Shown one piece after another: positions 1-64,000 of a DNA stretch of 64,000 bases (the first letter of the stretch is position 1; each line of letters starts with the position of its first letter). The position numbers were made by a program, and so were the translations under genes. The DNA comes from a virus, in the IMG/VR virus record IMGVR_UViG_3300025030_000074, positions 19,084 through 83,083 of that record; one strand, 5' to 3'. Below the pieces are notes generated by a model. The model was not told where the DNA came from. It made no database searches and was given only the letters and a program-made list of their open reading frames with translations.

Positions 1-216
1 CTATCTTTTCCATTTGTGCAAAGGACACTTTTCATCCAGAGATCTTATTTTACTGGGCAGTAAACAAGCACATTCTATACATATATTAAGTTTGTTGCTG
101 TTGCAATTCGCACATTTTATCTCTCTTTCCATCGCTATTTCCTCCACTTCCTTGTTTTTCCATATTAAGTTTTTCCAACCATCTTTTATGGACTTTATAT
201 TTTCCTCTATATTCAT
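1..216 (-). CDS. small zinc-ribbon protein
   Basis: A 71-residue protein with two CxxC pairs (CANC and CIEC) and a further Cys in the C-terminal KCPLHKW motif, which suggests a small zinc ribbon. Such proteins with a CP..KW tail recur in phages of this kind, but I cannot assign a role. The first 28 residues overlap the upstream gene by about 130 bases; an internal Met at base 132 (MEREIKC) would leave a 43-residue protein holding all the cysteines and may be the true start. It is the last gene of this operon inside the window. Confidence 0.6.
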   Translation of the reverse strand: MNIEENIKSIKDGWKNLIWKNKEVEEIAMEREIKCANCNSNKLNICIECACLLPSKIRSLDEKCPLHKWKR

Positions 217-424
217 AAGGCGTCTTTCTTCCGAAGGTTCCTAAATTTATAAGTTTTACGGCCTCTTTCTTTGATTTTGCTGTTTTAACTATCTTAAACT
301 GACTCCAAATTATTTCTCTTACAGTGAGAGGTTTAAGTTTAAACTCCTTTGCTACCTCTTTAACCAAATTTTCTAGTTCTTTTTCAAACTTATGAACATA
401 TTTAACTTTAACTTTAGCTAACAT
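86..424 (-). CDS. conserved phage protein, basic
   Basis: A 112-residue, lysine-rich protein of unknown function. The first 85 residues look like a folded helical domain ending in the motif KYKVHKRWLEKLN; the last 25 residues are Gly/Gln-rich and lie where the next gene already overlaps, so they may be a late extension of the reading frame. Overlaps the upstream gene at 414-424 by 11 bases, as expected for translational coupling in one operon. No catalytic motif is visible. Confidence 0.65.
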   Translation of the reverse strand: MLAKVKVKYVHKFEKELENLVKEVAKEFKLKPLTVREIIWSQFKIVKTAKSKKEAVKLINLGTFGRKTPYEYRGKYKVHKRWLEKLNMEKQGSGGNSDGKRDKMCELQQQQT

Positions 425-770
425 CTATTCGGTATTCTATGTTTATTGATTCCCCTTCTCTTGGTAGATGATCAGATATAATTTTTGATACCGTATTTTT
501 AGTTAAAATACCTTTACGTCTTAGTTGTAGAATATGATTATTCATAGATTGAGTACTCATAGCCGGTACCATACTATTTCTTATAGCCTTCCTTACATTT
601 CTAGAACGAAATAGTTCTTCTACTTCTTTCTTGTTTCTGTTAGCCGAATAAAGTATAAGTATCTTCTCTAAGAACTCTCTTTCTCTTGGCTTTAATCCTA
701 ACACTGGATTGAGAGTTTTTATAAAAGTCTTATAAAATTCGTCTCTTTTAACTTTTATTGGTACAATCAT
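414..770 (-). CDS. helix-turn-helix-like regulator candidate
   Basis: 118 residues, basic and mostly helical. The segment from LKPREREFLEKIL (about residues 26-38) to QSMNNHILQLRRKGIL (about 74-89) reads like a winged-helix/LuxR-type arrangement: a helix pair followed by a recognition-type helix with conserved Arg/Lys. This supports a DNA-binding role by inference only. It shares its start base with the stop of the secreted-protein gene upstream, so the two are probably co-translated. Confidence 0.5.
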   Translation of the reverse strand: MIVPIKVKRDEFYKTFIKTLNPVLGLKPREREFLEKILILYSANRNKKEVEELFRSRNVRKAIRNSMVPAMSTQSMNNHILQLRRKGILTKNTVSKIISDHLPREGESINIEYRIDVS

Positions 771-1654
771 TATTTGTTATCCATATATAGAATAGATACT
801 TTTCTATCTACTATCCTTCCCAAAATATCATAGTACAAAATTTTCCCATTATTATTTACCTTTTCTAATTCCACTTCTATTGCGATTATATTAGAATAGG
901 TATATTTTCCATCATAGTCGGTTTGTCTTAATCTGTAATAATTTATTCCATTAACAGAATTTTTATCTATATAGAAATAGAAAGATTTCTGATAAGAATT
1001 TCCTTGTCCCGGAATATTTGAAATCCTTTTGAATAGATTTCCGTCTTCTGTACTTTCTATAGTGAAATAAGCATTATTCTGTTCGGAACCTGTTGTCCAC
1101 CATAAAAATATACTTCCATCTACCGACTCTTTTCCTTTAAACTCTATGAGTTTTATAGGTAAAGGTATAGTTCCTCTCTCGTAGTAATAAGGACAGAAAT
1201 CAGTAAATCCTATACATCCAGGTCCTCCTCCCGTAGTACTTGCAGACATACAAAAAGTATATTGGGTACCAGGAAGTAAGTTTCCAAAAGATAATCCGGT
1301 TCCTATCTGAACACAAGCAGGTGAAAAAAGACGAAAACTTCCAAAAGAATAAACTGCACATCCTTGTCCAGCCCATCCTGAATTTATATCTACAGAATCC
1401 GTAGTTGGAGTAAAAGTCCAACAAACAGTCGGAGTTTTTCCATAACTCTTTGGATTACAATATCCGTTATCTTGTAACCACTGATAGTCCAAAGACTCAT
1501 TGGTGGTTACCTTCATTGGTCCGTCTGGTGAAGCACAAGAACCAGCTTTAGCAACTGCTGAATCTGAATAATTTAAAACCCTTGAATCTGAACTTGTCTG
1601 ACATAAAGAAGATAAAGATAATATTGTAAATAGTATGATTATATTGTTTCTCAT
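770..1654 (-). CDS. secreted protein with T9SS-like C-terminal region
   Basis: 294 residues. A hydrophobic N-terminal stretch (residues 4-18) followed by Cys19 forms a signal peptide, possibly a lipoprotein type. The middle is Gly/Ser/Tyr/Cys-rich like an extracellular beta domain. From about residue 165 the text LPIKLIEFKGK, LWWTTGSEQNNAYFTIE, GINYYRLRQTDYDGKYTYS and the final YYDILGRIV match the recurring end region of Bacteroidota proteins exported by type IX secretion, including the sorting-domain-like last strand. The final 20 residues are short and diverged, so the sorting signal may be incomplete. It sits between a methyltransferase and the HTH-like gene. Probably host derived; possible roles are surface masking or host-cell attachment, both speculative. 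Confidence 0.75.
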   Translation of the reverse strand: MRNNIIILFTILSLSSLCQTSSDSRVLNYSDSAVAKAGSCASPDGPMKVTTNESLDYQWLQDNGYCNPKSYGKTPTVCWTFTPTTDSVDINSGWAGQGCAVYSFGSFRLFSPACVQIGTGLSFGNLLPGTQYTFCMSASTTGGGPGCIGFTDFCPYYYERGTIPLPIKLIEFKGKESVDGSIFLWWTTGSEQNNAYFTIESTEDGNLFKRISNIPGQGNSYQKSFYFYIDKNSVNGINYYRLRQTDYDGKYTYSNIIAIEVELEKVNNNGKILYYDILGRIVDRKVSILYMDNK

Positions 1655-1664
1655 ATGTATTTAT

Positions 1665-2303
1665 TTAAGTTTCAAATAAAGAGGTTTGGGACTGAACTAT
1701 TTTTAAACGTTTTTCTGAATCCTCAAAATAATCAGCATCTATTTCTGTTCCGGTTAAATCAAAGCCTTCTTTGTATGCCGCTATTGATGAACTTCCACTC
1801 CCTAAATGAGTATCTAAAATCAAATCTCCTTCTTTGGCATAGTTCTTTAATATCCACCTATATAAATCTATAGGCTTCTCCGTAGGATGAATTTTATTTT
1901 GTGTAAGTAGTTTTCCTCTAGAATAGTTAAACACTCTTACTGAACTATCAAAACTTGTCCAAGCAAGTTCTGCATCTGCAAAACTAAAACCTCTTTGTCC
2001 TTTATCCCATATTAACCAACATCTACTTGGAAATAAATATTGAGTAAAGTAATTGCCACCCCAGATTATCTGATTCTCAGATACTCGCATCAACTCTTTA
2101 AAATATCCTTCGGTTGGTATAGAACTATCCCATTCCTTATGCTTCCAAGCTCTGTAACCATTCTTTCTGCAAGTTTGTCCCTTAATGGCCAACTCTTGCG
2201 AAGTTGATATTCCATAAGGCGGATCAACAATGGCAAGATCAAACTTTTTATCTGCACAAGTTTTCATATACTTCATGCAGTCTATATTCATCAGTTTAAT
2301 CAC
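1665..2303 (-). CDS. DNA methyltransferase (DPPY type)
   Basis: 212 residues. Catalytic motif IV is DPPYGI at about residues 27-32, and the SAM-binding FxGxG-like motif is DTHLGSGSSS near residue 160, followed by the acidic TGTEID strand. This order (IV before I) is the beta class of amino-methyltransferases, acting on adenine N6 or cytosine N4. HPTEKP before motif I is typical of phage versions. It overlaps the 89-residue gene by 4 bases and is the second methyltransferase of the operon. Likely protects phage DNA from host restriction. Confidence 0.9.
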   Translation of the reverse strand: MIKLMNIDCMKYMKTCADKKFDLAIVDPPYGISTSQELAIKGQTCRKNGYRAWKHKEWDSSIPTEGYFKELMRVSENQIIWGGNYFTQYLFPSRCWLIWDKGQRGFSFADAELAWTSFDSSVRVFNYSRGKLLTQNKIHPTEKPIDLYRWILKNYAKEGDLILDTHLGSGSSSIAAYKEGFDLTGTEIDADYFEDSEKRLKIVQSQTSLFET

Positions 2304-2569
2304 GGCTTAAGATTAATTTTAACTTCTTCCTCCTCAATAAGCTGTACAATATTGTATCTGTTAAAGAACTCTTTTACAATTTTGTCTTTTAAAAGTTCTA
2401 ATGCCTCCTCCGAATCTCTTGCAGGAATCTCATATATTGTCCCATATATCTCCCTGTTCTTTGTAACCTTGAAACTAAACCTCCCGGATTTCTTAGTCTT
2501 CTTTTCTTTATTTTCCTTATTTTCCCCCTCCTTCTTAGAAAAAAGAAAATTAGCTATCTTCTTTAACAT
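2300..2569 (-). CDS. hypothetical protein between two methyltransferases
   Basis: 89 residues. A basic Lys/Glu-rich segment (residues 11-30) is followed by a compact domain with FSFKVTKNREIYGTIYEIPARDSEEALELLKDK-like alternating strand and helix character (read in pieces), ending with an acidic stretch. No family recognised. It overlaps both neighbours (4 bases and 1 base), so it is translated with the methyltransferases and might be a specificity or accessory factor, which is inference only. Confidence 0.6.
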   Translation of the reverse strand: MLKKIANFLFSKKEGENKENKEKKTKKSGRFSFKVTKNREIYGTIYEIPARDSEEALELLKDKIVKEFFNRYNIVQLIEEEEVKINLKP

Positions 2570-3450
2570 TAATCTAAAACTAATTTAAGTTGTTCCTTAT
2601 ATGGTTTAATTCTCTCTTCTGCAAGTTTTACATATTTATCCGATATCTCACTTCCAATATAAAACCTGTTGTTTAAAATACACATCTTTGCTACAGTTCC
2701 GCTTCCCATAAAGCAATCGTAGACTAAATCTCCTTTAACCGTCCAGCTGATAAGATGGTCTTGTACTAATTTTTCAGGAAATATTGCAGGATGCTCAAAT
2801 GCTATATTATCCTTAGTTGAAAAATTTTTTCCTGTATTATATCTCCAAATATTGTTCCTGGGTGAATATTTTGGAACAGGTTTCATATCTCTCTCTATTA
2901 ACTTGCCTTCTTTAGTCCTTATTTTCGATTTACCGAACGATGTGTATCCTGCCCATCTATTCTCCTTGTCACATCTCAAAGTAGCGGTCTTGGGCTTACC
3001 TTTGCTGAAAACAAACATATATTCAAATATTTGAGAATATCTGTTTCCATCTCTCCTTGCAGGAAAAGAAGTTCCGTTCTTCTCATATATCATAGTATCA
3101 TGAATACGAAATCCTACTTCCTGGAAATATAAAGCCTGTCTAAAACTTATTCCACTCTCTCCTCCATCTATAACAGAATCTCCTACTACCCATACTATTA
3201 CACCTCCAGGTTTAGTAACTCTATAAAGTGATTCTGCTATGTTCTCAAAATTAAACTGATAACCTTCATATGATCTAAGATCTGAATAGGGAGGAGAAGT
3301 GATTGTTAAATCTATCAACTCCTCCGGCATATCACACATAGTTCTTAAACAATCCTCATTCTTTATAGTGTTCTTGTTTTCAGATTTCCATGCCCCTACG
3401 TAATCAACCTTCTCTAAAATCTCCGTCTTTTTTTCTATATACTCATTCAT
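2569..3450 (-). CDS. DNA methyltransferase (SPPY type, probably N4-cytosine)
   Basis: 293 residues. Motif IV is SPPYSDLR near residue 53, and motif I is FMGSGTVAKM near residue 248 followed by IGSEIS, again the beta-class order. SPPY is the form usual for cytosine-N4 methyltransferases, though some N6-adenine enzymes use it. TKPGGVIVWVVGD lies between, as in the D12/N-4 family. Full length for the family. First of two methyltransferases in this operon, so the phage probably modifies two different sites. Confidence 0.9.
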   Translation of the reverse strand: MNEYIEKKTEILEKVDYVGAWKSENKNTIKNEDCLRTMCDMPEELIDLTITSPPYSDLRSYEGYQFNFENIAESLYRVTKPGGVIVWVVGDSVIDGGESGISFRQALYFQEVGFRIHDTMIYEKNGTSFPARRDGNRYSQIFEYMFVFSKGKPKTATLRCDKENRWAGYTSFGKSKIRTKEGKLIERDMKPVPKYSPRNNIWRYNTGKNFSTKDNIAFEHPAIFPEKLVQDHLISWTVKGDLVYDCFMGSGTVAKMCILNNRFYIGSEISDKYVKLAEERIKPYKEQLKLVLD

Positions 3451-3759
3451 CTATTTAAATTGATGTTCCGTGATTACAGAAGGTACTTTATCATATCCAC
3501 AAATAGGACAACTAATAAAGTTATTAAAATCCTTCTCAGCATCTTTCTTTGTAAGATACCCCTGCATTGAAGTAGATAAATCTACTACCTTAGTCCAACC
3601 ACATCTCATAGGCTCCGAAGTTCCTTGTAAAGAATGATAATCCTTTGATACATAAGGATTATAGAACTCTCCTGTATCCCCTCTCTCTACTAACCAAAGA
3701 TATCCTCCATCACAGTAAATATCAACTAACCTTTTATAATACTCTTTATCTTTTTTCAT
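3451..3759 (-). CDS. hypothetical protein with CPxC motif
   Basis: 102 residues, no family recognised. The N-terminal half is rich in Tyr and Trp; a single CPICG motif sits near the C-terminus (residues 88-92), too little for a zinc site by itself. It directly precedes the methyltransferase with no gap and follows the tRNA-like element, so it is part of the same transcript. Confidence 0.55.
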   Translation of the reverse strand: MKKDKEYYKRLVDIYCDGGYLWLVERGDTGEFYNPYVSKDYHSLQGTSEPMRCGWTKVVDLSTSMQGYLTKKDAEKDFNNFISCPICGYDKVPSVITEHQFK

Positions 3760-3764
3760 AATAG

Positions 3765-3920
3765 CTGGCAGAGGAAGATTTGAACTTCCAAGAGGAGCTT
3801 ATAAAAAAGGCATGCCTTAAGGGGCAATACAAGTTCATGTCTGAAGTGTAAGTACCTTTTCCTTCGCTGATTCCCCGCCTAATAGACAGTTAGGTGCGTC
3901 TTCCTTTTCGCCATCTGCCA
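3765..3920 (-). tRNA. tRNA-like element with about 83 extra bases
   Basis: Read on the - strand: acceptor strand TGGCAGA (3920-3914) pairs 7/7 with TCTGCCA (3772-3766), followed by G as discriminator. The D-arm is GCG-loop-CGC with GG in the loop and the TGGCGAAA..ACGC look of leucine tRNAs. The anticodon arm is CCTAA/TTAGG around a 7-base loop CTGTCTA, giving anticodon GTC. The T-arm is a perfect GGAAG-TTCAAAT-CTTCC. Between anticodon arm and T-arm lie 88 bases instead of about 5. GTC with discriminator G would mean Asp, but T at position 37 is unusual. It could be a tRNA with an intron or giant variable arm, or a decayed tRNA. It sits alone between two genes. Confidence 0.5.
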
Positions 3921-3925
3921 GTATT

Positions 3926-4297
3926 TTATATGTTTTTTACTCCTAACATATTATCATAAAAAGCTTTAAAAGTTTCTAAATTGCAAAGATTTAGATGTAT
4001 ATACTCTTCTGCCCTTTCAACAACTTTATAATATAAATAGTTGGTACTCGCATGTTTATACTTCTTTAAATATAGAATGTCTGATAAAAAAGTAAATTCA
4101 TATACGGTAATATACTTATCCTTTTTAAAAAAAACATTGCTTTCTAAGTTAGAAGTAAATCCCTCTTTAAGCAAAAATTCTATAATGTCTTTCCTATATT
4201 TATGATCTTTAAGTCTCTTTTCATAATTTAAGCACTCTTTCTCAGTTATAAAACTCATATCTCCACTCTTAAAGACATTTTGTAGTGATGTTTCCAT
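3926..4297 (-). CDS. hypothetical protein
   Basis: 123 residues, charged, predicted mostly helical, with Tyr-rich strands in the middle (VYEFTFLSDILYLKKY). No recognised family or motif. Its ATG begins four bases after a TAnnTTTG box at 4302-4309, so it may be made from its own nearly leaderless transcript in addition to the operon transcript. Confidence 0.55.
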   Translation of the reverse strand: METSLQNVFKSGDMSFITEKECLNYEKRLKDHKYRKDIIEFLLKEGFTSNLESNVFFKKDKYITVYEFTFLSDILYLKKYKHASTNYLYYKVVERAEEYIHLNLCNLETFKAFYDNMLGVKNI

Positions 4298-4301
4298 TTT
4301 G

Positions 4302-4333
4302 CAAAGATACGTAAAATAATTGACATATCCTAA
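4302..4333 (-). promoter_or_regulatory. Bacteroidota-type promoter candidate
   Basis: On the - strand TATCTTTG (4309-4302) matches the -7 consensus TAnnTTTG. The flanking text TTTTACGTAT.TTTGC also occurs at the promoter at 5588, including an ATGTCA at the same distance upstream. The -33 position reads TTAG rather than TTTG, so it would be weaker. Confidence 0.45.
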
Positions 4334-4361
4334 TTTTTTTGAATAATAATGAAAAAAATCT

Positions 4362-4562
4362 TTAGTTTTCTTCTACAAATTCATCTTCCTCTCCTCTTTC
4401 CAAGTCCTCTAAATAGAGTTCCTCAGCATGATCCAAATTTCTTATATCACTTCCATCAAGATGTGCGTTTATCAACTCTTCCATATCCTTTTTATCTTGT
4501 TCACTTATTCCCTCCAACTCTTCAATTTTTGGAATTTCCGTTCTATTAATAACTTTTATCAT
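4362..4562 (-). CDS. small acidic protein
   Basis: 66 residues, strongly acidic (many Glu and Asp, especially in the last 20 residues), predicted helical. No family recognised. Overlaps the start-side neighbour by 4 bases (ATGA type), so it is co-translated. Highly acidic small phage proteins often act as DNA mimics or inhibitors, but nothing here proves that. Confidence 0.55.
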   Translation of the reverse strand: MIKVINRTEIPKIEELEGISEQDKKDMEELINAHLDGSDIRNLDHAEELYLEDLERGEEDEFVEEN

Positions 4563-4861
4563 AAATAATTCTTATTAGGCACCCAACTACTCATCTGATA
4601 ATCCTTGAGTATCTTGGGAATACATTCTTTAATATACCACTTTCTTATGTTACTTAAAGCCTTCTCTTGAGCATCGTTCTTGACATTCAAAAGAGGCATC
4701 CTCGTTATCCTCATCAATACATCCATCACAGCATTCTTTCTCTCCTCTAAAATAAACTCTTTTATCACCCAAAGCCTTTCTACCTCATTATTCTTAGGAT
4801 CAAAATATAACTCGTCAAACCTATTTTCCCAAGGATCATTGTTTTTTCTTAATTCTTCCAT
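4559..4861 (-). CDS. hypothetical helical protein
   Basis: 100 residues, helical, Glu/Lys/Arg-rich, with a Trp-rich C-terminus. No recognised domain. It overlaps both neighbours (4 and 26 bases) and belongs to the same operon. Confidence 0.55.
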   Translation of the reverse strand: MEELRKNNDPWENRFDELYFDPKNNEVERLWVIKEFILEERKNAVMDVLMRITRMPLLNVKNDAQEKALSNIRKWYIKECIPKILKDYQMSSWVPNKNYL

Positions 4862-5228
4862 TTATTCGTATTGGGTTAAATATGTTTGTTAATCTCCTTT
4901 TTACATCCATCTCCTTTAAAATCTCACCTTCGTTGAACCTAAATACCTTATACCCTCCAAACCTTAACCTCTCCTCCTTATGTTCATCGAAAAGTCCAAT
5001 ATTTATTACTATCTTCTTCTTTGGAAAGTAAAAATCAACTTTTATATCTGCACTGTTTGCCTCAGCATTCAATTTACCATTAATACTTCTCGCTTTATAG
5101 TAAACTCTTTGATTTACACAAGGTATCCTAACCTCAATAAGATATTCCGGACTACCCACTTCCTTAAACCATCTTACCATCAAAGAACAAAAAATAGATT
5201 TACCCCTCTTTATTTCCTCTACTTCCAT
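4836..5228 (-). CDS. possible PD-(D/E)XK-like nuclease fold, catalytic site altered
   Basis: 130 residues. The segment VDFYFPKKKIVINIG followed by HKEERLRFGGYKVFRFNEGEI follows the pattern of Vsr/DUF559-type endonuclease folds (DF..p..k..IE.DG, H, R...L...GY.V.RF...EI). Where the family has the catalytic Glu before the conserved Asp-Gly, this protein has Asn (VINIG), so it may be inactive or belong elsewhere. It is the first gene behind the promoter at 5588 and the long leader. Weak assignment based on pattern alone. Confidence 0.5.
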   Translation of the reverse strand: MEVEEIKRGKSIFCSLMVRWFKEVGSPEYLIEVRIPCVNQRVYYKARSINGKLNAEANSADIKVDFYFPKKKIVINIGLFDEHKEERLRFGGYKVFRFNEGEILKEMDVKRRLTNIFNPIRINGRIKKKQ

Positions 5229-5587
5229 AGTTGATATAACTCGAACATTGCTGGACTATTATTCCTTATTACCTTACAATTTACAATATTTAACTTTTAA
5301 GCATAGTTAGGTTTAAACTGGAAAATTTTTTGTTTTCCTGGATAATTGCCCCTAGCTTAACTTTAGTCCCCTACCCTATTTTCGTTACGGTTTAAGATAT
5401 TTTACCTCTTTCCCAAGGTCTCAATCTTTTTATTCTACAAAGCGGTTTTGCCTTCTACCCAAATACGGTACGCTTCTTAACGATTATTCAAGTAAACTCT
5501 TCGTTTATTATAGTTGAACTCTTACTAAACCCCCCGTTACCAAGGTAAAAAATAAGAGCTGAAGATGTCTTTGAAACTAAATCGATG
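5229..5587 (-). ncRNA. long untranslated 5' leader
   Basis: About 360 bases without a convincing reading frame between the promoter at 5588-5619 and the first gene of the leftward operon. Read on the - strand it contains a hairpin with CAGGAAAA/TTTTCCAG arms (5321-5343) and two segments also found in the other long leader (57191-57639): GACCT.TTGGGA.AGAG and GCAATGTTCGA. The length and the shared segments suggest a regulatory RNA, but I could not match it to a known class. Confidence 0.4.
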
Positions 5588-5646
5588 CAAATATACGTAA
5601 AAGAAATGACATCTCCAAATAAAAACGATAATATTTTACATTATAG
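5588..5646 (-). promoter_or_regulatory. promoter for the leftward operon, with upstream 21-bp box
   Basis: On the - strand: TTTG at 5619-5616, 20 bases, TATATTTG at 5595-5588, an exact match to the Bacteroidota promoter (-33 TTTG, -7 TAnnTTTG). Six bases further upstream is a 21-bp AT-rich, partly symmetric box (5626-5646). A 20/21 copy with the same spacing lies upstream of the promoter at 57640. Confidence 0.75.
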
Positions 5647-5889
5647 TTGCATTTTGTTAGTCAAACCCTTACTGGGCGCAGGTTTGAGAAGGAAAAATAA
5701 TTTTGCTTTTAAGTAATTTCTGTCATATAAAGCCAAAATAGTGGCCCAAGTAGGGGGTAAAAAAAATTTTTTTGGGCAACGGAATTTGACTATCATAGAA
5801 AGAATACGTTCCCGGATAATGCAAAATTTTAAAATTTTTTTGGAATTTTTAAAAGAAGGTACGTGTTTGGGGACGTCCCATCTCCCCAA
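5647..5889. other. divergent intergenic region
   Basis: No gene I can support. It separates the leftward operon from the rightward early genes. Visible structure: arms TCAAACC/GGTTTGA at about 5659-5685, and a run of eight A then seven T inside GGGGGTA...GGGC at about 5755-5775. A reading frame on the - strand (5641-5889) is composed of poly-Lys/Phe codons from homopolymer runs and is probably not coding. It is a plausible place for control sites or an origin. Confidence 0.4.
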
Positions 5890-6060
5890 CTCCCGCTAAC
5901 ATTGGGAGGGAAACCTACCCGGCCGCTCTTATGAGAGCAAAATGTGCTGGTAGATAAGGTTTTTCTTCACTCCCACGATTTGGAACGGTACGAAATAATA
6001 GTACTGGACGGTTCGAATCACGTCTCGTGGGACCAGTCCCCAGTAGCCACGAAACTACTC
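5890..6060 (+). ncRNA. structured RNA region upstream of the first rightward gene
   Basis: A locally GC-richer stretch with several short perfect hairpins: CTCCC/GGGAG (5890-5908); GCTCT-TATG-AGAGC (5925-5938) enclosed by CTACC/GGTAG (5915-5953); the tRNA-like fold at 5972-6035; and AGTAG/CTACT (6042-6059). This density of perfect stems in an otherwise AT-rich genome argues for a folded RNA 5' of the 6080 gene. Confidence 0.45.
5972..6035 (+). ncRNA. D-armless tRNA-like element ending in CCA
   Basis: CCCACGA (5972-5978) pairs 7/7 with TCGTGGG (6025-6031), followed by A and then CCA (6032-6035). A T-arm-like hairpin GACGG-TTCGAAT-C(A)CGTC has the tRNA loop TTCGAAT with one bulged A. Between acceptor and T-arm are only 28 bases, enough for one hairpin (GTAC/GTAC around a 9-base loop), so a D-arm is missing. 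It could be a tRNA relic or a tRNA-like structure read by tRNA enzymes. Confidence 0.4.
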
Positions 6061-6079
6061 ACTTTGTAGTGGAGCTGCC

Positions 6080-6535
6080 ATGAAGGGAATACGACAGTTG
6101 CAAGAACTCCAACTATGCGAAACGCTAAACAACGAAGTTCCAAGCTACTTAACACCAAATACCAAATACCAAAATACAATGACTGGACAAATCTTTCTCA
6201 AAAGCGTTGAAAGACGTGAAAGAGCAGAAGGTGAAGACTTCGCAATATGCAGATTCGCTACTCTTAAAGGCGGTGCCAACAGGATTAGCAATGAACCTGA
6301 CGTTGCAGAAGCATTGGAAGGTACATGGGTAGAAGGCGAAATCATACGTGCTGACGTAAAGCCGTACAAAAATGATTTTGAGGACGGCAAGGGTGAACAA
6401 ACCCTGAAAGTTCGTAATGTAGTTGTGTACAAAGGGGAAACTCTTGAAGCCGCAACTATCGCTTCTGGCCATGAGTTAGCACGTAAACCAAAAGCTGTTT
6501 TAGCTGAGGCAGGTGCTGATGCCGACCAAGAGTAA
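6080..6535 (+). CDS. hypothetical protein, GC-richer than its neighbours
   Basis: 151 residues with a predicted beta-rich core (FAICRFATLKGG, LKVRNVVVYKGETL) and an Ala/Glu-rich C-terminal tail; the pattern would fit a small OB-like fold, but I recognise no family. An in-frame ATG at 6179 is preceded by an A/C-rich leader (ACCAAATACCAAAATACA) much like the leaders of following genes and may be the real start, leaving 118 residues. Codons are clearly more GC-rich than in most neighbours, and a strong terminator follows, so it looks like a separate, perhaps acquired, highly expressed unit. Confidence 0.7.
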   Translation: MKGIRQLQELQLCETLNNEVPSYLTPNTKYQNTMTGQIFLKSVERRERAEGEDFAICRFATLKGGANRISNEPDVAEALEGTWVEGEIIRADVKPYKNDFEDGKGEQTLKVRNVVVYKGETLEAATIASGHELARKPKAVLAEAGADADQE

Positions 6536-6547
6536 AGTAACCGATTA

Positions 6548-6585
6548 GAGAGCTGCGAAGCACAGTAACAGCTCTCTTTTCTTTA
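6548..6585 (+). terminator. Rho-independent terminator
   Basis: GAGAGCTG (6548-6555) and CAGCTCTC (6569-6576) form an 8-bp stem followed by TTTTCTTTA, directly behind the 6080 gene. Confidence 0.85.
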
Positions 6586-6589
6586 TATT

Positions 6590-6890
6590 GAACCAAATAC
6601 CTAATGACCAATTCCATTGTTTTTAGACTTTATATAGATTTGAATATTGAAAAAACTAGAATTGGAGTAGTCTCTTGTTAGTCGTAGCCCCTTGCCCCAA
6701 TTCGTTACGTTCTGAAGGTGTTCTGGATTCTGCCCTTTCTCTTTTTATATTTGACTAAAGATATGAAAAGGAAGTACCAACAAACAAGAATAGTAACAAC
6801 AACAAAAGAACAACTAATAAGAGTAGAATAGCGTTTTGGAAGATAAATCCTACGACTAAGAAAATAGTACTCCAAAACTTGTTTTTTTGC
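6590..6890 (+). other. untranslated stretch with terminator-like hairpin
   Basis: About 300 bases without a supported gene. Arms CCAATTC/GAATTGG occur near 6607 and 6650, and the text TTCGTTACG at about 6710 with flanking C-runs resembles part of the leader at 5370-5400. Near the end GTTTTGGA (6833-6840) pairs with TCCAAAAC (6871-6878) and is followed by a T-run, like a terminator. A TATATTTGAC box near 6750, repeated near 7290, could be a -7 element, without a clear -33. Confidence 0.4.
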
Positions 6891-6918
6891 GAATTTTTTA
6901 ACCTAATACCTAAATACT

Positions 6919-7008
6919 ATGTACACATTAATCGCAGCTTTCTTATTTATTAGCGCTCTAATAGTTACTTGTTACTTATTACTCAAAAAATATGACGAGG
7001 ATTTCTAA
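6919..7008 (+). CDS. 29-residue membrane peptide
   Basis: A short frame with one hydrophobic helix (residues 3-22, MYTLIAAFLFISAL..LLL) followed by a charged tail KKYDEDF. It is preceded by the leader ACCTAATACCTAAATACT that also precedes the next genes, which is the main reason to believe it is translated. Function unknown. Confidence 0.5.
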   Translation: MYTLIAAFLFISALIVTCYLLLKKYDEDF

Positions 7009-7025
7009 CCCAATACCTAAATACT

Positions 7026-7268
7026 ATGATAACACCCTTTCGAGACAAAATAGTTGAAGTGCTTGGACAGCGTCTAAACTACTGTTGGAACTCGGTTAAT
7101 GACACCACAAAAGCATTAATAGCGGATGAATTAGTAAAAATTATTACATCTGATCCACCTGTTATCGGTTCATTGCCGCACATTCATAAAGCAGGAAAGG
7201 ATGAAAATATTGATACCTGTGGAATATGCGGACACGATATTAGACACGAAATACATGTGCGATTATGA
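7026..7268 (+). CDS. small zinc-binding-like protein
   Basis: 80 residues. A helical N-terminal part precedes a C-terminal CGICGHDIRHEIH motif with two Cys and several His that could bind one zinc ion. Leader ACCCAATACCTAAATACT precedes the ATG. No specific family recognised. Confidence 0.6.
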   Translation: MITPFRDKIVEVLGQRLNYCWNSVNDTTKALIADELVKIITSDPPVIGSLPHIHKAGKDENIDTCGICGHDIRHEIHVRL

Positions 7269-7330
7269 CAAAGGAATTATCTGTTCCCTATATTTGACTA
7301 AAAATAATTACTAACCTAATACCTAACTAT

Positions 7331-7432
7331 ATGGATCCTAATTTGTTTAATATCATTTTAGACTTACTATTTATGGCTTTTGTTATTACAGCAGCCTACA
7401 TTATACGTGAAAAATATTGCAAAGATAAATAA
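7331..7432 (+). CDS. 33-residue membrane peptide
   Basis: A short frame with a hydrophobic segment from about residue 8 to 25 and a basic tail (REKYCKDK). Leader ACCTAATACCTAACTAT precedes the ATG, the same type as its neighbours. Probably an inner-membrane peptide of unknown role. Confidence 0.5.
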   Translation: MDPNLFNIILDLLFMAFVITAAYIIREKYCKDK

Positions 7433-7449
7433 CCTAATACCTAACAACT

Positions 7450-7746
7450 ATGACTAAAAACGAATACTTACTTACTTTACTTGCAGAAGAATGTGCCGAA
7501 TTATCACAGACCGCTTCTAAAGCACTAAGATTTACTACCAAAAAAATAGGACCTGGTCAGAAACTTAATAATGAACAAAGAATAGCTCAGGAATTCTTTG
7601 ACCTAATAGCTATTGTAGAATTACTACAGGAAAATGAGGTCATAGATTATTTCAAAGTTGATGAACAAAGTATTGAGAACAAAAAGAATAAAGTTGCAAA
7701 ATATATGAAGTATTCAACCAAAATAGGAGTAATTAAAGAAACCTAA
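7450..7746 (+). CDS. MazG-like nucleotide pyrophosphohydrolase
   Basis: 98 residues of the all-alpha NTP pyrophosphatase type. EECAEL at about residues 13-18 supplies the first acidic metal-binding pair, and QEFFDLIAIVELL (about 49-61) supplies the second with E and D in EFFD. The family hydrolyses (d)NTPs or related nucleotides to monophosphates and is common in phages, where it may adjust the nucleotide pool or lower alarmone signals. Leader ACCTAATACCTAACAACT precedes the start. Confidence 0.8.
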   Translation: MTKNEYLLTLLAEECAELSQTASKALRFTTKKIGPGQKLNNEQRIAQEFFDLIAIVELLQENEVIDYFKVDEQSIENKKNKVAKYMKYSTKIGVIKET

Positions 7747-7766
7747 AAAGTAATAACCTAACATGT

Positions 7767-7882
7767 GGAAAGGCACAAAAGAGTAGGTAAAGCGCATTTC
7801 CAAACTACTGAAAGGCACGGGAGAGTAGGGAAATAATGTTGTTGATGAGAACCAAAAGTGAGGAAAGGTAAGTGGGAGTAGG
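7767..7882 (+). repeat. three spaced imperfect repeats
   Basis: The unit GGAAAGG.A......GAGTAGG occurs three times, starting at 7767, 7809 and 7862, in a stretch without a supported gene (7747-8009). The last copy also forms arms with ACCTTCC at about 7888-7895. It could be a folded RNA or protein binding sites. Confidence 0.45.
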
Positions 7883-7931
7883 TCTATCACCTTCCTAATA
7901 TTACCTGAAAAACCATAAAAACCCACCATTA

Positions 7932-7962
7932 TTTCACTCTGATTAGTTTTTTTATACCTTTG
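7932..7962 (+). promoter_or_regulatory. Bacteroidota-type promoter candidate
   Basis: TTTC (7932-7935), 19 bases, TACCTTTG (7955-7962): one mismatch from the TTTG/TAnnTTTG consensus. Located 47 bases before the 8010 gene. Confidence 0.5.
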
Positions 7963-8009
7963 AGTACAACTGTCTTTAATTAACCAATTACTAACTTAAA
8001 ACCAAAACA

Positions 8010-8606
8010 ATGAAAAACCCAATAAAGGTAAAAACCACAAAGATATACAAGAATAGTCAAGAACGACATACTGTATGTAAAGGAAAATTGGTATTAGTAG
8101 TAGTTAATGAACCTACGTTATTGCATATTGAAGCAGATGGATTGTTAATGTTTTATGATAATCCTTGTATTTATAGTAACTCAAAAAATATTAGTCCAAT
8201 AATCATCTCCAAAACAGAAGAAATTGAAATTGGAGATAATTATTTGGATAGGCTTAATACCATACAAATCTGCAGTAGTAAAAAAGAAAATATTTTATAT
8301 CCTGGAGTAGCTAACAGCATAGGATCCAAAAAAGGAATAGGATTCAATAAATTTTCACTTCAAGTATATCATAAAGACTTTTTAAAGCTTTCCGATTGTT
8401 TTAAAATCCTTGCTCTACCAGAAAACTTCTCTTCCAAAACATTGAAAGATATTGTAGATGGAAAACTGAAAGATGGAGACGATGTGTTTGTTGAGGTATG
8501 TAAAGGGATGAATTATTCTTATCCTAATCTAATTACGGGAATTAAAATTGATAAAAATAATCACATCAAACTATTTCCGCTTTCTATTCCTGATGACAAT
8601 CATTAA
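8010..8606 (+). CDS. hypothetical protein
   Basis: 198 residues, predicted alpha/beta with a beta-rich N-terminal half (LVLVVVNEPTLLHIEADGLLMFYD). No recognised family and no catalytic motif. Preceded by the leader TTACTAACTTAAAACC that also precedes the genes at 8705, 9075 and 18735. Confidence 0.6.
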   Translation: MKNPIKVKTTKIYKNSQERHTVCKGKLVLVVVNEPTLLHIEADGLLMFYDNPCIYSNSKNISPIIISKTEEIEIGDNYLDRLNTIQICSSKKENILYPGVANSIGSKKGIGFNKFSLQVYHKDFLKLSDCFKILALPENFSSKTLKDIVDGKLKDGDDVFVEVCKGMNYSYPNLITGIKIDKNNHIKLFPLSIPDDNH

Positions 8607-8704
8607 AAACAGAATTTTCTCTAACTTTTACTAAAACAACATATTTTATTATTGAACACAATTATCTACGAATACTGAATTACTAACTTAAAACCATAAA
8701 AACC

Positions 8705-9061
8705 ATGAAAATAAACGGAAAAAACCCAGATACTACTTTTACCAGTTATAAAGAAATAGCTGTAAGATATTCTAGAGGTTTGTTCGGGTTAGGTAAATTA
8801 AAGGCTTCAGTAGTTGATAATTATAAACTTGAAATAGATATAGACAACAATACGGCAACTATTATTAAGGGAGACGCCACTGATTATGGCGCAAGCGCCT
8901 ATTCTATGTTTCAAGATGACTTTGATGATGTATATGAGTATGACTTAACTAACGAGAAAGATTTAGAAAAATTAACTCAATTCATAATTACAATTTTTGG
9001 TATTAACTCCAAAGAATATTTATATGTAATAACAAATACAAAAGCAAAATTACTAACTTAA
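8705..9061 (+). CDS. hypothetical protein
   Basis: 118 residues, acidic, predicted beta strands (YKLEIDIDNNTATIIKGDA) followed by an acidic helix. No family recognised. Same leader type as the 8010 gene. Confidence 0.6.
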   Translation: MKINGKNPDTTFTSYKEIAVRYSRGLFGLGKLKASVVDNYKLEIDIDNNTATIIKGDATDYGASAYSMFQDDFDDVYEYDLTNEKDLEKLTQFIITIFGINSKEYLYVITNTKAKLLT

Positions 9062-9103
9062 AATCTATAAAGCCATGGGAAAAATTGCAGATTCAATAAT
9101 TAG

Positions 9104-9415
9104 ATGAAAAATCTTATTTCATCACTAAACGATAAAGATAATTTAACAGAACAAACTACCGAAAATGAAAGCGGGTATCGTATATCCCTTATTATAGGAA
9201 GTTTTTTGGGGGCATCAGAGACACAGCCGAAAGTAGGTGCTGTGTGCTATCGGTTGCAAACGGTAGCAACTTGCCAAAGGGCACAACATATCACAGCAGA
9301 AGCAAACCACCGCAAGGTGTTGGGTGAAAGTCCACTGTTGTTAAGGGTTGAGGGCTGCCCCCAAAAAATTTACTATAAGAGGTTTTCTATTGAAGAGAAA
9401 TCTTCTATGAAGTAA
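9104..9415 (+). pseudogene. open frame run over by a structured RNA element
   Basis: A 103-codon frame coupled by an ATGA overlap to a 10-codon frame (9075-9107) that has a normal gene leader. Only its first 30 or so residues look coding; from base 9188 the frame runs through a palindromic, GC-rich element whose base pairing explains the sequence better than translation does. I read this as a small gene whose end was replaced by the element. It could still be translated as written. Confidence 0.4.
9188..9381 (+). ncRNA. structured RNA closed by a long inverted repeat
   Basis: The outer arms TTTTTTGGGGGCA (ending 9214) and TGCCCCCAAAAAA (starting 9356) pair perfectly over 13 bp and continue outward with few mismatches to about 26 bp. 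Inside: ACACAGC/GCTGTGT (9221-9245), GCTATCG/CGGTAGC (9246-9267), a TGCC/GGCA hairpin near 9272, CACC-GCAA-GGTG with a GNRA tetraloop near 9309, and the segment GGGTGAAAGTCC. This is a compact folded RNA or a small mobile element with terminal inverted repeats. I could not assign a class; the GTGAAAGTCC text recalls cores of ribozymes and riboswitches but the order of elements does not fit any I know. Confidence 0.65.
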
Positions 9416-9466
9416 AAAGGTTTCACCAGCAGGTTTATTTCTTAACTTTAACTAAATTAACTAACT

Positions 9467-9847
9467 ATGGGAACACTAATAACAATAACCGAAAACCTGG
9501 CTAGGACAGAGAAGTTATACTTCGTGAAAAAGATAATGACAATTGCTAGTTTAGTAAATGCTCCTCATCACAAAGAAGTTGAACTCTTTGACCGTCTATG
9601 GGATATAGATAATATAGAACAACTTAAAAAAACTTTGACCCTTTTCGAAAAGAACGTTTCTAATATGGAAACTGATAGAAAAGAAAAAGTTCAGCTTAAG
9701 ATGGAAAATCATCTCCGTAACTTACAAGCTAAAATACTCAATCTTAAAAGATGGAACGAAGATGTGGTTATGACAGAGATTTATGAAACTGAAAAGAACA
9801 TGTTGTTAGAAGATTTGAGAAAAATAACAGGTAAATACTACTATTAA
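9467..9847 (+). CDS. hypothetical helical protein
   Basis: 126 residues, mostly helical with coiled-coil-like heptads in the second half (KVQLKMENHLRNLQAKILNL). No known family. Ends two bases before the next start. Confidence 0.6.
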   Translation: MGTLITITENLARTEKLYFVKKIMTIASLVNAPHHKEVELFDRLWDIDNIEQLKKTLTLFEKNVSNMETDRKEKVQLKMENHLRNLQAKILNLKRWNEDVVMTEIYETEKNMLLEDLRKITGKYYY

Positions 9848-9848
9848 A

Positions 9849-10130
9849 ATGAAAACAGCAGAAAAAATATTAACAAAATATATTGGAGTTGATGATCCTA
9901 GTACATATTCAAAAGGAGATATTTTACTAGCCATGGAAGAATATGCTATAGAATATCATCGGTTAAAACTATGTGAAAATACAGAGAATTACACGGAAAA
10001 AGACCTGAAATATGCATACAACACGGGAACAAGAAATGGAATAATGCAAGAAGCTGGATTAGAAGCTGATTATGGTTTCCAAATGTATCTTCAACATCTT
10101 AAACAAGACAAAATAACCAATAAACCATAA
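9849..10130 (+). CDS. hypothetical protein with TEKDL..A...G motif
   Basis: 93 residues. The motif YTEKDLKYAYNTGTRNGIM and the later YLQHLKQ are also found, changed, in the next gene (FTEEDLRKSFKAGFERGYE ... YLEFLKQ), so both share a small helical module that is common in phages of Bacteroidota. Its first 12 codons are repeated exactly at 10834. Confidence 0.6.
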   Translation: MKTAEKILTKYIGVDDPSTYSKGDILLAMEEYAIEYHRLKLCENTENYTEKDLKYAYNTGTRNGIMQEAGLEADYGFQMYLQHLKQDKITNKP

Positions 10131-10134
10131 CAAA

Positions 10135-10827
10135 ATGACAAAAACTCATAAAGCAATCAAAATAGATGATAACAAATATGTTATCGTTGATGAAGAATCA
10201 GAAATAAAAGAAAACCAATTAGGTATATTTAATCATCCTGAGCATGGCAATATAATTGGATTATGGTTAGGTAATGGATTTGATTATTCGTTGAATAGTT
10301 ATGCGGAAAATACATTTAATTTTATTCATACTAATCCAATTCCTAAAAAGGGTTTGATAATAGCCACTATAAATCATCCATTAAAAGGAATACCTGAAAT
10401 AGTTATTAAGAATGAAGTTAATTTATTCAAACTTCTTGAGAATATTGAATCTACTATTCATAAACAATTTGGATTCACATTACTTATTCAACTTCAATTT
10501 GAAAGATTGTATAAATATCAATTAGCACAAAAAAAGTATCAGTTTACAGAAGAAGATTTAAGGAAATCCTTTAAAGCTGGATTTGAAAGAGGATATGAAG
10601 CATCACCAATAGAACCTGATAAATATAAAAGTCCAAATATTGATGATTATTTAGAATTCCTTAAACAACCTAAAGAAATTGAAACTGTTGAGTTGGAATA
10701 TGAAGAGTTAGGTGGAGATAATAAAACTAACAGTTTTGGTAAAAAACAGATTTACTATCAACAACTAAAAATTTATGACAAAGAAAAAAATCAAATTATA
10801 CCAGTTAAAATTAACTATAAAACCTAA
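10135..10827 (+). CDS. hypothetical protein with N-terminal unknown domain and shared helical module
   Basis: 230 residues. The first 90 residues form a beta-rich unknown domain; residues about 137-182 carry the FTEEDLRKSF..GFERGYE...DDYLEFLKQ module shared with the upstream gene; the tail is Glu-rich and then basic. Role unknown. Confidence 0.6.
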   Translation: MTKTHKAIKIDDNKYVIVDEESEIKENQLGIFNHPEHGNIIGLWLGNGFDYSLNSYAENTFNFIHTNPIPKKGLIIATINHPLKGIPEIVIKNEVNLFKLLENIESTIHKQFGFTLLIQLQFERLYKYQLAQKKYQFTEEDLRKSFKAGFERGYEASPIEPDKYKSPNIDDYLEFLKQPKEIETVELEYEELGGDNKTNSFGKKQIYYQQLKIYDKEKNQIIPVKINYKT

Positions 10828-10833
10828 AATAAA

Positions 10834-10872
10834 ATGAAAACAGCAGAAAAAATATTAACAAAATATATATGA
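10834..10872 (+). pseudogene. truncated duplicate of the 9849 gene start
   Basis: The first 12 codons of the gene at 9849 recur here with the preceding AAA context, about 36 identical bases, then hit TGA. A remnant of a local duplication. Confidence 0.7.
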
Positions 10873-10876
10873 AAAA

Positions 10877-11029
10877 ATGAAAAAAAACTGCGAATTTTGC
10901 GGAAAAATAGTAGAAGACAGCGATTCTGATAGTTCTAATAAGGTCTTCTGTTCCAGTAAATGTGAGATAGAAGCTGAAAAAACTTTCTCTTTTGTTGAAG
11001 AAGATGATGATACTTTTCTATTTATATGA
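10877..11029 (+). CDS. 50-residue zinc-finger-like protein
   Basis: CEFCGK near the start and FCSSKCE near residue 26 give a CxxC...CxxxC arrangement like small treble-clef fingers. Acidic C-terminal tail. Overlaps the next gene by an ATGA. Confidence 0.6.
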   Translation: MKKNCEFCGKIVEDSDSDSSNKVFCSSKCEIEAEKTFSFVEEDDDTFLFI

Positions 11030-11175
11030 CCCTATTAGAATTACTATTCCCCAAAGCAGCAAAGGCTGCAAGAGAAAAAGCCTTCAAAGCTGGTCATCTT
11101 GTTCCTATCTCTCATAAAGGAAAACTATACTTTGTTAAATCAGAAAAGGAATTTATTAAAATAATTAAAACATAA
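11026..11175 (+). CDS. 49-residue basic protein
   Basis: A small basic, helical protein (KAAKAAREKAFKAGH then a short strand KGKLYFVKSEKEF). No family recognised. ATGA overlap with the upstream zinc-finger gene supports translation. Confidence 0.5.
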   Translation: MTLLELLFPKAAKAAREKAFKAGHLVPISHKGKLYFVKSEKEFIKIIKT

Positions 11176-11180
11176 AACTT

Positions 11181-11387
11181 ATGAAACAAAAATCAATAGA
11201 TTCTATATTAAAAAGATATGTTGACAATTCTGAATATGCCGAGAAAGTTAACAAATATATTTCTGAACGTGAAAGTAAGGAACCATATACTGTGGACTTC
11301 GTCCAAAGTATTCTTAAATCTATGTCCTGGAAACAATTAAGTTTTCTTAACTTTGATATTATGCCAAAATATGAACAACTATCTTAG
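11181..11387 (+). CDS. hypothetical protein
   Basis: 68 residues, charged and helical. No recognised motif. Part of the run of small genes, with only five bases between it and the upstream stop. Confidence 0.5.
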   Translation: MKQKSIDSILKRYVDNSEYAEKVNKYISERESKEPYTVDFVQSILKSMSWKQLSFLNFDIMPKYEQLS

Positions 11388-11502
11388 CCATCAAAACAAT
11401 CATAATAATAACAACAGAGAAGCTATTATAATTGCAGCTGCAATAGTAATTTCCTTCTTGTTGTTCACTTTTTACAAGTTAATGGAGGCTATTTTAAAAT
11501 AA
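11371..11502 (+). CDS. 43-residue single-span membrane peptide
   Basis: An Asn/His-rich N-terminal segment followed by one hydrophobic helix (REAIIIAAAIVISFLLFTFY). Overlaps the end of the upstream gene by 17 bases. Unknown function. Confidence 0.5.
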   Translation: MNNYLSHQNNHNNNNREAIIIAAAIVISFLLFTFYKLMEAILK

Positions 11503-11507
11503 AGATT

Positions 11508-11729
11508 ATGACAAACAACAAATTAAGATTAACTTCTATAACTTTTAACCGCGATCTTGAAGGAAAACGTCCATTCCAAGGATACCTATCCTTTTTTGAT
11601 AAAAACTTTCATACAATAAATTTAGATATGAACGATAAAACAACAAAAGAATCTGTAAAGAGGCTAAAAGTTATAGCAAGAAGAGAAGTAAAGAAGTTTG
11701 CAGCTTCTTTAAAAAGAGCTTTAAAATAA
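11508..11729 (+). CDS. hypothetical basic protein
   Basis: 73 residues with a beta-rich first half (LTSITFNRDL, GYLSFFDKNFHTINLDM) and a basic C-terminal helix (VKRLKVIARREVKKF). It could bind nucleic acid; no family recognised. Confidence 0.55.
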   Translation: MTNNKLRLTSITFNRDLEGKRPFQGYLSFFDKNFHTINLDMNDKTTKESVKRLKVIARREVKKFAASLKRALK

Positions 11730-11762
11730 ATTAATTTAATTAACTAAAAACTAAAAGATGTT

Positions 11763-11960
11763 ATGAAAACACAAGTATTTTGCCAAAAGAATCTTCCTAT
11801 ATCAAAAATAGGAGAAAGAGTAGAAAAAATAAAATTAAGAATGATGGGATCAGAGAGTTTTTGGGATAAAGGAAGAAAGGAATTAGGTGATTGCGGAAAT
11901 CCTGTAATCTTAGTATTTGCAGAACAAGATAAATCTTCCAAAACAGTATTATTTATTTAA
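11763..11960 (+). CDS. hypothetical small protein
   Basis: 65 residues, no known family. Chosen over the overlapping opposite-strand frame because all neighbours run on the + strand and an A-rich leader precedes this ATG. Confidence 0.45.
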   Translation: MKTQVFCQKNLPISKIGERVEKIKLRMMGSESFWDKGRKELGDCGNPVILVFAEQDKSSKTVLFI

Positions 11961-11995
11961 AATTAACTAAATTATTAACTAAAACTCATAAAACT

Positions 11996-12289
11996 ATGAC
12001 AAACTACAAACCAATAACAGATAACGAGTTTGAACTTATTCACAAAGCAATTCACAATTTAGAAGTTGGAAAAACTATTCTTATAGGAGAAAAAGAGTAT
12101 CCTATTGGAAAATCAAACAATGGATGCAAATATATCCAATGCAGAGGAATTAGATTTATGGAACAAAATAAAGATAAAACCTCTGAGTATGCTAAAAGGG
12201 CAAGGGAAGGAGAAAAGATAACCTGGGGAATACGAAGTGCTAAACCTTGGATGTTATTTGACGGAAATAAACTAAAAAGAAGTTATTAA
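11996..12289 (+). CDS. hypothetical protein
   Basis: 97 residues, alpha/beta, with a conserved-looking centre (EKEYPIGKSNNGCKYIQC) and Trp-rich end. Leader TTAACTAAAACTCATAAAACT precedes the start (shown in part). No family recognised. Confidence 0.55.
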   Translation: MTNYKPITDNEFELIHKAIHNLEVGKTILIGEKEYPIGKSNNGCKYIQCRGIRFMEQNKDKTSEYAKRAREGEKITWGIRSAKPWMLFDGNKLKRSY

Positions 12290-12304
12290 CCAAAAACTAT
12301 TACT

Positions 12305-13708
12305 ATGGAAACCAAAAAAATAGACTCTTTAACAAAAGAACAAGTTTCAAAGTTAGAGATTTATAAAAATAAGTTTTTAGATAAATTCTTTAATCCTAAA
12401 AAAGAAGCTTCTTTCAAAGAGGTTAAAGAATACGTATATTGGTTATATAAGTTTTGCAATTTAGAAAAACCTATTACCATTCTTGTCAATTCTCCTTATG
12501 AATGCGTAATTGCTTATCAATATTGTAAAATGTTATTTCCCATTTTATACAAAAACATTACTCAAATAAATAGCCAAATGGAGAACCAAGTGTGGGACCA
12601 AGTGGGGGACCAAGTGAGAAACCAAGTGTGGAACCAAGTGGGGAACCAAGTGAGAAACCAAGTGTGGAACCAAGTAGGGGACCAAGTGAGGAACCAAGTG
12701 AGAAACCAAGTGAGAAACCAAGTGAGAAACCAAGTGTGGAACCAAGTGGGGAACCAAGTGTGGAACCAAGTAGGGGACCAAGTGAGGAACCAAGTGAGAA
12801 ACCAAGTGTGGAACCAAGTAGGGAACCAAGTGTGGAACCAAGTGGGGGACCAAGTGTGGAACCAAGTGGGGGACCAAGTGAGTGACCAAGTGATGAACCA
12901 AGTGATGAACCAAGTAGGGAACCAAGTGTGGAACCAAGTGGGGGACCAAGTGTGGAACCAAGTGAGTGACCAAGTGAGGAACCAAGTGGAAAAAGAAGTA
13001 AAAGTAAGTTATATAGATCCCAGTTACTCTTTGTCTGCTTTTAATAGTTGGATATCTTTCTATGATTTCTTTGATAAAGAGTTAAATATCTATAAGGAAT
13101 CTACAAAAAAAATATTTAATGAGTATTCTAAAATATTAGATTTGAATATTTTTTGGGGACTTACTTTTAGTACCCTTTGCATAGTTTCTAAAAATGCAAC
13201 AACTATTCACAGAAATGCTAATTTCCAATTACATTCATCTAAAGGTCCTGCCATTATATTTCCAAAAGGAGAGTCAGGATATTCCTATAAGATGTATTTT
13301 ATAAATGGAAGATCAATTCCCAGAGAAATTGCAGAAATTTCGTTAAATAATGAACTAACAAAAGAAGTTTTCATTAACGAAAAAAATGATGAATATAAAA
13401 GTGCCTGGTATGCATATAGTGGAGAAGAAAAAATGTTGAAAATACTTGAAGCTATAGAAATAGACCGTTTTACAGTTACACACAACAACGAGGAAGAAGA
13501 AACAATAACTCTTTTTAAAACTAAAGAAAACCTGAATAAAGTAGAAAATAAACCTTATGCATGGTTAAAAAGAATTTGTCCTTCTACTGGAACTGTCTAT
13601 CTTACTTCTACTAATCCGGATTTTGATAAGGCGGAAGCTGCTGCCCGGTTTCATCGTCCAGATTTTGTTCCAACTACTGTAGGATATAGATGGTATAGTC
13701 GTTCTTAA
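12305..13708 (+). CDS. repeat-expanded protein, DUF6745-like C-terminal part
   Basis: 467 residues in three parts. Residues 1-93 are an unknown helical domain. Residues 94-229 are 34 copies of a four-residue unit xxQV ([20 protein letters not shown]), encoded by a 12-bp tandem repeat. Residues 230-467 carry text such as [20 protein letters not shown] and FINGRSIP, which resembles DUF6745 proteins, where similar xxQV repeats also occur. A period of four with V and W at fixed places would suit a regular helix or solenoid that can vary in length. Function unknown. Confidence 0.7.
12584..12988 (+). repeat. 12-bp coding tandem repeat, about 34 units
   Basis: Units of the form (G)RACCAAGTGNR with small substitutions; the length is a multiple of three so all units keep the frame. 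The regularity also keeps the opposite strand and another + frame open, which explains apparent genes there. Confidence 0.95.
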
Positions 13709-13743
13709 TTAACTAATTTATTAACAATTAAAAATAAAAAACT

Positions 13744-14130
13744 ATGAAATTTACAAATGTTAACATAATGGGAGGAGATGTACAATGCTATGGTATTGAA
13801 TCCTTACCTGAAAATCTTAAAAAGGTAACCAATATAAAAGAAAAGATAATTGCCAGAGGAGAAATATCTGGACATTGTCACATCTTAACGGGAGATGTAG
13901 AGCTCTTTAAAGATGAAAAAGGAAATCTATTTGCTTGTGTAGGTTCTGATGGGGCATACCATCAGCATTACAAAGAATCCATGGTTAAAGAAGAAACCTT
14001 TAATGAACTGAAAAACATATCTAATTGCGATCATACTAAGGAATGCAAATTACCAAAAGGTAATTATTCCATAGGGATAGACCGTCAATACGATCCTAAT
14101 GCTAAAAGTTGGATCAAGAATGTGGATTAA
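13744..14130 (+). CDS. hypothetical protein with GEISGHCH motif
   Basis: 128 residues. ARGEISGHCHILTGDVELF near residue 37 gives a His-rich motif like the RGEATGHxH text of many small phage proteins of unknown role; a second His cluster (YHQHY) and two Cys in SNCDHTKEC follow, so metal binding is possible. Neighbour of the repeat protein. Confidence 0.6.
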   Translation: MKFTNVNIMGGDVQCYGIESLPENLKKVTNIKEKIIARGEISGHCHILTGDVELFKDEKGNLFACVGSDGAYHQHYKESMVKEETFNELKNISNCDHTKECKLPKGNYSIGIDRQYDPNAKSWIKNVD

Positions 14131-14161
14131 ACTATAAATTCTTTAACTTAATCTAAAAACT

Positions 14162-14362
14162 ATGACAAATAACCAAACAAAGGATATTCAAAATATAGTA
14201 AGAAATTTATTAGACTTTTCAGAAAGGTTAAGGTATCTTCATAACGAAGATACGGAATATAGTCCTACAAGGAATAATATTCCGAATTCTATAGTTTTTA
14301 TAGAACGTGCTGCAGATGAACTTAAAGAAATAACAAAAGAAGAATTTTTGAAAGCAGTATGA
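14162..14362 (+). CDS. hypothetical small protein
   Basis: 66 residues, charged and helical, no motif. Overlaps the metallophosphatase start by four bases (ATGA), so the two are co-translated. Confidence 0.5.
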   Translation: MTNNQTKDIQNIVRNLLDFSERLRYLHNEDTEYSPTRNNIPNSIVFIERAADELKEITKEEFLKAV

Positions 14363-14574
14363 CGAATAAACTATTAGTAATAGGAGATATCCATGGAAGA
14401 GAACTTTGGAAAAATATAGTAACCTCCCATAGAGATGCCGATATGGTTATTTTTATGGGAGACTACTTTGATTCTTTTCATGTGGATCCTTCTGTACAAA
14501 TTCAGAACTTTAAAGCTATAATTGAATATAAGAAATTAAATGAAGACAAAGTTGTGTTGTTACTAGGAAATCAT
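14359..14574 (+). CDS. metallophosphatase, first exon
   Basis: Codes for the N-terminal 72 residues of a calcineurin-like phosphoesterase of the Ser/Thr-phosphatase or Ap4A-hydrolase type: GDIHG (motif I, residues 8-12), GDYFD (motif II) and GNH, which is the first part of motif III. The frame then runs into a group I intron and stops after three codons. The Asp that must follow GNH is the first codon of the second exon at 15561. The spliced protein is 236 residues. Confidence 0.85.
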
Positions 14575-15560
14575 GTAACATAATAGTTTCGAATATAATA
14601 AAATGAAATATAATACAAACGATAAATACTTTGAACAAATTGACTCTGAAGATAAAGCGTATTTTTTAGGCCTTCTTTTTGCAGACGGTTACAATTTTAT
14701 AGGAAAAAGCTATATGGTAACCTTACAACTTTGTATTGGTGATATAGATATATTAAAGCAATTTCGAAGTTATATAGGAGATTGCACTATATATATCTAT
14801 AAAAATAAAAACAAAAATCATCAAGATATTGCAAGATTACAAATAAACAGTAAAAAAATAAGTACAGATCTTCATAATATTGGATGTGTTCAAGGAAAAA
14901 GCCTTATACTAGAATTTCCAGATAGTGTTTTAATAGAACCTTTTATGAATCATTTTATAAGAGGATACTTTGATGGAAATGGATGTGTTTGGGAAGGAAA
15001 AAGAGGAAAAGTTTTATGTAAAGATATTTCTCGTAAAGAAGGAGAAAGAATTAGAATAGTTCATAATGTAAAATTTAATATAGTAGGAGCAACAAATTTT
15101 ATTAAAGGAATACAAAATATTCTAGTATCAGAATTAGGATTTGGACAAACTATTCTTAATAATGGTAAAAAAATAAGAGGATATTCCCAACTTGAGTATT
15201 CCGGTAGACTACAAATGAAAAAATTCTATGATTATCTTTATAATAATGCAACTCTTTACCTAGAAAGAAAGAAGAGAAAATTTGAAACTATTATACGTGC
15301 TAATATACAGTGATGTATATTTGAAACAAGGTTAACTGCTGGAAACTCTTACCTGTAAAAAATATAATTTGCAAAAGACAATCAGCAACCAAACTTCAAT
15401 TAAAATTGAAGGAGGCTCATCGACTATTCCTGAAATGGAAGTAGGTTCAAGCGAACCGAAATGCCTTGCTCTTGCTAATGCAAGATGAAGATATAGTCAG
15501 TTCTCATATGAAAATATGAGCCATAAGGTCAAAAATTAGCGATTTTTGATAAACACAAAG
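14575..15560 (+). mobile_element. group I intron carrying a homing endonuclease
   Basis: 986 bases between exons of the metallophosphatase. The exon ends in T (CAT) and the intron ends in G, as required for group I splicing. In the 3' part, after the endonuclease gene, GACTAT (15422-15427) and ATAGTC (15493-15498) form the P7 pairing, flanked by the usual A-rich joining segments, and CAATCAGC at about 15379 fits the P4/J region. It sits exactly at the GNH|D codon junction, a conserved active-site sequence, as is typical for such introns. Confidence 0.85.
14603..15313 (+). CDS. LAGLIDADG homing endonuclease in intron
   Basis: 236 residues. Two LAGLIDADG helices: FLGLLFADG at residues 21-29 and FIRGYFDGNG at 118-127, each with the metal-binding Asp, so this is a single-chain two-motif enzyme. 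It should cut the intronless allele of the metallophosphatase gene and so spread the intron. It lies entirely within the intron. Confidence 0.9.
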   Translation: MKYNTNDKYFEQIDSEDKAYFLGLLFADGYNFIGKSYMVTLQLCIGDIDILKQFRSYIGDCTIYIYKNKNKNHQDIARLQINSKKISTDLHNIGCVQGKSLILEFPDSVLIEPFMNHFIRGYFDGNGCVWEGKRGKVLCKDISRKEGERIRIVHNVKFNIVGATNFIKGIQNILVSELGFGQTILNNGKKIRGYSQLEYSGRLQMKKFYDYLYNNATLYLERKKRKFETIIRANIQ

Positions 15561-16055
15561 GATTTACATTACCTTCTTGAAGAGGAAAAGTATTCCGGAT
15601 ATCAAACTTTATATGCGAGTTATTACAAATCTCTATTTAGAAAATACATAGAAGAAAAACTTTTTAAAATATGTTTTGAGCATGAAAAGTACTTGTTCTC
15701 GCATGCGGGATTTACTAAGACCTGGTGTAAAAATAATAAAATAAATGGTCAAATAACATCCTTTTGCGAAGATGTTAACAAATTTTTATATGAAGATATA
15801 AACATATTTAGATTCACTCCTGGTAAAAAAGATGAATGTCATGGAGATGAAATCTGTCAAGGTCCCATGTGGGTAAGACCAAAAAGTTTAAAAGAAGATG
15901 GAATTGCAGGTTATACTCAGGTAGTAGGACATACTATGCAAAAAGAATTAAGCATAACAGATTCCAAATTCATATTTGTAGATACTCTAGAAACTTCAAA
16001 AGAATTCCTTTTAATACATAAACATGGTATGAGTGTAGCAAAAGTTAATTTATAA
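15561..16055 (+). CDS. metallophosphatase, second exon
   Basis: Continues the protein from the intron junction: DLHYLL completes the GNHD motif III, then SHAG (motif IV, with the metal-binding His) and VGHT (motif V) follow. All five metallophosphatase motifs are thus present after splicing. Such enzymes remove phosphate from proteins or cut nucleotides such as Ap4A; the substrate here is unknown. An apparent start at 15546 inside the intron is only the end of the intron in frame. Confidence 0.85.
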   Translation, partial: DLHYLLEEEKYSGYQTLYASYYKSLFRKYIEEKLFKICFEHEKYLFSHAGFTKTWCKNNKINGQITSFCEDVNKFLYEDINIFRFTPGKKDECHGDEICQGPMWVRPKSLKEDGIAGYTQVVGHTMQKELSITDSKFIFVDTLETSKEFLLIHKHGMSVAKVNL

Positions 16056-16071
16056 TCTAAAATAATAAACT

Positions 16072-16359
16072 ATGAAAAATATGAAATTTTATACGAAAAG
16101 AGGATCAATAACTTTTACAAACAGTGCTCAAGGTGCACCAAAACGTGATATAGAAAAAGCCTTATCCTGTATGAAAGAATACATAAATGATTTCTACAAG
16201 GAAAAGAGAAGAAAAATCAATATAACCCTTACCAGCTATTACAGAGGAGAGTTTCCAATGTTTTACTATGAGGCAGATTTATCCCTAAAAAAGTGTTGGC
16301 CCTTTGGATGTGCGGGTCACCTATACACAGAAAAGATGCCTGAAAAAGATTCTGACTAA
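16072..16359 (+). CDS. hypothetical protein
   Basis: 95 residues, basic first half, two Cys near the C-terminus (KKCWPFGCAGH). No recognised family. Confidence 0.5.
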   Translation: MKNMKFYTKRGSITFTNSAQGAPKRDIEKALSCMKEYINDFYKEKRRKINITLTSYYRGEFPMFYYEADLSLKKCWPFGCAGHLYTEKMPEKDSD

Positions 16360-16509
16360 TGTAGCCGTTTAACATATAAATCTTCAATTTATTAGATACT
16401 AAATTTTAAATACCAACTTACCAAATTCCAAATCCCAAAACCCAAAACGCCAATAAGCGTAAAGGAACTAACTTTTACGTAATTATTAACCCTTAAAAAC
16501 ACAAAAAAG

Positions 16510-16695
16510 ATGAACAAAAACTTCAGATTTTACGTGTCAGGTATAGCGACAGCCATCATCACCAGAACATGGGATGAGAAAGAAAACAGGCCATCGTTAA
16601 CACCTGAAGAGGTATCAGAACTCACACTTGAGTATGCTACCCAGTTGGCAGACACTGTTGATGCCCATACAACCGAAGAGGTTGTAGCGGACTAA
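16510..16695 (+). CDS. hypothetical small protein, GC-richer
   Basis: 61 residues, acidic C-terminal helix. Codon use is more GC-rich than neighbours, like the 6080 gene, and an A/C-rich leader with CCAAATTCCAAATCCC precedes it by about 80 bases. A structured stretch with a terminator follows. No family recognised. Confidence 0.55.
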   Translation: MNKNFRFYVSGIATAIITRTWDEKENRPSLTPEEVSELTLEYATQLADTVDAHTTEEVVAD

Positions 16696-16710
16696 TACCT
16701 TTTCTGTAAA

Positions 16711-16826
16711 TAAACCCTACTCGTGAAAGGATACACCGGGTAGATAACTGAAAGAGGTCTGGCATTGGTAAAGTTAGTTTATGATTCATAATATTTCCTG
16801 AATCAACTCTTTCAGTTTTTATTTTC
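16711..16826 (+). terminator. two-hairpin element ending as terminator
   Basis: Hairpin CTACTCG/CGGGTAG (16717-16743) is followed by a perfect 10-bp pairing ACTGAAAGAG (16747-16756) with CTCTTTCAGT (16807-16816) and then TTTTATTTT. The large loop (50 bases) is unusual for a plain terminator, so it may be a small RNA ending here. Confidence 0.6.
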
Positions 16827-16875
16827 TTTAGCAAAGATAATAGCAAGATTAACCAAAACATATACTAGCAAAACA

Positions 16876-17082
16876 ATGATTCGAGATACAAGATGTGTTC
16901 TAGGCACATTCCAGAATCCTTTTCCCAAAAACTACCCATTATCCAAAATAATAAGAAAAGGAGAAAAAGATAGGAAAAAAAGTGTTATAAAAGAATTTAG
17001 AAACAAAATGTCAAAAAGTTTTCCCGGATATGAAAAGAAACATCATGACTTTTTCAAAAAATATGCCTCAAATAAACATTAG
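16876..17082 (+). CDS. hypothetical basic protein
   Basis: 68 residues, strongly basic (Lys/Arg through the middle, His pair near the end). No family recognised. Overlaps the next gene by 20 bases if that begins at 17063. Confidence 0.45.
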   Translation: MIRDTRCVLGTFQNPFPKNYPLSKIIRKGEKDRKKSVIKEFRNKMSKSFPGYEKKHHDFFKKYASNKH

Positions 17083-17875
17083 GCAATTAGGACAACATGT
17101 AGGCTTTGTACAAATACTTGATAAAAAAGGAAAAGTACTTATTGACATTATGAATGAAAAATGCTGTATGTATTTAAATACTTGCTCACATGATTTTGAC
17201 AAAGCTTTAATATATATACCAACAACTTGGATAGATGGAGGATTACCTACTCTTAAAAAGTGGATAAAATTTATTAATGACGTTGGATTCAGATGTAAAT
17301 ATATAAGCACTTTTGAATTAAAATATGAAAGATATAAAAGACCTAGAAAGGAAAAAGCATTTGAAGTAAAAATCACCTACAATTCTGATAAATTTACAAA
17401 AGAATATCCTTTAATAGTTTTCACTGCTTTAAGGTATTTATATTCACCAAAATACAAAGGACTAGTAAGTAAAACTTATCAACTGAAACGAGATTATCCA
17501 AAGTTTTCTAATTTTAAATGTTTATATTTAGCACATTATAATAAAGAGTACGATAGTGAGTTCTCTTTAAGAGCAAATAATGCAGCTTATCCTTTATCTT
17601 TAAAGCAATTAAAAGAAAAATTGCTATGTAATGGTTCTGAAAAATACATAAGTAATCCTATTCATAATATCTTTAATAATGGAATACAAAAAATTCTTAG
17701 TAAAAATTATAAAAATATGTATATTTATCTTGGTCAATCAAAAAGTTTTCAGAATAGATTTATAATAGAAAGAAATGCTTATACTAAAGCTATAAGACTA
17801 TTTAAACAAGGAAGAGTTATAGAACTATTGAATTTTTTAAAAAATAGAAAGATTGAAGATTTAGAAAACTTATGA
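17063..17875 (+). CDS. hypothetical protein
   Basis: 270 residues from this start; an upstream ATG at 17030 would add 11 residues but overlaps the previous gene more. The N-terminal part is beta-rich (VGFVQILDKKGKVLIDIM), the rest basic and Tyr-rich. No known family. Its stop overlaps the COOH-NH2 ligase start by four bases, so it may act with that enzyme, for example as substrate-binding partner (inference). Confidence 0.6.
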   Translation: MPQINIRQLGQHVGFVQILDKKGKVLIDIMNEKCCMYLNTCSHDFDKALIYIPTTWIDGGLPTLKKWIKFINDVGFRCKYISTFELKYERYKRPRKEKAFEVKITYNSDKFTKEYPLIVFTALRYLYSPKYKGLVSKTYQLKRDYPKFSNFKCLYLAHYNKEYDSEFSLRANNAAYPLSLKQLKEKLLCNGSEKYISNPIHNIFNNGIQKILSKNYKNMYIYLGQSKSFQNRFIIERNAYTKAIRLFKQGRVIELLNFLKNRKIEDLENL

Positions 17876-18708
17876 AAGAAGAAAAATTAATAAAAGGTCC
17901 TATTACCTACGGAGCAGATCCAGAAGTGTTTTTAAGAAATAAATATACGATGGAACTAGTATCCTCTATAGAAGTAATTAAAGGAACAAAAGAAAAGCCC
18001 TTAAAAGTACAAGAAGGTTATTTCTTAAGCCATGACAATGTAGCAGCAGAATTCACTATAAGACCTAGCTTAACTTTAAAAGAGTTTCAAGCAAATATGG
18101 AAAGAGGTATTTGGTGTTTAAATTCTGTACTTCCAGATAATCTGGAACTATTAATAGAATCATCTGCTTATTTTGATGAAAATCAATTACAAAATTCCGA
18201 AGCTAAAAAATTCGGATGCAGTCCTGATTTTAATGCATGGAAAGAAAGCAAAAATAAAGTTCCTGATGCAAGTAAAAGTAATCTTCGTTCAGCTGGGGCA
18301 CATGTTCATATTGGATTTACAAATAATTCTGAAAACTTTGATGGAATAGAAAAAATGGATGTAGTAATAAGATTTATCAAAGCTTTGGATATTTTCTTAG
18401 GAGTAGAATCAGTACTCTTGGATAAGGACGCCCAAAGAAGAAAACTTTATGGGCAAGCAGGATGCTTCAGGATACGTCCTTTTGGATTGGAATACCGCTC
18501 ATTGGGAAATTTTTGGATAAAAAATCCCAAAGGAATAAGATGGGTGTATAATGGAATAAAAAAAGCAATAAACTTTGTTAATAACTTTGAAGAGATAACT
18601 ATTGAAGATGAATCTATTATACAAAATTGTATAAATACTTATGACAAAGTTACTGCAGGATATCTATTAGACAAGTATAGACAAGTAAAAGTATTAGAAA
18701 CCATTTAA
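17872..18708 (+). CDS. COOH-NH2 ligase-type protein (phage family)
   Basis: 278 residues. GADPEVF (14-20), the His pair in AGAHVHIGF (141-149) and KLYGQAGCFR...FGLEYRSLGNFW (about 191-215) match the phage COOH-NH2 ligase family, relatives of glutamine synthetase/amidoligases that join a carboxyl and an amino group with ATP. The Asp/Glu of GADPE, the His of HVHIGF and the Arg/Glu of the last block are the expected active-site residues. Coupled by ATGA to the upstream gene. With the ATP-grasp, amidotransferases and amidoligase further on it points to peptide or cell-wall modification; the substrate is unknown. Confidence 0.85.
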   Translation: MKEEKLIKGPITYGADPEVFLRNKYTMELVSSIEVIKGTKEKPLKVQEGYFLSHDNVAAEFTIRPSLTLKEFQANMERGIWCLNSVLPDNLELLIESSAYFDENQLQNSEAKKFGCSPDFNAWKESKNKVPDASKSNLRSAGAHVHIGFTNNSENFDGIEKMDVVIRFIKALDIFLGVESVLLDKDAQRRKLYGQAGCFRIRPFGLEYRSLGNFWIKNPKGIRWVYNGIKKAINFVNNFEEITIEDESIIQNCINTYDKVTAGYLLDKYRQVKVLETI

Positions 18709-18734
18709 ATTTACTAACTTAAAACTAAAATACC

Positions 18735-19154
18735 ATGATTTGTTATTATGCTCATAGTCTATTAACTTACGGAACAGTAAAGGAATATCATGAAAGAACA
18801 TTCCTTGAAACAAAATTCCAAAAAGTTATATGCCCCAACAGAGATTTAGGAGGAAATTCTCCTTCTGTATCTATGGAACCTTTTCTAAATATGGTTTCTG
18901 TTTGTAATGTTTTAGTTGTATCAGAATTCAGAGGTTTCATAGGAAAAGGAGTCTTCACAGAAGTTTGTAGGGCAGCCGGAGAAAATAAACAAATCTTGGT
19001 TTTAAGAAAAGTAAACAGTAGCTTAAAGCTTTTAGAATTTAAAAAAGTAGTTTTAAATGATGAAAGTGATTGGAAACTTAATTATGGAATAGTTTACGTA
19101 AAATCTGAAAAAAAAACTAACATCAATAAAAACTATGAAAACAAAATTTCTTAA
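18735..19154 (+). CDS. nucleoside 2-deoxyribosyltransferase-like protein
   Basis: 139 residues. The plan YYAHS near the start, ICPNRDLG, a CNVLVVSEFRGFIGKGVFTEVCRA segment (read in parts) and a final ILVLR strand resembles the Rossmann-like nucleoside 2-deoxyribosyltransferase group (Glu in FTEV would be the nucleophile position). Could also be a related nucleotide-binding fold without that activity. Leader TTACTAACTTAAAACT precedes the start. Confidence 0.5.
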   Translation: MICYYAHSLLTYGTVKEYHERTFLETKFQKVICPNRDLGGNSPSVSMEPFLNMVSVCNVLVVSEFRGFIGKGVFTEVCRAAGENKQILVLRKVNSSLKLLEFKKVVLNDESDWKLNYGIVYVKSEKKTNINKNYENKIS

Positions 19155-19290
19155 TACTTGTCCTGTTACAGGAGGCCTCTGTGCTAATCCTCTTTGTATG
19201 TTTGGATGTATAGAGAATATTATTACAAAGACAAAAATTAGTAAATATAAAGTTTCAATAAAAAAACAATTCCTTGATAAAAAAGTATGA
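19135..19290 (+). CDS. 51-residue Cys-rich protein
   Basis: Five Cys in the first 25 residues (NTCPVTGGLCANPLCMFGC) followed by a basic tail. Might bind a metal or form disulfides. Overlaps the end of the upstream gene; leader AATAAAAACT precedes the ATG. Confidence 0.5.
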   Translation: MKTKFLNTCPVTGGLCANPLCMFGCIENIITKTKISKYKVSIKKQFLDKKV

Positions 19291-19564
19291 AAGAGAAAGG
19301 ACCATTCATTCTCTTATAAAGAAGAATTGCCTTATAAATCGTTCGGAAACTAGCACTACAAAGATAAAAGGTCAAAATATTGCTCCTAAGACTATTGAAG
19401 TAGGATTTGCAAGAAGACTGGGAAACGGTTCTTGGGGACAAATAGGGTTTCTGAAAAGTAGATATGGATATAAGGTAAGTAGATCGAAAATGAAAAAGAA
19501 GTTATTAACTAAAAATATAACACATGTTAAATTTGATAAGAGAAGTAGATTACGTTTGGTGTGA
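19274..19564 (+). CDS. possible basic protein, non-ATG start
   Basis: A 96-codon frame opening with TTG, basic throughout (RSKMKKKLLTK, DKRSRLRLV). It overlaps both neighbours and has no in-frame ATG until late, so it may not be expressed. Listed because no better frame covers 19290-19523. Confidence 0.25.
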   Translation: MIKKYERERTIHSLIKKNCLINRSETSTTKIKGQNIAPKTIEVGFARRLGNGSWGQIGFLKSRYGYKVSRSKMKKKLLTKNITHVKFDKRSRLRLV

Positions 19565-19658
19565 ATGTATAGTACCAACAGCAAAAGTTTTGACTGTTTT
19601 TCTTTGTGCACTATCAGCAATAGTAGTAATTATGCTATTTCTAAGTTGTATCATCTAA
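19524..19658 (+). CDS. 44-residue membrane peptide
   Basis: A start behind the leader TTATTAACTAAAAATATAAC; residues 20-44 form one hydrophobic segment (KVLTVFLCALSAIVVIMLFL). Probable single-span inner-membrane peptide of unknown role. Confidence 0.5.
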   Translation: MLNLIREVDYVWCECIVPTAKVLTVFLCALSAIVVIMLFLSCII

Positions 19659-19666
19659 TAATAATA

Positions 19667-19790
19667 AAAGACCCGGATAGTTTACTGAATAACTGCAGGC
19701 GAGCTGTCTCTTTTGGAAGTTAATTCTCAACAATGGCTTTCTGGGGGACAAAAGGAGAAGTCGAGATTATCCTAATGTCCGGGCTTTTTT
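19667..19790 (+). ncRNA. structured RNA with terminator-like closing stem
   Basis: AAAAGACCCGGA (about 19666-19676) pairs with TCCGGGCTTTTTT (19778-19790); a second stem CTCTTTTG (19708-19715) pairs with CAAAAGGAG (19749-19757). The region has no gene. The 3' arm ends in a T-run, so the RNA is likely released here, and a TATATTTG box directly follows before the 19808 gene. Not matched to a known RNA family. Confidence 0.55.
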
Positions 19791-19807
19791 ATATTTGTAA
19801 AAAATAA

Positions 19808-20425
19808 ATGGAAGAAAATTTAATTGAACAAGAACTATATGAATCTTCATATTTAAAACAACTGTATGCCCTGCCCTATGCTTTTGAGATTTTAAGTAAA
19901 AAGCTTTTTAGAGACAGAAGTAAGATGGAAGAATCTCTTGCTATTCTAAAGACTATAAAGGACCATTTTATAACTGGGTCCGGCATTGATCCTAAAGATG
20001 ATTTAGTTAAGGTTTTTATACTTGAAGATTCAAAAAGTTCCTCTATAGGAACCATTTTAGGATATGAGACAATGTGGAATATAAAGATTTTTAACAAAAG
20101 CATAGATTTAAGGAATGGTACTTCAAATTATCTAATTAAAGAAAACGATAATCTAAAGATTTACGTTACAGACTTGTATAAAGGGGCAACTTCTGCTACA
20201 ACAGAAAACGAATACCTTTTTCCTTTGATAATCATAAAATTGGATCCAAAAGTTAATTTAGACCTTGTTTTAACACAGTACTTTGAAAAATACAGTGAAA
20301 AATATTTAATAGAGTTATCTTCTCACGAATACCAAACATCTTCTACATCTCCTTATACACTTTGTAACCTAGATCCTAATATTTCAGGAATCAATAAATA
20401 TTTAAAAATATGGTATTATGTTTGA
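19808..20425 (+). CDS. hypothetical protein
   Basis: 205 residues, helical N-terminal half and beta-rich C-terminal half. No recognised motif. Begins 17 bases after the T-run of the RNA element and overlaps the next gene by 8 bases, so it opens the replication-gene transcript. Confidence 0.6.
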   Translation: MEENLIEQELYESSYLKQLYALPYAFEILSKKLFRDRSKMEESLAILKTIKDHFITGSGIDPKDDLVKVFILEDSKSSSIGTILGYETMWNIKIFNKSIDLRNGTSNYLIKENDNLKIYVTDLYKGATSATTENEYLFPLIIIKLDPKVNLDLVLTQYFEKYSEKYLIELSSHEYQTSSTSPYTLCNLDPNISGINKYLKIWYYV

Positions 20426-20774
20426 AATTGGAGCAATAGTTATACATAAGAATCCTCTACATAGAGAACCTTCTCATGGTTATGGGATTATACAAGAGAT
20501 TGATAATGAAAGCGGAGATGTTTATATTAATTGGATAAGTACCCAGTTAGGAGGATCCAACTATACAGATTGGGTTGATCCTGAATATCTTTTACCTTTT
20601 ATGGATAATTCTTTAAAAAATAAGTTTTACATTGGATCAAAGGTAAAGATAAAGCGTACAGGAAGACACGGAACCATAGAAAATCTAATAGGAAAAAATA
20701 CTTTATCTATTAGAACTGGAAGAAAGACTATTAGAACCTTTAGTAAAGAAGACGTAAAAATAGAAACCAATTAA
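20418..20774 (+). CDS. tandem SH3/KOW-like barrel protein
   Basis: 118 residues. Two small-barrel repeats: FEIGAIVIHKN...GYGIIQEI and YIGSKVKIKRTGRHGTIENLIGKNTLSI. The text GxxG.I.NLIGK is shared with the proteins at 22902 and 37269. Such barrels bind nucleic acids or proteins. It lies directly before the DNA polymerase gene and may act with it (inference). Confidence 0.6.
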   Translation: MFEIGAIVIHKNPLHREPSHGYGIIQEIDNESGDVYINWISTQLGGSNYTDWVDPEYLLPFMDNSLKNKFYIGSKVKIKRTGRHGTIENLIGKNTLSIRTGRKTIRTFSKEDVKIETN

Positions 20775-20778
20775 TGCT

Positions 20779-22716
20779 ATGATATATTTGATATCTGATT
20801 ACCTTGTAGAAGGTATTCAATCTACTACTATATCTAAGGCTTGGGATGATCTATGGAAAGAGAGTATAATAGGAATAGATACCGAAACCACTGGATTAGA
20901 TCCTTATCTTTCTGAAGTAGTAATGCTCCAAATAGGAACATTAGAAAACCAATATATCATAGATACAAGAAAGAGAGATCTATATTATTTAATAGATATC
21001 CTGGAAGGCGATAGATATACGAAAGTAGGACACAATCTTAAATTTGATTATTCTTTTATCTTAAAGCAATTTGGAATAAATCTAACAATGCTTTATGATA
21101 CTATGGTAACGGAATGTGTCCTAAGGGCTGGTCGAAAAGGAATAAAATTTGGGTTAGATGTCCTTTGTAATTTCTATAACATAAACATTTTTCAAAACAA
21201 TGAGAAACGAGACTTAAGGAAGCAATTTCTCCATATAGGAGATAAGCCTTTTACAAAAGAACAAGTTCTCTATGGTGCTAATGATATAATAGCAAGTCTA
21301 AAAGTCAGAGAAGCCCAACTTCCTATCATAAAAGATTTACAACTTGAAAAAACTGTAGAACTTGAAAATGATTTTGTTCCAGTATTAGCCAATATTGAGT
21401 TCAATGGAATAGGAGTGGATAAAGAAAAACTTGAGTCCCTTTGTAAAATATATGAAAACCGTTTAATTATAGCGAGATTACTTCTTAACGAATATATATT
21501 TAATCATCCTAAACTAAGTAAATATATTTCAAATCAGCTAGATATGTTTTCTGATAAAAAGAAATGTACTGTATGCTGGAGTTCTCCCAAAGATGTAATA
21601 GAAGTCTTAAATACTTTAGGAGTATCCACGGAAGTTGTGGATAAATATACTGGAAAGAAAAAGAACAGTTGCGAAGCATCTCATCTAAAGAAGTTTGAAA
21701 AAGGATTCGACTTTATCTCTCCTTATTTAAACTACAAGGAATTAGAAAAGCTTGTTTCTACCTATGGAGAAAACTTAATCCGAAGGATTCATCCTGTAAC
21801 TAATAGGCTGCACTCAGATTTCTGGCAGGTCGTATCGACTGGTAGAGTTTCGTCTCGAGATCCGAATCTTCAAAATCTTCCTAATGATAAAGATATGAGA
21901 AGTTGCTTTATAGCCGCTCCGGGATATAAATTGATAATTTGTGATTACCGACAACAAGAACCTTCTATATTGGCAGATAAAAGTCAAGATGAAACCCTAC
22001 TTAAGTTTTTTAAAGATGGAGAAGGTGATATTCATTCTCTTATTGCATCAAGAATGTATACTATTATCAATGGTAAAGAAACTATTGTAACAAAGACTAA
22101 TGAAAACAAACATCTAAGAGCACATGGTAAAACTCTCGGTCTAGGAATGGATTACGGAAAGACTGCTTATACTATCCAATATGATCTTGATGTAAGTAAA
22201 GTAGAAGCACAGAAGTTTGTAGACGCTTATTGGACTAGTTTTCCTGGAAAACGTCATTATTTTGACAAAGAAATATCTAAAGCATTAAAAAATGGCTATA
22301 TTCTAATAGAAGATGTAATAAATAGAATAATGTGGATATCGGATTATACAGAATTCAAATTTCTATCTAATAAAAACTTTAAAGCCCTAACTAAAGAAGA
22401 AAGGTCAAAATATTTTAGGATTAAAGGAAATATAGAAAGAGCGGCCCAAAATTCTCCAATTCAAGGCACCGCTGCTTCTATGACCAAATATGCTTTAATT
22501 CTCATACAGAAAGAAATAGTAGAAGAAGGTTGGAGTGAAGATGTTAAAATAGTAAATATTTGCCATGATGAAATCATAACGGAATGTACAGAAGAGATAG
22601 TAGAAAAAGCTTCTTATATGATACAGAATTGTATGATTATTGCTGGAGAATATTTTTGCAAAACAGTTCCTATAAAAGTTGATCCTATTATATCTAACTA
22701 TTGGGAAAAAGGATAA
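20779..22716 (+). CDS. DNA polymerase, family A, with 3'-5' exonuclease
   Basis: 645 residues. The exonuclease domain has DTE (D34, E36), then GHNLKFDYSF (ExoII). The polymerase domain has STGRVSSRDPNLQNLP, motif A CDYRQQEPSILA, motif B RAHGKTLGLGMDYG and motif C NICHDEI. In motif A the usual DYSQIELR reads DYRQQEPS, with the catalytic Asp kept and Ile/Glu region changed. It lacks the 5' nuclease of Pol I. This is the replicative polymerase; primase and helicases follow downstream. Two bases of TAA-type spacing precede the next gene. Confidence 0.97.
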   Translation: MIYLISDYLVEGIQSTTISKAWDDLWKESIIGIDTETTGLDPYLSEVVMLQIGTLENQYIIDTRKRDLYYLIDILEGDRYTKVGHNLKFDYSFILKQFGINLTMLYDTMVTECVLRAGRKGIKFGLDVLCNFYNINIFQNNEKRDLRKQFLHIGDKPFTKEQVLYGANDIIASLKVREAQLPIIKDLQLEKTVELENDFVPVLANIEFNGIGVDKEKLESLCKIYENRLIIARLLLNEYIFNHPKLSKYISNQLDMFSDKKKCTVCWSSPKDVIEVLNTLGVSTEVVDKYTGKKKNSCEASHLKKFEKGFDFISPYLNYKELEKLVSTYGENLIRRIHPVTNRLHSDFWQVVSTGRVSSRDPNLQNLPNDKDMRSCFIAAPGYKLIICDYRQQEPSILADKSQDETLLKFFKDGEGDIHSLIASRMYTIINGKETIVTKTNENKHLRAHGKTLGLGMDYGKTAYTIQYDLDVSKVEAQKFVDAYWTSFPGKRHYFDKEISKALKNGYILIEDVINRIMWISDYTEFKFLSNKNFKALTKEERSKYFRIKGNIERAAQNSPIQGTAASMTKYALILIQKEIVEEGWSEDVKIVNICHDEIITECTEEIVEKASYMIQNCMIIAGEYFCKTVPIKVDPIISNYWEKG

Positions 22717-22720
22717 AGAT

Positions 22721-22909
22721 ATGCTTAATAAAAACAAAAAACTAAGTTATTCTGATATAATAAGTAAATTTCCAAAAGACAGAATACTTAGTACTTTAAA
22801 ACAATATATGACATTAAAATCTACTTTTGGAGAAGATTTACAAAAAACTCCTAAAACCTATATCTGCGAATCATTGGTATCTATATTAAAACAAAAAACA
22901 AATGTTTAA
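22721..22909 (+). CDS. hypothetical small protein
   Basis: 62 residues, basic and helical. The ATG at 22721 is chosen because a longer frame would lie inside the polymerase gene. Overlaps the next gene by eight bases. No family recognised. Confidence 0.55.
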   Translation: MLNKNKKLSYSDIISKFPKDRILSTLKQYMTLKSTFGEDLQKTPKTYICESLVSILKQKTNV

Positions 22910-23300
22910 AGTAGGAGATATAATTACAATAAAAAGTTTTGAAGAAATACAAGCATGTTCTACAGAAAATTATATGGGTTTTCGCGAGTCTACAGAAGGT
23001 TTTTCTGTTTTTTTTGCTCCCTTAATGTCTGACATTTGTAATTACACTTTTAGAATAGATGAAATTAATGAGCGGGGAAATGCATGTATACATGGCTGGG
23101 AAATAGCTCCCTGGATGGTAAAATATATGGCAACAAAATCAACCATTAAAAGAAAAAGAAAACTAAGAGTAGGAAATAATGTAGAGCATAAGCAAAATGG
23201 TGTTTGTACAGTTTTAAACTTAATAGGAAAAAAAGTACTACTTCTTACTAATAGTGGAATAACTTTTTTAAGTGAGAGAAATGAAATTAAATTTATTTAA
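22902..23300 (+). CDS. SH3/KOW-like barrel protein
   Basis: 132 residues. FKVGDIITIKSF begins the first barrel and RVGNNVEHKQNGVCTVLNLIGKKVLLLT the second. It is a paralog of the 20418 and 37269 proteins by the NLIGKK text. Role unknown; nucleic-acid binding is plausible. Confidence 0.6.
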   Translation: MFKVGDIITIKSFEEIQACSTENYMGFRESTEGFSVFFAPLMSDICNYTFRIDEINERGNACIHGWEIAPWMVKYMATKSTIKRKRKLRVGNNVEHKQNGVCTVLNLIGKKVLLLTNSGITFLSERNEIKFI

Positions 23301-23321
23301 TAACCAATTAATACTAAAACA

Positions 23322-24176
23322 ATGACAAAAGCAAAAAAGTTTACAAATTTTCGTCCTATTGTGAAGTCAAGACATCCTTCTCATAGGGAATTGAGAAAAC
23401 AGGTATTTGATTTACTACCTTTTAGATCAGTAGTAAGATTAGGATCTTCAACTAAGATGAAAGATGACGTCACCTCTGGAGGAAATAGGGTAGAATGTAA
23501 TACAATAAACGCAATAGAGACAAGTTCTGATAAGCTTCTTATGAAGGAAACATTTGCAAGCCATCAAATTCTAACTCCTGAATGGTTTCAGGTTGAAGAT
23601 TTACGTACTACAGGAGGAGGACTTTTGGAAGAGAAAATTAATGATCTTCCTTATCCTATAATAGCCAAAAGAATTTATGGATCTAGAGGACGAGGACTTA
23701 AAAAGATAGAAACTAAAGAAGAAATGAAAAAGTTTCTTGAAAAAGATAATATTGATGATTACTACTTTGAAAAATATTATACCTATGCAAGAGAATATCG
23801 TTTGCATGTTACTCAAGATGGATATTTCTATGCTTGTAGGAAAATGTTAAAAGAAGAAACTCCGGAAGATAAAAGATTTTACAGGAATGATTCTAATTGT
23901 GTATGGTTTTTAGAATCAAATTCTGGCTTTGACAAGCCAGTTAACTGGGATAAAATAGTAAAAACATCCGTAGAGGCATTAAAAGCCGTAGAATTAGACA
24001 TAGGAGCAATAGATGTTCTGGTTCAAAGTGCTGTAAACTCATCCGGAGACGATAGAATAGATCCCAAATTCCTAATTCTTGAATGTAATTCGGCTCCTAG
24101 CTTTGGAGAAGTAACTCTTGAAAAATATATTAAGGAAATTCCAAAAGTTTTGAGAAAAAAATTCGAAACAGTTTAA
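23322..24176 (+). CDS. ATP-grasp ligase, phage type
   Basis: 284 residues. YPIIAKRIYGSRGRGLKKI (about 110-128) is the ATP-grasp nucleotide-binding loop with its Lys and Gly-rich turn; YYFEKYY is the adenine-contact region; DIGAIDVLV and ILECNSAPSFGEVT contain the Mg-binding Asp and Glu-x-Asn. The family joins an acyl-phosphate to an amine, often adding amino acids to peptides or proteins. It begins the run ATP-grasp, GATase II, amidoligase, GATase II. Confidence 0.88.
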   Translation: MTKAKKFTNFRPIVKSRHPSHRELRKQVFDLLPFRSVVRLGSSTKMKDDVTSGGNRVECNTINAIETSSDKLLMKETFASHQILTPEWFQVEDLRTTGGGLLEEKINDLPYPIIAKRIYGSRGRGLKKIETKEEMKKFLEKDNIDDYYFEKYYTYAREYRLHVTQDGYFYACRKMLKEETPEDKRFYRNDSNCVWFLESNSGFDKPVNWDKIVKTSVEALKAVELDIGAIDVLVQSAVNSSGDDRIDPKFLILECNSAPSFGEVTLEKYIKEIPKVLRKKFETV

Positions 24177-24182
24177 GGATAT

Positions 24183-25394
24183 ATGTGCGGATTAATAGGA
24201 TTTTCAGGAAAAGAAAATTTTAATACTGAAAAAATAGGAATGCTCCTCTTATATAATGATATAAGAGGAGGCCATTCCACAGGAATATGGACTAATGAAA
24301 AAGATAATATAGTTGTAAATACAGGAACCGCAGCAGAAGATTTTTTACCCGACTTTAAGATAAATCCTGCAACCATGTTTATAGGGCATACCAGATTTGC
24401 TACTATGGGAGCAAGGTCTAAGGAAAATGCTCATCCATTTAGATATGGAAACGTAATAGGAGCCCATAATGGTACCATTAATAATTGTAGATTAATATGT
24501 ACCAAATATGATGTAAACTATATAGATGATGTAGATGTAGACAGCCAATCTCTATTTATGCTTTTAGATAAGTTGCAAAATGAAGAGATACTGGAAAAAT
24601 ATAAGGGAGCTGCGGCTATCTTATTTACAAGAAGCGATGGAAGCTTATATGCATATAGAGATTCTGAAAGACCTTTATTTAGAGGAGAAACTGATGAAGG
24701 AATATATCTGTCTTCTATAGAATCAAGTCTAAAAACAATAGGATGCATTAGAATAAAGTCTCTCGCTGAAAATTTTTTATATAAAATTGTAGATGGTAAA
24801 ATCATAGATACAAAAAAGATAAACAGAAAGAATATTTTAGAAGAGGAAAAAATACAAGAAGATAATAACTCTTACAATGGATATCCAAATAACTCTTACA
24901 ATGGATATCCAAATACTAATACACACAATACTGGGTATTCAAATACTGATACCATAAAACATCATCAAAACTGTTTATGTCAACCCTGCATAACTAAAAG
25001 AATGGAAGAAGGCCCATCTAGGATAATAGAAAGACCTGGGTTTTTTGGTGTTAAAAATTCTATAGAGCCTTCAAAACTTTTAGGAATGAATGGACGGCCT
25101 ATAAACGAAAATGAAAACGATATAGAAACTCCTTTTCTTGATGATTACATAGAAGATAAAAAAGTAAAAAAGGACCCTACTGTATTAAGAGCAGAAGATT
25201 TTAAGGAAATAGAAGCTCAATATTGGAGTATCCTTGAAAACGTAAGGGAAGGATTAAAGGATATAAAAGAGGGAATACCTTATCTCAATGAATTTAATTT
25301 AGAAGATGATAAAAAAGAATTGCTTATGAAAGTAGAGGAAAGCATTGATTTAGTAGAAGAGGATATTTTTGAGATGTTTAAGCTAAATGAATAA
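24183..25394 (+). CDS. class II glutamine amidotransferase-like protein
   Basis: 403 residues. Met is removed to expose Cys2 (MCGLIGF), the Ntn nucleophile; GHTRFAT (about 62-68) and GAHNGTI (about 93-99) bind glutamine. The first 215 residues resemble the glutaminase half of GlmS/PurF. The rest is not a synthase domain: it is a linker with a 24-bp tandem repeat (NSYNGYPN twice, bases about 24864-24911), a CLCQPC motif and an acidic helical tail. So the ammonia it frees must be used by another protein, most likely the neighbouring ATP-grasp or amidoligase. Overlaps the amidoligase gene by 8 bases. Confidence 0.9.
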   Translation: MCGLIGFSGKENFNTEKIGMLLLYNDIRGGHSTGIWTNEKDNIVVNTGTAAEDFLPDFKINPATMFIGHTRFATMGARSKENAHPFRYGNVIGAHNGTINNCRLICTKYDVNYIDDVDVDSQSLFMLLDKLQNEEILEKYKGAAAILFTRSDGSLYAYRDSERPLFRGETDEGIYLSSIESSLKTIGCIRIKSLAENFLYKIVDGKIIDTKKINRKNILEEEKIQEDNNSYNGYPNNSYNGYPNTNTHNTGYSNTDTIKHHQNCLCQPCITKRMEEGPSRIIERPGFFGVKNSIEPSKLLGMNGRPINENENDIETPFLDDYIEDKKVKKDPTVLRAEDFKEIEAQYWSILENVREGLKDIKEGIPYLNEFNLEDDKKELLMKVEESIDLVEEDIFEMFKLNE

Positions 25395-27117
25395 AGAGAA
25401 AAAAGAAATAAAGTTTGAAATTGGTGATATAGTAACTTGTAGCAAGGAATCAGATTTAGTATTCGGAGTTACCAATTCAAACATGTCAAAAGGCAAGATA
25501 AAAAGTATTGAGGATGATAAAACTGTTACTATAGAAGTTTTAGAACATAGATGTCCCATATTTATTGGAAGAATAGAAGACGAAGTACCTTTAAAGTATC
25601 TTATTTTAATAGAAAGAAAGCCAAAAGTAAAAAGAGCTCCTAATGGATATGTCACTCTATACAACGGAGAAATATGCAAAAAGGAAAAGGCCTCTTCTCT
25701 AGATGGAAAATACTATATTAAGGATGTTTCTATGTTTTGCATAGAGAGTAAATGGTATGGGGTAGATAACCCTTCTATTGCTCTCGATAGGCGTAATAAT
25801 ACCTATACTTTAAAAGGATATCTTCAATTAGGAATAGTGGGAATAACCAAAGAAGGAATGCCTGAAAAAGGATATTTTAGTAGGTTAGAAAGTTGTCCTG
25901 AAGCGAGATTATATGAAGGAGGTGGCTATAATCAATATTCTATATTAAGTATGGAAGTGGCAGAACAAAATAAGTTCTGGGAATGTCTAAATTCCGGTTA
26001 CTTTTATGCAAAAGATAGAATAAGCGAATACTCTGATCTTCATAAAGCTCAACATATAGATTTTAATCATACTATTTATCCTAATGAAATTGAATCAAAA
26101 GTCGATAATTTTCAGTATGGAATCCTATCTCCTTCTTACGTAATAACGGAAGGAAAGAGATATTCCTATGGAATCGAAATAGAGACCAGTGCTGGAAGAC
26201 TTCCTGCACATGCTTACTATAAGAAGTTGAATTTAAAATGTGTGCATGATGGAAGCATAACGGGAGGAGAATGGGTCACTGGTATCTTAACAGGAGATTC
26301 AGGATTTTTACATCTTAATAAAATATGTTGCGAGTTGTCAAAGAGATGTTCAGTAGATGCCAAGTGCGGGTTACATATCCATGTAGGAGGAGCATTATTC
26401 AACAAAGAATTTACTGTTTACTCTTACTTATTAGGAAGAAAGTTAGAAAAAGATTTCTTTTCTATAGTACCCCTATCCAGAAAAGAAAACAGATTTTGCA
26501 GAATTTTGCCTTTTTTAGAAGGACTTTCTGATAATAAAACCTATTTGCATTCGGAAAGTATCGTAAGATATCATGAGAGAATAGAGGAAGACTATTCTAA
26601 AATATATTCCTATTTAAGTGGTGGAAGTCCGGCTTCCTTTAATATGAATAAGAAAAAAAGTAATCCAAATGGAAGATATACTTCTTCTAGATATCATTGG
26701 TTAAATCTGGTTACATGCAACTTCTGTACAAGGCACGAAATTCCCATTGATGTAAATAATATAGACTCCTCTTCAAATATATATACAGTAGAATTAAGAC
26801 TTCCTAACGCAACTTTGAGTTATGGGAAGATAAAGTCGTGGATACTAATATTTATGGCCTTTGTGTGGTTTGTTGAAAATAGAAAAAGAGATATTCTGGA
26901 AAACAAAGACATAAACCTGGAATATGTAATAGGAGAAGCTTTTCCCAAAAATGGAAAATTTCTTGTGGAATTTATAAAACTAAGAAAAAAACTATTTAGT
27001 GATGAAGAAAATAATGGTATTAATAATGAAGCTTTTGAATATAGGAAGGAAAATAATGCAAGTTACCCAGAAAAAGTGAGCCAAATAATAGAAAACAATA
27101 AGAAAGCATGTGTTTGA
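25387..27117 (+). CDS. amidoligase with N-terminal SH3-like barrel
   Basis: 576 residues. Residues 7-75 form a small-barrel segment (KFEIGDIVTCSK ... GKIKSI). An unknown middle follows, and the amidoligase domain starts near 258: YGIEIE (261-266), HDGS (287-290), GLHIHVG (328-334) and a late ELRLPNAT block. These Glu, Asp and His residues are the ATP/metal site of the Amidoligase_2 family, related to gamma-glutamylcysteine and COOH-NH2 ligases. Overlaps both neighbours, which are both class II amidotransferases, so the three are made together. Confidence 0.85.
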   Translation: MNKEKKEIKFEIGDIVTCSKESDLVFGVTNSNMSKGKIKSIEDDKTVTIEVLEHRCPIFIGRIEDEVPLKYLILIERKPKVKRAPNGYVTLYNGEICKKEKASSLDGKYYIKDVSMFCIESKWYGVDNPSIALDRRNNTYTLKGYLQLGIVGITKEGMPEKGYFSRLESCPEARLYEGGGYNQYSILSMEVAEQNKFWECLNSGYFYAKDRISEYSDLHKAQHIDFNHTIYPNEIESKVDNFQYGILSPSYVITEGKRYSYGIEIETSAGRLPAHAYYKKLNLKCVHDGSITGGEWVTGILTGDSGFLHLNKICCELSKRCSVDAKCGLHIHVGGALFNKEFTVYSYLLGRKLEKDFFSIVPLSRKENRFCRILPFLEGLSDNKTYLHSESIVRYHERIEEDYSKIYSYLSGGSPASFNMNKKKSNPNGRYTSSRYHWLNLVTCNFCTRHEIPIDVNNIDSSSNIYTVELRLPNATLSYGKIKSWILIFMAFVWFVENRKRDILENKDINLEYVIGEAFPKNGKFLVEFIKLRKKLFSDEENNGINNEAFEYRKENNASYPEKVSQIIENNKKACV

Positions 27118-27809
27118 TAATTGCAAAAGAATCCGGCAAGGAGCTTAATGAATCTTTGTTTCCGATTATTGAAAGTGCTTCCAAAATGAATCCTGATGGA
27201 TTGGGATACATGTTAAAAAGGAAAAACGAAGCGAGAATATTTATAAGAAAAGGATTACTTAAGGATATAGATGTTATTGAAGAACTTAAAATTTCTGATA
27301 TACTTCCTGATGATGAATTAGTCATTCATTTAAGGCAGGCAACTTCTGGATTAGAGGATGAAAATAATTGCCATCCATTTGTAGTAGCCAATGAAGAGAA
27401 AGACATCTTACAAAATAATTCTTTTGTAACGCTTCCTTGTCTTTCACATAATGGGATATTTAATGATTTTTCTTATCTAGAAGATGCATTTTCTGATACG
27501 TATTACTTTATAAAGGAATACCTATCTCCAAGAGAAGTTTTATATAATGAAGAAAAATTAAGGTATCTAACAAAACATCTTAGCTGGAACAAACTAGCTA
27601 TATTATTTCCTCAAAAGGATAAAAAGATGTTACTATTAGGAAACTTCTTTGAAGAAGGAAACTATAAGGTATCTAATAGAGGATACAGTTATACATCACC
27701 TTACTACAAAGAACAGATAAACTTTTATGATGAAAAAGAAACCAGAATACTTCCAAAAAGGACTATAGAAGAAGTATATGGAGAAGATTGGCCTTACTAC
27801 TGTTATTAA
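27108..27809 (+). CDS. second class II glutamine amidotransferase-like protein
   Basis: 233 residues. MCLIIAK exposes Cys2; NPDGLGYM is the usual start of the fold; HLRQATSG and CHPF replace HTRFAT and xHPF; LSHNGIF replaces AHNGTI. All glutaminase landmarks are thus present in a diverged form, without a synthase domain. Compared with the 24183 protein it lacks the repeat linker. It may release ammonia for the amidoligase, or act as a gamma-glutamyl hydrolase. Confidence 0.8.
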   Translation: MCLIIAKESGKELNESLFPIIESASKMNPDGLGYMLKRKNEARIFIRKGLLKDIDVIEELKISDILPDDELVIHLRQATSGLEDENNCHPFVVANEEKDILQNNSFVTLPCLSHNGIFNDFSYLEDAFSDTYYFIKEYLSPREVLYNEEKLRYLTKHLSWNKLAILFPQKDKKMLLLGNFFEEGNYKVSNRGYSYTSPYYKEQINFYDEKETRILPKRTIEEVYGEDWPYYCY

Positions 27810-27845
27810 TCTTAAAATTTTAATAAACTCTCAAAATTTAACGAT

Positions 27846-29111
27846 ATGAATATAAACCCATTGGACAACAAGACAAAAGAACAGGATATTGTATTATCCA
27901 AATGGGTAGATACCGGCTGTAAAGGTACCTATTTAGGAGTAACTGCTATTGGAAAATGTAGGTTGGGAGTTATGGCTGCCGGAAACGATATAAAAGCAAG
28001 CGATAACTATTGCTTAAATAGGAGATGGCTAATAACAACTCCCACTGAAAATTTAAGGGATAACGAATGGGAGAATGAGTTTAAAAAGTGGGGTTATGAA
28101 GAAGAGAAAACTAATTGGGTCAATATAGAATGTATTCAAAGTGCTTGGAAAAGAAAGGGAGAACATTGGAGAGGACTTATAATAGATGAAGTTCATTCCT
28201 CTTTAGGTCCCCAATATAGAAAACTATTAGAAAACAACACTTTTGACCTCATATTATGTCTTACGGCAACTTTAGACGATGAAGAGAAAATAGAGTTTTT
28301 ATCAAAATATGCTCCAATATTCTATAGCACCAGTATAGAAAGAGCAAGAAATCTTGATATAGTATCTGATTTTAAGCTGTATAACCTTTCTGTTCAACCA
28401 AGTAAAGAGGAAATAGAAGAATATATAAAAGCAGATAATAAATATAATAAGTATATTACTACTTTTGATGATGGAACTCCTGGAGGAGCCTTTAGAATAG
28501 CTAAAATGTGTCTAAATATTAATTTTGCAAAAAATTGGGCATCTAAGATAAAAGGAGATTATTGGATAGTACATCAACATGCTCAACAGGTTTTTGAAGC
28601 AATAAGAGAAAGGAAACATATTTGTTATAATGCAGAAGGAAAACTTGATGCCGTAAAAAAGATTTCTGAGAAATTTCCTAGTCATAAAACTATCATATTT
28701 TCAGAGTCAATAGACTTTGCCGAAAGGGTTAAAAATGGCTTAGGAGACAAATGTGTACTTTTTCATTCTAAAATGCCAAATAAGGCACGAAAGAGCTCTT
28801 TAGACGAATTTTCTTTGCCTAAGGGTAGTATAACTACCATTTCAACCGTAAAGGCCTTAAATGCAGGATTTAATGTTCCTTCTTGTAATTTGGGTATTAT
28901 TACCTCTGGAAGTAGTAAATCCTTAGACCTTTTTCAAAGATTGGGAAGAACTTTAAGATGGGAAGAAGGAAAAAGAGCCATTTTTATCCAATTATATCTT
29001 AACCTAGAATGTAAAGATATTATATCACAAGATAGAAAGTGGACTAAAAGACGAAGTAAAGAAGTAAAAAATGTTGAATGGATTAGTAATATTGAACAAA
29101 TTGTTGAATAA
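27846..29111 (+). CDS. SF2 helicase
   Basis: 421 residues. Motif I is GVTAIGKC (31-38), with Cys where Ser or Thr is usual; motif II is DEVH (114-117); motif III LTATL; IIFSES and QRLGRTLRW (motif VI with arginine fingers) form the second RecA-like domain. It resembles the DEAD/SNF2-type helicases of crAss-like phages. Probably unwinds DNA for replication or recombination. An A-rich leader precedes the start. Confidence 0.9.
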   Translation: MNINPLDNKTKEQDIVLSKWVDTGCKGTYLGVTAIGKCRLGVMAAGNDIKASDNYCLNRRWLITTPTENLRDNEWENEFKKWGYEEEKTNWVNIECIQSAWKRKGEHWRGLIIDEVHSSLGPQYRKLLENNTFDLILCLTATLDDEEKIEFLSKYAPIFYSTSIERARNLDIVSDFKLYNLSVQPSKEEIEEYIKADNKYNKYITTFDDGTPGGAFRIAKMCLNINFAKNWASKIKGDYWIVHQHAQQVFEAIRERKHICYNAEGKLDAVKKISEKFPSHKTIIFSESIDFAERVKNGLGDKCVLFHSKMPNKARKSSLDEFSLPKGSITTISTVKALNAGFNVPSCNLGIITSGSSKSLDLFQRLGRTLRWEEGKRAIFIQLYLNLECKDIISQDRKWTKRRSKEVKNVEWISNIEQIVE

Positions 29112-29112
29112 C

Positions 29113-29424
29113 ATGAATGAATTATTTGAAGAGCTTATAGCGCATTATCCTAAAGTTACACCAAATGGAAGGAAACTTCATGGAAACAGGGCTGCTTGCA
29201 GAGAGAAATATGACAAAATACTCAAAGCAAAACCTTCTATTCATAAGTTTATATTAAGATGTATTGAAGAAGAGCATCTGCAAAGAATGCAGTATTTGAA
29301 CCAAAACTTCTGGAAAATGCTGCAAACATATCTAAATCAAAGAGGTTGGGAACTTTATGAAGATGATGTCAATAAAAAGGATGCTAAAAAGGAAAAAAGT
29401 CTTCCCGGAGAGAAGTTTGCATGA
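29113..29424 (+). CDS. hypothetical helical protein
   Basis: 103 residues from the ATG at 29113, which follows the helicase stop; an upstream in-frame start would lie inside the helicase gene. Basic and helical, with text like GNRAACREKYDKIL that also occurs in small proteins next to phage helicases. Overlaps the DnaB-like gene by four bases, so it could be a helicase loader or accessory factor (inference). Confidence 0.6.
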   Translation: MNELFEELIAHYPKVTPNGRKLHGNRAACREKYDKILKAKPSIHKFILRCIEEEHLQRMQYLNQNFWKMLQTYLNQRGWELYEDDVNKKDAKKEKSLPGEKFA

Positions 29425-30317
29425 AATATCAACCTATAGCAGAGGTAGTAAATGAATCTCTTTCCTACATAGAGGACAGAAGTTCAAGAAAGATTGTTCC
29501 TCTAAAGACAAGGTGGAAAAAGTTTAATGACTTAATTGATGGAGGTATGGAATGGGGAAATCTATATACTTTGGCAGGAATATCTGGATCCGGCAAGTCT
29601 GCTTTTGCTAACTTGCTGGAGACAGACTTATTTGACTTAAATCCAAAGGAAAAATTTAAGGTATTATCCTTTAACTTTGAAATGGCTGCATATAGACAAA
29701 TACTTAGAAAATTTTCAAACAAGGTAAAAAGAACTGTAGGAGAATTGAAGAGTTCTAATTATACTATTTCAAAAGAGGAAATGGATACGCTGTATCATAT
29801 AGGAAAGGAAATTTCTCTTTATGACATTAGCTATATAGATGTGCCAGAAAAAGTAGGACAGGTAAAGAGTTCAATATTAGATTTCCAAAAAGATAATCCT
29901 AGTCATAGAATATTTATTATACTAGATCATTCTAGGTTAGCAAGAAAAAATAATTCTCAAACGGAACAAGGAATGTTGGATGAAATGTGTAATATGTTTA
30001 CCGAGATAAAAAAAAGGCTAGGATGCTCTATTCTATTGCTATCACAGTTGAATAGAGAGATAGAATCAAGAAGTTCTACTCCTTCTATGCACTACCCGGT
30101 TCGTTCTGACCTGTTTGGCTCGGACAGTCTCTACCAACATTCCGACTATGTTTTTGTAATTCATCGCCCAGATGCAATCGGAATCAGATATTACGGACCA
30201 GATAGGATTGATGCTATAGATAGAATCTTTTTGCATACTTTAAAAAACAGGGATGGAGATACTAAAATAATAACAATGACAAATGGATTGAAATATAATT
30301 TAATTGAAGAAGAATAA
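29421..30317 (+). CDS. DnaB-like replicative helicase (RecA-type ATPase)
   Basis: 298 residues. Walker A GISGSGKS (53-60), the Walker B strand IFIILDHSRL with Asp, and the LLLSQLNREIE segment typical of DnaB helicases. It has only the C-terminal ATPase domain, without the N-terminal primase-binding domain of bacterial DnaB. Coupled to the preceding small gene. Confidence 0.9.
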   Translation: MKYQPIAEVVNESLSYIEDRSSRKIVPLKTRWKKFNDLIDGGMEWGNLYTLAGISGSGKSAFANLLETDLFDLNPKEKFKVLSFNFEMAAYRQILRKFSNKVKRTVGELKSSNYTISKEEMDTLYHIGKEISLYDISYIDVPEKVGQVKSSILDFQKDNPSHRIFIILDHSRLARKNNSQTEQGMLDEMCNMFTEIKKRLGCSILLLSQLNREIESRSSTPSMHYPVRSDLFGSDSLYQHSDYVFVIHRPDAIGIRYYGPDRIDAIDRIFLHTLKNRDGDTKIITMTNGLKYNLIEEE

Positions 30318-30331
30318 GAAGAAAATAACAA

Positions 30332-31003
30332 ATGGCAACTTTAGTGATGGTCGTAGGTTCAAGTGGAACAGGTAAGACAACCTCTGCAAGAACTCTAGAT
30401 CCAAAAAAAACCTTTTTCATAAACTGTGACCAAAAAGATCTTCCTTTCAAAGGATGGATAAGTAGTTACTCAAAAGAAAAAGGAAACTATGCCTCAACTT
30501 CCAATACGGAAGAGATAAAGGATGTACTCAGAGACATAGTTAAAAATAAAAAGGGTACAGAAACAATAGTCATAGATACTCTTAATAGAATTATGACCGA
30601 TAAAGTCATGAAAGAAAGAGGTATAACAGGTTTTCAAAAGTGGACTGATTTATCGGGATGTATATATGACTTAATTTCAATAGTAAACAAACAACTACCA
30701 GAATACCTTACGGTATTTGCTCTTTTTCATGAGGAGGCATATTACAGTGATGATGGAATAAAGATAAGAAGAATTGCAACCGAAGGAAAACAGCTTAGTA
30801 GAATGTCTATAGAATCAATGGGTTCTATAGTTTTGTTTACAACAGTGAAACATTCTGGAAAAGGAGAACCTAATAAATATAATCTTCAAACCCAAACAGA
30901 TGGACAATCTACTGCTAAAAGTCCTATGGGGATGTTTGACAACTTCGAAATACCAAATGATTTTCAGGAGGTATTAGAGAAAATAGAGCAGTTTAAAAAA
31001 TAA
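30332..31003 (+). CDS. Sak4-like recombination ATPase
   Basis: 223 residues. Walker A GSSGTGKT (9-16), Walker B IVIDTLNR, and the short RecA-like core match phage AAA_24/Sak4 proteins that help single-strand annealing. The SSB-like gene follows six bases later and a RecB-like nuclease lies downstream, a common recombination set. Confidence 0.85.
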   Translation: MATLVMVVGSSGTGKTTSARTLDPKKTFFINCDQKDLPFKGWISSYSKEKGNYASTSNTEEIKDVLRDIVKNKKGTETIVIDTLNRIMTDKVMKERGITGFQKWTDLSGCIYDLISIVNKQLPEYLTVFALFHEEAYYSDDGIKIRRIATEGKQLSRMSIESMGSIVLFTTVKHSGKGEPNKYNLQTQTDGQSTAKSPMGMFDNFEIPNDFQEVLEKIEQFKK

Positions 31004-31008
31004 AATTA

Positions 31009-31542
31009 ATGAGTTTAAAAATAAATTTTAAAGGTGTAGAAAACACCACAAAGGGAACTAGGCTTCCTTTTGGAATTAATGAAGTTACTATAACAGGGAT
31101 AGAATTTAGCAAAGAAGACTGGGAAGGAACTCCTTACGTAGCAGTAACTTTTGTAAATGATGAAGGAGAATTAACAGAAAAATTCTATTTATCAACAGCA
31201 GCACTTCCCCGATTAAAACATTTGCTAGTAGCATTAGAAGCAGATGAAAGTATAATATCGGGAGAAGTTACAGAAAAACAATTAGAGACAATAACGACTG
31301 GAAAGAAAGTAAGAATAAAAGTCACTGGAAGAGAGTATAAGAATTCAGAAGGATTGGTAAAAGTGGCAAGGCAACTTGATTTTAGTGGATTTGCAGAACC
31401 AGTCACAGTTTCCAAAGAAGATTCTAAATTAAGGTTTAGCAAGGATAGGTTTATAAAAACCTTAACCGGGTACTACAGAGGGGAGGTGGCTGAAGCCAAT
31501 CATACTCCAACTACTGTAGAGGCTGATACCGCACCTTGGTAA
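31009..31542 (+). CDS. single-stranded DNA-binding-like protein
   Basis: 177 residues. Beta-rich core (NEVTITGIEFSKEDWEGTPYVAVTF in pieces, TGKKVRIKVTGREY) like the DUF669/OB-type SSB proteins of phages, then a tail ending EADTAPW, acidic with a terminal aromatic residue as in bacterial SSB tails that bind partner proteins. It sits between Sak4 and a terminator. Confidence 0.7.
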   Translation: MSLKINFKGVENTTKGTRLPFGINEVTITGIEFSKEDWEGTPYVAVTFVNDEGELTEKFYLSTAALPRLKHLLVALEADESIISGEVTEKQLETITTGKKVRIKVTGREYKNSEGLVKVARQLDFSGFAEPVTVSKEDSKLRFSKDRFIKTLTGYYRGEVAEANHTPTTVEADTAPW

Positions 31543-31597
31543 GTTTTTTCATGTTTTTTAGTTTTGGTTTGTTAGTGGTTAGTTAATTCTATAAATA

Positions 31598-31626
31598 GGA
31601 GAGAAGAAAAACTTCTCTCCTTTTAT
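31598..31626 (+). terminator. Rho-independent terminator
   Basis: Perfect 9-bp stem GGAGAGAAG (31598-31606) and CTTCTCTCC (31612-31620) with loop AAAAA, followed by TTTTATATT. It closes the transcript after the SSB-like gene. Confidence 0.92.
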
Positions 31627-31641
31627 ATTAAAACGTATAAA

Positions 31642-32169
31642 ATGAAAGAAATATTATTAAAAGAAGGAGATGTAATAAAGCTAGAAAATGGAATGACAAT
31701 TTATACGAAGATTCCTGAAATGTTTGTTTATGCAAACAGAAAAACAAGTAAGAAACTTACTGAAAGTGATGTTATCATAGGAAAAACATATTCAAACAAA
31801 ACAAATATCATTGATAACGTAAGCAATGTTATAGAAGCCATAACAGAAAGTTTTAACAGTGAAGGCTTTAACTTAAGTAGAAAAGATGCTAGGAAATTTG
31901 TTTTAAACAAGATAAAGACTGTTGGAAAAAAGAAATTTACTGTTGATGAAGGGAAATTCGTTGTTACTAAAACTTTATATGAAGGGGGTGGAACAGGAAT
32001 GGGACCTCATGATATTTATCCTGATGGACATAGAATTTATTGTAAAAAGTTAAAGAATGATAAATTTGATGAAGATGGAACAGAAGTAAACTTTTACCAA
32101 AATGGTTGTTTCACCGCAGTAATATCCAATATTAAAGTAATTAGAACTATGAAAATGAAATTTGTTTAA
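31642..32169 (+). CDS. hypothetical phage protein with GGGTGMGPHDIYPDG motif
   Basis: 175 residues. The motif near residue 115-130 is typical of a family of unknown role in phages of Bacteroidota; the first half is helical and basic. First gene after the terminator. Confidence 0.65.
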   Translation: MKEILLKEGDVIKLENGMTIYTKIPEMFVYANRKTSKKLTESDVIIGKTYSNKTNIIDNVSNVIEAITESFNSEGFNLSRKDARKFVLNKIKTVGKKKFTVDEGKFVVTKTLYEGGGTGMGPHDIYPDGHRIYCKKLKNDKFDEDGTEVNFYQNGCFTAVISNIKVIRTMKMKFV

Positions 32170-32181
32170 TTTTAACAAAAA

Positions 32182-32304
32182 ATGACAATAAAAGAAAAGA
32201 GAAAATATGTTTTAGACATAATTGAAACTTGAGACAATGAATGTATTGAAGATGAATACAACGAACTTATAGCTGGTAAATACATTAAAAAGAAGAAAAA
32301 ATGA
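32182..32304 (+). pseudogene. small gene with an in-frame TGA
   Basis: A 40-codon frame (MTIKEKRKYVLDIIET, stop, DNECIEDEYNELIAGKY) interrupted by TGA at 32230-32232; reading through would continue naturally to a stop that overlaps the next start by ATGA. A Trp codon mutated to TGA fits best (IIETW). Other genes end normally at TGA, so general recoding is unlikely. Confidence 0.55.
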
Positions 32305-32558
32305 TTACAATTAAAATCTATACGGAAAAAACTTATTACCTAAACAAAAGTGGTGATAAAGAATATTTAGATGGAGGAGAAGATGATAAAACTTTAATCA
32401 AAGCAGCAATACTTACAGGAAAAGGATTAAACACAGAGGAAGAATATGTTTGTTCTGTTTATGGAGAAACAAAAAAGGAGGCAGAAAAAGCATTTAAAAA
32501 TTATTTAAAAGCAAACTTAAATCACCCACTAATATCACGAACAGAAACATTAAAATGA
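32301..32558 (+). CDS. hypothetical protein
   Basis: 85 residues, alpha/beta with an acidic middle (DGGEDDKT) and a helical C-terminus. No family recognised. Directly before the primase gene. Confidence 0.55.
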   Translation: MITIKIYTEKTYYLNKSGDKEYLDGGEDDKTLIKAAILTGKGLNTEEEYVCSVYGETKKEAEKAFKNYLKANLNHPLISRTETLK

Positions 32559-32559
32559 A

Positions 32560-33591
32560 ATGGACTTCAAAAACATACGATATCCTCCAGAAGACTATTT
32601 TCTTACTGCTAAAAATATCTTAAAAAGAATTACGGAATATGATATATTCAGATACTACACAAAAAGTGACTTTGAAATAGGAAAACCTTTCTCAAGTCCT
32701 TTAAGAGAGGACAAAAATCCATCTTTTTCAATTTATTCTAATAGAAGAAACAAGTTAATGTTTAAAGATTTTGGAACAGGAACTTATGGAGATTGCTTTA
32801 GATTTGTTCAAAAAATGTATAATGTAGACTTTAAAGAATCCTTAAGAATAATAAGTTGCGACTTTAATTTAAATATGGGTAAGTTATCAAAGGAAGAAAT
32901 AAAATCAGTAATACCATTGATAGGACTGAAACCTATAATCAAACGAAAGTCTATATTAGAAATTGTATCACAGTCTTTTACACATACAGATTTTATGTAT
33001 TGGAAACAATATGGAATATCTATAAATACCTTACTGAAATTTAGAGTAAACTCTTGTAAGCAGGTTCTTGTAAACGGAAATCCTATTGCCTTTTATAGAA
33101 AGAATAATCCAATATATTCTTATACTCTTTCCAGCGGATATAAAGTATATAGACCTTTTTCAAAAAAATATAAGTGGTTTTCATCAAAAACAGATTCCAG
33201 ATTTGATCACGATATCCAAGGTATGAAAGAACTTCCTAAAGAAGGGGAACTTTTGGTGATTACCAAATCCCTTAAAGACGTTATGGTATTAGATACTTTT
33301 AAAATACCAGCCATAGCACCTCATTCTGAAATTTACTTAATAGAGATAGAAAATATGGAATCTCTAAAAAAACGATTCAAAAGAATTGCTGTCTTATACG
33401 ATATAGATAAGACAGGTTACATTTTTTCGGAAATGCTATGCGATATGTACGATTTAGAAAGAATTTTTATAACAGATGAATATTGTATATTTAACAAGAC
33501 TGGAAAAGAGATAAAAGATATTTCCGATTATAGAAAAGAAAATGGAACAAAAAAAACGAAAGAATTATTGAATAAAATATTATGTTTTTAG
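32560..33591 (+). CDS. DNA primase, DnaG-like
   Basis: 343 residues. The N-terminal part has SPLREDKNPSFSIY and MFKDFGTGTYGDCFRFV, the usual fold of phage primases after the zinc finger; the zinc-binding Cys/His set itself is absent. The TOPRIM-like domain shows LVITKSLKDVMVL and VLYDIDKTGY with the metal-binding Asp residues. It would make primers for the family A polymerase. Overlaps the next gene by 10 bases. Confidence 0.88.
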   Translation: MDFKNIRYPPEDYFLTAKNILKRITEYDIFRYYTKSDFEIGKPFSSPLREDKNPSFSIYSNRRNKLMFKDFGTGTYGDCFRFVQKMYNVDFKESLRIISCDFNLNMGKLSKEEIKSVIPLIGLKPIIKRKSILEIVSQSFTHTDFMYWKQYGISINTLLKFRVNSCKQVLVNGNPIAFYRKNNPIYSYTLSSGYKVYRPFSKKYKWFSSKTDSRFDHDIQGMKELPKEGELLVITKSLKDVMVLDTFKIPAIAPHSEIYLIEIENMESLKKRFKRIAVLYDIDKTGYIFSEMLCDMYDLERIFITDEYCIFNKTGKEIKDISDYRKENGTKKTKELLNKILCF

Positions 33592-33812
33592 ATGAATGTA
33601 CAGATAAAGAGATAAAAGATGCAGCAATGAGGTTGTTCAATTCAAACGAAGAACATCATGAATGCTGGGTAGAAGAACCAGAGGTTAACAGACAATTAGG
33701 AGTAGTTATTCTTTCTGTTACAGAAAGTAAAGAGGGTCCTATTTGGGAAGAAGTTATAAGTTTTGAAGATGTTAGCCCCTTTATAAAGATAGATGAAAAA
33801 GATTATGAGTGA
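33582..33812 (+). CDS. hypothetical acidic protein
   Basis: 76 residues, acidic, predicted alpha then beta. No family recognised. Overlaps both the primase and the RusA-like gene. Confidence 0.55.
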   Translation: MFLDECTDKEIKDAAMRLFNSNEEHHECWVEEPEVNRQLGVVILSVTESKEGPIWEEVISFEDVSPFIKIDEKDYE

Positions 33813-34371
33813 TGATATAGTAATAGAAATTCCTGAATTCATTACCCATGTAGTTTTATCCAAAAATAGAAGAATAAAATACAAAACCGATAAGAAGGGA
33901 AAACTAGTTATAGCTAATCCAAGAACTGCGGGAAAAGAAAGAAAATGGAAGATTAATGGACAGTCTCTGTACTCAGGAATGAATCATTACTTACGTTCAA
34001 AAGTCATAAAGGAAATAAAGAAGTACCTATATGAATATATAAGACCTATTCCCGTAATAAATGAATTTCCTATATGCATAGAATTAATAATCTACGATAC
34101 AGAGGGGGTTTTTAACAAAAAAGGAATCCTTGTAAGCAGTTGGGATTTAGGAAACAAAGAGTTTATATGGATGAAATGCTTTGAAGATGCTTTATGTGGA
34201 AACGTAGATTTTCATTTAGAAGGAGACAAATATGTTCCTCAAAAAGATAAGTATCCAGCGAAGATTAAAGATGACTCCATAGAATTTATATCAAGAAGAG
34301 TTTGTTCTTTTATAAAAGTAGCAGATTCAAAAGACAGAAAATTAGTTTTTAAAATTAATAAAACAGAATAA
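33793..34371 (+). CDS. possible RusA-like Holliday junction resolvase
   Basis: 192 residues. A basic beta-rich N-terminal half is followed by FEDALCG and a later IKDDSIEF, reminiscent of the D..K...DALNG...DD..I layout of RusA, whose paired Asp bind Mg. The match is loose and the usual first Asp-Asn is not clear. An ATG at 33805 is an alternative start. Position among recombination genes fits. Confidence 0.5.
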   Translation: MKKIMSDDIVIEIPEFITHVVLSKNRRIKYKTDKKGKLVIANPRTAGKERKWKINGQSLYSGMNHYLRSKVIKEIKKYLYEYIRPIPVINEFPICIELIIYDTEGVFNKKGILVSSWDLGNKEFIWMKCFEDALCGNVDFHLEGDKYVPQKDKYPAKIKDDSIEFISRRVCSFIKVADSKDRKLVFKINKTE

Positions 34372-34781
34372 TGATAAACAGAAATTATAAAGTAAAGGAT
34401 TTAGTAGGAAAAAATGTTAGAATAATTGATAATAGAGCAGGTCATGGAATTCCTTTAGGAACTGTATTTCAAATTTATAAAACTTCTATACCCAATCCAG
34501 AAAGTTTTATCACAGATTCTACTCAACTTTATGCTCCTACTAACATTTCTCTGTGTTATTTTAGGTTATCGGAAGTTGAATTTGCAGAAGATACCATAGC
34601 AAGTATTAAAAAAAGTATATCAGAATTAACAGATAAACTTAAATTTATGGAAGAATCCCATATAGAAACTTTTGATGAAAAAAAATATAAAATCTACAAA
34701 TTGACAAAAATAATGGAAGATAAAAAATTAAGTAGAGAAGATAAGAGTAATGCAATATACGATTTTACGGAATCTTTATGA
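34371..34781 (+). CDS. hypothetical protein with barrel-like start and coiled-coil tail
   Basis: 136 residues: an SH3-like first half (VGKNVRIIDNRAG ... GTVFQIYKT) and a helical second half with heptads (IKKSISELTDKLKFMEE). No family recognised. Overlaps both neighbours. Confidence 0.55.
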   Translation: MINRNYKVKDLVGKNVRIIDNRAGHGIPLGTVFQIYKTSIPNPESFITDSTQLYAPTNISLCYFRLSEVEFAEDTIASIKKSISELTDKLKFMEESHIETFDEKKYKIYKLTKIMEDKKLSREDKSNAIYDFTESL

Positions 34782-35878
34782 AAAGTATAGAAAAAGAAAT
34801 AGAAAAAGAACCTAAAGAAAACTATTACGACATAAAAGCAGTAAGCAGCACTTCTCTTGGATGGTTTGAAAGAAGTCCAAAACTTTACAAACGATTAACA
34901 GATGGAGAAAGAGAAAAAACAATTTCTTCTTACATGAAACTAGGAACTGCTATTCACTCTGCAATCCTAACTCCAGAAAAATTTAGAGAAAATTATATAA
35001 GAGTACGTGACAAGATAACAGGAAAAATGGGAATCTATGTGGAGGCTTTTGTTGATGTATTAGTTTCTGGGGTTTCAGAAGAAGCTGCCCATGAAATAGC
35101 ATATATGAAGGCAGAATACAAACTTCCTCCGGAAACTGTTATGAAATCTTTTGATACAGAAGAGATAAAATCCTATGTTAGATTCCTTTACAACAACGCA
35201 GGTAAAACGTTTCTTAATGAAGAAGAATGGAAAACTGTTGAAACTTGTAAGGAATCTGTGTTAAAACATAAAGAAGTATCCAGAATTTTTGATACATCAA
35301 ATTTAGAATTAGAATCATATACAGAACAAGAAATATATTGGAAAGAACCAGAAAGTTCCTTAGATTTAAAATCTAAAATAGACAGAATAGTAGTAGATAA
35401 TGATAAACAAGTCATATATCTAATTGACATAAAAAGTACCTCAAAAGATGTACATATTCACAATAGAACTCCTGCTTTTATTTCTGCCATAAAGCAGTTA
35501 TCCTTTTATAGAGATGCTGTTGGTCAATGGTTTTGGAAACTTCATAACATGGACGCTTTTATAGACTATAAACTTCCCAACAGAAATAAAGTAGGTTATA
35601 GTATAATACCATATATCATAACAGTTCAAACAACAGAAGATTTTGAAACTGTAATATATCAAATTGATAATGAAATTTTAGATATAGCTAAAGAAGGAGG
35701 AATAATAAATAGTCCTTCTTCAGAGCTCTTTTCTAAAATAAGAGGATTTATGGATATTTTGAAGGATATTGAGTGGCATAAGAAAAATAATTTGTGGGAA
35801 TATCCAAGATACTACTATGATAATGATGGTATAGTACGTTGTAATGCAAGAGAAAACAGAATTAAAGGACGTAAATGA
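34778..35878 (+). CDS. PD-(D/E)XK exonuclease, RecB/Exo VIII-like
   Basis: 366 residues. SSTSLGWFERSPKLY and LGTAIHSAIL are the N-terminal landmarks of phage RecB-like nucleases; KIDRIV with Asp, then IYLIDIKSTS supply D...DxK, and QLSFYRDAV is the QxxxY motif. With Sak4 and the SSB-like protein it forms a recombination set, the nuclease making single strands. Confidence 0.88.
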   Translation: MKSIEKEIEKEPKENYYDIKAVSSTSLGWFERSPKLYKRLTDGEREKTISSYMKLGTAIHSAILTPEKFRENYIRVRDKITGKMGIYVEAFVDVLVSGVSEEAAHEIAYMKAEYKLPPETVMKSFDTEEIKSYVRFLYNNAGKTFLNEEEWKTVETCKESVLKHKEVSRIFDTSNLELESYTEQEIYWKEPESSLDLKSKIDRIVVDNDKQVIYLIDIKSTSKDVHIHNRTPAFISAIKQLSFYRDAVGQWFWKLHNMDAFIDYKLPNRNKVGYSIIPYIITVQTTEDFETVIYQIDNEILDIAKEGGIINSPSSELFSKIRGFMDILKDIEWHKKNNLWEYPRYYYDNDGIVRCNARENRIKGRK

Positions 35879-36422
35879 AGAAGTTAAAGTAAAAGAAAAA
35901 CCAAAGAGAAAGAAGACAAAAGCAACTTCTTTTATACTTCCTATGTTGGGAAAATCCATATACTTTTTTAACTCTTATCTTCTTAACTGTTATGTAGGAG
36001 ATAAGGAACTTATAGAAAAGTATCCGAATCATATCTTCGTCTTATTAAAGATTGAAGATAAAGAGGAATATAGGACGATAAAAAAGGAAATGGAAAGTTT
36101 GAAAACCTTTATTGAAAGTTACAATCCTATGGAAAATAAAACAGAGATGTTTATATTTTCTATACCAAAGATATACAAAAAGGATTATGAACTTTTTTTA
36201 AGGGGAAAATATTCAGAATTTTCCAACAAATTAAAAGAAGAGGTTATGGTATTAAATAAAGTAAATAAAGACAGCGTAATTTATGCTGCATTTACTAGAG
36301 CGACTTGGCTTAGGAAAAATTGGGAAGATCAATTAAACTGTAAGATTCCATATTATCAAGAAGTCTTGTCAATTCCTAACCTTAAAAATGAGATTTATAA
36401 TAACAAAAACTTTATATTTTAA
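35844..36422 (+). CDS. hypothetical protein
   Basis: 192 residues with a Lys-rich start and a helical body. No recognised motif. Overlaps the nuclease gene by 35 bases; an inverted repeat follows its stop. Confidence 0.55.
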   Translation: MQEKTELKDVNEEVKVKEKPKRKKTKATSFILPMLGKSIYFFNSYLLNCYVGDKELIEKYPNHIFVLLKIEDKEEYRTIKKEMESLKTFIESYNPMENKTEMFIFSIPKIYKKDYELFLRGKYSEFSNKLKEEVMVLNKVNKDSVIYAAFTRATWLRKNWEDQLNCKIPYYQEVLSIPNLKNEIYNNKNFIF

Positions 36423-36423
36423 C

Positions 36424-36453
36424 AAGGAAGGGGTATTATATTGCCCCTTCCTT
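36424..36453 (+). terminator. inverted repeat, probable terminator
   Basis: AAGGAAGGGG (36424-36433) and CCCCTTCCTT (36444-36453) form a perfect 10-bp stem directly after the stop. Only a weak T-run follows (AATTTAT), so it may also act as an RNA-stabilising hairpin. Confidence 0.65.
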
Positions 36454-36460
36454 AATTTAT

Positions 36461-36934
36461 ATGAAAACAAAAAATAAATACGTATTTTATGATGGTCAAC
36501 AAATACTTATTCCAAATAAAAAAAGTATAGGAAAACCAATAGGAGAATCTAAGATTATAAAGAATGCAGTAGGAAGAGGAAATAATTTTTTATATTTATA
36601 TATTGATGATAAACACACAGGTAAACCAAAATATTTTCTTTCAAACTTATGCAATATAGATTTTCAAATAACTAGATCAATGAATACTTTTAAAGAAATA
36701 GTTGAAGAAGAGATAGCAGATGAATTTTCAAAAGAAGATTTAACGCCTCTTAGTGTAATTGAGAATCCTTTACCTTATGTATTAAATGAGGATACAGAAC
36801 CCAGAATTAGTACTAGTTCTACCGGACATTCCAATGGTTATACTATTAGTTCCGACTGGTTTGATAGAACAGTAGAAACATTAAGGGCATCCACATCAAC
36901 ACAAATAAATCAAAATGAAAATACAAATAGGTGA
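36461..36934 (+). CDS. hypothetical protein, paralog of the next
   Basis: 157 residues. GQQILIPNKKSIGKPIGES...NAVGRGNNFLYLY shares its layout with the next protein (GDKIEIPNRKSKGVSISKC...RAINMEQPYLYV), a small beta domain; the tail is acidic then Ser/Thr-rich. Function unknown. Confidence 0.55.
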   Translation: MKTKNKYVFYDGQQILIPNKKSIGKPIGESKIIKNAVGRGNNFLYLYIDDKHTGKPKYFLSNLCNIDFQITRSMNTFKEIVEEEIADEFSKEDLTPLSVIENPLPYVLNEDTEPRISTSSTGHSNGYTISSDWFDRTVETLRASTSTQINQNENTNR

Positions 36935-37190
36935 TAAAATAGAAATCCCCAATAGAAAATCGAAGGGAGTTTCTATATCAAAATGTGGAGCAATAAAAAG
37001 GGCTATAAATATGGAACAACCTTATTTATATGTAATTAAAATTTTACCTGAAAATTTATTAGTATTAAATGATGTTAACTTTCCCGATAAGAAAAAAGAT
37101 TTAAAGGGGTCATATTTTTTAATGAATGAAGTCAAAAAATGGAAAAAGAAAAGAGTTAAAAAGCCACAAAAGAGAACAAGAAGAACTTGA
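36915..37190 (+). CDS. hypothetical protein, paralog of the previous
   Basis: 91 residues consisting of the same beta domain as the upstream gene and a very basic tail (KKWKKKRVKKPQKRTRR), which suggests nucleic-acid contact. Overlaps the upstream gene by 20 bases. Confidence 0.55.
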   Translation: MKIQIGDKIEIPNRKSKGVSISKCGAIKRAINMEQPYLYVIKILPENLLVLNDVNFPDKKKDLKGSYFLMNEVKKWKKKRVKKPQKRTRRT

Positions 37191-37281
37191 AGAATATTTA
37201 TTAAGCAAATTAAGAAGTAAAGCTGTCGCCACCCATTGGAAAAATGGAAGAGAATCTAAAAATGATTTATGCATAAAATAG
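37126..37281 (+). CDS. possible 51-residue basic protein
   Basis: A frame overlapping the previous gene by 65 bases and the next by 13; basic and helical (KREQEELEEYLLSKLR, then THWKNGRESKNDL). It is the only frame covering 37191-37268. Weak support. Confidence 0.35.
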   Translation: MKSKNGKRKELKSHKREQEELEEYLLSKLRSKAVATHWKNGRESKNDLCIK

Positions 37282-37850
37282 GGGATTTAATAATAGCTGT
37301 AGAAAGTTATAGTGTTGTAAAACCTGGAGAAATAGGACGAATAGTAGATATGACATTACCTACTTCTAATATAAGTTCAATGTTCGTTGTACAGTTTAAC
37401 AATCATATTGGTAATTTGTACTTTTCCACTTTAGATTTTACTAAAAAGATAAAGGATATTGTCCTCAATACTTCTGAAATATCTGATCAGATTAAGACAA
37501 CAGGTTTTCTAAAAAATATAACCTCTATAAACCTTATTGTTGAATACGACAATGACTTTTACCTTTATAAACAGATGGGTCAATTTTTTAATACCTATTA
37601 TGAAAATTTAATTTGTCAAAAGTTAGGACAAGTTAGTTGGTATCCTATAAAAATAGACGAAATAAAAAGATTCATATACTTAGATAACAATGAAGATAAA
37701 AAACTCTTTAAATCCTTTAAAGTAGGAGATTACGCTTATTATGAAGGAAATAAGGCTACAATTATGAACTTAATAGGAAAAAAGGCTTCTATATTACTTG
37801 ATGGATCTGTTAACATGATAATAATAGAAAGAAAATATCTTAAATCGTAG
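37269..37850 (+). CDS. SH3/KOW-like barrel protein
   Basis: 193 residues. The start IGDLIIAVESYSVVKPGEIGRIVDM and the end FKVGDYAYYEGNKATIMNLIGKKASILLDG (read in parts) are two small barrels, the second with the NLIGKK text of the proteins at 20418 and 22902. The middle is Tyr/Phe-rich. Role unknown. Confidence 0.55.
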   Translation: MHKIGDLIIAVESYSVVKPGEIGRIVDMTLPTSNISSMFVVQFNNHIGNLYFSTLDFTKKIKDIVLNTSEISDQIKTTGFLKNITSINLIVEYDNDFYLYKQMGQFFNTYYENLICQKLGQVSWYPIKIDEIKRFIYLDNNEDKKLFKSFKVGDYAYYEGNKATIMNLIGKKASILLDGSVNMIIIERKYLKS

Positions 37851-37891
37851 TTATTAACTAACATATTTATTAACAATTAAAACTTAAAATT

Positions 37892-37975
37892 ATAACAAAA
37901 AGACTTGAAGCATTTTTAACAGAGGAAGATAGATTAGTATTGACTTTACAAGAAATAGAGGACTGGACACAATGA
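37892..37975 (+). CDS. possible 27-residue peptide without ATG
   Basis: The frame TKRLEAFLTEEDRLVLTL to TGA follows a normal gene leader (AATTAAAACTTAAAATT), but the expected ATG reads ATA (or ATT just before). Its TGA overlaps the next ATG as in real gene pairs. Possibly a gene with a mutated or non-standard start. Confidence 0.3.
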   Translation: MTKRLEAFLTEEDRLVLTLQEIEDWTQ

Positions 37976-38043
37976 ATATAAACAATTTAAAACCTAATAG
38001 TCCGCAGGAAAACCATAAAATATGGTTCACTGCGGACACTTAG
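37972..38043 (+). pseudogene. N-terminal fragment of the next metallophosphatase, out of frame
   Basis: 23 codons ending KIWFTADT then TAG. WFTADTH is the normal start of this metallophosphatase family (motif I, DxH); the rest of the protein continues in another frame from about 38033 as HLAHYWHKN. One base (or four) is missing for a continuous gene. Confidence 0.65.
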
Positions 38044-38591
38044 CGCACTACTGGCATAAAAATATAGCAGGTCCAAAAGTAAGTGTTTGGAAAGATGGAT
38101 ATAGAGGCTTTGAAGATGAAGTAGAGATGTCTCATCATATAGTAAAAGTCTTTAATCAAACTATGAAAGAGGAAGATATCCTTTACCATCTTGGAGATTG
38201 GTCTTTTGGCGGAATTCAAAATATTTGGAACTTTAGAAAACAATTAAGAATTAAAACAATTCACCTTATTTTAGGTAACCATGATCAACATATAAAAGGA
38301 AACAAAATACTTCCAGAGATAATTATTCCAGCAAGAAGTATATTTACATCTGTTCAAAATGCATTAGATATTGTTATTGATAAACGGGAAATATTTATGA
38401 ATCATTATCCCTATGTAACATGGCCACATAAAGATAAAGATGCCATAATGTTATGCGGGCACATACATGGAAAGATGAATAAAGAAAACATCGGTAGTGG
38501 GAGACTTGATGTGGGAATAGATTCAGCAAAACTTATACTAGGAGAATATAGACCTTTCTCTTTAGAAGAAGTTATTAAACTAACACATTAA
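38022..38591 (+). CDS. calcineurin-like metallophosphatase, frame broken at motif I
   Basis: 189 residues in this frame. YHLGDWSFG (motif II), LILGNHDQH (motif III), NHYPYV (motif IV) and LCGHIHGK (motif V) are complete. Motif I (ADTH) is split by a frameshift at about 38035-38042, so as written the enzyme lacks its first metal ligands; the ATG at 38022 is probably not the original start. Unlike the intron-bearing homolog at 14359 the GNHD codons are uninterrupted. Could be a sequencing error, a true mutation or a programmed shift. Confidence 0.8.
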   Translation: MVHCGHLAHYWHKNIAGPKVSVWKDGYRGFEDEVEMSHHIVKVFNQTMKEEDILYHLGDWSFGGIQNIWNFRKQLRIKTIHLILGNHDQHIKGNKILPEIIIPARSIFTSVQNALDIVIDKREIFMNHYPYVTWPHKDKDAIMLCGHIHGKMNKENIGSGRLDVGIDSAKLILGEYRPFSLEEVIKLTH

Positions 38592-38593
38592 CT

Positions 38594-38869
38594 ATGAAAG
38601 CAATACTTGAATTTGATTTAGATAATCCAGATGAAGAAATGGCGCATAAAAGAGCTTGTAAAGCTCTTGATATGGCTTGTGTATTATTTGAGATAGAGCA
38701 TAATTTAAAGAAAAAATGTGAATACAAAGTAGAAGAAAATAGAAGAGAAACTGGTGAAACATTACAAGTTCCAATGCTTAATCCCTCTGATGGAATAGAT
38801 TTAGTTTTTAATGAAATAAGAAATCTCTTTGAAGAGAATAATATTAACTTAGAAGAAATAATTAACTAA
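38594..38869 (+). CDS. hypothetical protein
   Basis: 91 residues, acidic, helical (DEEMAHKRACKALDMACVLFEIE). Reads like small phage proteins of unknown role that follow the metallophosphatase in related genomes. Last gene of the rightward block. Confidence 0.6.
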   Translation: MKAILEFDLDNPDEEMAHKRACKALDMACVLFEIEHNLKKKCEYKVEENRRETGETLQVPMLNPSDGIDLVFNEIRNLFEENNINLEEIIN

Positions 38870-38998
38870 ATAATAAAGCAACAACAAGTAACTAAACTAA
38901 TAACCTTAAGCGCCATCGTGGGAAAGCTGAGGTGACATACGTAGGTCTTCCTGTTTAAAAAGAGAAGAAGAAATTGAGGAAAGTTGTTGCTTTATTAT
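38870..38998. ncRNA. inverted-repeat-bounded element at the meeting point of the two gene blocks
   Basis: ATAATAAAGCAACAAC (38870-38885) and GTTGTTGCTTTATTAT (38983-38998) are a perfect 16-bp inverted repeat. The 97 bases between contain CCA-TCG-TGG, a near-palindrome GACATACGTAGGTC and a stem CCT..AGC/GCT.AGG. It lies between convergent genes, so it may be a two-way terminator, an RNA made from either side, or a site for DNA processing. Confidence 0.6.
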
Positions 38999-39035
38999 AA
39001 TCTAAATCTAAATAAACTGTAAAAACAATAGATTT

Positions 39036-42000
39036 CTATAATATTCTACTAAAAGCTTTCAGCGCCTCATCCGGATCTTTAATTGCCTTCAACTTAACCC
39101 ATATTGGAATCATCTCTTGGGCTCTTGCTTTGAGCTTATTGTATCCCTTTGGCCACTTTCCAGTATTTCTTTGAAATTCCTCCCCCGGATGAGCAAATTG
39201 GACTAAAAGTTTTCCTGCAGAATTAATAATCCCCTGGGTGGCTACTGGACTTTTAATTATCTTAAAAGTTTCATAAGGATTAAACCAGAATGATAATTCT
39301 GCTGCAAGACGCCTTGATTGATATCTTATAAATTTATAAGACCAATTCTTTTTATCGTCATCATCATCTCCAGACATTAATAAATATGTAGACCATGCAA
39401 GGATTATGACAGCAGTGTCCACTACAGTAGCTAGAATCGCTTTTCTTTCTGTAGGAGTCATAACTGTCCATCTCATATCGATCTCTTGTTGTATCCTAAA
39501 TAGATTATTCCAATGATACTTGACAAATCTAGCAGAAATAGGATAATGTCCCTCTTCCCATCTAGCAGATTCCTGGTTAAACGTTCTTTTTAACCAACGT
39601 CTTCCCCACCTTCTATTAAAACCCGGCATAATCCAAGATCTAAACAGCATAATAGGTCGTATAAGAGTATATCTGTTTGCTACGGGCCTATCAAAAGCAT
39701 TTCTTATACCTTCTATTTGAGTTCTGGTAGCATGAATACGATTTCTCAAATCCTGTAAGTCTTTTATTCTTATAGTATAACCCTCTCTTGGACTGTGTTC
39801 AAAATAGGCAATGTTTTTATCAAGTTTAATTCTTCCTTTACTATCGGTAGCATGAAGAGCTTCCCAGAGAGTTTTATCCTTTCCAGCATCATTCTTAAAT
39901 ACCCTTCCATCTTTATTATATACCTTAAAGGTTTTTAATACCGCTATCATAAAAGTAACAGCTAAATCATGGTCGGTTCCAGATTGTATAAATAATGCTC
40001 CGGGAGTCCTTCTTACAAAACTTGCAGTCTTAAGATTTTTAAAATCTTGTTCAGTATGTCTCGCAGGATCAATCATTTGAACAATTTGTCCTATTATAGT
40101 TTCAGGAACAGCTTTTCCCATATCAGAGAAAAAGTTATGCATATTAGCAAAATAGGCTACCTCTGCCTCCGCTAAAGTAGTAGGAGTGGCAAATTCCTTT
40201 CCAAAAGTCTCTGTCCACGCATGCATTTTACCCCTAACCAAGTCAGTTGTAGCTTGAAAAATATTACCACCTAGCATCAAAGCAGATGTATAACTTAATG
40301 CTAAATCTACCCATTTATCTACTTTAGTTCTGGTTTCTCTAGTTCTTCCATAAAAATTAGATTCAATAAATGCTTTAAAATGTTTCTGTATATTAGACTC
40401 TTCATGCTTACTCTTAAGCTCTTTTCTCTCTAAACCAAATACCTTAGCCGCTCTTTCAAATATATTTCCTTCCTTGGGAAATCGCCTTGCTTCCATAGTA
40501 TCTCTCATAGAATCAACAATATCTGCAAATCCAGCTTTATGTTTATATTCTATTGCTGCACCAACATACCTTCCTATTGAACCAAATAAATCATAGGAGA
40601 CATCTTTTGCATCTATATCAAAATTATAGTAGATAGGGATAAGGTTATCGTCACCAGATGCCATAGGACCATATATCATCTCATCTCTTTCGGTTTTTTG
40701 AATAGTTTCATTATACCATTCTTTAACCATGGCTATAGGACCTTCAGTAAACAGTTTAGCTCGTGAAGTTTTATAGATAGCGGGTAAACTAAATCCTCTT
40801 CTAGCATCTTCTGAATACACCTCTTGATGTTCAAGATACAAATTAGTGATATAATCAAGGTATTCTCTTTCAGGAGCACTTAAGGACTCAAATCTCTTAT
40901 TACTGTATTTTTTGCTATCAGGTTCAGTAAGAAAGTTCTTAGCAATATATTCTATTCCTTCATATTCTATCTTAAACTTGCTTGCCAAATCATATACTTC
41001 TCCCGTAGCTTGCCTACCATTACGTTCCATCCATAGTTTAAATCCAAGAGTATCCGCTCCTCCAAATTCCTTTTTCTTTGCATCAAGAACTTCTTTCCAA
41101 TCCTTTCGTAATATAGTATTTTTTTCATACCATTGAGCCGCTTTCATCTTACGTTTTCTTGTAGAACCAATATTCTCAATCGAACTATACATGTTTTGTT
41201 CGGCTTTATTGAATTTTGTCCAATCTAAAGCAGAAAGAAGCGAAGGTCTTACTTTAGGTTCATATTTACCCTCTTTCTCGTTCCATTGATAATCTACTAC
41301 TTCATCTATTAAACTTCCATAAATAGCCTCAGGAGTTTGGTCTCTGAATTTCTTCATAGAGGATATAAACTTCTTAGTCTTTTCTTGAAGGTCGGCTATA
41401 ACAGGTACTTTCTCATCTGTAGCTTCATAAAGCATCTTCTTCATACTTTTAGCAAAAGCAGCGAACACAACATCATCTGATCCAATAGCTTCATCAAGAT
41501 AGAGCATTGCAGAAGTCTCATCTCTATCAGCAATAACAAATTGTTCGGTAAACTTTTCAAGATCTAATTTCTCATCTTCAGTTTTAGCGCTTCTATTTAA
41601 TTCTTCATGAGGAACCTCTTCCCATAGTATTTTTGCCTGAAGAGGAATACCTTCTTCAAGATAGGATTTCTTTAGCTTGGGATAGGTGGCATTTATATAA
41701 TCTAATGCGGCTAATATGTCCTCTTTCAAGTCTTCTTTCTTCATATTTCCCAATCTGATCTGCTTATCTATAAAAGACCCAAGTTCGGGAAATACATCTT
41801 CATAATGCTTTAGAAAGCTTCTAATATCTCTTAGTTTTCCTATCTTTGCTCTACCATTTAAGGTTGTACTATTTACTGTTTCATTAAATCTGTCCACAGT
41901 TTTCTTGGTATCTTCAAACGCTTTTTCTATAAATGCACCCATTCCTTCAAAATCCTCTATATCTTTAAGAGTCTCTAAAAGCTGTCCATACTTTTCTGAA

Positions 42001-45000
42001 GCTTCAAACTTTTTCTTTTTCTTTGCTAAAGTTATTTCCTTCTTAAGGATTATACGAACATCATCCACCAATTTTCTAAGAGAGGTTATATCTACCTTAG
42101 GAGACTTCTTGAATTCCTGTTCACCAACTTTTATATCTTTGTTCTCTATACTATCAGGATTTTTCTGGAAATATGTTCTTGAAGTTAGATTTCTAACATC
42201 TAGGTCAACTGTTACATCAAAAAGAATGTCGTTTGCAACTCCTCCATATACTCTTTCTATTTCCTTTCTAATAGAAACTTCTTTTGCACTTCTAAAGATG
42301 TTAAGAATCCTTTGAATTATTAACTTTATAGTACGTAAGATTTGACCTCCAATACCCTCTGTTTTAGATTCTTGCCATCTATCTACTATATGATCAGATA
42401 GGAGTTTACCTGCAGTTTCCTTTCTTAAATATTCATCTGTATCTGATATCAAACCTTCAGCAAGTTCAGAATATTCCTGCTTAACTTTTTGGTATTTCTC
42501 AGTTTGAGGAACTAATTCCATCATCCTTTTTACAAGAGGATTGTTATCTCCTAATAGTTCTATAAAGAAATGTGAGAATTCTTCTGGAATAGTTTTTAAG
42601 TTAGCCTTGCCTTGTGCCACAAGTATCAATCTTTCAAAGATTAAGGAGGCTCCTATGGCATCTACTCCAACTCTTTCCTTCATATTATCTACCATCTCTA
42701 AAGTAACTCCAAAAGGAGCAAGTATCTGAAGTAATCTTTTATCAAGTTCTATATCTCGTGCCTTTTTATCTTCAACCGTTATTTGAAGTAGTGGTTTAGA
42801 GGAAGGCTGTTCTTGAAGCTTATTCCTAACTTGCATTAATACTTTTCCGAGAATATTGGCCCCCTTTAAAGTTTTATCATATACTCCAAAAAGAGTATCT
42901 TTCCAATAATTCTTTTCAATTATTTCTTGAGTTCCTGTATTAAGTAATTTTTGTGTTAAATCAGGGTTATTTTGGAACTTAGCTTTCACAGCATTCATCA
43001 TATACTGCAATCTATTTTCTTCATTTTGGTCCAAAGTAAACTGCCTTCTTACCTTCCTACTTGCAGCCCCACCTTGTTTAGAAATTATAGCTATTTTAGA
43101 TTTTTCTTCAAGATTACTAGTTCTTTGAGCCATATAGTAACCTTCAGAATTCCAATATTCATTTCCATGTTCGTCTTTAATAGGAACTTTTAATTGTTCA
43201 AAATTTGACATAAAAGTTTTAGAAGTTTCCAAAGCTGCATCATATCTTTCTTTAGTATATTGCTCTTCTTTATTAATAACTATTTTACTTTTTCCTACTT
43301 CTTTTATAGGTTGTTCTATATCTACAATTTCCTCTTCCTCTTCTATAAATTCTGCTCTATCTTTTGCAAACTCCTCTTTCATTATAAATCCATAAGAATG
43401 GAAATCAGATTTTTTAGAGTAATCTACCCTATCTCTATTTGTAGGAACAATAGTTTTAACGTTATCATTATCAAAGAAGTATTCTTTAAGATGATTCTTG
43501 AATCCAAGAGAAGTTATCTTATGATATACTCCTAAATTAATATCTCCATCATGAAATCCCATAAGTTTATATAACCTAGTTATAGGAGGGGATATTAATG
43601 CTCTGGTCTCTGGATGTACTGCCTTTGGCTTAAGTATCTTTAGATAAGGATAAAATCGTTTATTACCTTTAGAATCTACAAAGGAAGGGTTACTATCTTC
43701 TCTTAAATCTAATAAAATAGAAGTAGGTATTTCATCTTGTTTTTTAACTTCTTTTGCATTAAGAGGCTTTCCTTTATCATCAAGCCTAATTCTTGGTACC
43801 CATCTATTGTTAGAATTATTATGCCTTAAGAATTGATCAATGAAGTTATCCGTACTAACAGGATCATACTTAGAATATAATCCTCTTACTATATCTCCTT
43901 GAAAGTCAAATAATCCTTTACTTTGAAACCATTCCGAGGGAATAAGATGAATAAAACTTCCTGTTTCAAATCCCATACCGTTAGCAAGTAATGCATATTC
44001 TGCTAAATTACTTGCAAACTTCTCCGTTTTAGGATCTCTCAATAGTTGTTGCCAAGAATTTCTTATTTCTTCTACTTCACTGTCACTTAATCTACCCGCA
44101 TTATTAAAAAATACAAACTTTAAAGTTCTTGTGACATCTGCTGTGAAGAAAGGTTTGAGTATACTTACAAGTTTATTGCCTTGAAAGTCAGGATTTTCTT
44201 TCATCTTAATTTCCATATCCTCTTTTAAAGCAACAAGCTGATTTGCTATAGAATTATCTCCTATGAATAACCTTTCTCTATTTCCTTCTCCATAAACATC
44301 TTTAAATTTTGTAGTATCTTTTGAGTACAAGTATGTCAAGAAATCATAGTTTATGAGTTCCATATCCTCTTCTTGCAATCTAATTCCCAGATTTTCTTCT
44401 ATGGACTCTCTAACTGCTTGAAAAGAACTTTGCATCCAAGGAAATTCTTTGCTCAAATGTTCTATAGGTCTTCTATAGCCAAATTCTGCAAAAGCATATA
44501 ATCTAGGATACCTCTCTAAGGCCGGCCAAGTCTCCACTCTTTTTATTTGATTTAAAAAGGCTATTCCATCACTCATGGTAGGTCCTAGTCCCATAGCATC
44601 GGAACGCATGGAAACAGATTCCTGAAATATCTCTTCTCCTAATTTTCTATATTCAATAAAGGAAGATAATATCCTCATTTGAACCTCATAATGTTTTTTT
44701 GTTCTTTCTTCACCTTTTGCCTTTATACCATTTTCAAGTTCCTTAGTAGAAATATCAAAGAATCCCTTCATCATCTTGTTAATTCCAGATAGATTTTTAA
44801 CCTCTTCAATAACCTGTTTTAAAGCTTCCTTTTCCGCTACTAATGTTTCTCCTTTATTTCCATAGAGTTCAGAAAGTCTTCTTATTATTGGTTGTGAGAT
44901 GAAAAGGTCTGCAGTTTTTAACCCATGACCAGATCCTACTATAACATCCCATACTCTACTTGTAAATCTACTTAGATTAAGAATGCCCATTATAGGTTTG

Positions 45001-48000
45001 TTAGCATTATCTACAGTAGCACTTATACCTTCTGAATAATCTTCGGTTATCAGATTACCATCAAGATTCTTTATACCATGTAAATTATTCTGACTCTTAC
45101 CATCAAATATTATCTCAATTCTAATATCTTTTTTGGTATCCTGTCTTACAATATGCGCATTTTGAAATATGACAAAATCAGAACGTAGAACCGTTCCTGC
45201 AAGGTTTCTGAAATAAAACTCGTCTTGAGTACTTGGAAAAGTCCAGATAAGAGGTTTTATTTCCAAATGCTTAAGTATGAAGTCCGCATGAAGTTCCATG
45301 TTAACTGCGGTAACAGGGGTTATCAATTCCTTAAAGGAATTTATGTTTGACAGGATAGAAAGAGATATATCTATAAGAGCATTTTCTCTTTGTTTTCTTG
45401 AGTTTTCTGATATATATTTAGTATAATCGTACCTTATCTTAGTAATCTTTTCTTTATCCACGCTTAATTCATAATGGGGAAGTATCAAAGACGATTTATC
45501 TATGTCAAAGTCAGAGTTTTCTTGGGCGGTAATACCAGTAGGAACCATTATTATCTGTCCCATCTCCTTAGGTAAAAACGCCTTTATAACAACTGGAATA
45601 GAGGATTTTTTCCCATGTCCTGGAGTATGATATAGCACACCTTGTTTTAAGGAAAGAGGAACATTAGAAATATCTAATTCCTCGTTTTCTATTCCTTTAA
45701 AGCCTTCATCATATAACTTTTCTAAGAAAGGATAAGGAAGCATTATTTCTGCAGCTTTTACTTTTTCTCCATCAACAACTACTTCAACAAAGTTTAAACC
45801 TTCATTTTCTTCATATCCAAAATCAGAAACTAATACAGAATATATTCCAGGAAGTTTTTGTTTGGTAACTTCATTCTTAAACCTGGAAGTCAATACTTTT
45901 TCAGCCAACTTTGAGATAGTAGGAAACGAAAGAGGAGCATTTTCAATAGTTTTTTCTATATCAGAGGATAAAGGACCTTGTTTGCTGTCCTTTAATACCA
46001 GTTTCTTCATCTTATCTGGAGTAGATTGTGCTTTTAGTTCCTGATTAAAGCTTTCTTCTATATTGTATGCACTTATACCTTGATATAAATCTTTAATTTC
46101 TTTTCCTTTGTAGGGTTTCCCTTCTATATGATAGAGAGTTTCTTCGTCTAAAGAGTCAATATCAGCTATGATTTGCTTTGCAAACTGAACTCCATGTAGT
46201 TGCTTTGGTAATTCTTTATAAGGAACTTCTTGCGATTCTCGTCTATTTTGAGAACGTAGTTTAGTTTTATGCAGATTTTCAGTATCAGTATGTGCTCTTA
46301 CTCCACTAGCTCCTACCTTAACTCCAGTCTTAAAGTTAACTTCATCTACCTTTTGTTCTTCTGCATCCGTTCTCAGCTTATCTAATTTCTCAAATCCTTT
46401 TCTCTTTGTAAGAGCTGGAAGTAAAGGTATAATAGAATGCTTTATCTGAATAGGAACCATCATATTATCCTCAAGATGAAGTCCAAAATAAAAAGTTTTA
46501 AATGGTCCAAATAGAATTCTATCTGCTATAGGAGTAGGGTCTCCCCTTTTTATAGATTCTAAAGCAGCCTCATATTTTGAAGTCCATACACCTTTTCCCT
46601 TAAGCAATCCTATGTAGTAATTTAAACCAACATATCCTTGAGCATCTGTTCTATTTGTTTTCTTATACTTTTCAACAAGCTTATTTGCTTCTGTAGTAGT
46701 AAGTTTTAGATGTTCAAGTCCTTTTATCCAACTTTCAAAGAGATGGGGCTTTTTAATTTCCATATCAACTATCTCGTCTTCTAAAACAGTACCTTGAAAA
46801 ACTTCAGATACTCCTCCTACTTCATCTATCCTATAGTCCAACCCAGTACTACTTGATTCATAGGATCTTTTAGATAATGCTTCAGTGGATTTATAGAATG
46901 CAATATCTCCGTTTAAGATTCTCGTTATCTCCGCATAAGCGGATACATAGTTATATACATAATCCTCTATGAAAGCTTTTATGCTTCCTCCATAAACATT
47001 TTTTAAGGATTCAGAATCTAATTCTATGTTTATAAATTCTCCTTTTTCATTTTTACCTATTACTCCAGTAGACAAAAGCAATTCTGTTTGTGTATTTATT
47101 TCTCCTTGTATAGAATCTTGTATAACTTTTCTTATCTCCTCTTTAACAGTGTCATCTACAACAACAAGGTTACCTTCTTTTATTAATACGTTATTTAGCT
47201 CAGGAAAAAAGTGAAACTTAAATGCATTACCAGATCCGTCTCTTTTATTTTTGGTATTCTCCTTATAATGATAATGTGATATTAACTTATCTTCAGGTAG
47301 GTCTATTATTTGTTGTTCAGCTTGCTTTATTCTTGCATATTCCTGAAGTACCAATTTCATCGTCTCTCTTTTTCTTACATTTACATCTCTGGAAAGCTTA
47401 TCAAAATGAATAAAATGAGTTCTTCCTTTGTCCGAAGGAGTAGGAATAGAAAACCAACCTCTCTTGCTTCCCCGGTTCAAAAAGAAATTCATCCAAGTTC
47501 TGGCCCTATCAAGCTTTGACATTTTCTTATAGGATACTCCGGGAATTCCTGGAACTTGTAGACGAACGGTATCAAAGGTTGCGACTTCTAATGCACTCCT
47601 TGTGTTCTCAGAATCACGTATTTTCTGTAACCATAAGGATTGTAAAGTTGGATCATTAGCAACAGGATTGTTGTAAGGAGATTCAAGATAAGTTTCAACT
47701 AACTGCTTTACTACACTTTCATCATCACTTTTAAACTTTGCAAACTTCTTGGACATATCACTATTAGGAGATAGACTCCATGCCCTATTACCCGTTCCCA
47801 TTATAAAGGTTCCAGTAAAGGAATCTACTTCAAAGACAGTTTGAATCTCTGCTAACCTTCCTATATTTCTACTTTCTGTATCAAAAATATTTATTCGCTC
47901 AGATAGTTTTTTAAAAAGAAAGACAATACCGCCTTTACCAGTAAGAATAGAGATAAACTCTTCCGCATCTGCTTGTGGTCTTTTAGGTCTTATTTTCTTC

Positions 48001-51000
48001 TTTATATGAAACCTTATAGATTCCGGAGAAATTCTTATTCCTATTGCATCAAGTATCTTTGTAATACCTTTTATATTTTCCTCTTTTACCTCTTTTGTAT
48101 CTTTAATCTTTTCTGCTATTTTCTCAATAGCATCCAGCCCCCTCTTTGCAAGATTAGGATTTATATTACCATCTTTAAGTAATATTTTATTAACCATTGG
48201 ATTGTTGAAATCCTCTCTCCATTGACTAACAACTTGTTCGGTTATATCTTGTCTATTAGTTTTAATAGGAGTATAGCGTCTCTTTCCAGTTAATCCAGAA
48301 TATACTAATGTAGAGAACCGCATGTGTTGGTTGGAAAAGGTTCTAAAGAATAGACTTTTAAACTGTTCAGTAACCTTGTTTTCAATATCCCAAGCTATCT
48401 TCTTAAGTGTAGGTCCATGAGTGGGGTTACTCCGTAATATATAAATCATGTCCTCCAGAGTCTCTGACCCTGCTAGAATAAGTCTTATATGTGAATAAAC
48501 AGAATTGAAATTGGAACCCCTGTTTCTACCATATACATTTTTATAAAATTCCCATTCTCCTGGTTTTATTTCTTTGCTAACTTCAGGAAGAAAATAAAGA
48601 TATTCAGCAATTTCATCGGGCAACCTTCTTTCTACTTCAAACCAAGAAACACCATAAACCTTTTCTCTTTGTTCTCCAGGTTCAATATCAAAGTCCTCAT
48701 CTTGCTTTTCCATCTTGCTCCACATCTTTAACCCAATATATTGTCTAATATCGCTTAAAGCAAGATCCCCTATCAAACTCTTAGTTATCTTTCCTTCTGA
48801 GTCTACTCCAAAGTTATCAAGAAGTTTTCTTATACTTATGGTAATATCATCTCTCTGTCCTTCTGTTATAATTTTGTTTTGAAAGTCCTCTTCTACTATC
48901 TCCAAGTCCTCTCTAAATTCAGCTTTTATTTCCTCAAAGATGTCTTTTATAGAATCTTTAAGACGAGACCTGTCTACAAGTTCTCCGCTTTGAATCCTTT
49001 CATCTATTTTTTCCTTTATAGAAAAAGCAACAGTTCTTATTGCATCAGCCTGTTCTACCGGACTAGTAGAAAAAGATTCTATAAGACGTGGAAGTCCCTC
49101 TTCTACTAAGGCAGCTTCTCCTCTAAATTTGGCTACTTTTATATGCTCAAAAAGTTCTTCTATAGTAAGGTTCATACCTAATAGATGTTTAATATAGGTA
49201 AGTATCATCCTAAAAAACTTCTCTATAGCACCTTTTTCCTTTTTTGTATAAGTGTTTTTACCAGATATAAGAAATTCAGCAAAATCGTCAGCAAGAAACT
49301 CTTCTACTTCTTTATCATTTTTAGCTTGTCTGTATAGCTTTGTTTTATTGGAGTATATTGCTCTAGCCTCTTTAAGAATAGATTCCCATTGTTCGGGAGT
49401 TAAAAAAGAATGAGATACTACGTGGAAAGCTTCATGATACTCAATACCTAATGGTGCCATCTTAGATAATGTCACCATAGCATCATGAAACTCTCCGTAA
49501 GCATATTGACCTGTTTCAGCAATATGAATAAGACCTTCTATTATTTCTAAGGGAACATTAGGAAATTTCTTTTTAAACCAAGTCTTTGCTTTGTCTGGAT
49601 TAATTCTTACAATACTATTAGGATCAAGATATTCGTAATTATCAGATACTTTTAACCTTCTTGCATTCTTAAAATCAGGACGTTGTCTTTTTGTAGTGGG
49701 AATTTTTGTTTCCTTCGGTGGTTTTTCCTTTATAGTAGGAATTTCTTTTTCCTTTTCGGTACTTTCTATATTAGGATCAAAAGAAAAGGAAGCATTAAAG
49801 AAGTGGTTTCCAGGAGCAACATCGGTGGTAATTATTCCTGTTTCATTTAAAAAGGTATTGTAATTATTATATGTAGTTCCTGTTATAGGATCAACATATT
49901 CTCCAGAAGTGTTTATACGTTCTTTTAGAACTCTTCTTTCTTTAGTTAAAAGAAGGGCTATAATTCCATCACGATGACCAGGAAGTTCTTTGAGAATATT
50001 AACGGTATGATCACTTTCGTCTATGGGATTGTAATATACTAATTTAGTACCCCTAATTTGAAATTTCTGTTTTCCTGTTGTCCTATCTCCTTGATAAACA
50101 ATTTCATTTATAGCATCTGCTTTTTCTTTCCAGTTATCTCTACCTTTTATCTCAGAAAGAATGGTTATTACCTTCTCTTGTGCTTCCTGGTTAAGAGATG
50201 AAACTATCAATTTAGCAGGAAAGGGGTCTCCTGCTCCATTGGGTATTACTGCATATACGGCATTATTGGTACCTTCTTTGTAAAGTCTTAAAGATTGTTC
50301 AATATCACTCTTTTCTGGAACAGAATATTCACCGGATCCTTCAAATTCGCTATAGATAGCAAGTACCGTTTCCTCTGTACCGGGAACAACGTTACCAATC
50401 TTATTTGTATAGGTTAAAGTACTCGGTTTTACCAATATTGGATTTCCTTCTCCATCTCTTAAATTATTTACCCAACCTCCAAACTTTTTAACTACCGTTG
50501 TTTTAAAAGACTTTTTGGAATCAAATATCCTCTTCCTTATTTTATCAAGGACTTTAAATCCTAAACCAGCTTCATTAAGTAATCGTGCTGTTTCTTTATC
50601 AAACTTCTTTATAGCATTTTCATCAGTTGCTGGAAGTTGTCCAACGATAGTCCATCTATTAGTAGTTGTATTTAAAGCCTCTATCTTTATATGAATAGTT
50701 TTATGGCTGTCTTTAAATCTCTCAAAGCCTTTAAATTCTGTTCCTATTGAGAATCTTATTTCTGTACCTGAAGGCAGAGAATCTATAGAGTTGACAAAAG
50801 CAAAGTCTATTACTCCTTCATTTTTAAGAGAAGTAGGAACGAGATTTCCCGGTTTATCTCTTTCCAGAACAGATAAAGGTCTAGTACCTTTCCCATATTT
50901 AGAAGTTCTTTTTACATAGAAACCATCTGGATTTTTCTCATACTCATATTCATTAGCCGTACTTTTCAGTATGGTTGTATGTTCAAGAGAACCTTCAGGT

Positions 51001-53471
51001 ATTCCTTCTGCCTCAGCGGAAGTATCCTTTTTATCTTTTTCAGGATCCCTTTTTCCTTTGGAATCTTTAGCTGAATACCCAACGTCTCTCCAGACAGCCA
51101 CAAAGTTTAAATCTTCAAAGGATTCTAATATAGCATCTTTAAGAGCCTCTATATTTTTATTACGTTCGGTACTTGATAGTATTTCGGATATTACTTTTAC
51201 CCTAGATTCGGAATTTTCTCCAAAGTCAAATTCGTCTAAAAAATCTTTATTTATTCCTTTTGTTATAGCAACGTCTCTAATGCGTTCTACTGCACTAAAA
51301 ATTTCTTCTGGTATCTGGGTATCAAATCTTTTTTTAAGTGCCTCTAATGCGCTTAAATTGAGTTTAGCAACCTCTTTTGGGTCGTTGTACTGAGTAGATT
51401 CTACCTTTTCTTCCTTTTCCTCTGTTTTTTTCCTTTCTGAAGCCTTCTTTTTAACCTTTTTTTCCTTTTCTTCTTCCCTAACAATCTTTCTTTCTTCTTC
51501 TTTGTAAGATTCTTCTCTTTCTTTCTGCTTCTTAGTATCCTTCAAATCTTTAAAACCCTCTTTAAGATCTTCAAGATAGGAAGTTTGTATCTCTTTTGAA
51601 ACTTCTAGTTCTATTATCTTCTCATCTTCAGAAGATTCCATTATGTTTACCAATTCTGATACCTTTAGAACCTCGTCTTTTAGAATCTTTTCTTTAAGTA
51701 TTTTTCCTTTCTCTTTGAGAACATCTTTTTCTTTTAGGAGAACTTCCTTCTTTTTGTCTAAAAACTCAGTTGATTTCTTCTTACTTTTAAGTTTCTTTAT
51801 AGATATATCAATATTATCTAATGTGGACTCGATTGCTGCAAGTCTATTTTTCTTTCTCTTTAATTCTTCTATATCAGAAGTGGCCTTCTTATAGGAAGAT
51901 CTATACTTATTATATAGATTAGATATTTCTTCTTCCAGTTCTCCTATAGATTCTTCCTTAAACCTTTGTTCTACCAAGTTAGCTATCATCTCATTCTTTA
52001 TAATAGGATTAGCATATTCAGTATTGTATACTCTATTGTAGGTATCTTCAAAGAAATCTAAATCATCTAACCTTTTTTGAGCATCTTGCCTATATGTAAT
52101 TTCATCTAATCCCCACTTGACAGCATCTTCTTTTGACATATCCTTTATAGAAAATACTTCTCTTCTCATCCTATCTAAGGTTCCAGCAACAGCATTCTTC
52201 ATAGCCAAGTCAAAGAAAACCTTATTGGTAGCAGCCTTATACATCTCTTTATTCTTCAGAACAGCTGCATTTGCCATTTCTGCAGAATTTATAGCTCCCC
52301 TTCTTTCTATATCTCTTGACCTATTTGCAATATCACTAATTCCATGAAATACAGCTCCCCCCAAACCTCCAAACCAAGCAGCTGTCCAAGCCTCATCATC
52401 CCTTAAATATTCAGCAAACCTATGATAAAATGGAGTATCGGGACGTTCTTCTGTTCCAAACGCCATTCTGCCACTTCTTAATGCCTCTTCCTGCATTACA
52501 AATTGATCAAACTCTTCTGCGGATTCCTGCAATGTTGTTTTAACAAGTGGTTTTATTTTTTGCTTAAATCCTCTTGATAAAGCAGATGCTTTGGTATTTC
52601 CCATTCCTCTAAATAGAAACATATATTGAGGAATATCCCAGATAAGATTTGCAGAGTTTGCTACCCAAAGTTTAGATGCTTTCTTCCCAGCTATTAGTTT
52701 AGCATCTTCCTCGGAAAGTCCTTTTTTAATTCCTTCTTCGAAAAGTTGTTCCATAACAGGATATGACTCCATAGTATTTTCAGCCATACGAGAAGCTATG
52801 GCAGCACTTACTCCCTCAAGAGTTTGTATTCCTACCTTTCCAAGTTTAGCAGTTGCTTTAGTAGCTTTACCTAAAGCGGACACCGCTTTAGCTGCTCCCA
52901 ATGCAGGAAATATCAATGAAACAGTAGTTGCTATATCTGGAGCATGTTCTGCCCAGAAAGTAGGATCAGCTAAGTCAAATCCTTGTCTTCTTGACTCAAA
53001 AGTTCTTTCTATGGGAAAACCTTCTTCTATAGATTCCTGTCCAGATTTCATTGCATCAGCAACAAAATTAGTAAACTCGTCTTCGGTTCCTTTAATAAGA
53101 TTTGCATACATCTCCCAATCTAGAAGATAGGAAGCTGCTTCCACCGTTCCTAAAGTTAACTGTCCTCCAACTTGAGCAAGGGTATTTCCAAAGAGATTCC
53201 AAGCGGATTGATTCTCTGTCCTTATATCTTCTTGACGAAGTCCAGACATCAATCCAACGTCTTTCTTTATATCTATATTCTTGAATTCTCCAAACCTTGC
53301 CTGTGTAAGCCAAGGTTCCGGAAAAGATATTCCACCGGGACCTATATCGGATCCAGTAGATATTAAGGGAAGAACTTTAGGAAGACCTATACTGTTTAAA
53401 GAATCTTTTGGTTCCATAACCATCATATTCTCATCTAAAGGTAAGACTTCAAGGAATTTATCTTTTGGCAT
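39036..53471 (-). CDS. giant virion RNA polymerase polypeptide with metallopeptidase-like and NADAR domains
   Basis: 4811 residues. The N-terminal part has the NSANLIWDIPQYMFLF region seen in ejected crAss-like proteins and a charged coiled coil (about 490-720). HEAFH at 1346-1350 with a later FLADDFAEFL is a zinc-metallopeptidase pattern. DFDID at 2654-2658, inside GITAQENSDFDIDKSS, is the catalytic metal motif of the single-chain RNA polymerase of crAss-like phages (phi14:2 gp66 type). Residues about 3415-3555 are a NADAR domain: SNF, SEGYYMAQ (E3443), KFQNNPDL, LLNTGTQEIIE, GANILGKVLMQVR. A degenerate EEFSH copy follows near 3624, and one membrane helix near 4680-4700. It is expected to be packed in the virion and ejected to transcribe early genes. 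In other phages the functions are split among several genes; here they are one chain. Confidence 0.93.
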   Translation of the reverse strand: MPKDKFLEVLPLDENMMVMEPKDSLNSIGLPKVLPLISTGSDIGPGGISFPEPWLTQARFGEFKNIDIKKDVGLMSGLRQEDIRTENQSAWNLFGNTLAQVGGQLTLGTVEAASYLLDWEMYANLIKGTEDEFTNFVADAMKSGQESIEEGFPIERTFESRRQGFDLADPTFWAEHAPDIATTVSLIFPALGAAKAVSALGKATKATAKLGKVGIQTLEGVSAAIASRMAENTMESYPVMEQLFEEGIKKGLSEEDAKLIAGKKASKLWVANSANLIWDIPQYMFLFRGMGNTKASALSRGFKQKIKPLVKTTLQESAEEFDQFVMQEEALRSGRMAFGTEERPDTPFYHRFAEYLRDDEAWTAAWFGGLGGAVFHGISDIANRSRDIERRGAINSAEMANAAVLKNKEMYKAATNKVFFDLAMKNAVAGTLDRMRREVFSIKDMSKEDAVKWGLDEITYRQDAQKRLDDLDFFEDTYNRVYNTEYANPIIKNEMIANLVEQRFKEESIGELEEEISNLYNKYRSSYKKATSDIEELKRKKNRLAAIESTLDNIDISIKKLKSKKKSTEFLDKKKEVLLKEKDVLKEKGKILKEKILKDEVLKVSELVNIMESSEDEKIIELEVSKEIQTSYLEDLKEGFKDLKDTKKQKEREESYKEEERKIVREEEKEKKVKKKASERKKTEEKEEKVESTQYNDPKEVAKLNLSALEALKKRFDTQIPEEIFSAVERIRDVAITKGINKDFLDEFDFGENSESRVKVISEILSSTERNKNIEALKDAILESFEDLNFVAVWRDVGYSAKDSKGKRDPEKDKKDTSAEAEGIPEGSLEHTTILKSTANEYEYEKNPDGFYVKRTSKYGKGTRPLSVLERDKPGNLVPTSLKNEGVIDFAFVNSIDSLPSGTEIRFSIGTEFKGFERFKDSHKTIHIKIEALNTTTNRWTIVGQLPATDENAIKKFDKETARLLNEAGLGFKVLDKIRKRIFDSKKSFKTTVVKKFGGWVNNLRDGEGNPILVKPSTLTYTNKIGNVVPGTEETVLAIYSEFEGSGEYSVPEKSDIEQSLRLYKEGTNNAVYAVIPNGAGDPFPAKLIVSSLNQEAQEKVITILSEIKGRDNWKEKADAINEIVYQGDRTTGKQKFQIRGTKLVYYNPIDESDHTVNILKELPGHRDGIIALLLTKERRVLKERINTSGEYVDPITGTTYNNYNTFLNETGIITTDVAPGNHFFNASFSFDPNIESTEKEKEIPTIKEKPPKETKIPTTKRQRPDFKNARRLKVSDNYEYLDPNSIVRINPDKAKTWFKKKFPNVPLEIIEGLIHIAETGQYAYGEFHDAMVTLSKMAPLGIEYHEAFHVVSHSFLTPEQWESILKEARAIYSNKTKLYRQAKNDKEVEEFLADDFAEFLISGKNTYTKKEKGAIEKFFRMILTYIKHLLGMNLTIEELFEHIKVAKFRGEAALVEEGLPRLIESFSTSPVEQADAIRTVAFSIKEKIDERIQSGELVDRSRLKDSIKDIFEEIKAEFREDLEIVEEDFQNKIITEGQRDDITISIRKLLDNFGVDSEGKITKSLIGDLALSDIRQYIGLKMWSKMEKQDEDFDIEPGEQREKVYGVSWFEVERRLPDEIAEYLYFLPEVSKEIKPGEWEFYKNVYGRNRGSNFNSVYSHIRLILAGSETLEDMIYILRSNPTHGPTLKKIAWDIENKVTEQFKSLFFRTFSNQHMRFSTLVYSGLTGKRRYTPIKTNRQDITEQVVSQWREDFNNPMVNKILLKDGNINPNLAKRGLDAIEKIAEKIKDTKEVKEENIKGITKILDAIGIRISPESIRFHIKKKIRPKRPQADAEEFISILTGKGGIVFLFKKLSERINIFDTESRNIGRLAEIQTVFEVDSFTGTFIMGTGNRAWSLSPNSDMSKKFAKFKSDDESVVKQLVETYLESPYNNPVANDPTLQSLWLQKIRDSENTRSALEVATFDTVRLQVPGIPGVSYKKMSKLDRARTWMNFFLNRGSKRGWFSIPTPSDKGRTHFIHFDKLSRDVNVRKRETMKLVLQEYARIKQAEQQIIDLPEDKLISHYHYKENTKNKRDGSGNAFKFHFFPELNNVLIKEGNLVVVDDTVKEEIRKVIQDSIQGEINTQTELLLSTGVIGKNEKGEFINIELDSESLKNVYGGSIKAFIEDYVYNYVSAYAEITRILNGDIAFYKSTEALSKRSYESSSTGLDYRIDEVGGVSEVFQGTVLEDEIVDMEIKKPHLFESWIKGLEHLKLTTTEANKLVEKYKKTNRTDAQGYVGLNYYIGLLKGKGVWTSKYEAALESIKRGDPTPIADRILFGPFKTFYFGLHLEDNMMVPIQIKHSIIPLLPALTKRKGFEKLDKLRTDAEEQKVDEVNFKTGVKVGASGVRAHTDTENLHKTKLRSQNRRESQEVPYKELPKQLHGVQFAKQIIADIDSLDEETLYHIEGKPYKGKEIKDLYQGISAYNIEESFNQELKAQSTPDKMKKLVLKDSKQGPLSSDIEKTIENAPLSFPTISKLAEKVLTSRFKNEVTKQKLPGIYSVLVSDFGYEENEGLNFVEVVVDGEKVKAAEIMLPYPFLEKLYDEGFKGIENEELDISNVPLSLKQGVLYHTPGHGKKSSIPVVIKAFLPKEMGQIIMVPTGITAQENSDFDIDKSSLILPHYELSVDKEKITKIRYDYTKYISENSRKQRENALIDISLSILSNINSFKELITPVTAVNMELHADFILKHLEIKPLIWTFPSTQDEFYFRNLAGTVLRSDFVIFQNAHIVRQDTKKDIRIEIIFDGKSQNNLHGIKNLDGNLITEDYSEGISATVDNANKPIMGILNLSRFTSRVWDVIVGSGHGLKTADLFISQPIIRRLSELYGNKGETLVAEKEALKQVIEEVKNLSGINKMMKGFFDISTKELENGIKAKGEERTKKHYEVQMRILSSFIEYRKLGEEIFQESVSMRSDAMGLGPTMSDGIAFLNQIKRVETWPALERYPRLYAFAEFGYRRPIEHLSKEFPWMQSSFQAVRESIEENLGIRLQEEDMELINYDFLTYLYSKDTTKFKDVYGEGNRERLFIGDNSIANQLVALKEDMEIKMKENPDFQGNKLVSILKPFFTADVTRTLKFVFFNNAGRLSDSEVEEIRNSWQQLLRDPKTEKFASNLAEYALLANGMGFETGSFIHLIPSEWFQSKGLFDFQGDIVRGLYSKYDPVSTDNFIDQFLRHNNSNNRWVPRIRLDDKGKPLNAKEVKKQDEIPTSILLDLREDSNPSFVDSKGNKRFYPYLKILKPKAVHPETRALISPPITRLYKLMGFHDGDINLGVYHKITSLGFKNHLKEYFFDNDNVKTIVPTNRDRVDYSKKSDFHSYGFIMKEEFAKDRAEFIEEEEEIVDIEQPIKEVGKSKIVINKEEQYTKERYDAALETSKTFMSNFEQLKVPIKDEHGNEYWNSEGYYMAQRTSNLEEKSKIAIISKQGGAASRKVRRQFTLDQNEENRLQYMMNAVKAKFQNNPDLTQKLLNTGTQEIIEKNYWKDTLFGVYDKTLKGANILGKVLMQVRNKLQEQPSSKPLLQITVEDKKARDIELDKRLLQILAPFGVTLEMVDNMKERVGVDAIGASLIFERLILVAQGKANLKTIPEEFSHFFIELLGDNNPLVKRMMELVPQTEKYQKVKQEYSELAEGLISDTDEYLRKETAGKLLSDHIVDRWQESKTEGIGGQILRTIKLIIQRILNIFRSAKEVSIRKEIERVYGGVANDILFDVTVDLDVRNLTSRTYFQKNPDSIENKDIKVGEQEFKKSPKVDITSLRKLVDDVRIILKKEITLAKKKKKFEASEKYGQLLETLKDIEDFEGMGAFIEKAFEDTKKTVDRFNETVNSTTLNGRAKIGKLRDIRSFLKHYEDVFPELGSFIDKQIRLGNMKKEDLKEDILAALDYINATYPKLKKSYLEEGIPLQAKILWEEVPHEELNRSAKTEDEKLDLEKFTEQFVIADRDETSAMLYLDEAIGSDDVVFAAFAKSMKKMLYEATDEKVPVIADLQEKTKKFISSMKKFRDQTPEAIYGSLIDEVVDYQWNEKEGKYEPKVRPSLLSALDWTKFNKAEQNMYSSIENIGSTRKRKMKAAQWYEKNTILRKDWKEVLDAKKKEFGGADTLGFKLWMERNGRQATGEVYDLASKFKIEYEGIEYIAKNFLTEPDSKKYSNKRFESLSAPEREYLDYITNLYLEHQEVYSEDARRGFSLPAIYKTSRAKLFTEGPIAMVKEWYNETIQKTERDEMIYGPMASGDDNLIPIYYNFDIDAKDVSYDLFGSIGRYVGAAIEYKHKAGFADIVDSMRDTMEARRFPKEGNIFERAAKVFGLERKELKSKHEESNIQKHFKAFIESNFYGRTRETRTKVDKWVDLALSYTSALMLGGNIFQATTDLVRGKMHAWTETFGKEFATPTTLAEAEVAYFANMHNFFSDMGKAVPETIIGQIVQMIDPARHTEQDFKNLKTASFVRRTPGALFIQSGTDHDLAVTFMIAVLKTFKVYNKDGRVFKNDAGKDKTLWEALHATDSKGRIKLDKNIAYFEHSPREGYTIRIKDLQDLRNRIHATRTQIEGIRNAFDRPVANRYTLIRPIMLFRSWIMPGFNRRWGRRWLKRTFNQESARWEEGHYPISARFVKYHWNNLFRIQQEIDMRWTVMTPTERKAILATVVDTAVIILAWSTYLLMSGDDDDDKKNWSYKFIRYQSRRLAAELSFWFNPYETFKIIKSPVATQGIINSAGKLLVQFAHPGEEFQRNTGKWPKGYNKLKARAQEMIPIWVKLKAIKDPDEALKAFSRIL

Positions 53472-55326
53472 CTGGATTTTCTATTTCTTTAAAAGTTCTA
53501 TCAGAGAACCCATAGAACGCTTTTTGTTTAGTATCTAAATTTTCAACTTCATAATAGTAGACAGGAGGAATATTATCAGTTACTTTATACATACTTCTAA
53601 ACCTACCTGCAGGAATCTCAAAATCATTTTGAAATAGATGACTTTGACTAGCTCTTAGTATTCCATTAGTAGTATAAGCAGGATCACTCTTAATACTTTC
53701 TGTAGGGGACATTATAAATTGATCCTTCCCTACAAATACTAAAGATGACCCATATTCGTGGGGATCGGATACTTTATCTATGCTTCCCGAATAACTAACT
53801 CTTTTTCCTAAATTATCTTCCTGAAACTTTTGTCCTGGAATAACTTTTCCTTCTTGATTGATGAACTTAAAGAGATTAGCAGATCCCGCACCTACAACAT
53901 TTTCTTTAGTGCTTGAATCAAAGAATATATCATTAAAGTTCTTTTTAAACTTAGAATTTACATTTAAGTTTACAGCAGGTTGAACACTCTCTTTACCTCT
54001 TTTATTAAGATATTCTGTAACTTTAGTATTTTGGAATTCCTCTGATACCGGTTCTACAGGTAAGATTCCTTCTGCTCTTGCATGATCAGATATATTTTTG
54101 TATGTAGGATTTTTTTCGTCTACTAAATCCTTTTCTCCAAATAGAGTTTGAAGAAAGGCAACTGTTTTGTATCCTACTCCCATAGTAGGAGGACCTTCTT
54201 TAGCAAGCATATTTAATACTTCGGCCCTAGTATTCTTATCTATATGAATCTTTCCTTCTTTAACAAAGAATGTTTCTGAAACTTTATTAGGTATACTTGT
54301 TGGAAGAGCTAGAGCTGTTACCGGAAATCTCTCTCCTTCCTCATCTGTAGTACGCTCAGGTATAAATTTAGAACTATAAAATTCTTCCATCCCGGTAACT
54401 TCAGCGGCTTCCCTTAATGCTATATTTCTATACTTCTGTTCTACAACAGGAAGATAGGCATTAAAAATTTCCGAATTGCTTATTATATCATCAGGATGAT
54501 AATATATTCCACTCTTAAGATATTCTTCATAAGATATATCAGCCATAAGAGATCTTCCAGAATTAGTACGGAAATAATCCTTCATTATTTGAGGATTCAC
54601 TAAATCGTAAGAAATGGAAGTTTCTTTAGTATCTGGATTTATGGATTCATTATATCTGTATCCCATTAAAGCAACAGCATCTTCAAACTTTTTACCTTCT
54701 ACTCCAAAGGTCTTAAGCAGTCTTCCCGAAGGAGTATCTTTGGCTGTATATGTCCTTAAGGAAAGCATATTATCTGCATTTTCTCTTAAAGCTAATCTTG
54801 GGTCCTCTCTACTTATCAATGCTTGTACTTCAGGAATATCCACATATTCTCTTCCTGTAGAAGGATCCGTTTTAAAAGTTCCTCCCTGCTCCTCCCATTG
54901 CCCATATTTCCAATTATTAGCAAATACTCCAGCAGCATTATTTTTTGGGGCGTCTAAGGATATAGCAGATCTCATTTCATCTGCTCTCTTTTTTCCCAAT
55001 TCTAAAGTTTTTATTTTTGTTCTAAGGCTAGGATCATTTGATGTTCTACTTATACCTTCTCTTGCAAAAGGAGACTTTAATGTTGGATCTTTTTCATAAA
55101 TAGATTCAAACCTCTTATCAACTTCACCTAGTATATTTTCGTAATCATCTAAATCCGCCTCATGAACATCAAATTTTGGAAAATCCGGAAGATTACCTGG
55201 AGCTCTTTTTTTATCTAATATTTGTCCTGCAGCTATTAATTCCTGAAAAGGCAGAGGTGTATACTGCGCAGGAGGACCCAATCCACTCTGACGGTTACCA
55301 GTTGAAAGATTTAATCTATTTGCCAT
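53458..55326 (-). CDS. virion cargo or tail-associated protein
   Basis: 622 residues, soluble, mixed alpha/beta, no catalytic motif seen. Its place directly before the giant RNA polymerase gene (overlap 14 bases) and after another cargo-like gene matches the order in crAss-like phages, where proteins here are ejected or line the tail. Assigned by position. Confidence 0.65.
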   Translation of the reverse strand: MANRLNLSTGNRQSGLGPPAQYTPLPFQELIAAGQILDKKRAPGNLPDFPKFDVHEADLDDYENILGEVDKRFESIYEKDPTLKSPFAREGISRTSNDPSLRTKIKTLELGKKRADEMRSAISLDAPKNNAAGVFANNWKYGQWEEQGGTFKTDPSTGREYVDIPEVQALISREDPRLALRENADNMLSLRTYTAKDTPSGRLLKTFGVEGKKFEDAVALMGYRYNESINPDTKETSISYDLVNPQIMKDYFRTNSGRSLMADISYEEYLKSGIYYHPDDIISNSEIFNAYLPVVEQKYRNIALREAAEVTGMEEFYSSKFIPERTTDEEGERFPVTALALPTSIPNKVSETFFVKEGKIHIDKNTRAEVLNMLAKEGPPTMGVGYKTVAFLQTLFGEKDLVDEKNPTYKNISDHARAEGILPVEPVSEEFQNTKVTEYLNKRGKESVQPAVNLNVNSKFKKNFNDIFFDSSTKENVVGAGSANLFKFINQEGKVIPGQKFQEDNLGKRVSYSGSIDKVSDPHEYGSSLVFVGKDQFIMSPTESIKSDPAYTTNGILRASQSHLFQNDFEIPAGRFRSMYKVTDNIPPVYYYEVENLDTKQKAFYGFSDRTFKEIENPDAKR

Positions 55327-55327
55327 A

Positions 55328-57190
55328 TTATTTTCCTGTGTATCCTAACTGTTTAAGAACTTTTAAAAGGTCTATGTCTCTACCTATTTGTCCTAGTTGA
55401 CCAATTCCAGCAGGTAAATATTGAGCTTGATTAGCTTCCATAGAAAGTTGAAGTTGTCTCTGCCTTTCTCTTGCTGCAACATTTTGTTGTCCTAAAGATC
55501 CTAAAGTTTGAGCTTCCTCTCCTCTATAACCAAGATTCATTCCTTGTGCTTCCAATCTTGCCTTAGCTCTTGCATCAGCACTAGTTCTCTGAATGGCACC
55601 AAGACCTTCTAATTGAGCAGCTTGTAAACCACCTGATATATTCCTAAGGTTTTTCCTTGCAAAAGCTTCAGAGGTATCAATGCCACTAAATACCGGAGCA
55701 AGATCTATTTTTCTATCTCCCATAAGTTTCTTTATCCTTGTCTCTTCTGGATTCTGAAATGCTTCTACTTCTGGAGTTTGCCCCAGCAAACCCATCCCTA
55801 TATTGTAAGCAGGTGCTGCATAAGGAAGTAAACTTGAAAAGTTAACCCCACCTTGTTGGTCTCCTTGACCCGATTGTGAAGAAGATAATCCAGAAAAGTA
55901 AGAAGCATCATAATAAGGATTATTCTGTTGCCCAGTATTAAAAGTACTTGGTTGATAAAAAGAAGGTTGTGATCCAAACGGTTGAGTTGTTTTTCCTGGA
56001 TAAGAATATCCTAGTTCATCTACAATACTATTTTTATCATACCTTTTTATTTTTCCCCCTCTTTTAAATCCAAAATCGGGTCTATAACGTTGTTCTGGTA
56101 ATTGTCCTCCTCCGGTTTCAGATAATATTCCTTGAAGATTTTCTATGTTAGATTGTTGCCTATTGTAAGTTCTAATCCTTCTTTTCAACTCTCTAAAATC
56201 TTTTTTAGTAGACCTTGCTATTAACTTCTGTATCTTTTTATCATTTTTTAAGTTACCTTTTTTATCAAAGAAATCTATATCAGCAGAAGGATAAGGCAAA
56301 GTAAAATCTTCATCAGATTTCAAAATAGCATTTTCTATTTGTTCTTTACGCTTTTCCTCTTTAGTCTTATTATCTACCTTTCCTCCATGTCTATAGTAAG
56401 CCAGTTCCTCACTGTTTCTCTTTAATTGATCTCTCCTTAATTGTGTTTCAATAGTAGATCTAGTTATTTTGTCTCCTTCAAGATAAGAATCTCTTTGTTT
56501 CTTTGGAATAATAATGTTTCCCGGAGTAGCAAGAACGTTTCCGTATAGGTCTGTTTCGGTTTCATCTTCGGGATGCGGAGGCCTTTTTGAGTAATCAGTA
56601 ATAACTTTTCCTCCCGATACTTCTAATTCTCCCCCTCTATTTCCAGAACTTCCTTCTACATTGATAACTTTCTTGTTGTAAGCATCTTGAGATAGATTAT
56701 GATAAGAGGCAAAAGCAACATTTCCACCATGTTTCTTTATAGAAGTCTTTCCAAAGATATCTCCAGAAAATAATCCAGCAATATTGGAAGCAGGTCGTAA
56801 AAACTGTCCAGCTTGCATAAGTTCTTTTTGTCCAGTAGCTGTTCCTATGTCACCAATAAGATCTGCTCCCTGTAAAAGATTATCTTGCATACCGGGAATA
56901 AATCCAGTAAGTGTAGATATTCCACTTCCCCAGAGTTGTGCATTTTTATCACTTGCACCAAGAGATTTGGCAATACCTGTGATACCTTTGGAGATAGCCC
57001 CACCAAACGGATATTTTTCAATTTCTCCTCCATGTTCTTTTTTTCTGTTTCTGGCCATTTTCTTGAAGGTCAGAGCAAGAGCTCTTGCATGACCAGAACA
57101 GCCCGCCTTTGAAATGGGAGTGCACTTTCCAGTTGTTCCACGTTTTTTTATGGATCTAACTGCGGATTGTATCCATCTGTGTTTTGACAT
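55328..57190 (-). CDS. virion cargo-like protein
   Basis: 620 residues. The start (HRWIQSAVRSIKKRGTTGKC, GCSGHARALALTFKKMARNRKK) is a basic motif with two Cys found at the beginning of crAss-like cargo proteins. A Gly/Ala-rich segment follows (about 60-150), then HGG-containing spacers (KHGGNV, RHGGKV, KRGGKI) and a Gln-rich, low-complexity region (about 400-450). The C-terminal 100 residues are helical and Arg/Gln-rich. First gene behind the leader at 57191-57639. Confidence 0.65.
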   Translation of the reverse strand: MSKHRWIQSAVRSIKKRGTTGKCTPISKAGCSGHARALALTFKKMARNRKKEHGGEIEKYPFGGAISKGITGIAKSLGASDKNAQLWGSGISTLTGFIPGMQDNLLQGADLIGDIGTATGQKELMQAGQFLRPASNIAGLFSGDIFGKTSIKKHGGNVAFASYHNLSQDAYNKKVINVEGSSGNRGGELEVSGGKVITDYSKRPPHPEDETETDLYGNVLATPGNIIIPKKQRDSYLEGDKITRSTIETQLRRDQLKRNSEELAYYRHGGKVDNKTKEEKRKEQIENAILKSDEDFTLPYPSADIDFFDKKGNLKNDKKIQKLIARSTKKDFRELKRRIRTYNRQQSNIENLQGILSETGGGQLPEQRYRPDFGFKRGGKIKRYDKNSIVDELGYSYPGKTTQPFGSQPSFYQPSTFNTGQQNNPYYDASYFSGLSSSQSGQGDQQGGVNFSSLLPYAAPAYNIGMGLLGQTPEVEAFQNPEETRIKKLMGDRKIDLAPVFSGIDTSEAFARKNLRNISGGLQAAQLEGLGAIQRTSADARAKARLEAQGMNLGYRGEEAQTLGSLGQQNVAARERQRQLQLSMEANQAQYLPAGIGQLGQIGRDIDLLKVLKQLGYTGK

Positions 57191-57639
57191 TTTAGTTTAG
57201 TTTTAGTTAGTTTTTATAAAGACTTCTCTGGGGTGCACACAATACGAGATATATAAATGCACACCCTTAAAGCGAGAAGCCGTTGAGCGAGAAAGTTAGA
57301 GAAGCTGATTACAAAATTACCCCTTCGAAACTAAAAATAGTTTTTTCTATAACTTGTTTTAGAGTCTAAGCTATATCAAGATAATTTTTTATGATATTGC
57401 AAATTTTGTCTGTTTTACTTAAATACCCCAAGTCCGGGTTGTATGTGCATTTATTACCGGGTTGTTATCTCGACTACTAGTTTTAAGTGAATTATTTTCC
57501 TTAAAACGTTCGAACATTGCCCGGATTGACAGATCTTTAAAAGAAAATCAACTTTAATATTTCTGAGATTATTAGGGTATTACTCTCTCCCAAGAGGTCA
57601 GAACTTAAAAACACACCCCTGTAACTTAATAAAATTTTG
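57191..57639 (-). ncRNA. long untranslated 5' leader
   Basis: About 450 bases without a gene between the promoter at 57640 and the cargo gene. Read on the - strand it shares GACCTCTTGGGAGAGAG and GCAATGTTCGA with the leader at 5229-5587. Near its end CTTCTC/GAGAAG encloses TGCA/TGCA with GGG/CCC (57213-57280). Several CCCGG segments could pair with each other. It is probably a folded regulatory leader. Confidence 0.45.
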
Positions 57640-57698
57640 CAAGTATACGAATAATAAATGAGATTTCCAAATATTTACGATAATATTTTATATTATAG
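57640..57698 (-). promoter_or_regulatory. promoter for cargo and RNA polymerase genes, with upstream 21-bp box
   Basis: On the - strand: TTTG at 57671-57668, 20 bases, TATACTTG at 57647-57640. The 21-bp box at 57678-57698 differs at one base from the box at 5626-5646 and lies at the same distance (six bases). It overlaps the untranslated gap after the muzzle gene, whose stop is at 57705. Confidence 0.75.
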
Positions 57699-57704
57699 TT
57701 TTAT

Positions 57705-60700
57705 CTATATGAAAGACTTGCGATAAAAGGTGTTTAAGTAATGAAACAACATCTTCCTATCAACATTATTTGTAAAGCTTAAATCTACTTCCATATAGAC
57801 ATCTCTTAACCGTTCTCTCTCTTTTCCCCTTGGAACGGACATAGACCAAATTCTTTCTCTTCTTCTAATATTGGAATTTGGAACCAAAGTAGTTGTTCCA
57901 CCATCTTGGTATCCTGTTCTAGCTTTTAGTTGATTATGAGTTACATTAGATAATTCATTTCCACTAGCATCAAAGGTCTCCGTCAGCCAGCTAAGGTTGT
58001 CGAAAACCTTAACTGAATTAAAGTGAGGATTTACCACACATTGTACGGTAGAAGGAAAATAAGTTCCGTAGTAGTTTCCTTTATTTCCGAAATTATGTAT
58101 GTAAACCTGCCTTTCATTAGCCGGATTAGGAGACAGTATTACTCTCTTATTATTTAGATATAGAGAAGGCTTGTAATCATAAAAAGAAGTAAAAGCACCT
58201 ATTTGTTCATTTAATGCAACAGTTTCAGATATTCTATGATTTGAATTAATCTGTATAGAAATTCCTTCTGCAAAGGAACCAAGTCCTGCTGCCACCTTTA
58301 TTCGGTCTTCTTCTACCACTTGTACAGAAATATTATTAGTAACTCCGTTAGGATTAACTATTACTATGATGTTTCCAGGAGAAAGAGTATCCGTAAATGA
58401 TTTTGGCAAATCTATAATCCAAGTATAGGAAGAACCTGCATGTAGTATCTTACCGAATACTGCCGGTATCTTATCTTTGAAAGTAAAGATAGCCTCATTA
58501 AAACGATAATCAAATGTTGCTGTTACTCCAGAGTCTACTATAGGATTATCTGTTGTATTTAGATTTCCTATAAAAGTATTGTATAGATATGATTGAAGAC
58601 CTTTGACATCTGAATAAGGGTTAACACTTTGTCCATTATATATATATATTTTCCTTCTCTTAGCATCATAGAAGAATATACCAGAGTCAGATTGTGTCAT
58701 CCCCCATTGATGAAAACAGCCAACTTCATTAGAGATATAATCCCAATCCTCTAACTTAGCACCACTAGCTAATTGGAGGTCTCCGGATTGATCTTGAGTT
58801 ACAGATCTTGGAAATACGCTTAAAGTACCAAAAGCATTATCCTGAAAGAATATTATGGTGTCTTTAAAAGCAACAAGGTTATTTATAGGACCATATTTTC
58901 CATCTACGGTTATCTGATCTGTCAAAGCAAAGTTTGTCCAAGAGTCGTCTACTTCTCCGTTTGTCTTTGCCTGAGACGCTCTTATCAAGTTATCAAACTC
59001 TTTAGTAGGAACAAAATCAACTGGTTGAATACTAAATTTCCTTAAGTTATTTTCATAGTCAAAGTGAGGATGAGCTACAATATCTTCTACATTGGCAAGT
59101 GGATTAGCATTATTAAACAATACTGAACTGTTAAATGTGTCTGCAAACTGAGCAAGACCAGCCCTGTTTCCTGTAACACCTTCTCTCATGTCTATGTCTA
59201 TGGTAGTCTCTAAAGGGACAAAATCTATCTCAGAGTCACTCACTAAATTTCTACCAGTAAAACCAGGTCTAGCTCTTACTACCCTTTGAAAATCCCAAAT
59301 AGGAACAAAGGTATCTCCTCCATATAAATCAAAAGTAAAAGATGTTGGAGAGTTGTTGTTTATAGGCTGAAAGTGACCACAAGAGATATAATCTGTATTA
59401 CTTCTTTGAGATATAGTGTTTCCTCCATATTGACTAGAAGATATGTTACGTACCCAATTAACTAATGTACTTTTATTAAATTGTGGATCGCTATTAACAA
59501 AAGTTGCAGCGGTGTCTTGTAAACCCAATAATAAAGATTTTTGTGCATAGGTTTCGCTATCACTTCCGTAGTTATGAAAAACTGTTGATCCTATATTTAG
59601 ATAATCATTTATTATGGAAGCATCATCATTTAGACCTAGCTTTACAACACTATTTATTAAGGAACTACTGATAGAAGATTGTCTTCTAGCATCATATAAT
59701 TTTATCACTTGGGCACCTGGAGTATTAGTGTTTAAAGTGGCTATAGGTTCCTGAACTGTTAATCCAAGAGTGGATACGGGTTTTATTCTGTCTCCTGATA
59801 TAAGCGAAAGGTCATCGTTAAAAAAGTCTTCTGGAAAAAATCCTACAAAATTATTATTGAGTATAAGTTCAGAAATAAAATTACCGCCATCAATGTAACC
59901 GGCTACATATTCATTATTTCCCTCCGTAGTTGGAAAAATAACCCCTTGTGATACAATAGATCTATCTCCTTTTTTTCTTTCCGCTCTAACAATAGAAAAT
60001 CCTCCTATTTGACTTCTTATGGAAGTAGGAATGTTTACTGTAAACTGCAAGTACAAAGGATGGGTAGTAGTCCAGGGCTGGGGAAGTCCAGTAATAGGCG
60101 ATCCAAAGTAGTTTATTTGATAATTTAAAGTATGTCTTGTAGAATAGTGTCCTCCAACTGATCCTCTTGTATAATTAAAAGTACCATTGTTCATATTAAT
60201 TTCACTATTATATACATTACATACAGGAAATGCTCTTAAACCTGCAGAATCCCACATCTGAGGCATTCTTATATCTCCTATCCAATGAACAAATCCAGGA
60301 TTACCGTTCTTATCGAAAAATACTATTCCAAAGCGATATGTCTCATCTCTCATATAACCTTTAAACAATCCGTGATTGTAGGGACTCAAGTAGGTATCAA
60401 AGAACCAGTCTTGAAAATAGGTTTGATTAGCAACTCCAAGACTATGAAAATGGGAACGCTTATCCGGACTTTTGAATGGCACAGCAGGAGGAACCATAGA
60501 ACCTGAAAGTGCCAATGAATTAAAATTGTTTCCGTTTACATCATTCCCACTGCCCACATAATAGCTATCCTGAAAAAAGTTAGACTGTTTTATTTTATAT
60601 GATATATTAATTCCTGATCCTCCTACTGTTAGTCCATCGCTTTGATAAAGATACGCTGTGGAACTATTAAAATCCTGATTAGGATTGATGTCATCACCTT

Positions 60701-62090
60701 CATCTGGATTAGGTTCTATAGAATAGGAAGTTGAGTTTAAGTTATATCTTCTTGCTCTTGCATCATAATCAAGTATAAGAGAAGATTCTTTGATGTTTCC
60801 AACAACAAGGACATTATCCTTTGAAGTCATCGTCTTAAATCTATCTAACTTATTTCCTTTAAAGGCAAGAAGTTCTGAAACAGTTAAAGATGAACCTGTT
60901 AAATTTGCAACCTCAAAAGTATTTATTCCGTTATTGGATACTGGTTCTTCGGGCTTTAGAATAATATCCTCTGGAATGTCTGGACTACTTCCCCATCTTA
61001 TGACAGCTATTTCTATCTTTTTGTAATCTGTGTCAACCTCTCTTACAGTAAATTTAAACTTTTTTACAGTATTTAGTCCTTCCTCTATTCCATAGTAATT
61101 TCTTAAATCTGTAAGTCCATTATTTTCCTCTCTTCCAGATATAGGAATCATATTAGACAAAGAAGAAAATGTTGATTCTTGTCCTGAACTAGTTTTCAAT
61201 CTATAAGTAACTTGATATGTTCCAGATAAAAGAGTCCCTCCAGTACTAATTAAATCTAATATAGGAACGGAAAAATCCACAGAAGGAAACATATCAAGAT
61301 TTACTGGAGGAATAGCGAAACCTTTAGGATCTATAGTATTGAACTTCTTAGGTTTATGAAAGTTATTAGTCCAGTAGGCATTTTGTATATTAGTATTTTC
61401 GTATCTTGCTATAATGGCGCCAGGAGAAGCTACTGGATGTTCCTTAGAAAAGGATATTTGATTGTTGTAAAGTAAGGTAAGAGTTTTAGAAAAAGTAGAT
61501 CCTATAGTGGAAAAGTCATATCGTAATCTCCAGATTTGGCCTGGACCACCAGTAGAAGGGTTGTTATTAGAACAGGTAAGAATGATAAAGTCATCCCTCA
61601 TGGTATCCCAACCTATGATACGAAGATTAGTTTGTGAAGGAACCTCCGTAGTTACTGTAAGAGCTCCTATAGTGGTAAGAGTAAAAGAGGTTAGAGTAGT
61701 AGAGTATACAAGAACGCTTTCTTCATTTTCAACAGCAACGATTCCTAAGTTAGTGTAGTTTAAATTTATTAAATCAGCAAGTGCCTTGTAGAAAGCTATA
61801 TCACTATCGTTATAGTGATTAAATAGTTGGGAAGAAACAAAGTTTATAGTTACTACAGGATTTCCAACAAATACGTTGGGAACCTTAACTATCTTATAAA
61901 CAGGTGAAGTATCAGGAAAAGTAAAAGATAATTTATTTCCATTGACATTTTCCAAAATTCCGGAACTTGATCCAGCTTCACTAATGAGATGCCAATTACG
62001 TGCATCTATATACATTTCTTTGGCAAGAAATTCTTTAGCAAGATCTTTTTGCAAGCCTTTCGAAAAACTATTGATCTGTAATTCCGCCAT
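57705..62090 (-). CDS. tail muzzle / stabilisation protein
   Basis: 1461 residues, beta-rich throughout, without cysteine clusters or catalytic motifs. The start (LQINSFSKGLQKDLAKEFL then YIDARNW) is the mark of the crAss-like tail stabilisation family, which forms the muzzle at the end of the tail (gp44 type of phage crAss001). The length fits. The end (LRDVYMEVDLSF..NVDRKMLFHYLNTFYRKSF) is also typical. It is preceded by the ring-like gene, as in related phages. Confidence 0.85.
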   Translation of the reverse strand: MAELQINSFSKGLQKDLAKEFLAKEMYIDARNWHLISEAGSSSGILENVNGNKLSFTFPDTSPVYKIVKVPNVFVGNPVVTINFVSSQLFNHYNDSDIAFYKALADLINLNYTNLGIVAVENEESVLVYSTTLTSFTLTTIGALTVTTEVPSQTNLRIIGWDTMRDDFIILTCSNNNPSTGGPGQIWRLRYDFSTIGSTFSKTLTLLYNNQISFSKEHPVASPGAIIARYENTNIQNAYWTNNFHKPKKFNTIDPKGFAIPPVNLDMFPSVDFSVPILDLISTGGTLLSGTYQVTYRLKTSSGQESTFSSLSNMIPISGREENNGLTDLRNYYGIEEGLNTVKKFKFTVREVDTDYKKIEIAVIRWGSSPDIPEDIILKPEEPVSNNGINTFEVANLTGSSLTVSELLAFKGNKLDRFKTMTSKDNVLVVGNIKESSLILDYDARARRYNLNSTSYSIEPNPDEGDDINPNQDFNSSTAYLYQSDGLTVGGSGINISYKIKQSNFFQDSYYVGSGNDVNGNNFNSLALSGSMVPPAVPFKSPDKRSHFHSLGVANQTYFQDWFFDTYLSPYNHGLFKGYMRDETYRFGIVFFDKNGNPGFVHWIGDIRMPQMWDSAGLRAFPVCNVYNSEINMNNGTFNYTRGSVGGHYSTRHTLNYQINYFGSPITGLPQPWTTTHPLYLQFTVNIPTSIRSQIGGFSIVRAERKKGDRSIVSQGVIFPTTEGNNEYVAGYIDGGNFISELILNNNFVGFFPEDFFNDDLSLISGDRIKPVSTLGLTVQEPIATLNTNTPGAQVIKLYDARRQSSISSSLINSVVKLGLNDDASIINDYLNIGSTVFHNYGSDSETYAQKSLLLGLQDTAATFVNSDPQFNKSTLVNWVRNISSSQYGGNTISQRSNTDYISCGHFQPINNNSPTSFTFDLYGGDTFVPIWDFQRVVRARPGFTGRNLVSDSEIDFVPLETTIDIDMREGVTGNRAGLAQFADTFNSSVLFNNANPLANVEDIVAHPHFDYENNLRKFSIQPVDFVPTKEFDNLIRASQAKTNGEVDDSWTNFALTDQITVDGKYGPINNLVAFKDTIIFFQDNAFGTLSVFPRSVTQDQSGDLQLASGAKLEDWDYISNEVGCFHQWGMTQSDSGIFFYDAKRRKIYIYNGQSVNPYSDVKGLQSYLYNTFIGNLNTTDNPIVDSGVTATFDYRFNEAIFTFKDKIPAVFGKILHAGSSYTWIIDLPKSFTDTLSPGNIIVIVNPNGVTNNISVQVVEEDRIKVAAGLGSFAEGISIQINSNHRISETVALNEQIGAFTSFYDYKPSLYLNNKRVILSPNPANERQVYIHNFGNKGNYYGTYFPSTVQCVVNPHFNSVKVFDNLSWLTETFDASGNELSNVTHNQLKARTGYQDGGTTTLVPNSNIRRRERIWSMSVPRGKERERLRDVYMEVDLSFTNNVDRKMLFHYLNTFYRKSFI

Positions 62091-62100
62091 ACCATGAATA

Positions 62101-62895
62101 CTATTTTAAAGGACGAGTTTCTCTAAACGCAAGGTCTTTGAAAAAAGAAGCATAAGAATTGACTTTCGGAGCCATTCGTAGCATCTGATTTTTTATATTC
62201 TCCATCTTATCCAGTCCGGGTATTTTAGCACTAGTTGACGCAGAACCCAAAAACCATAAATATTTCTGCTCGCTTATGTTATATATTTCCCTTGAGATAC
62301 TTCCCTTTCTAAATTCTATCCAATCCAGCTTGTGAGTCAAATACCACTTAACACATTCCTTATATGAAACATCATCCGGTATAAGAGGAAACCCGTCATC
62401 ATCTGTAGGAAAAGCAAGATAACTCATACATACTCTTCCCTTTTGATTTGAGAGAGTTATCCAATCATTGTTTAAAGTATATGTTATAGGATCACTGTTA
62501 TACCTTGTTCCCAAAGAGGTTTGAAAGACATTTCCAAAGTTATCTGTAAAGGAATCTCCTTTTACCTGTCCTAAATCATCTATCCCACAACAGTCACCAC
62601 TCATTAGATGATGGAAATTATGATTAGCAGGATAAGCAGGATAGCCGTCTACAGCTATCTGAAGTAATTGGTGAAAATTACAAGGTAAAGGGGCTTTCCA
62701 ATCTTTAATATCAAAAGGAGGATAATCTTTATATCCAGTAATCTTCTTTTCGTATTGGTCGGGATAATCTATGAGGTCTAATACATCCGCAATCCATTCG
62801 ATAAGATCAGATATTGGAAGTTCAAATGAATAACTATTATCTGAATATACCTTTTCTATTATTCTTTTAACACTTATGTATTTTCCGTCAAGCAT
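62101..62895 (-). CDS. tail ring-like structural protein
   Basis: 264 residues. ISDLIEWIADVLDLI near residue 27, LPCNFHQLLQIAVDGYPAYP and the CCGID segment are conserved in crAss-like phages directly upstream of the muzzle gene, where the tail ring protein (gp43 type of crAss001) is encoded. Assignment rests on these and on order. Its 5' end overlaps the HNH endonuclease gene by 22 bases. Confidence 0.7.
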   Translation of the reverse strand: MLDGKYISVKRIIEKVYSDNSYSFELPISDLIEWIADVLDLIDYPDQYEKKITGYKDYPPFDIKDWKAPLPCNFHQLLQIAVDGYPAYPANHNFHHLMSGDCCGIDDLGQVKGDSFTDNFGNVFQTSLGTRYNSDPITYTLNNDWITLSNQKGRVCMSYLAFPTDDDGFPLIPDDVSYKECVKWYLTHKLDWIEFRKGSISREIYNISEQKYLWFLGSASTSAKIPGLDKMENIKNQMLRMAPKVNSYASFFKDLAFRETRPLK

Positions 62896-63578
62896 ATTTT
62901 ATCACTTTTAACTAAATTATCTCTCCAATACAAAGGTTGTAAATTTGTATAATGAAAACATCTTTTTTGATTTTCCATTATGGACATATCAAAACTACTA
63001 CAAGGAATTATGTGATCTATATGCCAATATTTTCCATGATTTTTCCAATTCATTTTTTCATTGAACATACTTTGAAGATATATTTTTAGTTCCTCGATAG
63101 TACATCCTAGCAACTCTAATACCGAACTCTTTTTAGAGTTATTTTTTATAGCATGATAAAATACACTTCTCAAGGAACAGGTTATCTTATAGTTTATATT
63201 TGTTTCATATTTAATTTTGTAATATCTATTAATATCACCATTATCTTTATGTTTTTTATAGTTTTCTCTTCTTTTATCTTTACTTTTTATATTGTATTTT
63301 TTCCACAATTTCCTATAATGCTCTAAATTTTTCTTGACTCTTATTTTTCTGGCCTCCAGTATTTTATTCTTATTTTTTTTATAATACTTTTTTCTTCCTT
63401 CCTTTACTTTTTCTATATTAGCCTTTTTATATTGTCTATTGTAATAGTTTGTACAATCTTTGCACTTATTCCTATAATAATCCTCACCATAATCATAGCG
63501 TTTACAAAATTCTAAAAGTGGTTTCTCTATTTTGCATATATAGCAAATTCTTAATTCTATTGTACTCTTATTAAGCAT
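62874..63578 (-). CDS. HNH homing endonuclease
   Basis: 234 residues. Two CxxC pairs at the start (CYICK, CKDC) form a zinc-finger-like unit; a Lys/Tyr-rich linker follows; HIDHIIPCSSF ... NLQPLYWRDNLVKSD is the HNH active site with the Asp-His pair and the Asn. It is free-standing, not inside a visible intron, placed between structural genes. Lys/Asn codons and base composition are AT-richer than its neighbours, a sign of insertion. Confidence 0.9.
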   Translation of the reverse strand: MLNKSTIELRICYICKIEKPLLEFCKRYDYGEDYYRNKCKDCTNYYNRQYKKANIEKVKEGRKKYYKKNKNKILEARKIRVKKNLEHYRKLWKKYNIKSKDKRRENYKKHKDNGDINRYYKIKYETNINYKITCSLRSVFYHAIKNNSKKSSVLELLGCTIEELKIYLQSMFNEKMNWKNHGKYWHIDHIIPCSSFDMSIMENQKRCFHYTNLQPLYWRDNLVKSDKICLTENT

Positions 63579-63581
63579 CTA

Positions 63582-63830
63582 CTAAAGATTTTCAGTTCCA
63601 AGGGCGGCCTCAATAATTTTATACATATTGTCCGCACTTTCTGCAATAGGATTTATTTCCGTAAAATATTTTTTACTTTCATAAACATAGTTACCTTTCT
63701 TGTCTTTTTTGTTCTCGTTGCGTGTAACCACAAAACCATTTTCGATTGATTCAATAGTAAATCTTATTTCACTATCACCATTCTTCTGTACTATAGAAGG
63801 TATTTCTGTTTTTGCTTTACTTTTTGCCAT
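63582..63830 (-). CDS. hypothetical small protein of structural block
   Basis: 82 residues, alpha/beta, Lys-rich middle (RNENKKDKKGNYVY). No family recognised. Lies between a structural gene fragment and the HNH gene, so it may be a minor tail protein or tied to assembly. Confidence 0.55.
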   Translation of the reverse strand: MAKSKAKTEIPSIVQKNGDSEIRFTIESIENGFVVTRNENKKDKKGNYVYESKKYFTEINPIAESADNMYKIIEAALGTENL

Positions 63831-63835
63831 AAACG

Positions 63836-64000
63836 TTATTTTTTTAGTTCCATATAATCTACTCCAGTTCCTCTTACTATGAGTCTATAGAGCCTTCGTT
63901 TAAAACTTCTTATAGGGAAAAACTTATAGGCATTTCCCCATCTTTCTCTACTCCATAATATCTTATAGGTGTAATCAAATGTAGAATATGTCTTCCTTCC
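63836..64000 (-). CDS. C-terminal part of a structural-block gene
   Basis: The last 54 residues of a protein that begins outside the window: basic and aromatic-rich (LWSRERWGNAYKFFPIRSFKRR), ending DYMELKK. Five bases separate its stop from the next start. By position it is likely a tail or ring protein; the fragment alone gives no family. Confidence 0.55.
   Translation of the reverse strand, partial: GRKTYSTFDYTYKILWSRERWGNAYKFFPIRSFKRRLYRLIVRGTGVDYMELKK

Follow-up and report, generated by a model that had tools for sequence, protein, structure and literature searches.

The locus described here raises the question of why the virion RNA polymerase of a phage should carry a NADAR domain, and what such a domain might do on arrival in a host cell. 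The window, by which we mean the whole 64,000-nucleotide stretch of viral DNA that was analysed and that makes up most of an 83-kb virus record, contains a minus-strand open reading frame (39036-53471) that runs for 4811 amino acids free of internal stops. By homology it encodes a giant virion RNA polymerase polypeptide in which gp45/gp47-like, gp50-like and gp49-like parts are fused. A preliminary description had called this product a virion RNA polymerase polypeptide, and the name is apt: the DxDxD motif of crAss-like virion RNA polymerases is present as DFDID at residue 2654, and local alignment with named genomes matches residues 2143-3352 to crAss001 gp50 and residues 3576-4788 to crAss001 gp49. 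From the N terminus, the chain comprises (all on the minus strand) a region like the "RNAP associated protein fused to zincin protease" (gp45) of the Intestiviridae (about residues 84-378; 52338-53222), which resembles Carjivirus gp45 and is matched by records of Crassvirales and similar human-gut phages; a zincin-like metallopeptidase domain with HEAFH at residue 1346 (49119-49589), which has its homologue within crAss001 gp47; a conserved upstream block of the gp50-like catalytic part (residues 2141-2430; 46182-47051); the catalytic core with DFDID at residues 2654-2658 (45309-45773); the start of the gp49-like part (residues 3576-3743; 42243-42746), a zincin-like relative in which HExxH is not kept; and the C-terminal gp49-like polymerase part (residues 4185-4800; 39072-40919). 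In one relative (L148), a zincin profile overlaps the beginning of this gp49-like part. As the window protein reads EEFSH at a site where 32 of 89 profile matches have HExxH, the segment could represent another zincin domain that has degenerated.

The NADAR domain (residues 3416-3553; 42813-43226, minus strand) occupies the gap between the gp50-like and gp49-like parts, which in crAss001 are separate adjacent genes. Residue 3352, where the homology to gp50 ends, is joined to the NADAR by an acidic linker, FIEEEEEIVDIEQP (43227-43415, minus strand), and about 22 residues separate the end of the domain from the gp49-like part. A complete NADAR domain had been read earlier at about residues 3415-3555, and profile searches bear this out. 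Pfam PF08719 matches residues 3416-3553 (E=1.3e-18; 68.2 bits against a cut-off of 35.1), spans profile positions 8-163 of 163 and is the sole Pfam family reported across the whole polypeptide; PHROG 1017 agrees (E=3e-30), and all of the NADAR motifs quoted in the preliminary description are present. A chance origin of the match is ruled out. When the domain was compared with the PDB by phmmer, the NADAR structure 8bau (1e-9) and YbiA, 2b3w (1.8e-6), were recovered. An AlphaFold2 model, for which the input was an alignment with 24 relatives, reached a pLDDT of 90.6 and a pTM of 0.83, and its only structural matches in the PDB at E<=0.001 were the same two entries, 8bau with bound ADP-ribose (TM 0.68) and 2b3w (TM 0.66). 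The predicted fold of residues 3416-3553 is therefore YbiA-like, and sequence and structure prediction establish the segment as a YbiA-type (Glu) NADAR domain, together with its position and the catalytic carboxylates that it keeps.

Whether this domain reaches the host cell with the genome is a matter of homology. In crAss001, gp47, gp49 and gp50 were detected in virions by mass spectrometry (PMC10172136), and we infer from the relationship of the giant to these virion proteins that it too is a virion component. By this analogy the NADAR-bearing polypeptide is likely to be delivered with the phage DNA, so that the earlier statement that it is ejected with the genome stands as a probable one, shown for its homologues only. 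The nearest polymerase relatives, L010 and L011 (about 32% identity), have fused front parts, a separate gp49 gene and no NADAR.

The active site, mapped by alignment with the numbering of the P. nicotianae NADAR (PMC11543638), retains its catalytic carboxylates. Glu3443 (43143-43145, minus strand) is the equivalent of E43, or E88 in the E. coli C7 enzyme, and Glu3519 (42915-42917, minus strand) that of E125, a position held by Asp in DarT1-linked NADARs and by His in the phage gp30.3 type. The equivalents of R79, R93 and D130 are also retained. The essential K50 (K95 in C7), a Lys in nearly all relatives, is replaced by Arg3450 (43122-43124, minus strand), K75 by R3472 and W133 by Phe, and the column of W89 is a gap. 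The Lys-to-Arg change noticed in the preliminary description is thus real and unusual; the Gly after the conserved Glu, to which it had also attached importance as a loss of the usual His, is not meaningful, since that position varies across the family (His, and also A, N, G and Q) and Gly is common there among relatives. With K75 and W133 exchanged and no clear W89, besides the change at K50, the ADP-ribose pyrophosphate site is by alignment partly altered.

These changes bear on a sceptical explanation, in which the window NADAR is catalytically dead and acts only as a folded linker joining the gp50-like and gp49-like parts. The replaced K50, K75 and W133, the unaligned W89, the long branch of the domain in phylogenetic trees and its place at the fusion point, about 22 residues ahead of the gp49 part, would all suit such a role. 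Nevertheless, we consider it improbable, as neither catalytic carboxylate has been lost, the equivalents of R79, R93 and D130 remain in place, confidence in the predicted fold is high, and the Glu, Lys and His of the active site are invariant among the His-type relatives introduced below. Moreover, the C7 NADAR carrying K95R still hydrolyses ADP-ribosylated guanine in vitro, though it does not rescue cells from DarT1 (PMC11543638). Since the same exchange leaves that enzyme active in vitro, catalytic activity of the window NADAR is plausible.

The Glu at the E125 position places the domain in the YbiA subfamily. The features of the DarT1-associated (BC4488) family are absent, with Glu in place of Asp and Arg3472 in place of the Lys115 equivalent, and Pfam reports no ART or DarT family in the giant. 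The gp30.3-type His is likewise missing from the window NADAR, whereas it is found in 53 of 53 giant-borne relatives. One could read the YbiA-type Glu, together with the membership of E. coli YbiA in this family, as the mark of a YbiA-like housekeeping N-glycosidase that clears damaged riboflavin intermediates and is carried by chance; the location in a virion polymerase, the repeated exchange and the patchy presence documented below do not fit this explanation, and we give it almost no credence.

A survey of other crAss-like polymerases, proposed in the preliminary description, shows that the association recurs. When the window polymerase core or the window NADAR served as a single-sequence query, the viral collection returned zero matches, so alignments were used as queries instead. 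Among 79 viral contigs chosen by polymerase sequence, three had a Pfam NADAR, two of them (L028 and L033) inside the giant and the third in a frame cut by the contig end; L033 carries both a NADAR and a SLOG domain (by Pfam) at the same gp50/gp49 junction as the window. A query built on the L028/L033 type then recovered 60 loci from the viral collection. In the 53 non-redundant loci of this His type, NADAR and virion RNA polymerase profiles shared a frame in 47, polymerase profiles lay elsewhere in the locus in five and were lacking in one, and the catalytic Glu, Lys and His were each conserved in 53 of 53. The NADAR was C-terminal to the polymerase core, the slot that it has in the window, in 37 loci and N-terminal in eight; in single cases it stood at the start of a gp49-like frame or just past the core motif. 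Polymerase-sized proteins with a NADAR also occur in the named Crassvirales cr126_1, cr272_1, cr130_1 and cr131_1, one of them annotated as a "DUF1768 domain-containing protein". The giant of cr130_1 (L188) is annotated "DprA-like", a label probably due to a SLOG-like domain as in L033. Two further loci came from one scan of bacterial genome assemblies, and in both the NADAR lies in giant frames of 2136-2243 aa adjoining virion polymerase parts. These crAss-like polymerase contigs (L192 and L193) were binned into a Bacilli and a Pseudomonadales metagenome-assembled genome, which reflects either mis-binning or a hint of hosts outside Bacteroidota. At another locus (L098), the polymerase frames are interrupted, which leaves short ORFs of 331 and 328 aa at the conserved domains, a pattern that resembles recoded or intron-rich crAss-like phages.

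Three simple accounts of this distribution were rejected. The NADAR is not peculiar to the polymerase of this phage, given 53 non-redundant relatives of which 52 have virion polymerase sequence. Nor is it a constant of crAss-like polymerases: six named crAss genomes examined have no NADAR, and loci chosen by polymerase only carried one in the giant in 2/79 and 4/80 cases, that is 6/159 or about 4%, which makes the domain accessory and not essential. Finally, NADARs of the window type are not generally found in giants, as 23 of their 24 other viral matches were stand-alone frames of 143-178 aa, the remaining one being a short fragment at a contig end.

Within 330 aa of the NADAR, the 53 giants contain a cpYpsA SLOG domain in eight cases, an ART-PolyVal domain in four and an AlkB-like 2OG-Fe(II) oxygenase in three, with an AAA/PIF1-like helicase match in a few. 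In 74 polymerases that lack a NADAR, DUF7831 appears ahead of the gp49 part in five and helicase-type ATPases in three, and a SLOG, DprA-like or RNase H domain occurs there as well; this variety indicates that the slot accepts various modules. DUF7831 (PF25176) is a recurrent occupant of it (5/74; best E 1.6e-33). Elsewhere in the window, on the plus strand between the DNA polymerase and helicase genes, a glutamine amidotransferase-like gene is directly followed by an amidoligase-like gene (24183-27117), and the pair could form an amidation pathway.

Two further explanations draw on these neighbours. In the first, the main rival to the reading that we prefer, the NADAR, once injected, has as its targets small ADP-ribose derivatives, the signals or toxic breakdown products of NAD-consuming host defences, and not modified DNA or RNA. 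Soluble ADP-ribose derivatives have been favoured as substrates of phage NADARs (PMC9503650); SLOG domains, for which a partner role in such pathways is predicted, occur no more than 330 aa from the NADAR in 8/53 giants and share its very junction in L033; and the window NADAR differs at the pyrophosphate site. Weighing against this, tested NADARs, including that of T4, act on ADP-ribosyl-guanosine in DNA and RNA, cleavage of such a signal by a NADAR is not reported in the literature examined, and Pfam detects no SLOG domain in the window giant. We regard it as a serious but distinctly less probable explanation, while acknowledging that sequence cannot separate a guanine-ADP-ribose substrate from a soluble one. 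In the second, the NADAR would be a built-in antitoxin that shields the phage or its proteins from an ADP-ribosyltransferase injected by the phage itself. NADARs do serve as antitoxins of DarT1 and YarT (PMC11543638, PMC11125620), and the ART-PolyVal neighbour of 4/53 giants would suit the scheme; yet Pfam finds no ART domain in the window protein, and 49 of the 53 relatives have none within 330 aa of the NADAR, making this very unlikely.

Exchange of the domain among polymerases was traced in the His-type clade, the Glu-type NADAR of the window lying outside it. A tree of 123 polymerases shows 11 changes in NADAR presence, eight of them forced by well-supported branches. L103 and L056, which share 71% identity across 1689 aa and 60% in the final 85, differ by one clean insert of ~174 aa that holds the NADAR. 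Between L101 and L112, the DNA flanking the NADAR on either side is 98.2-98.8% identical, while the NADARs themselves are 63% identical in protein. Conversely, L093 and L095 have polymerases that are 20% identical and share a 455-bp block, exactly over the NADAR, that is 98.7% identical in DNA; nothing else in 18 kb matches between them at the DNA level. More broadly, 930 of the 1136 locus pairs with any DNA match do so solely inside the NADAR, and matches within the domain concentrate at both of its ends. Synonymous third-base agreement is 0.63 at the N-terminal and 0.53 at the C-terminal end, against a codon-usage expectation of 0.44 and a value of 0.46 for the polymerase core of the same pairs, which are not independent of one another. 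The dN/dS between close NADARs, at 0.08-0.45, is that of purifying selection. From these facts together we infer that homologous recombination at the conserved ends exchanges the domain, with selection acting on its function. Assembly chimaeras are an unlikely source of this pattern, as L101 and L112 differ within the domain only and have near-identical flanks, the upstream part and NADAR of L095 recur in a second metagenome (L144, 99.9%), and L126 and L128 are identical over 15.8 kb.

How the window NADAR came to occupy this slot is less certain. In a careful tree the His-type clade has a support of 100/100 and the window NADAR stands apart on a long branch, the two being united in 0 of 200 bootstrap trees. 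Their union was not rejected by an AU test (p=0.166), and a quicker tree favoured it. Independent acquisition in the same slot is nonetheless likely. The fuller proposal, to which we give about even weight, is that the gp50/gp49 junction is an exchangeable effector slot in which a NADAR cassette is traded by recombination at conserved ends to match the defences of current hosts, and which the window phage filled independently with a NADAR of a different subfamily.

The reading that we prefer for the function, with somewhat better than even confidence, is that a YbiA-type NADAR acquired at the gp50/gp49 junction is injected and cleaves ADP-ribose from guanine early in infection, as an exchangeable counter-defence cassette. 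The polypeptide would travel in the phage head and leave it together with the DNA, like its crAss001 homologues. In the first minutes, ahead of phage gene expression, the NADAR would cleave the N-glycosidic bond to ADP-ribose, its likeliest substrate being ADP-ribosyl-guanine in the entering DNA or in early phage RNA, so that DarT1-like host ADP-ribosyltransferase defences would be unable to block the template read by the polymerase. As host defences shift, this accessory cassette would be gained, lost or swapped among polymerase genes. All NADARs tested, including that of T4, hydrolyse ADP-ribosylated guanosine in DNA or RNA in vitro (PMC11125620, PMC11833690). They are inactive on thymidine-ADP-ribose (PMC11543638, PMC11125620), and any DarT role is therefore limited to guanine (DarT1) marks. 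Several observations tell against this function. The window NADAR is divergent, with K50 replaced by Arg and a partly altered pyrophosphate site; the K95R form of C7 gives no DarT1 rescue; the T4 NADAR, active in vitro, gives no DarT1 protection (PMC11125620); and most NADARs from outside DarT1 operons do not rescue cells from DarT1 in vivo. The low prevalence of the domain (6/159) and the origin of the exchange evidence in the His-type clade also weigh against it. The counter-defence role first proposed for the domain thus gains from its recurrence, patchiness, purifying selection, cassette exchange and SLOG or ART neighbours in relatives, and is narrowed to guanine marks as far as DarT is concerned. 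On balance, the evidence suggests that the NADAR may enter with the polymerase as a counter-measure that is ready for use against host defences.

Among the phages of the human gut, the crAss-like ones are the most abundant. Defences that ADP-ribosylate nucleic acids or use NAD-derived signals act early in infection, and, if our reading is true, a counter-enzyme joined to the first-arriving polymerase would act ahead of any phage gene product. Effector domains in crAss-like polymerases may then point to ADP-ribose defences of the hosts that are largely unexplored, and the natural swap pair L101/L112 and the presence/absence pair L103/L056 make the question testable. Packaged NADARs were predicted in a survey of viral NAD systems, which describes phage NADARs as typically stand-alone (PMC9503650), with no mention of crAss, and a survey of polyvalent proteins (PMC5512222) does not mention NADAR. 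Neither NADAR nor DUF1768 was found in the crAss-phage literature searched, a search outside which several key papers fall. Within the literature searched, a NADAR in a crAss-like virion polymerase is undescribed.

Comparison with known systems places the window domain in a familiar family and an unfamiliar setting. E. coli YbiA and the P. nicotianae NADAR (8BAU) belong to the same YbiA branch and share with it a common fold, the SNF motif, the E43/E125 equivalents and the G-x-N-x-LG motif, but they are small proteins, whereas the window domain lies inside a 4811-aa polymerase polypeptide and has K50, K75 and W133 replaced and W89 unaligned. The DarT1-linked NADAR antitoxins (E. coli C7, BC4488 family) are of the same superfamily and may share ADP-ribosyl-guanine as substrate; in contrast, they have an Asp in the last strand and the essential K95 and K115 where the window has Glu, Arg and Arg, and no DarT match by Pfam accompanies the domain in the giant. 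T4 gp30.3 and other stand-alone phage NADARs are likewise phage-encoded and active on guanine-ADP-ribose in vitro, yet the gp30.3 type is a stand-alone gene with His in place of the window Glu, a His that the other polymerase-borne NADARs also have. The counter-defence role proposed here has a parallel in AdfN, which Johannesman and colleagues are said to have described in 2025 as an orphan phage NADAR that counters DarTG1, but AdfN is reportedly an ordinary phage gene expressed after infection and not part of an injected polymerase. The N4 virion RNA polymerase is of the single-subunit type and unrelated to that of crAss-like phages. Polyvalent proteins and the N4-type polymerase with its zincin (PMC5512222) are nonetheless giant injected multidomain proteins that combine a zincin with mixed effectors, as the window chain does with its HEAFH zincin and NADAR, its injection being proposed by homology. 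The crAss-like virion RNA polymerases (crAss001; phi14:2 gp66) share the DxDxD motif, the gp50-like and gp49-like parts and the zincin, and are virion cargo in crAss001, whereas the window giant fuses all of these parts in one chain and holds a NADAR inserted at the gp50/gp49 junction.
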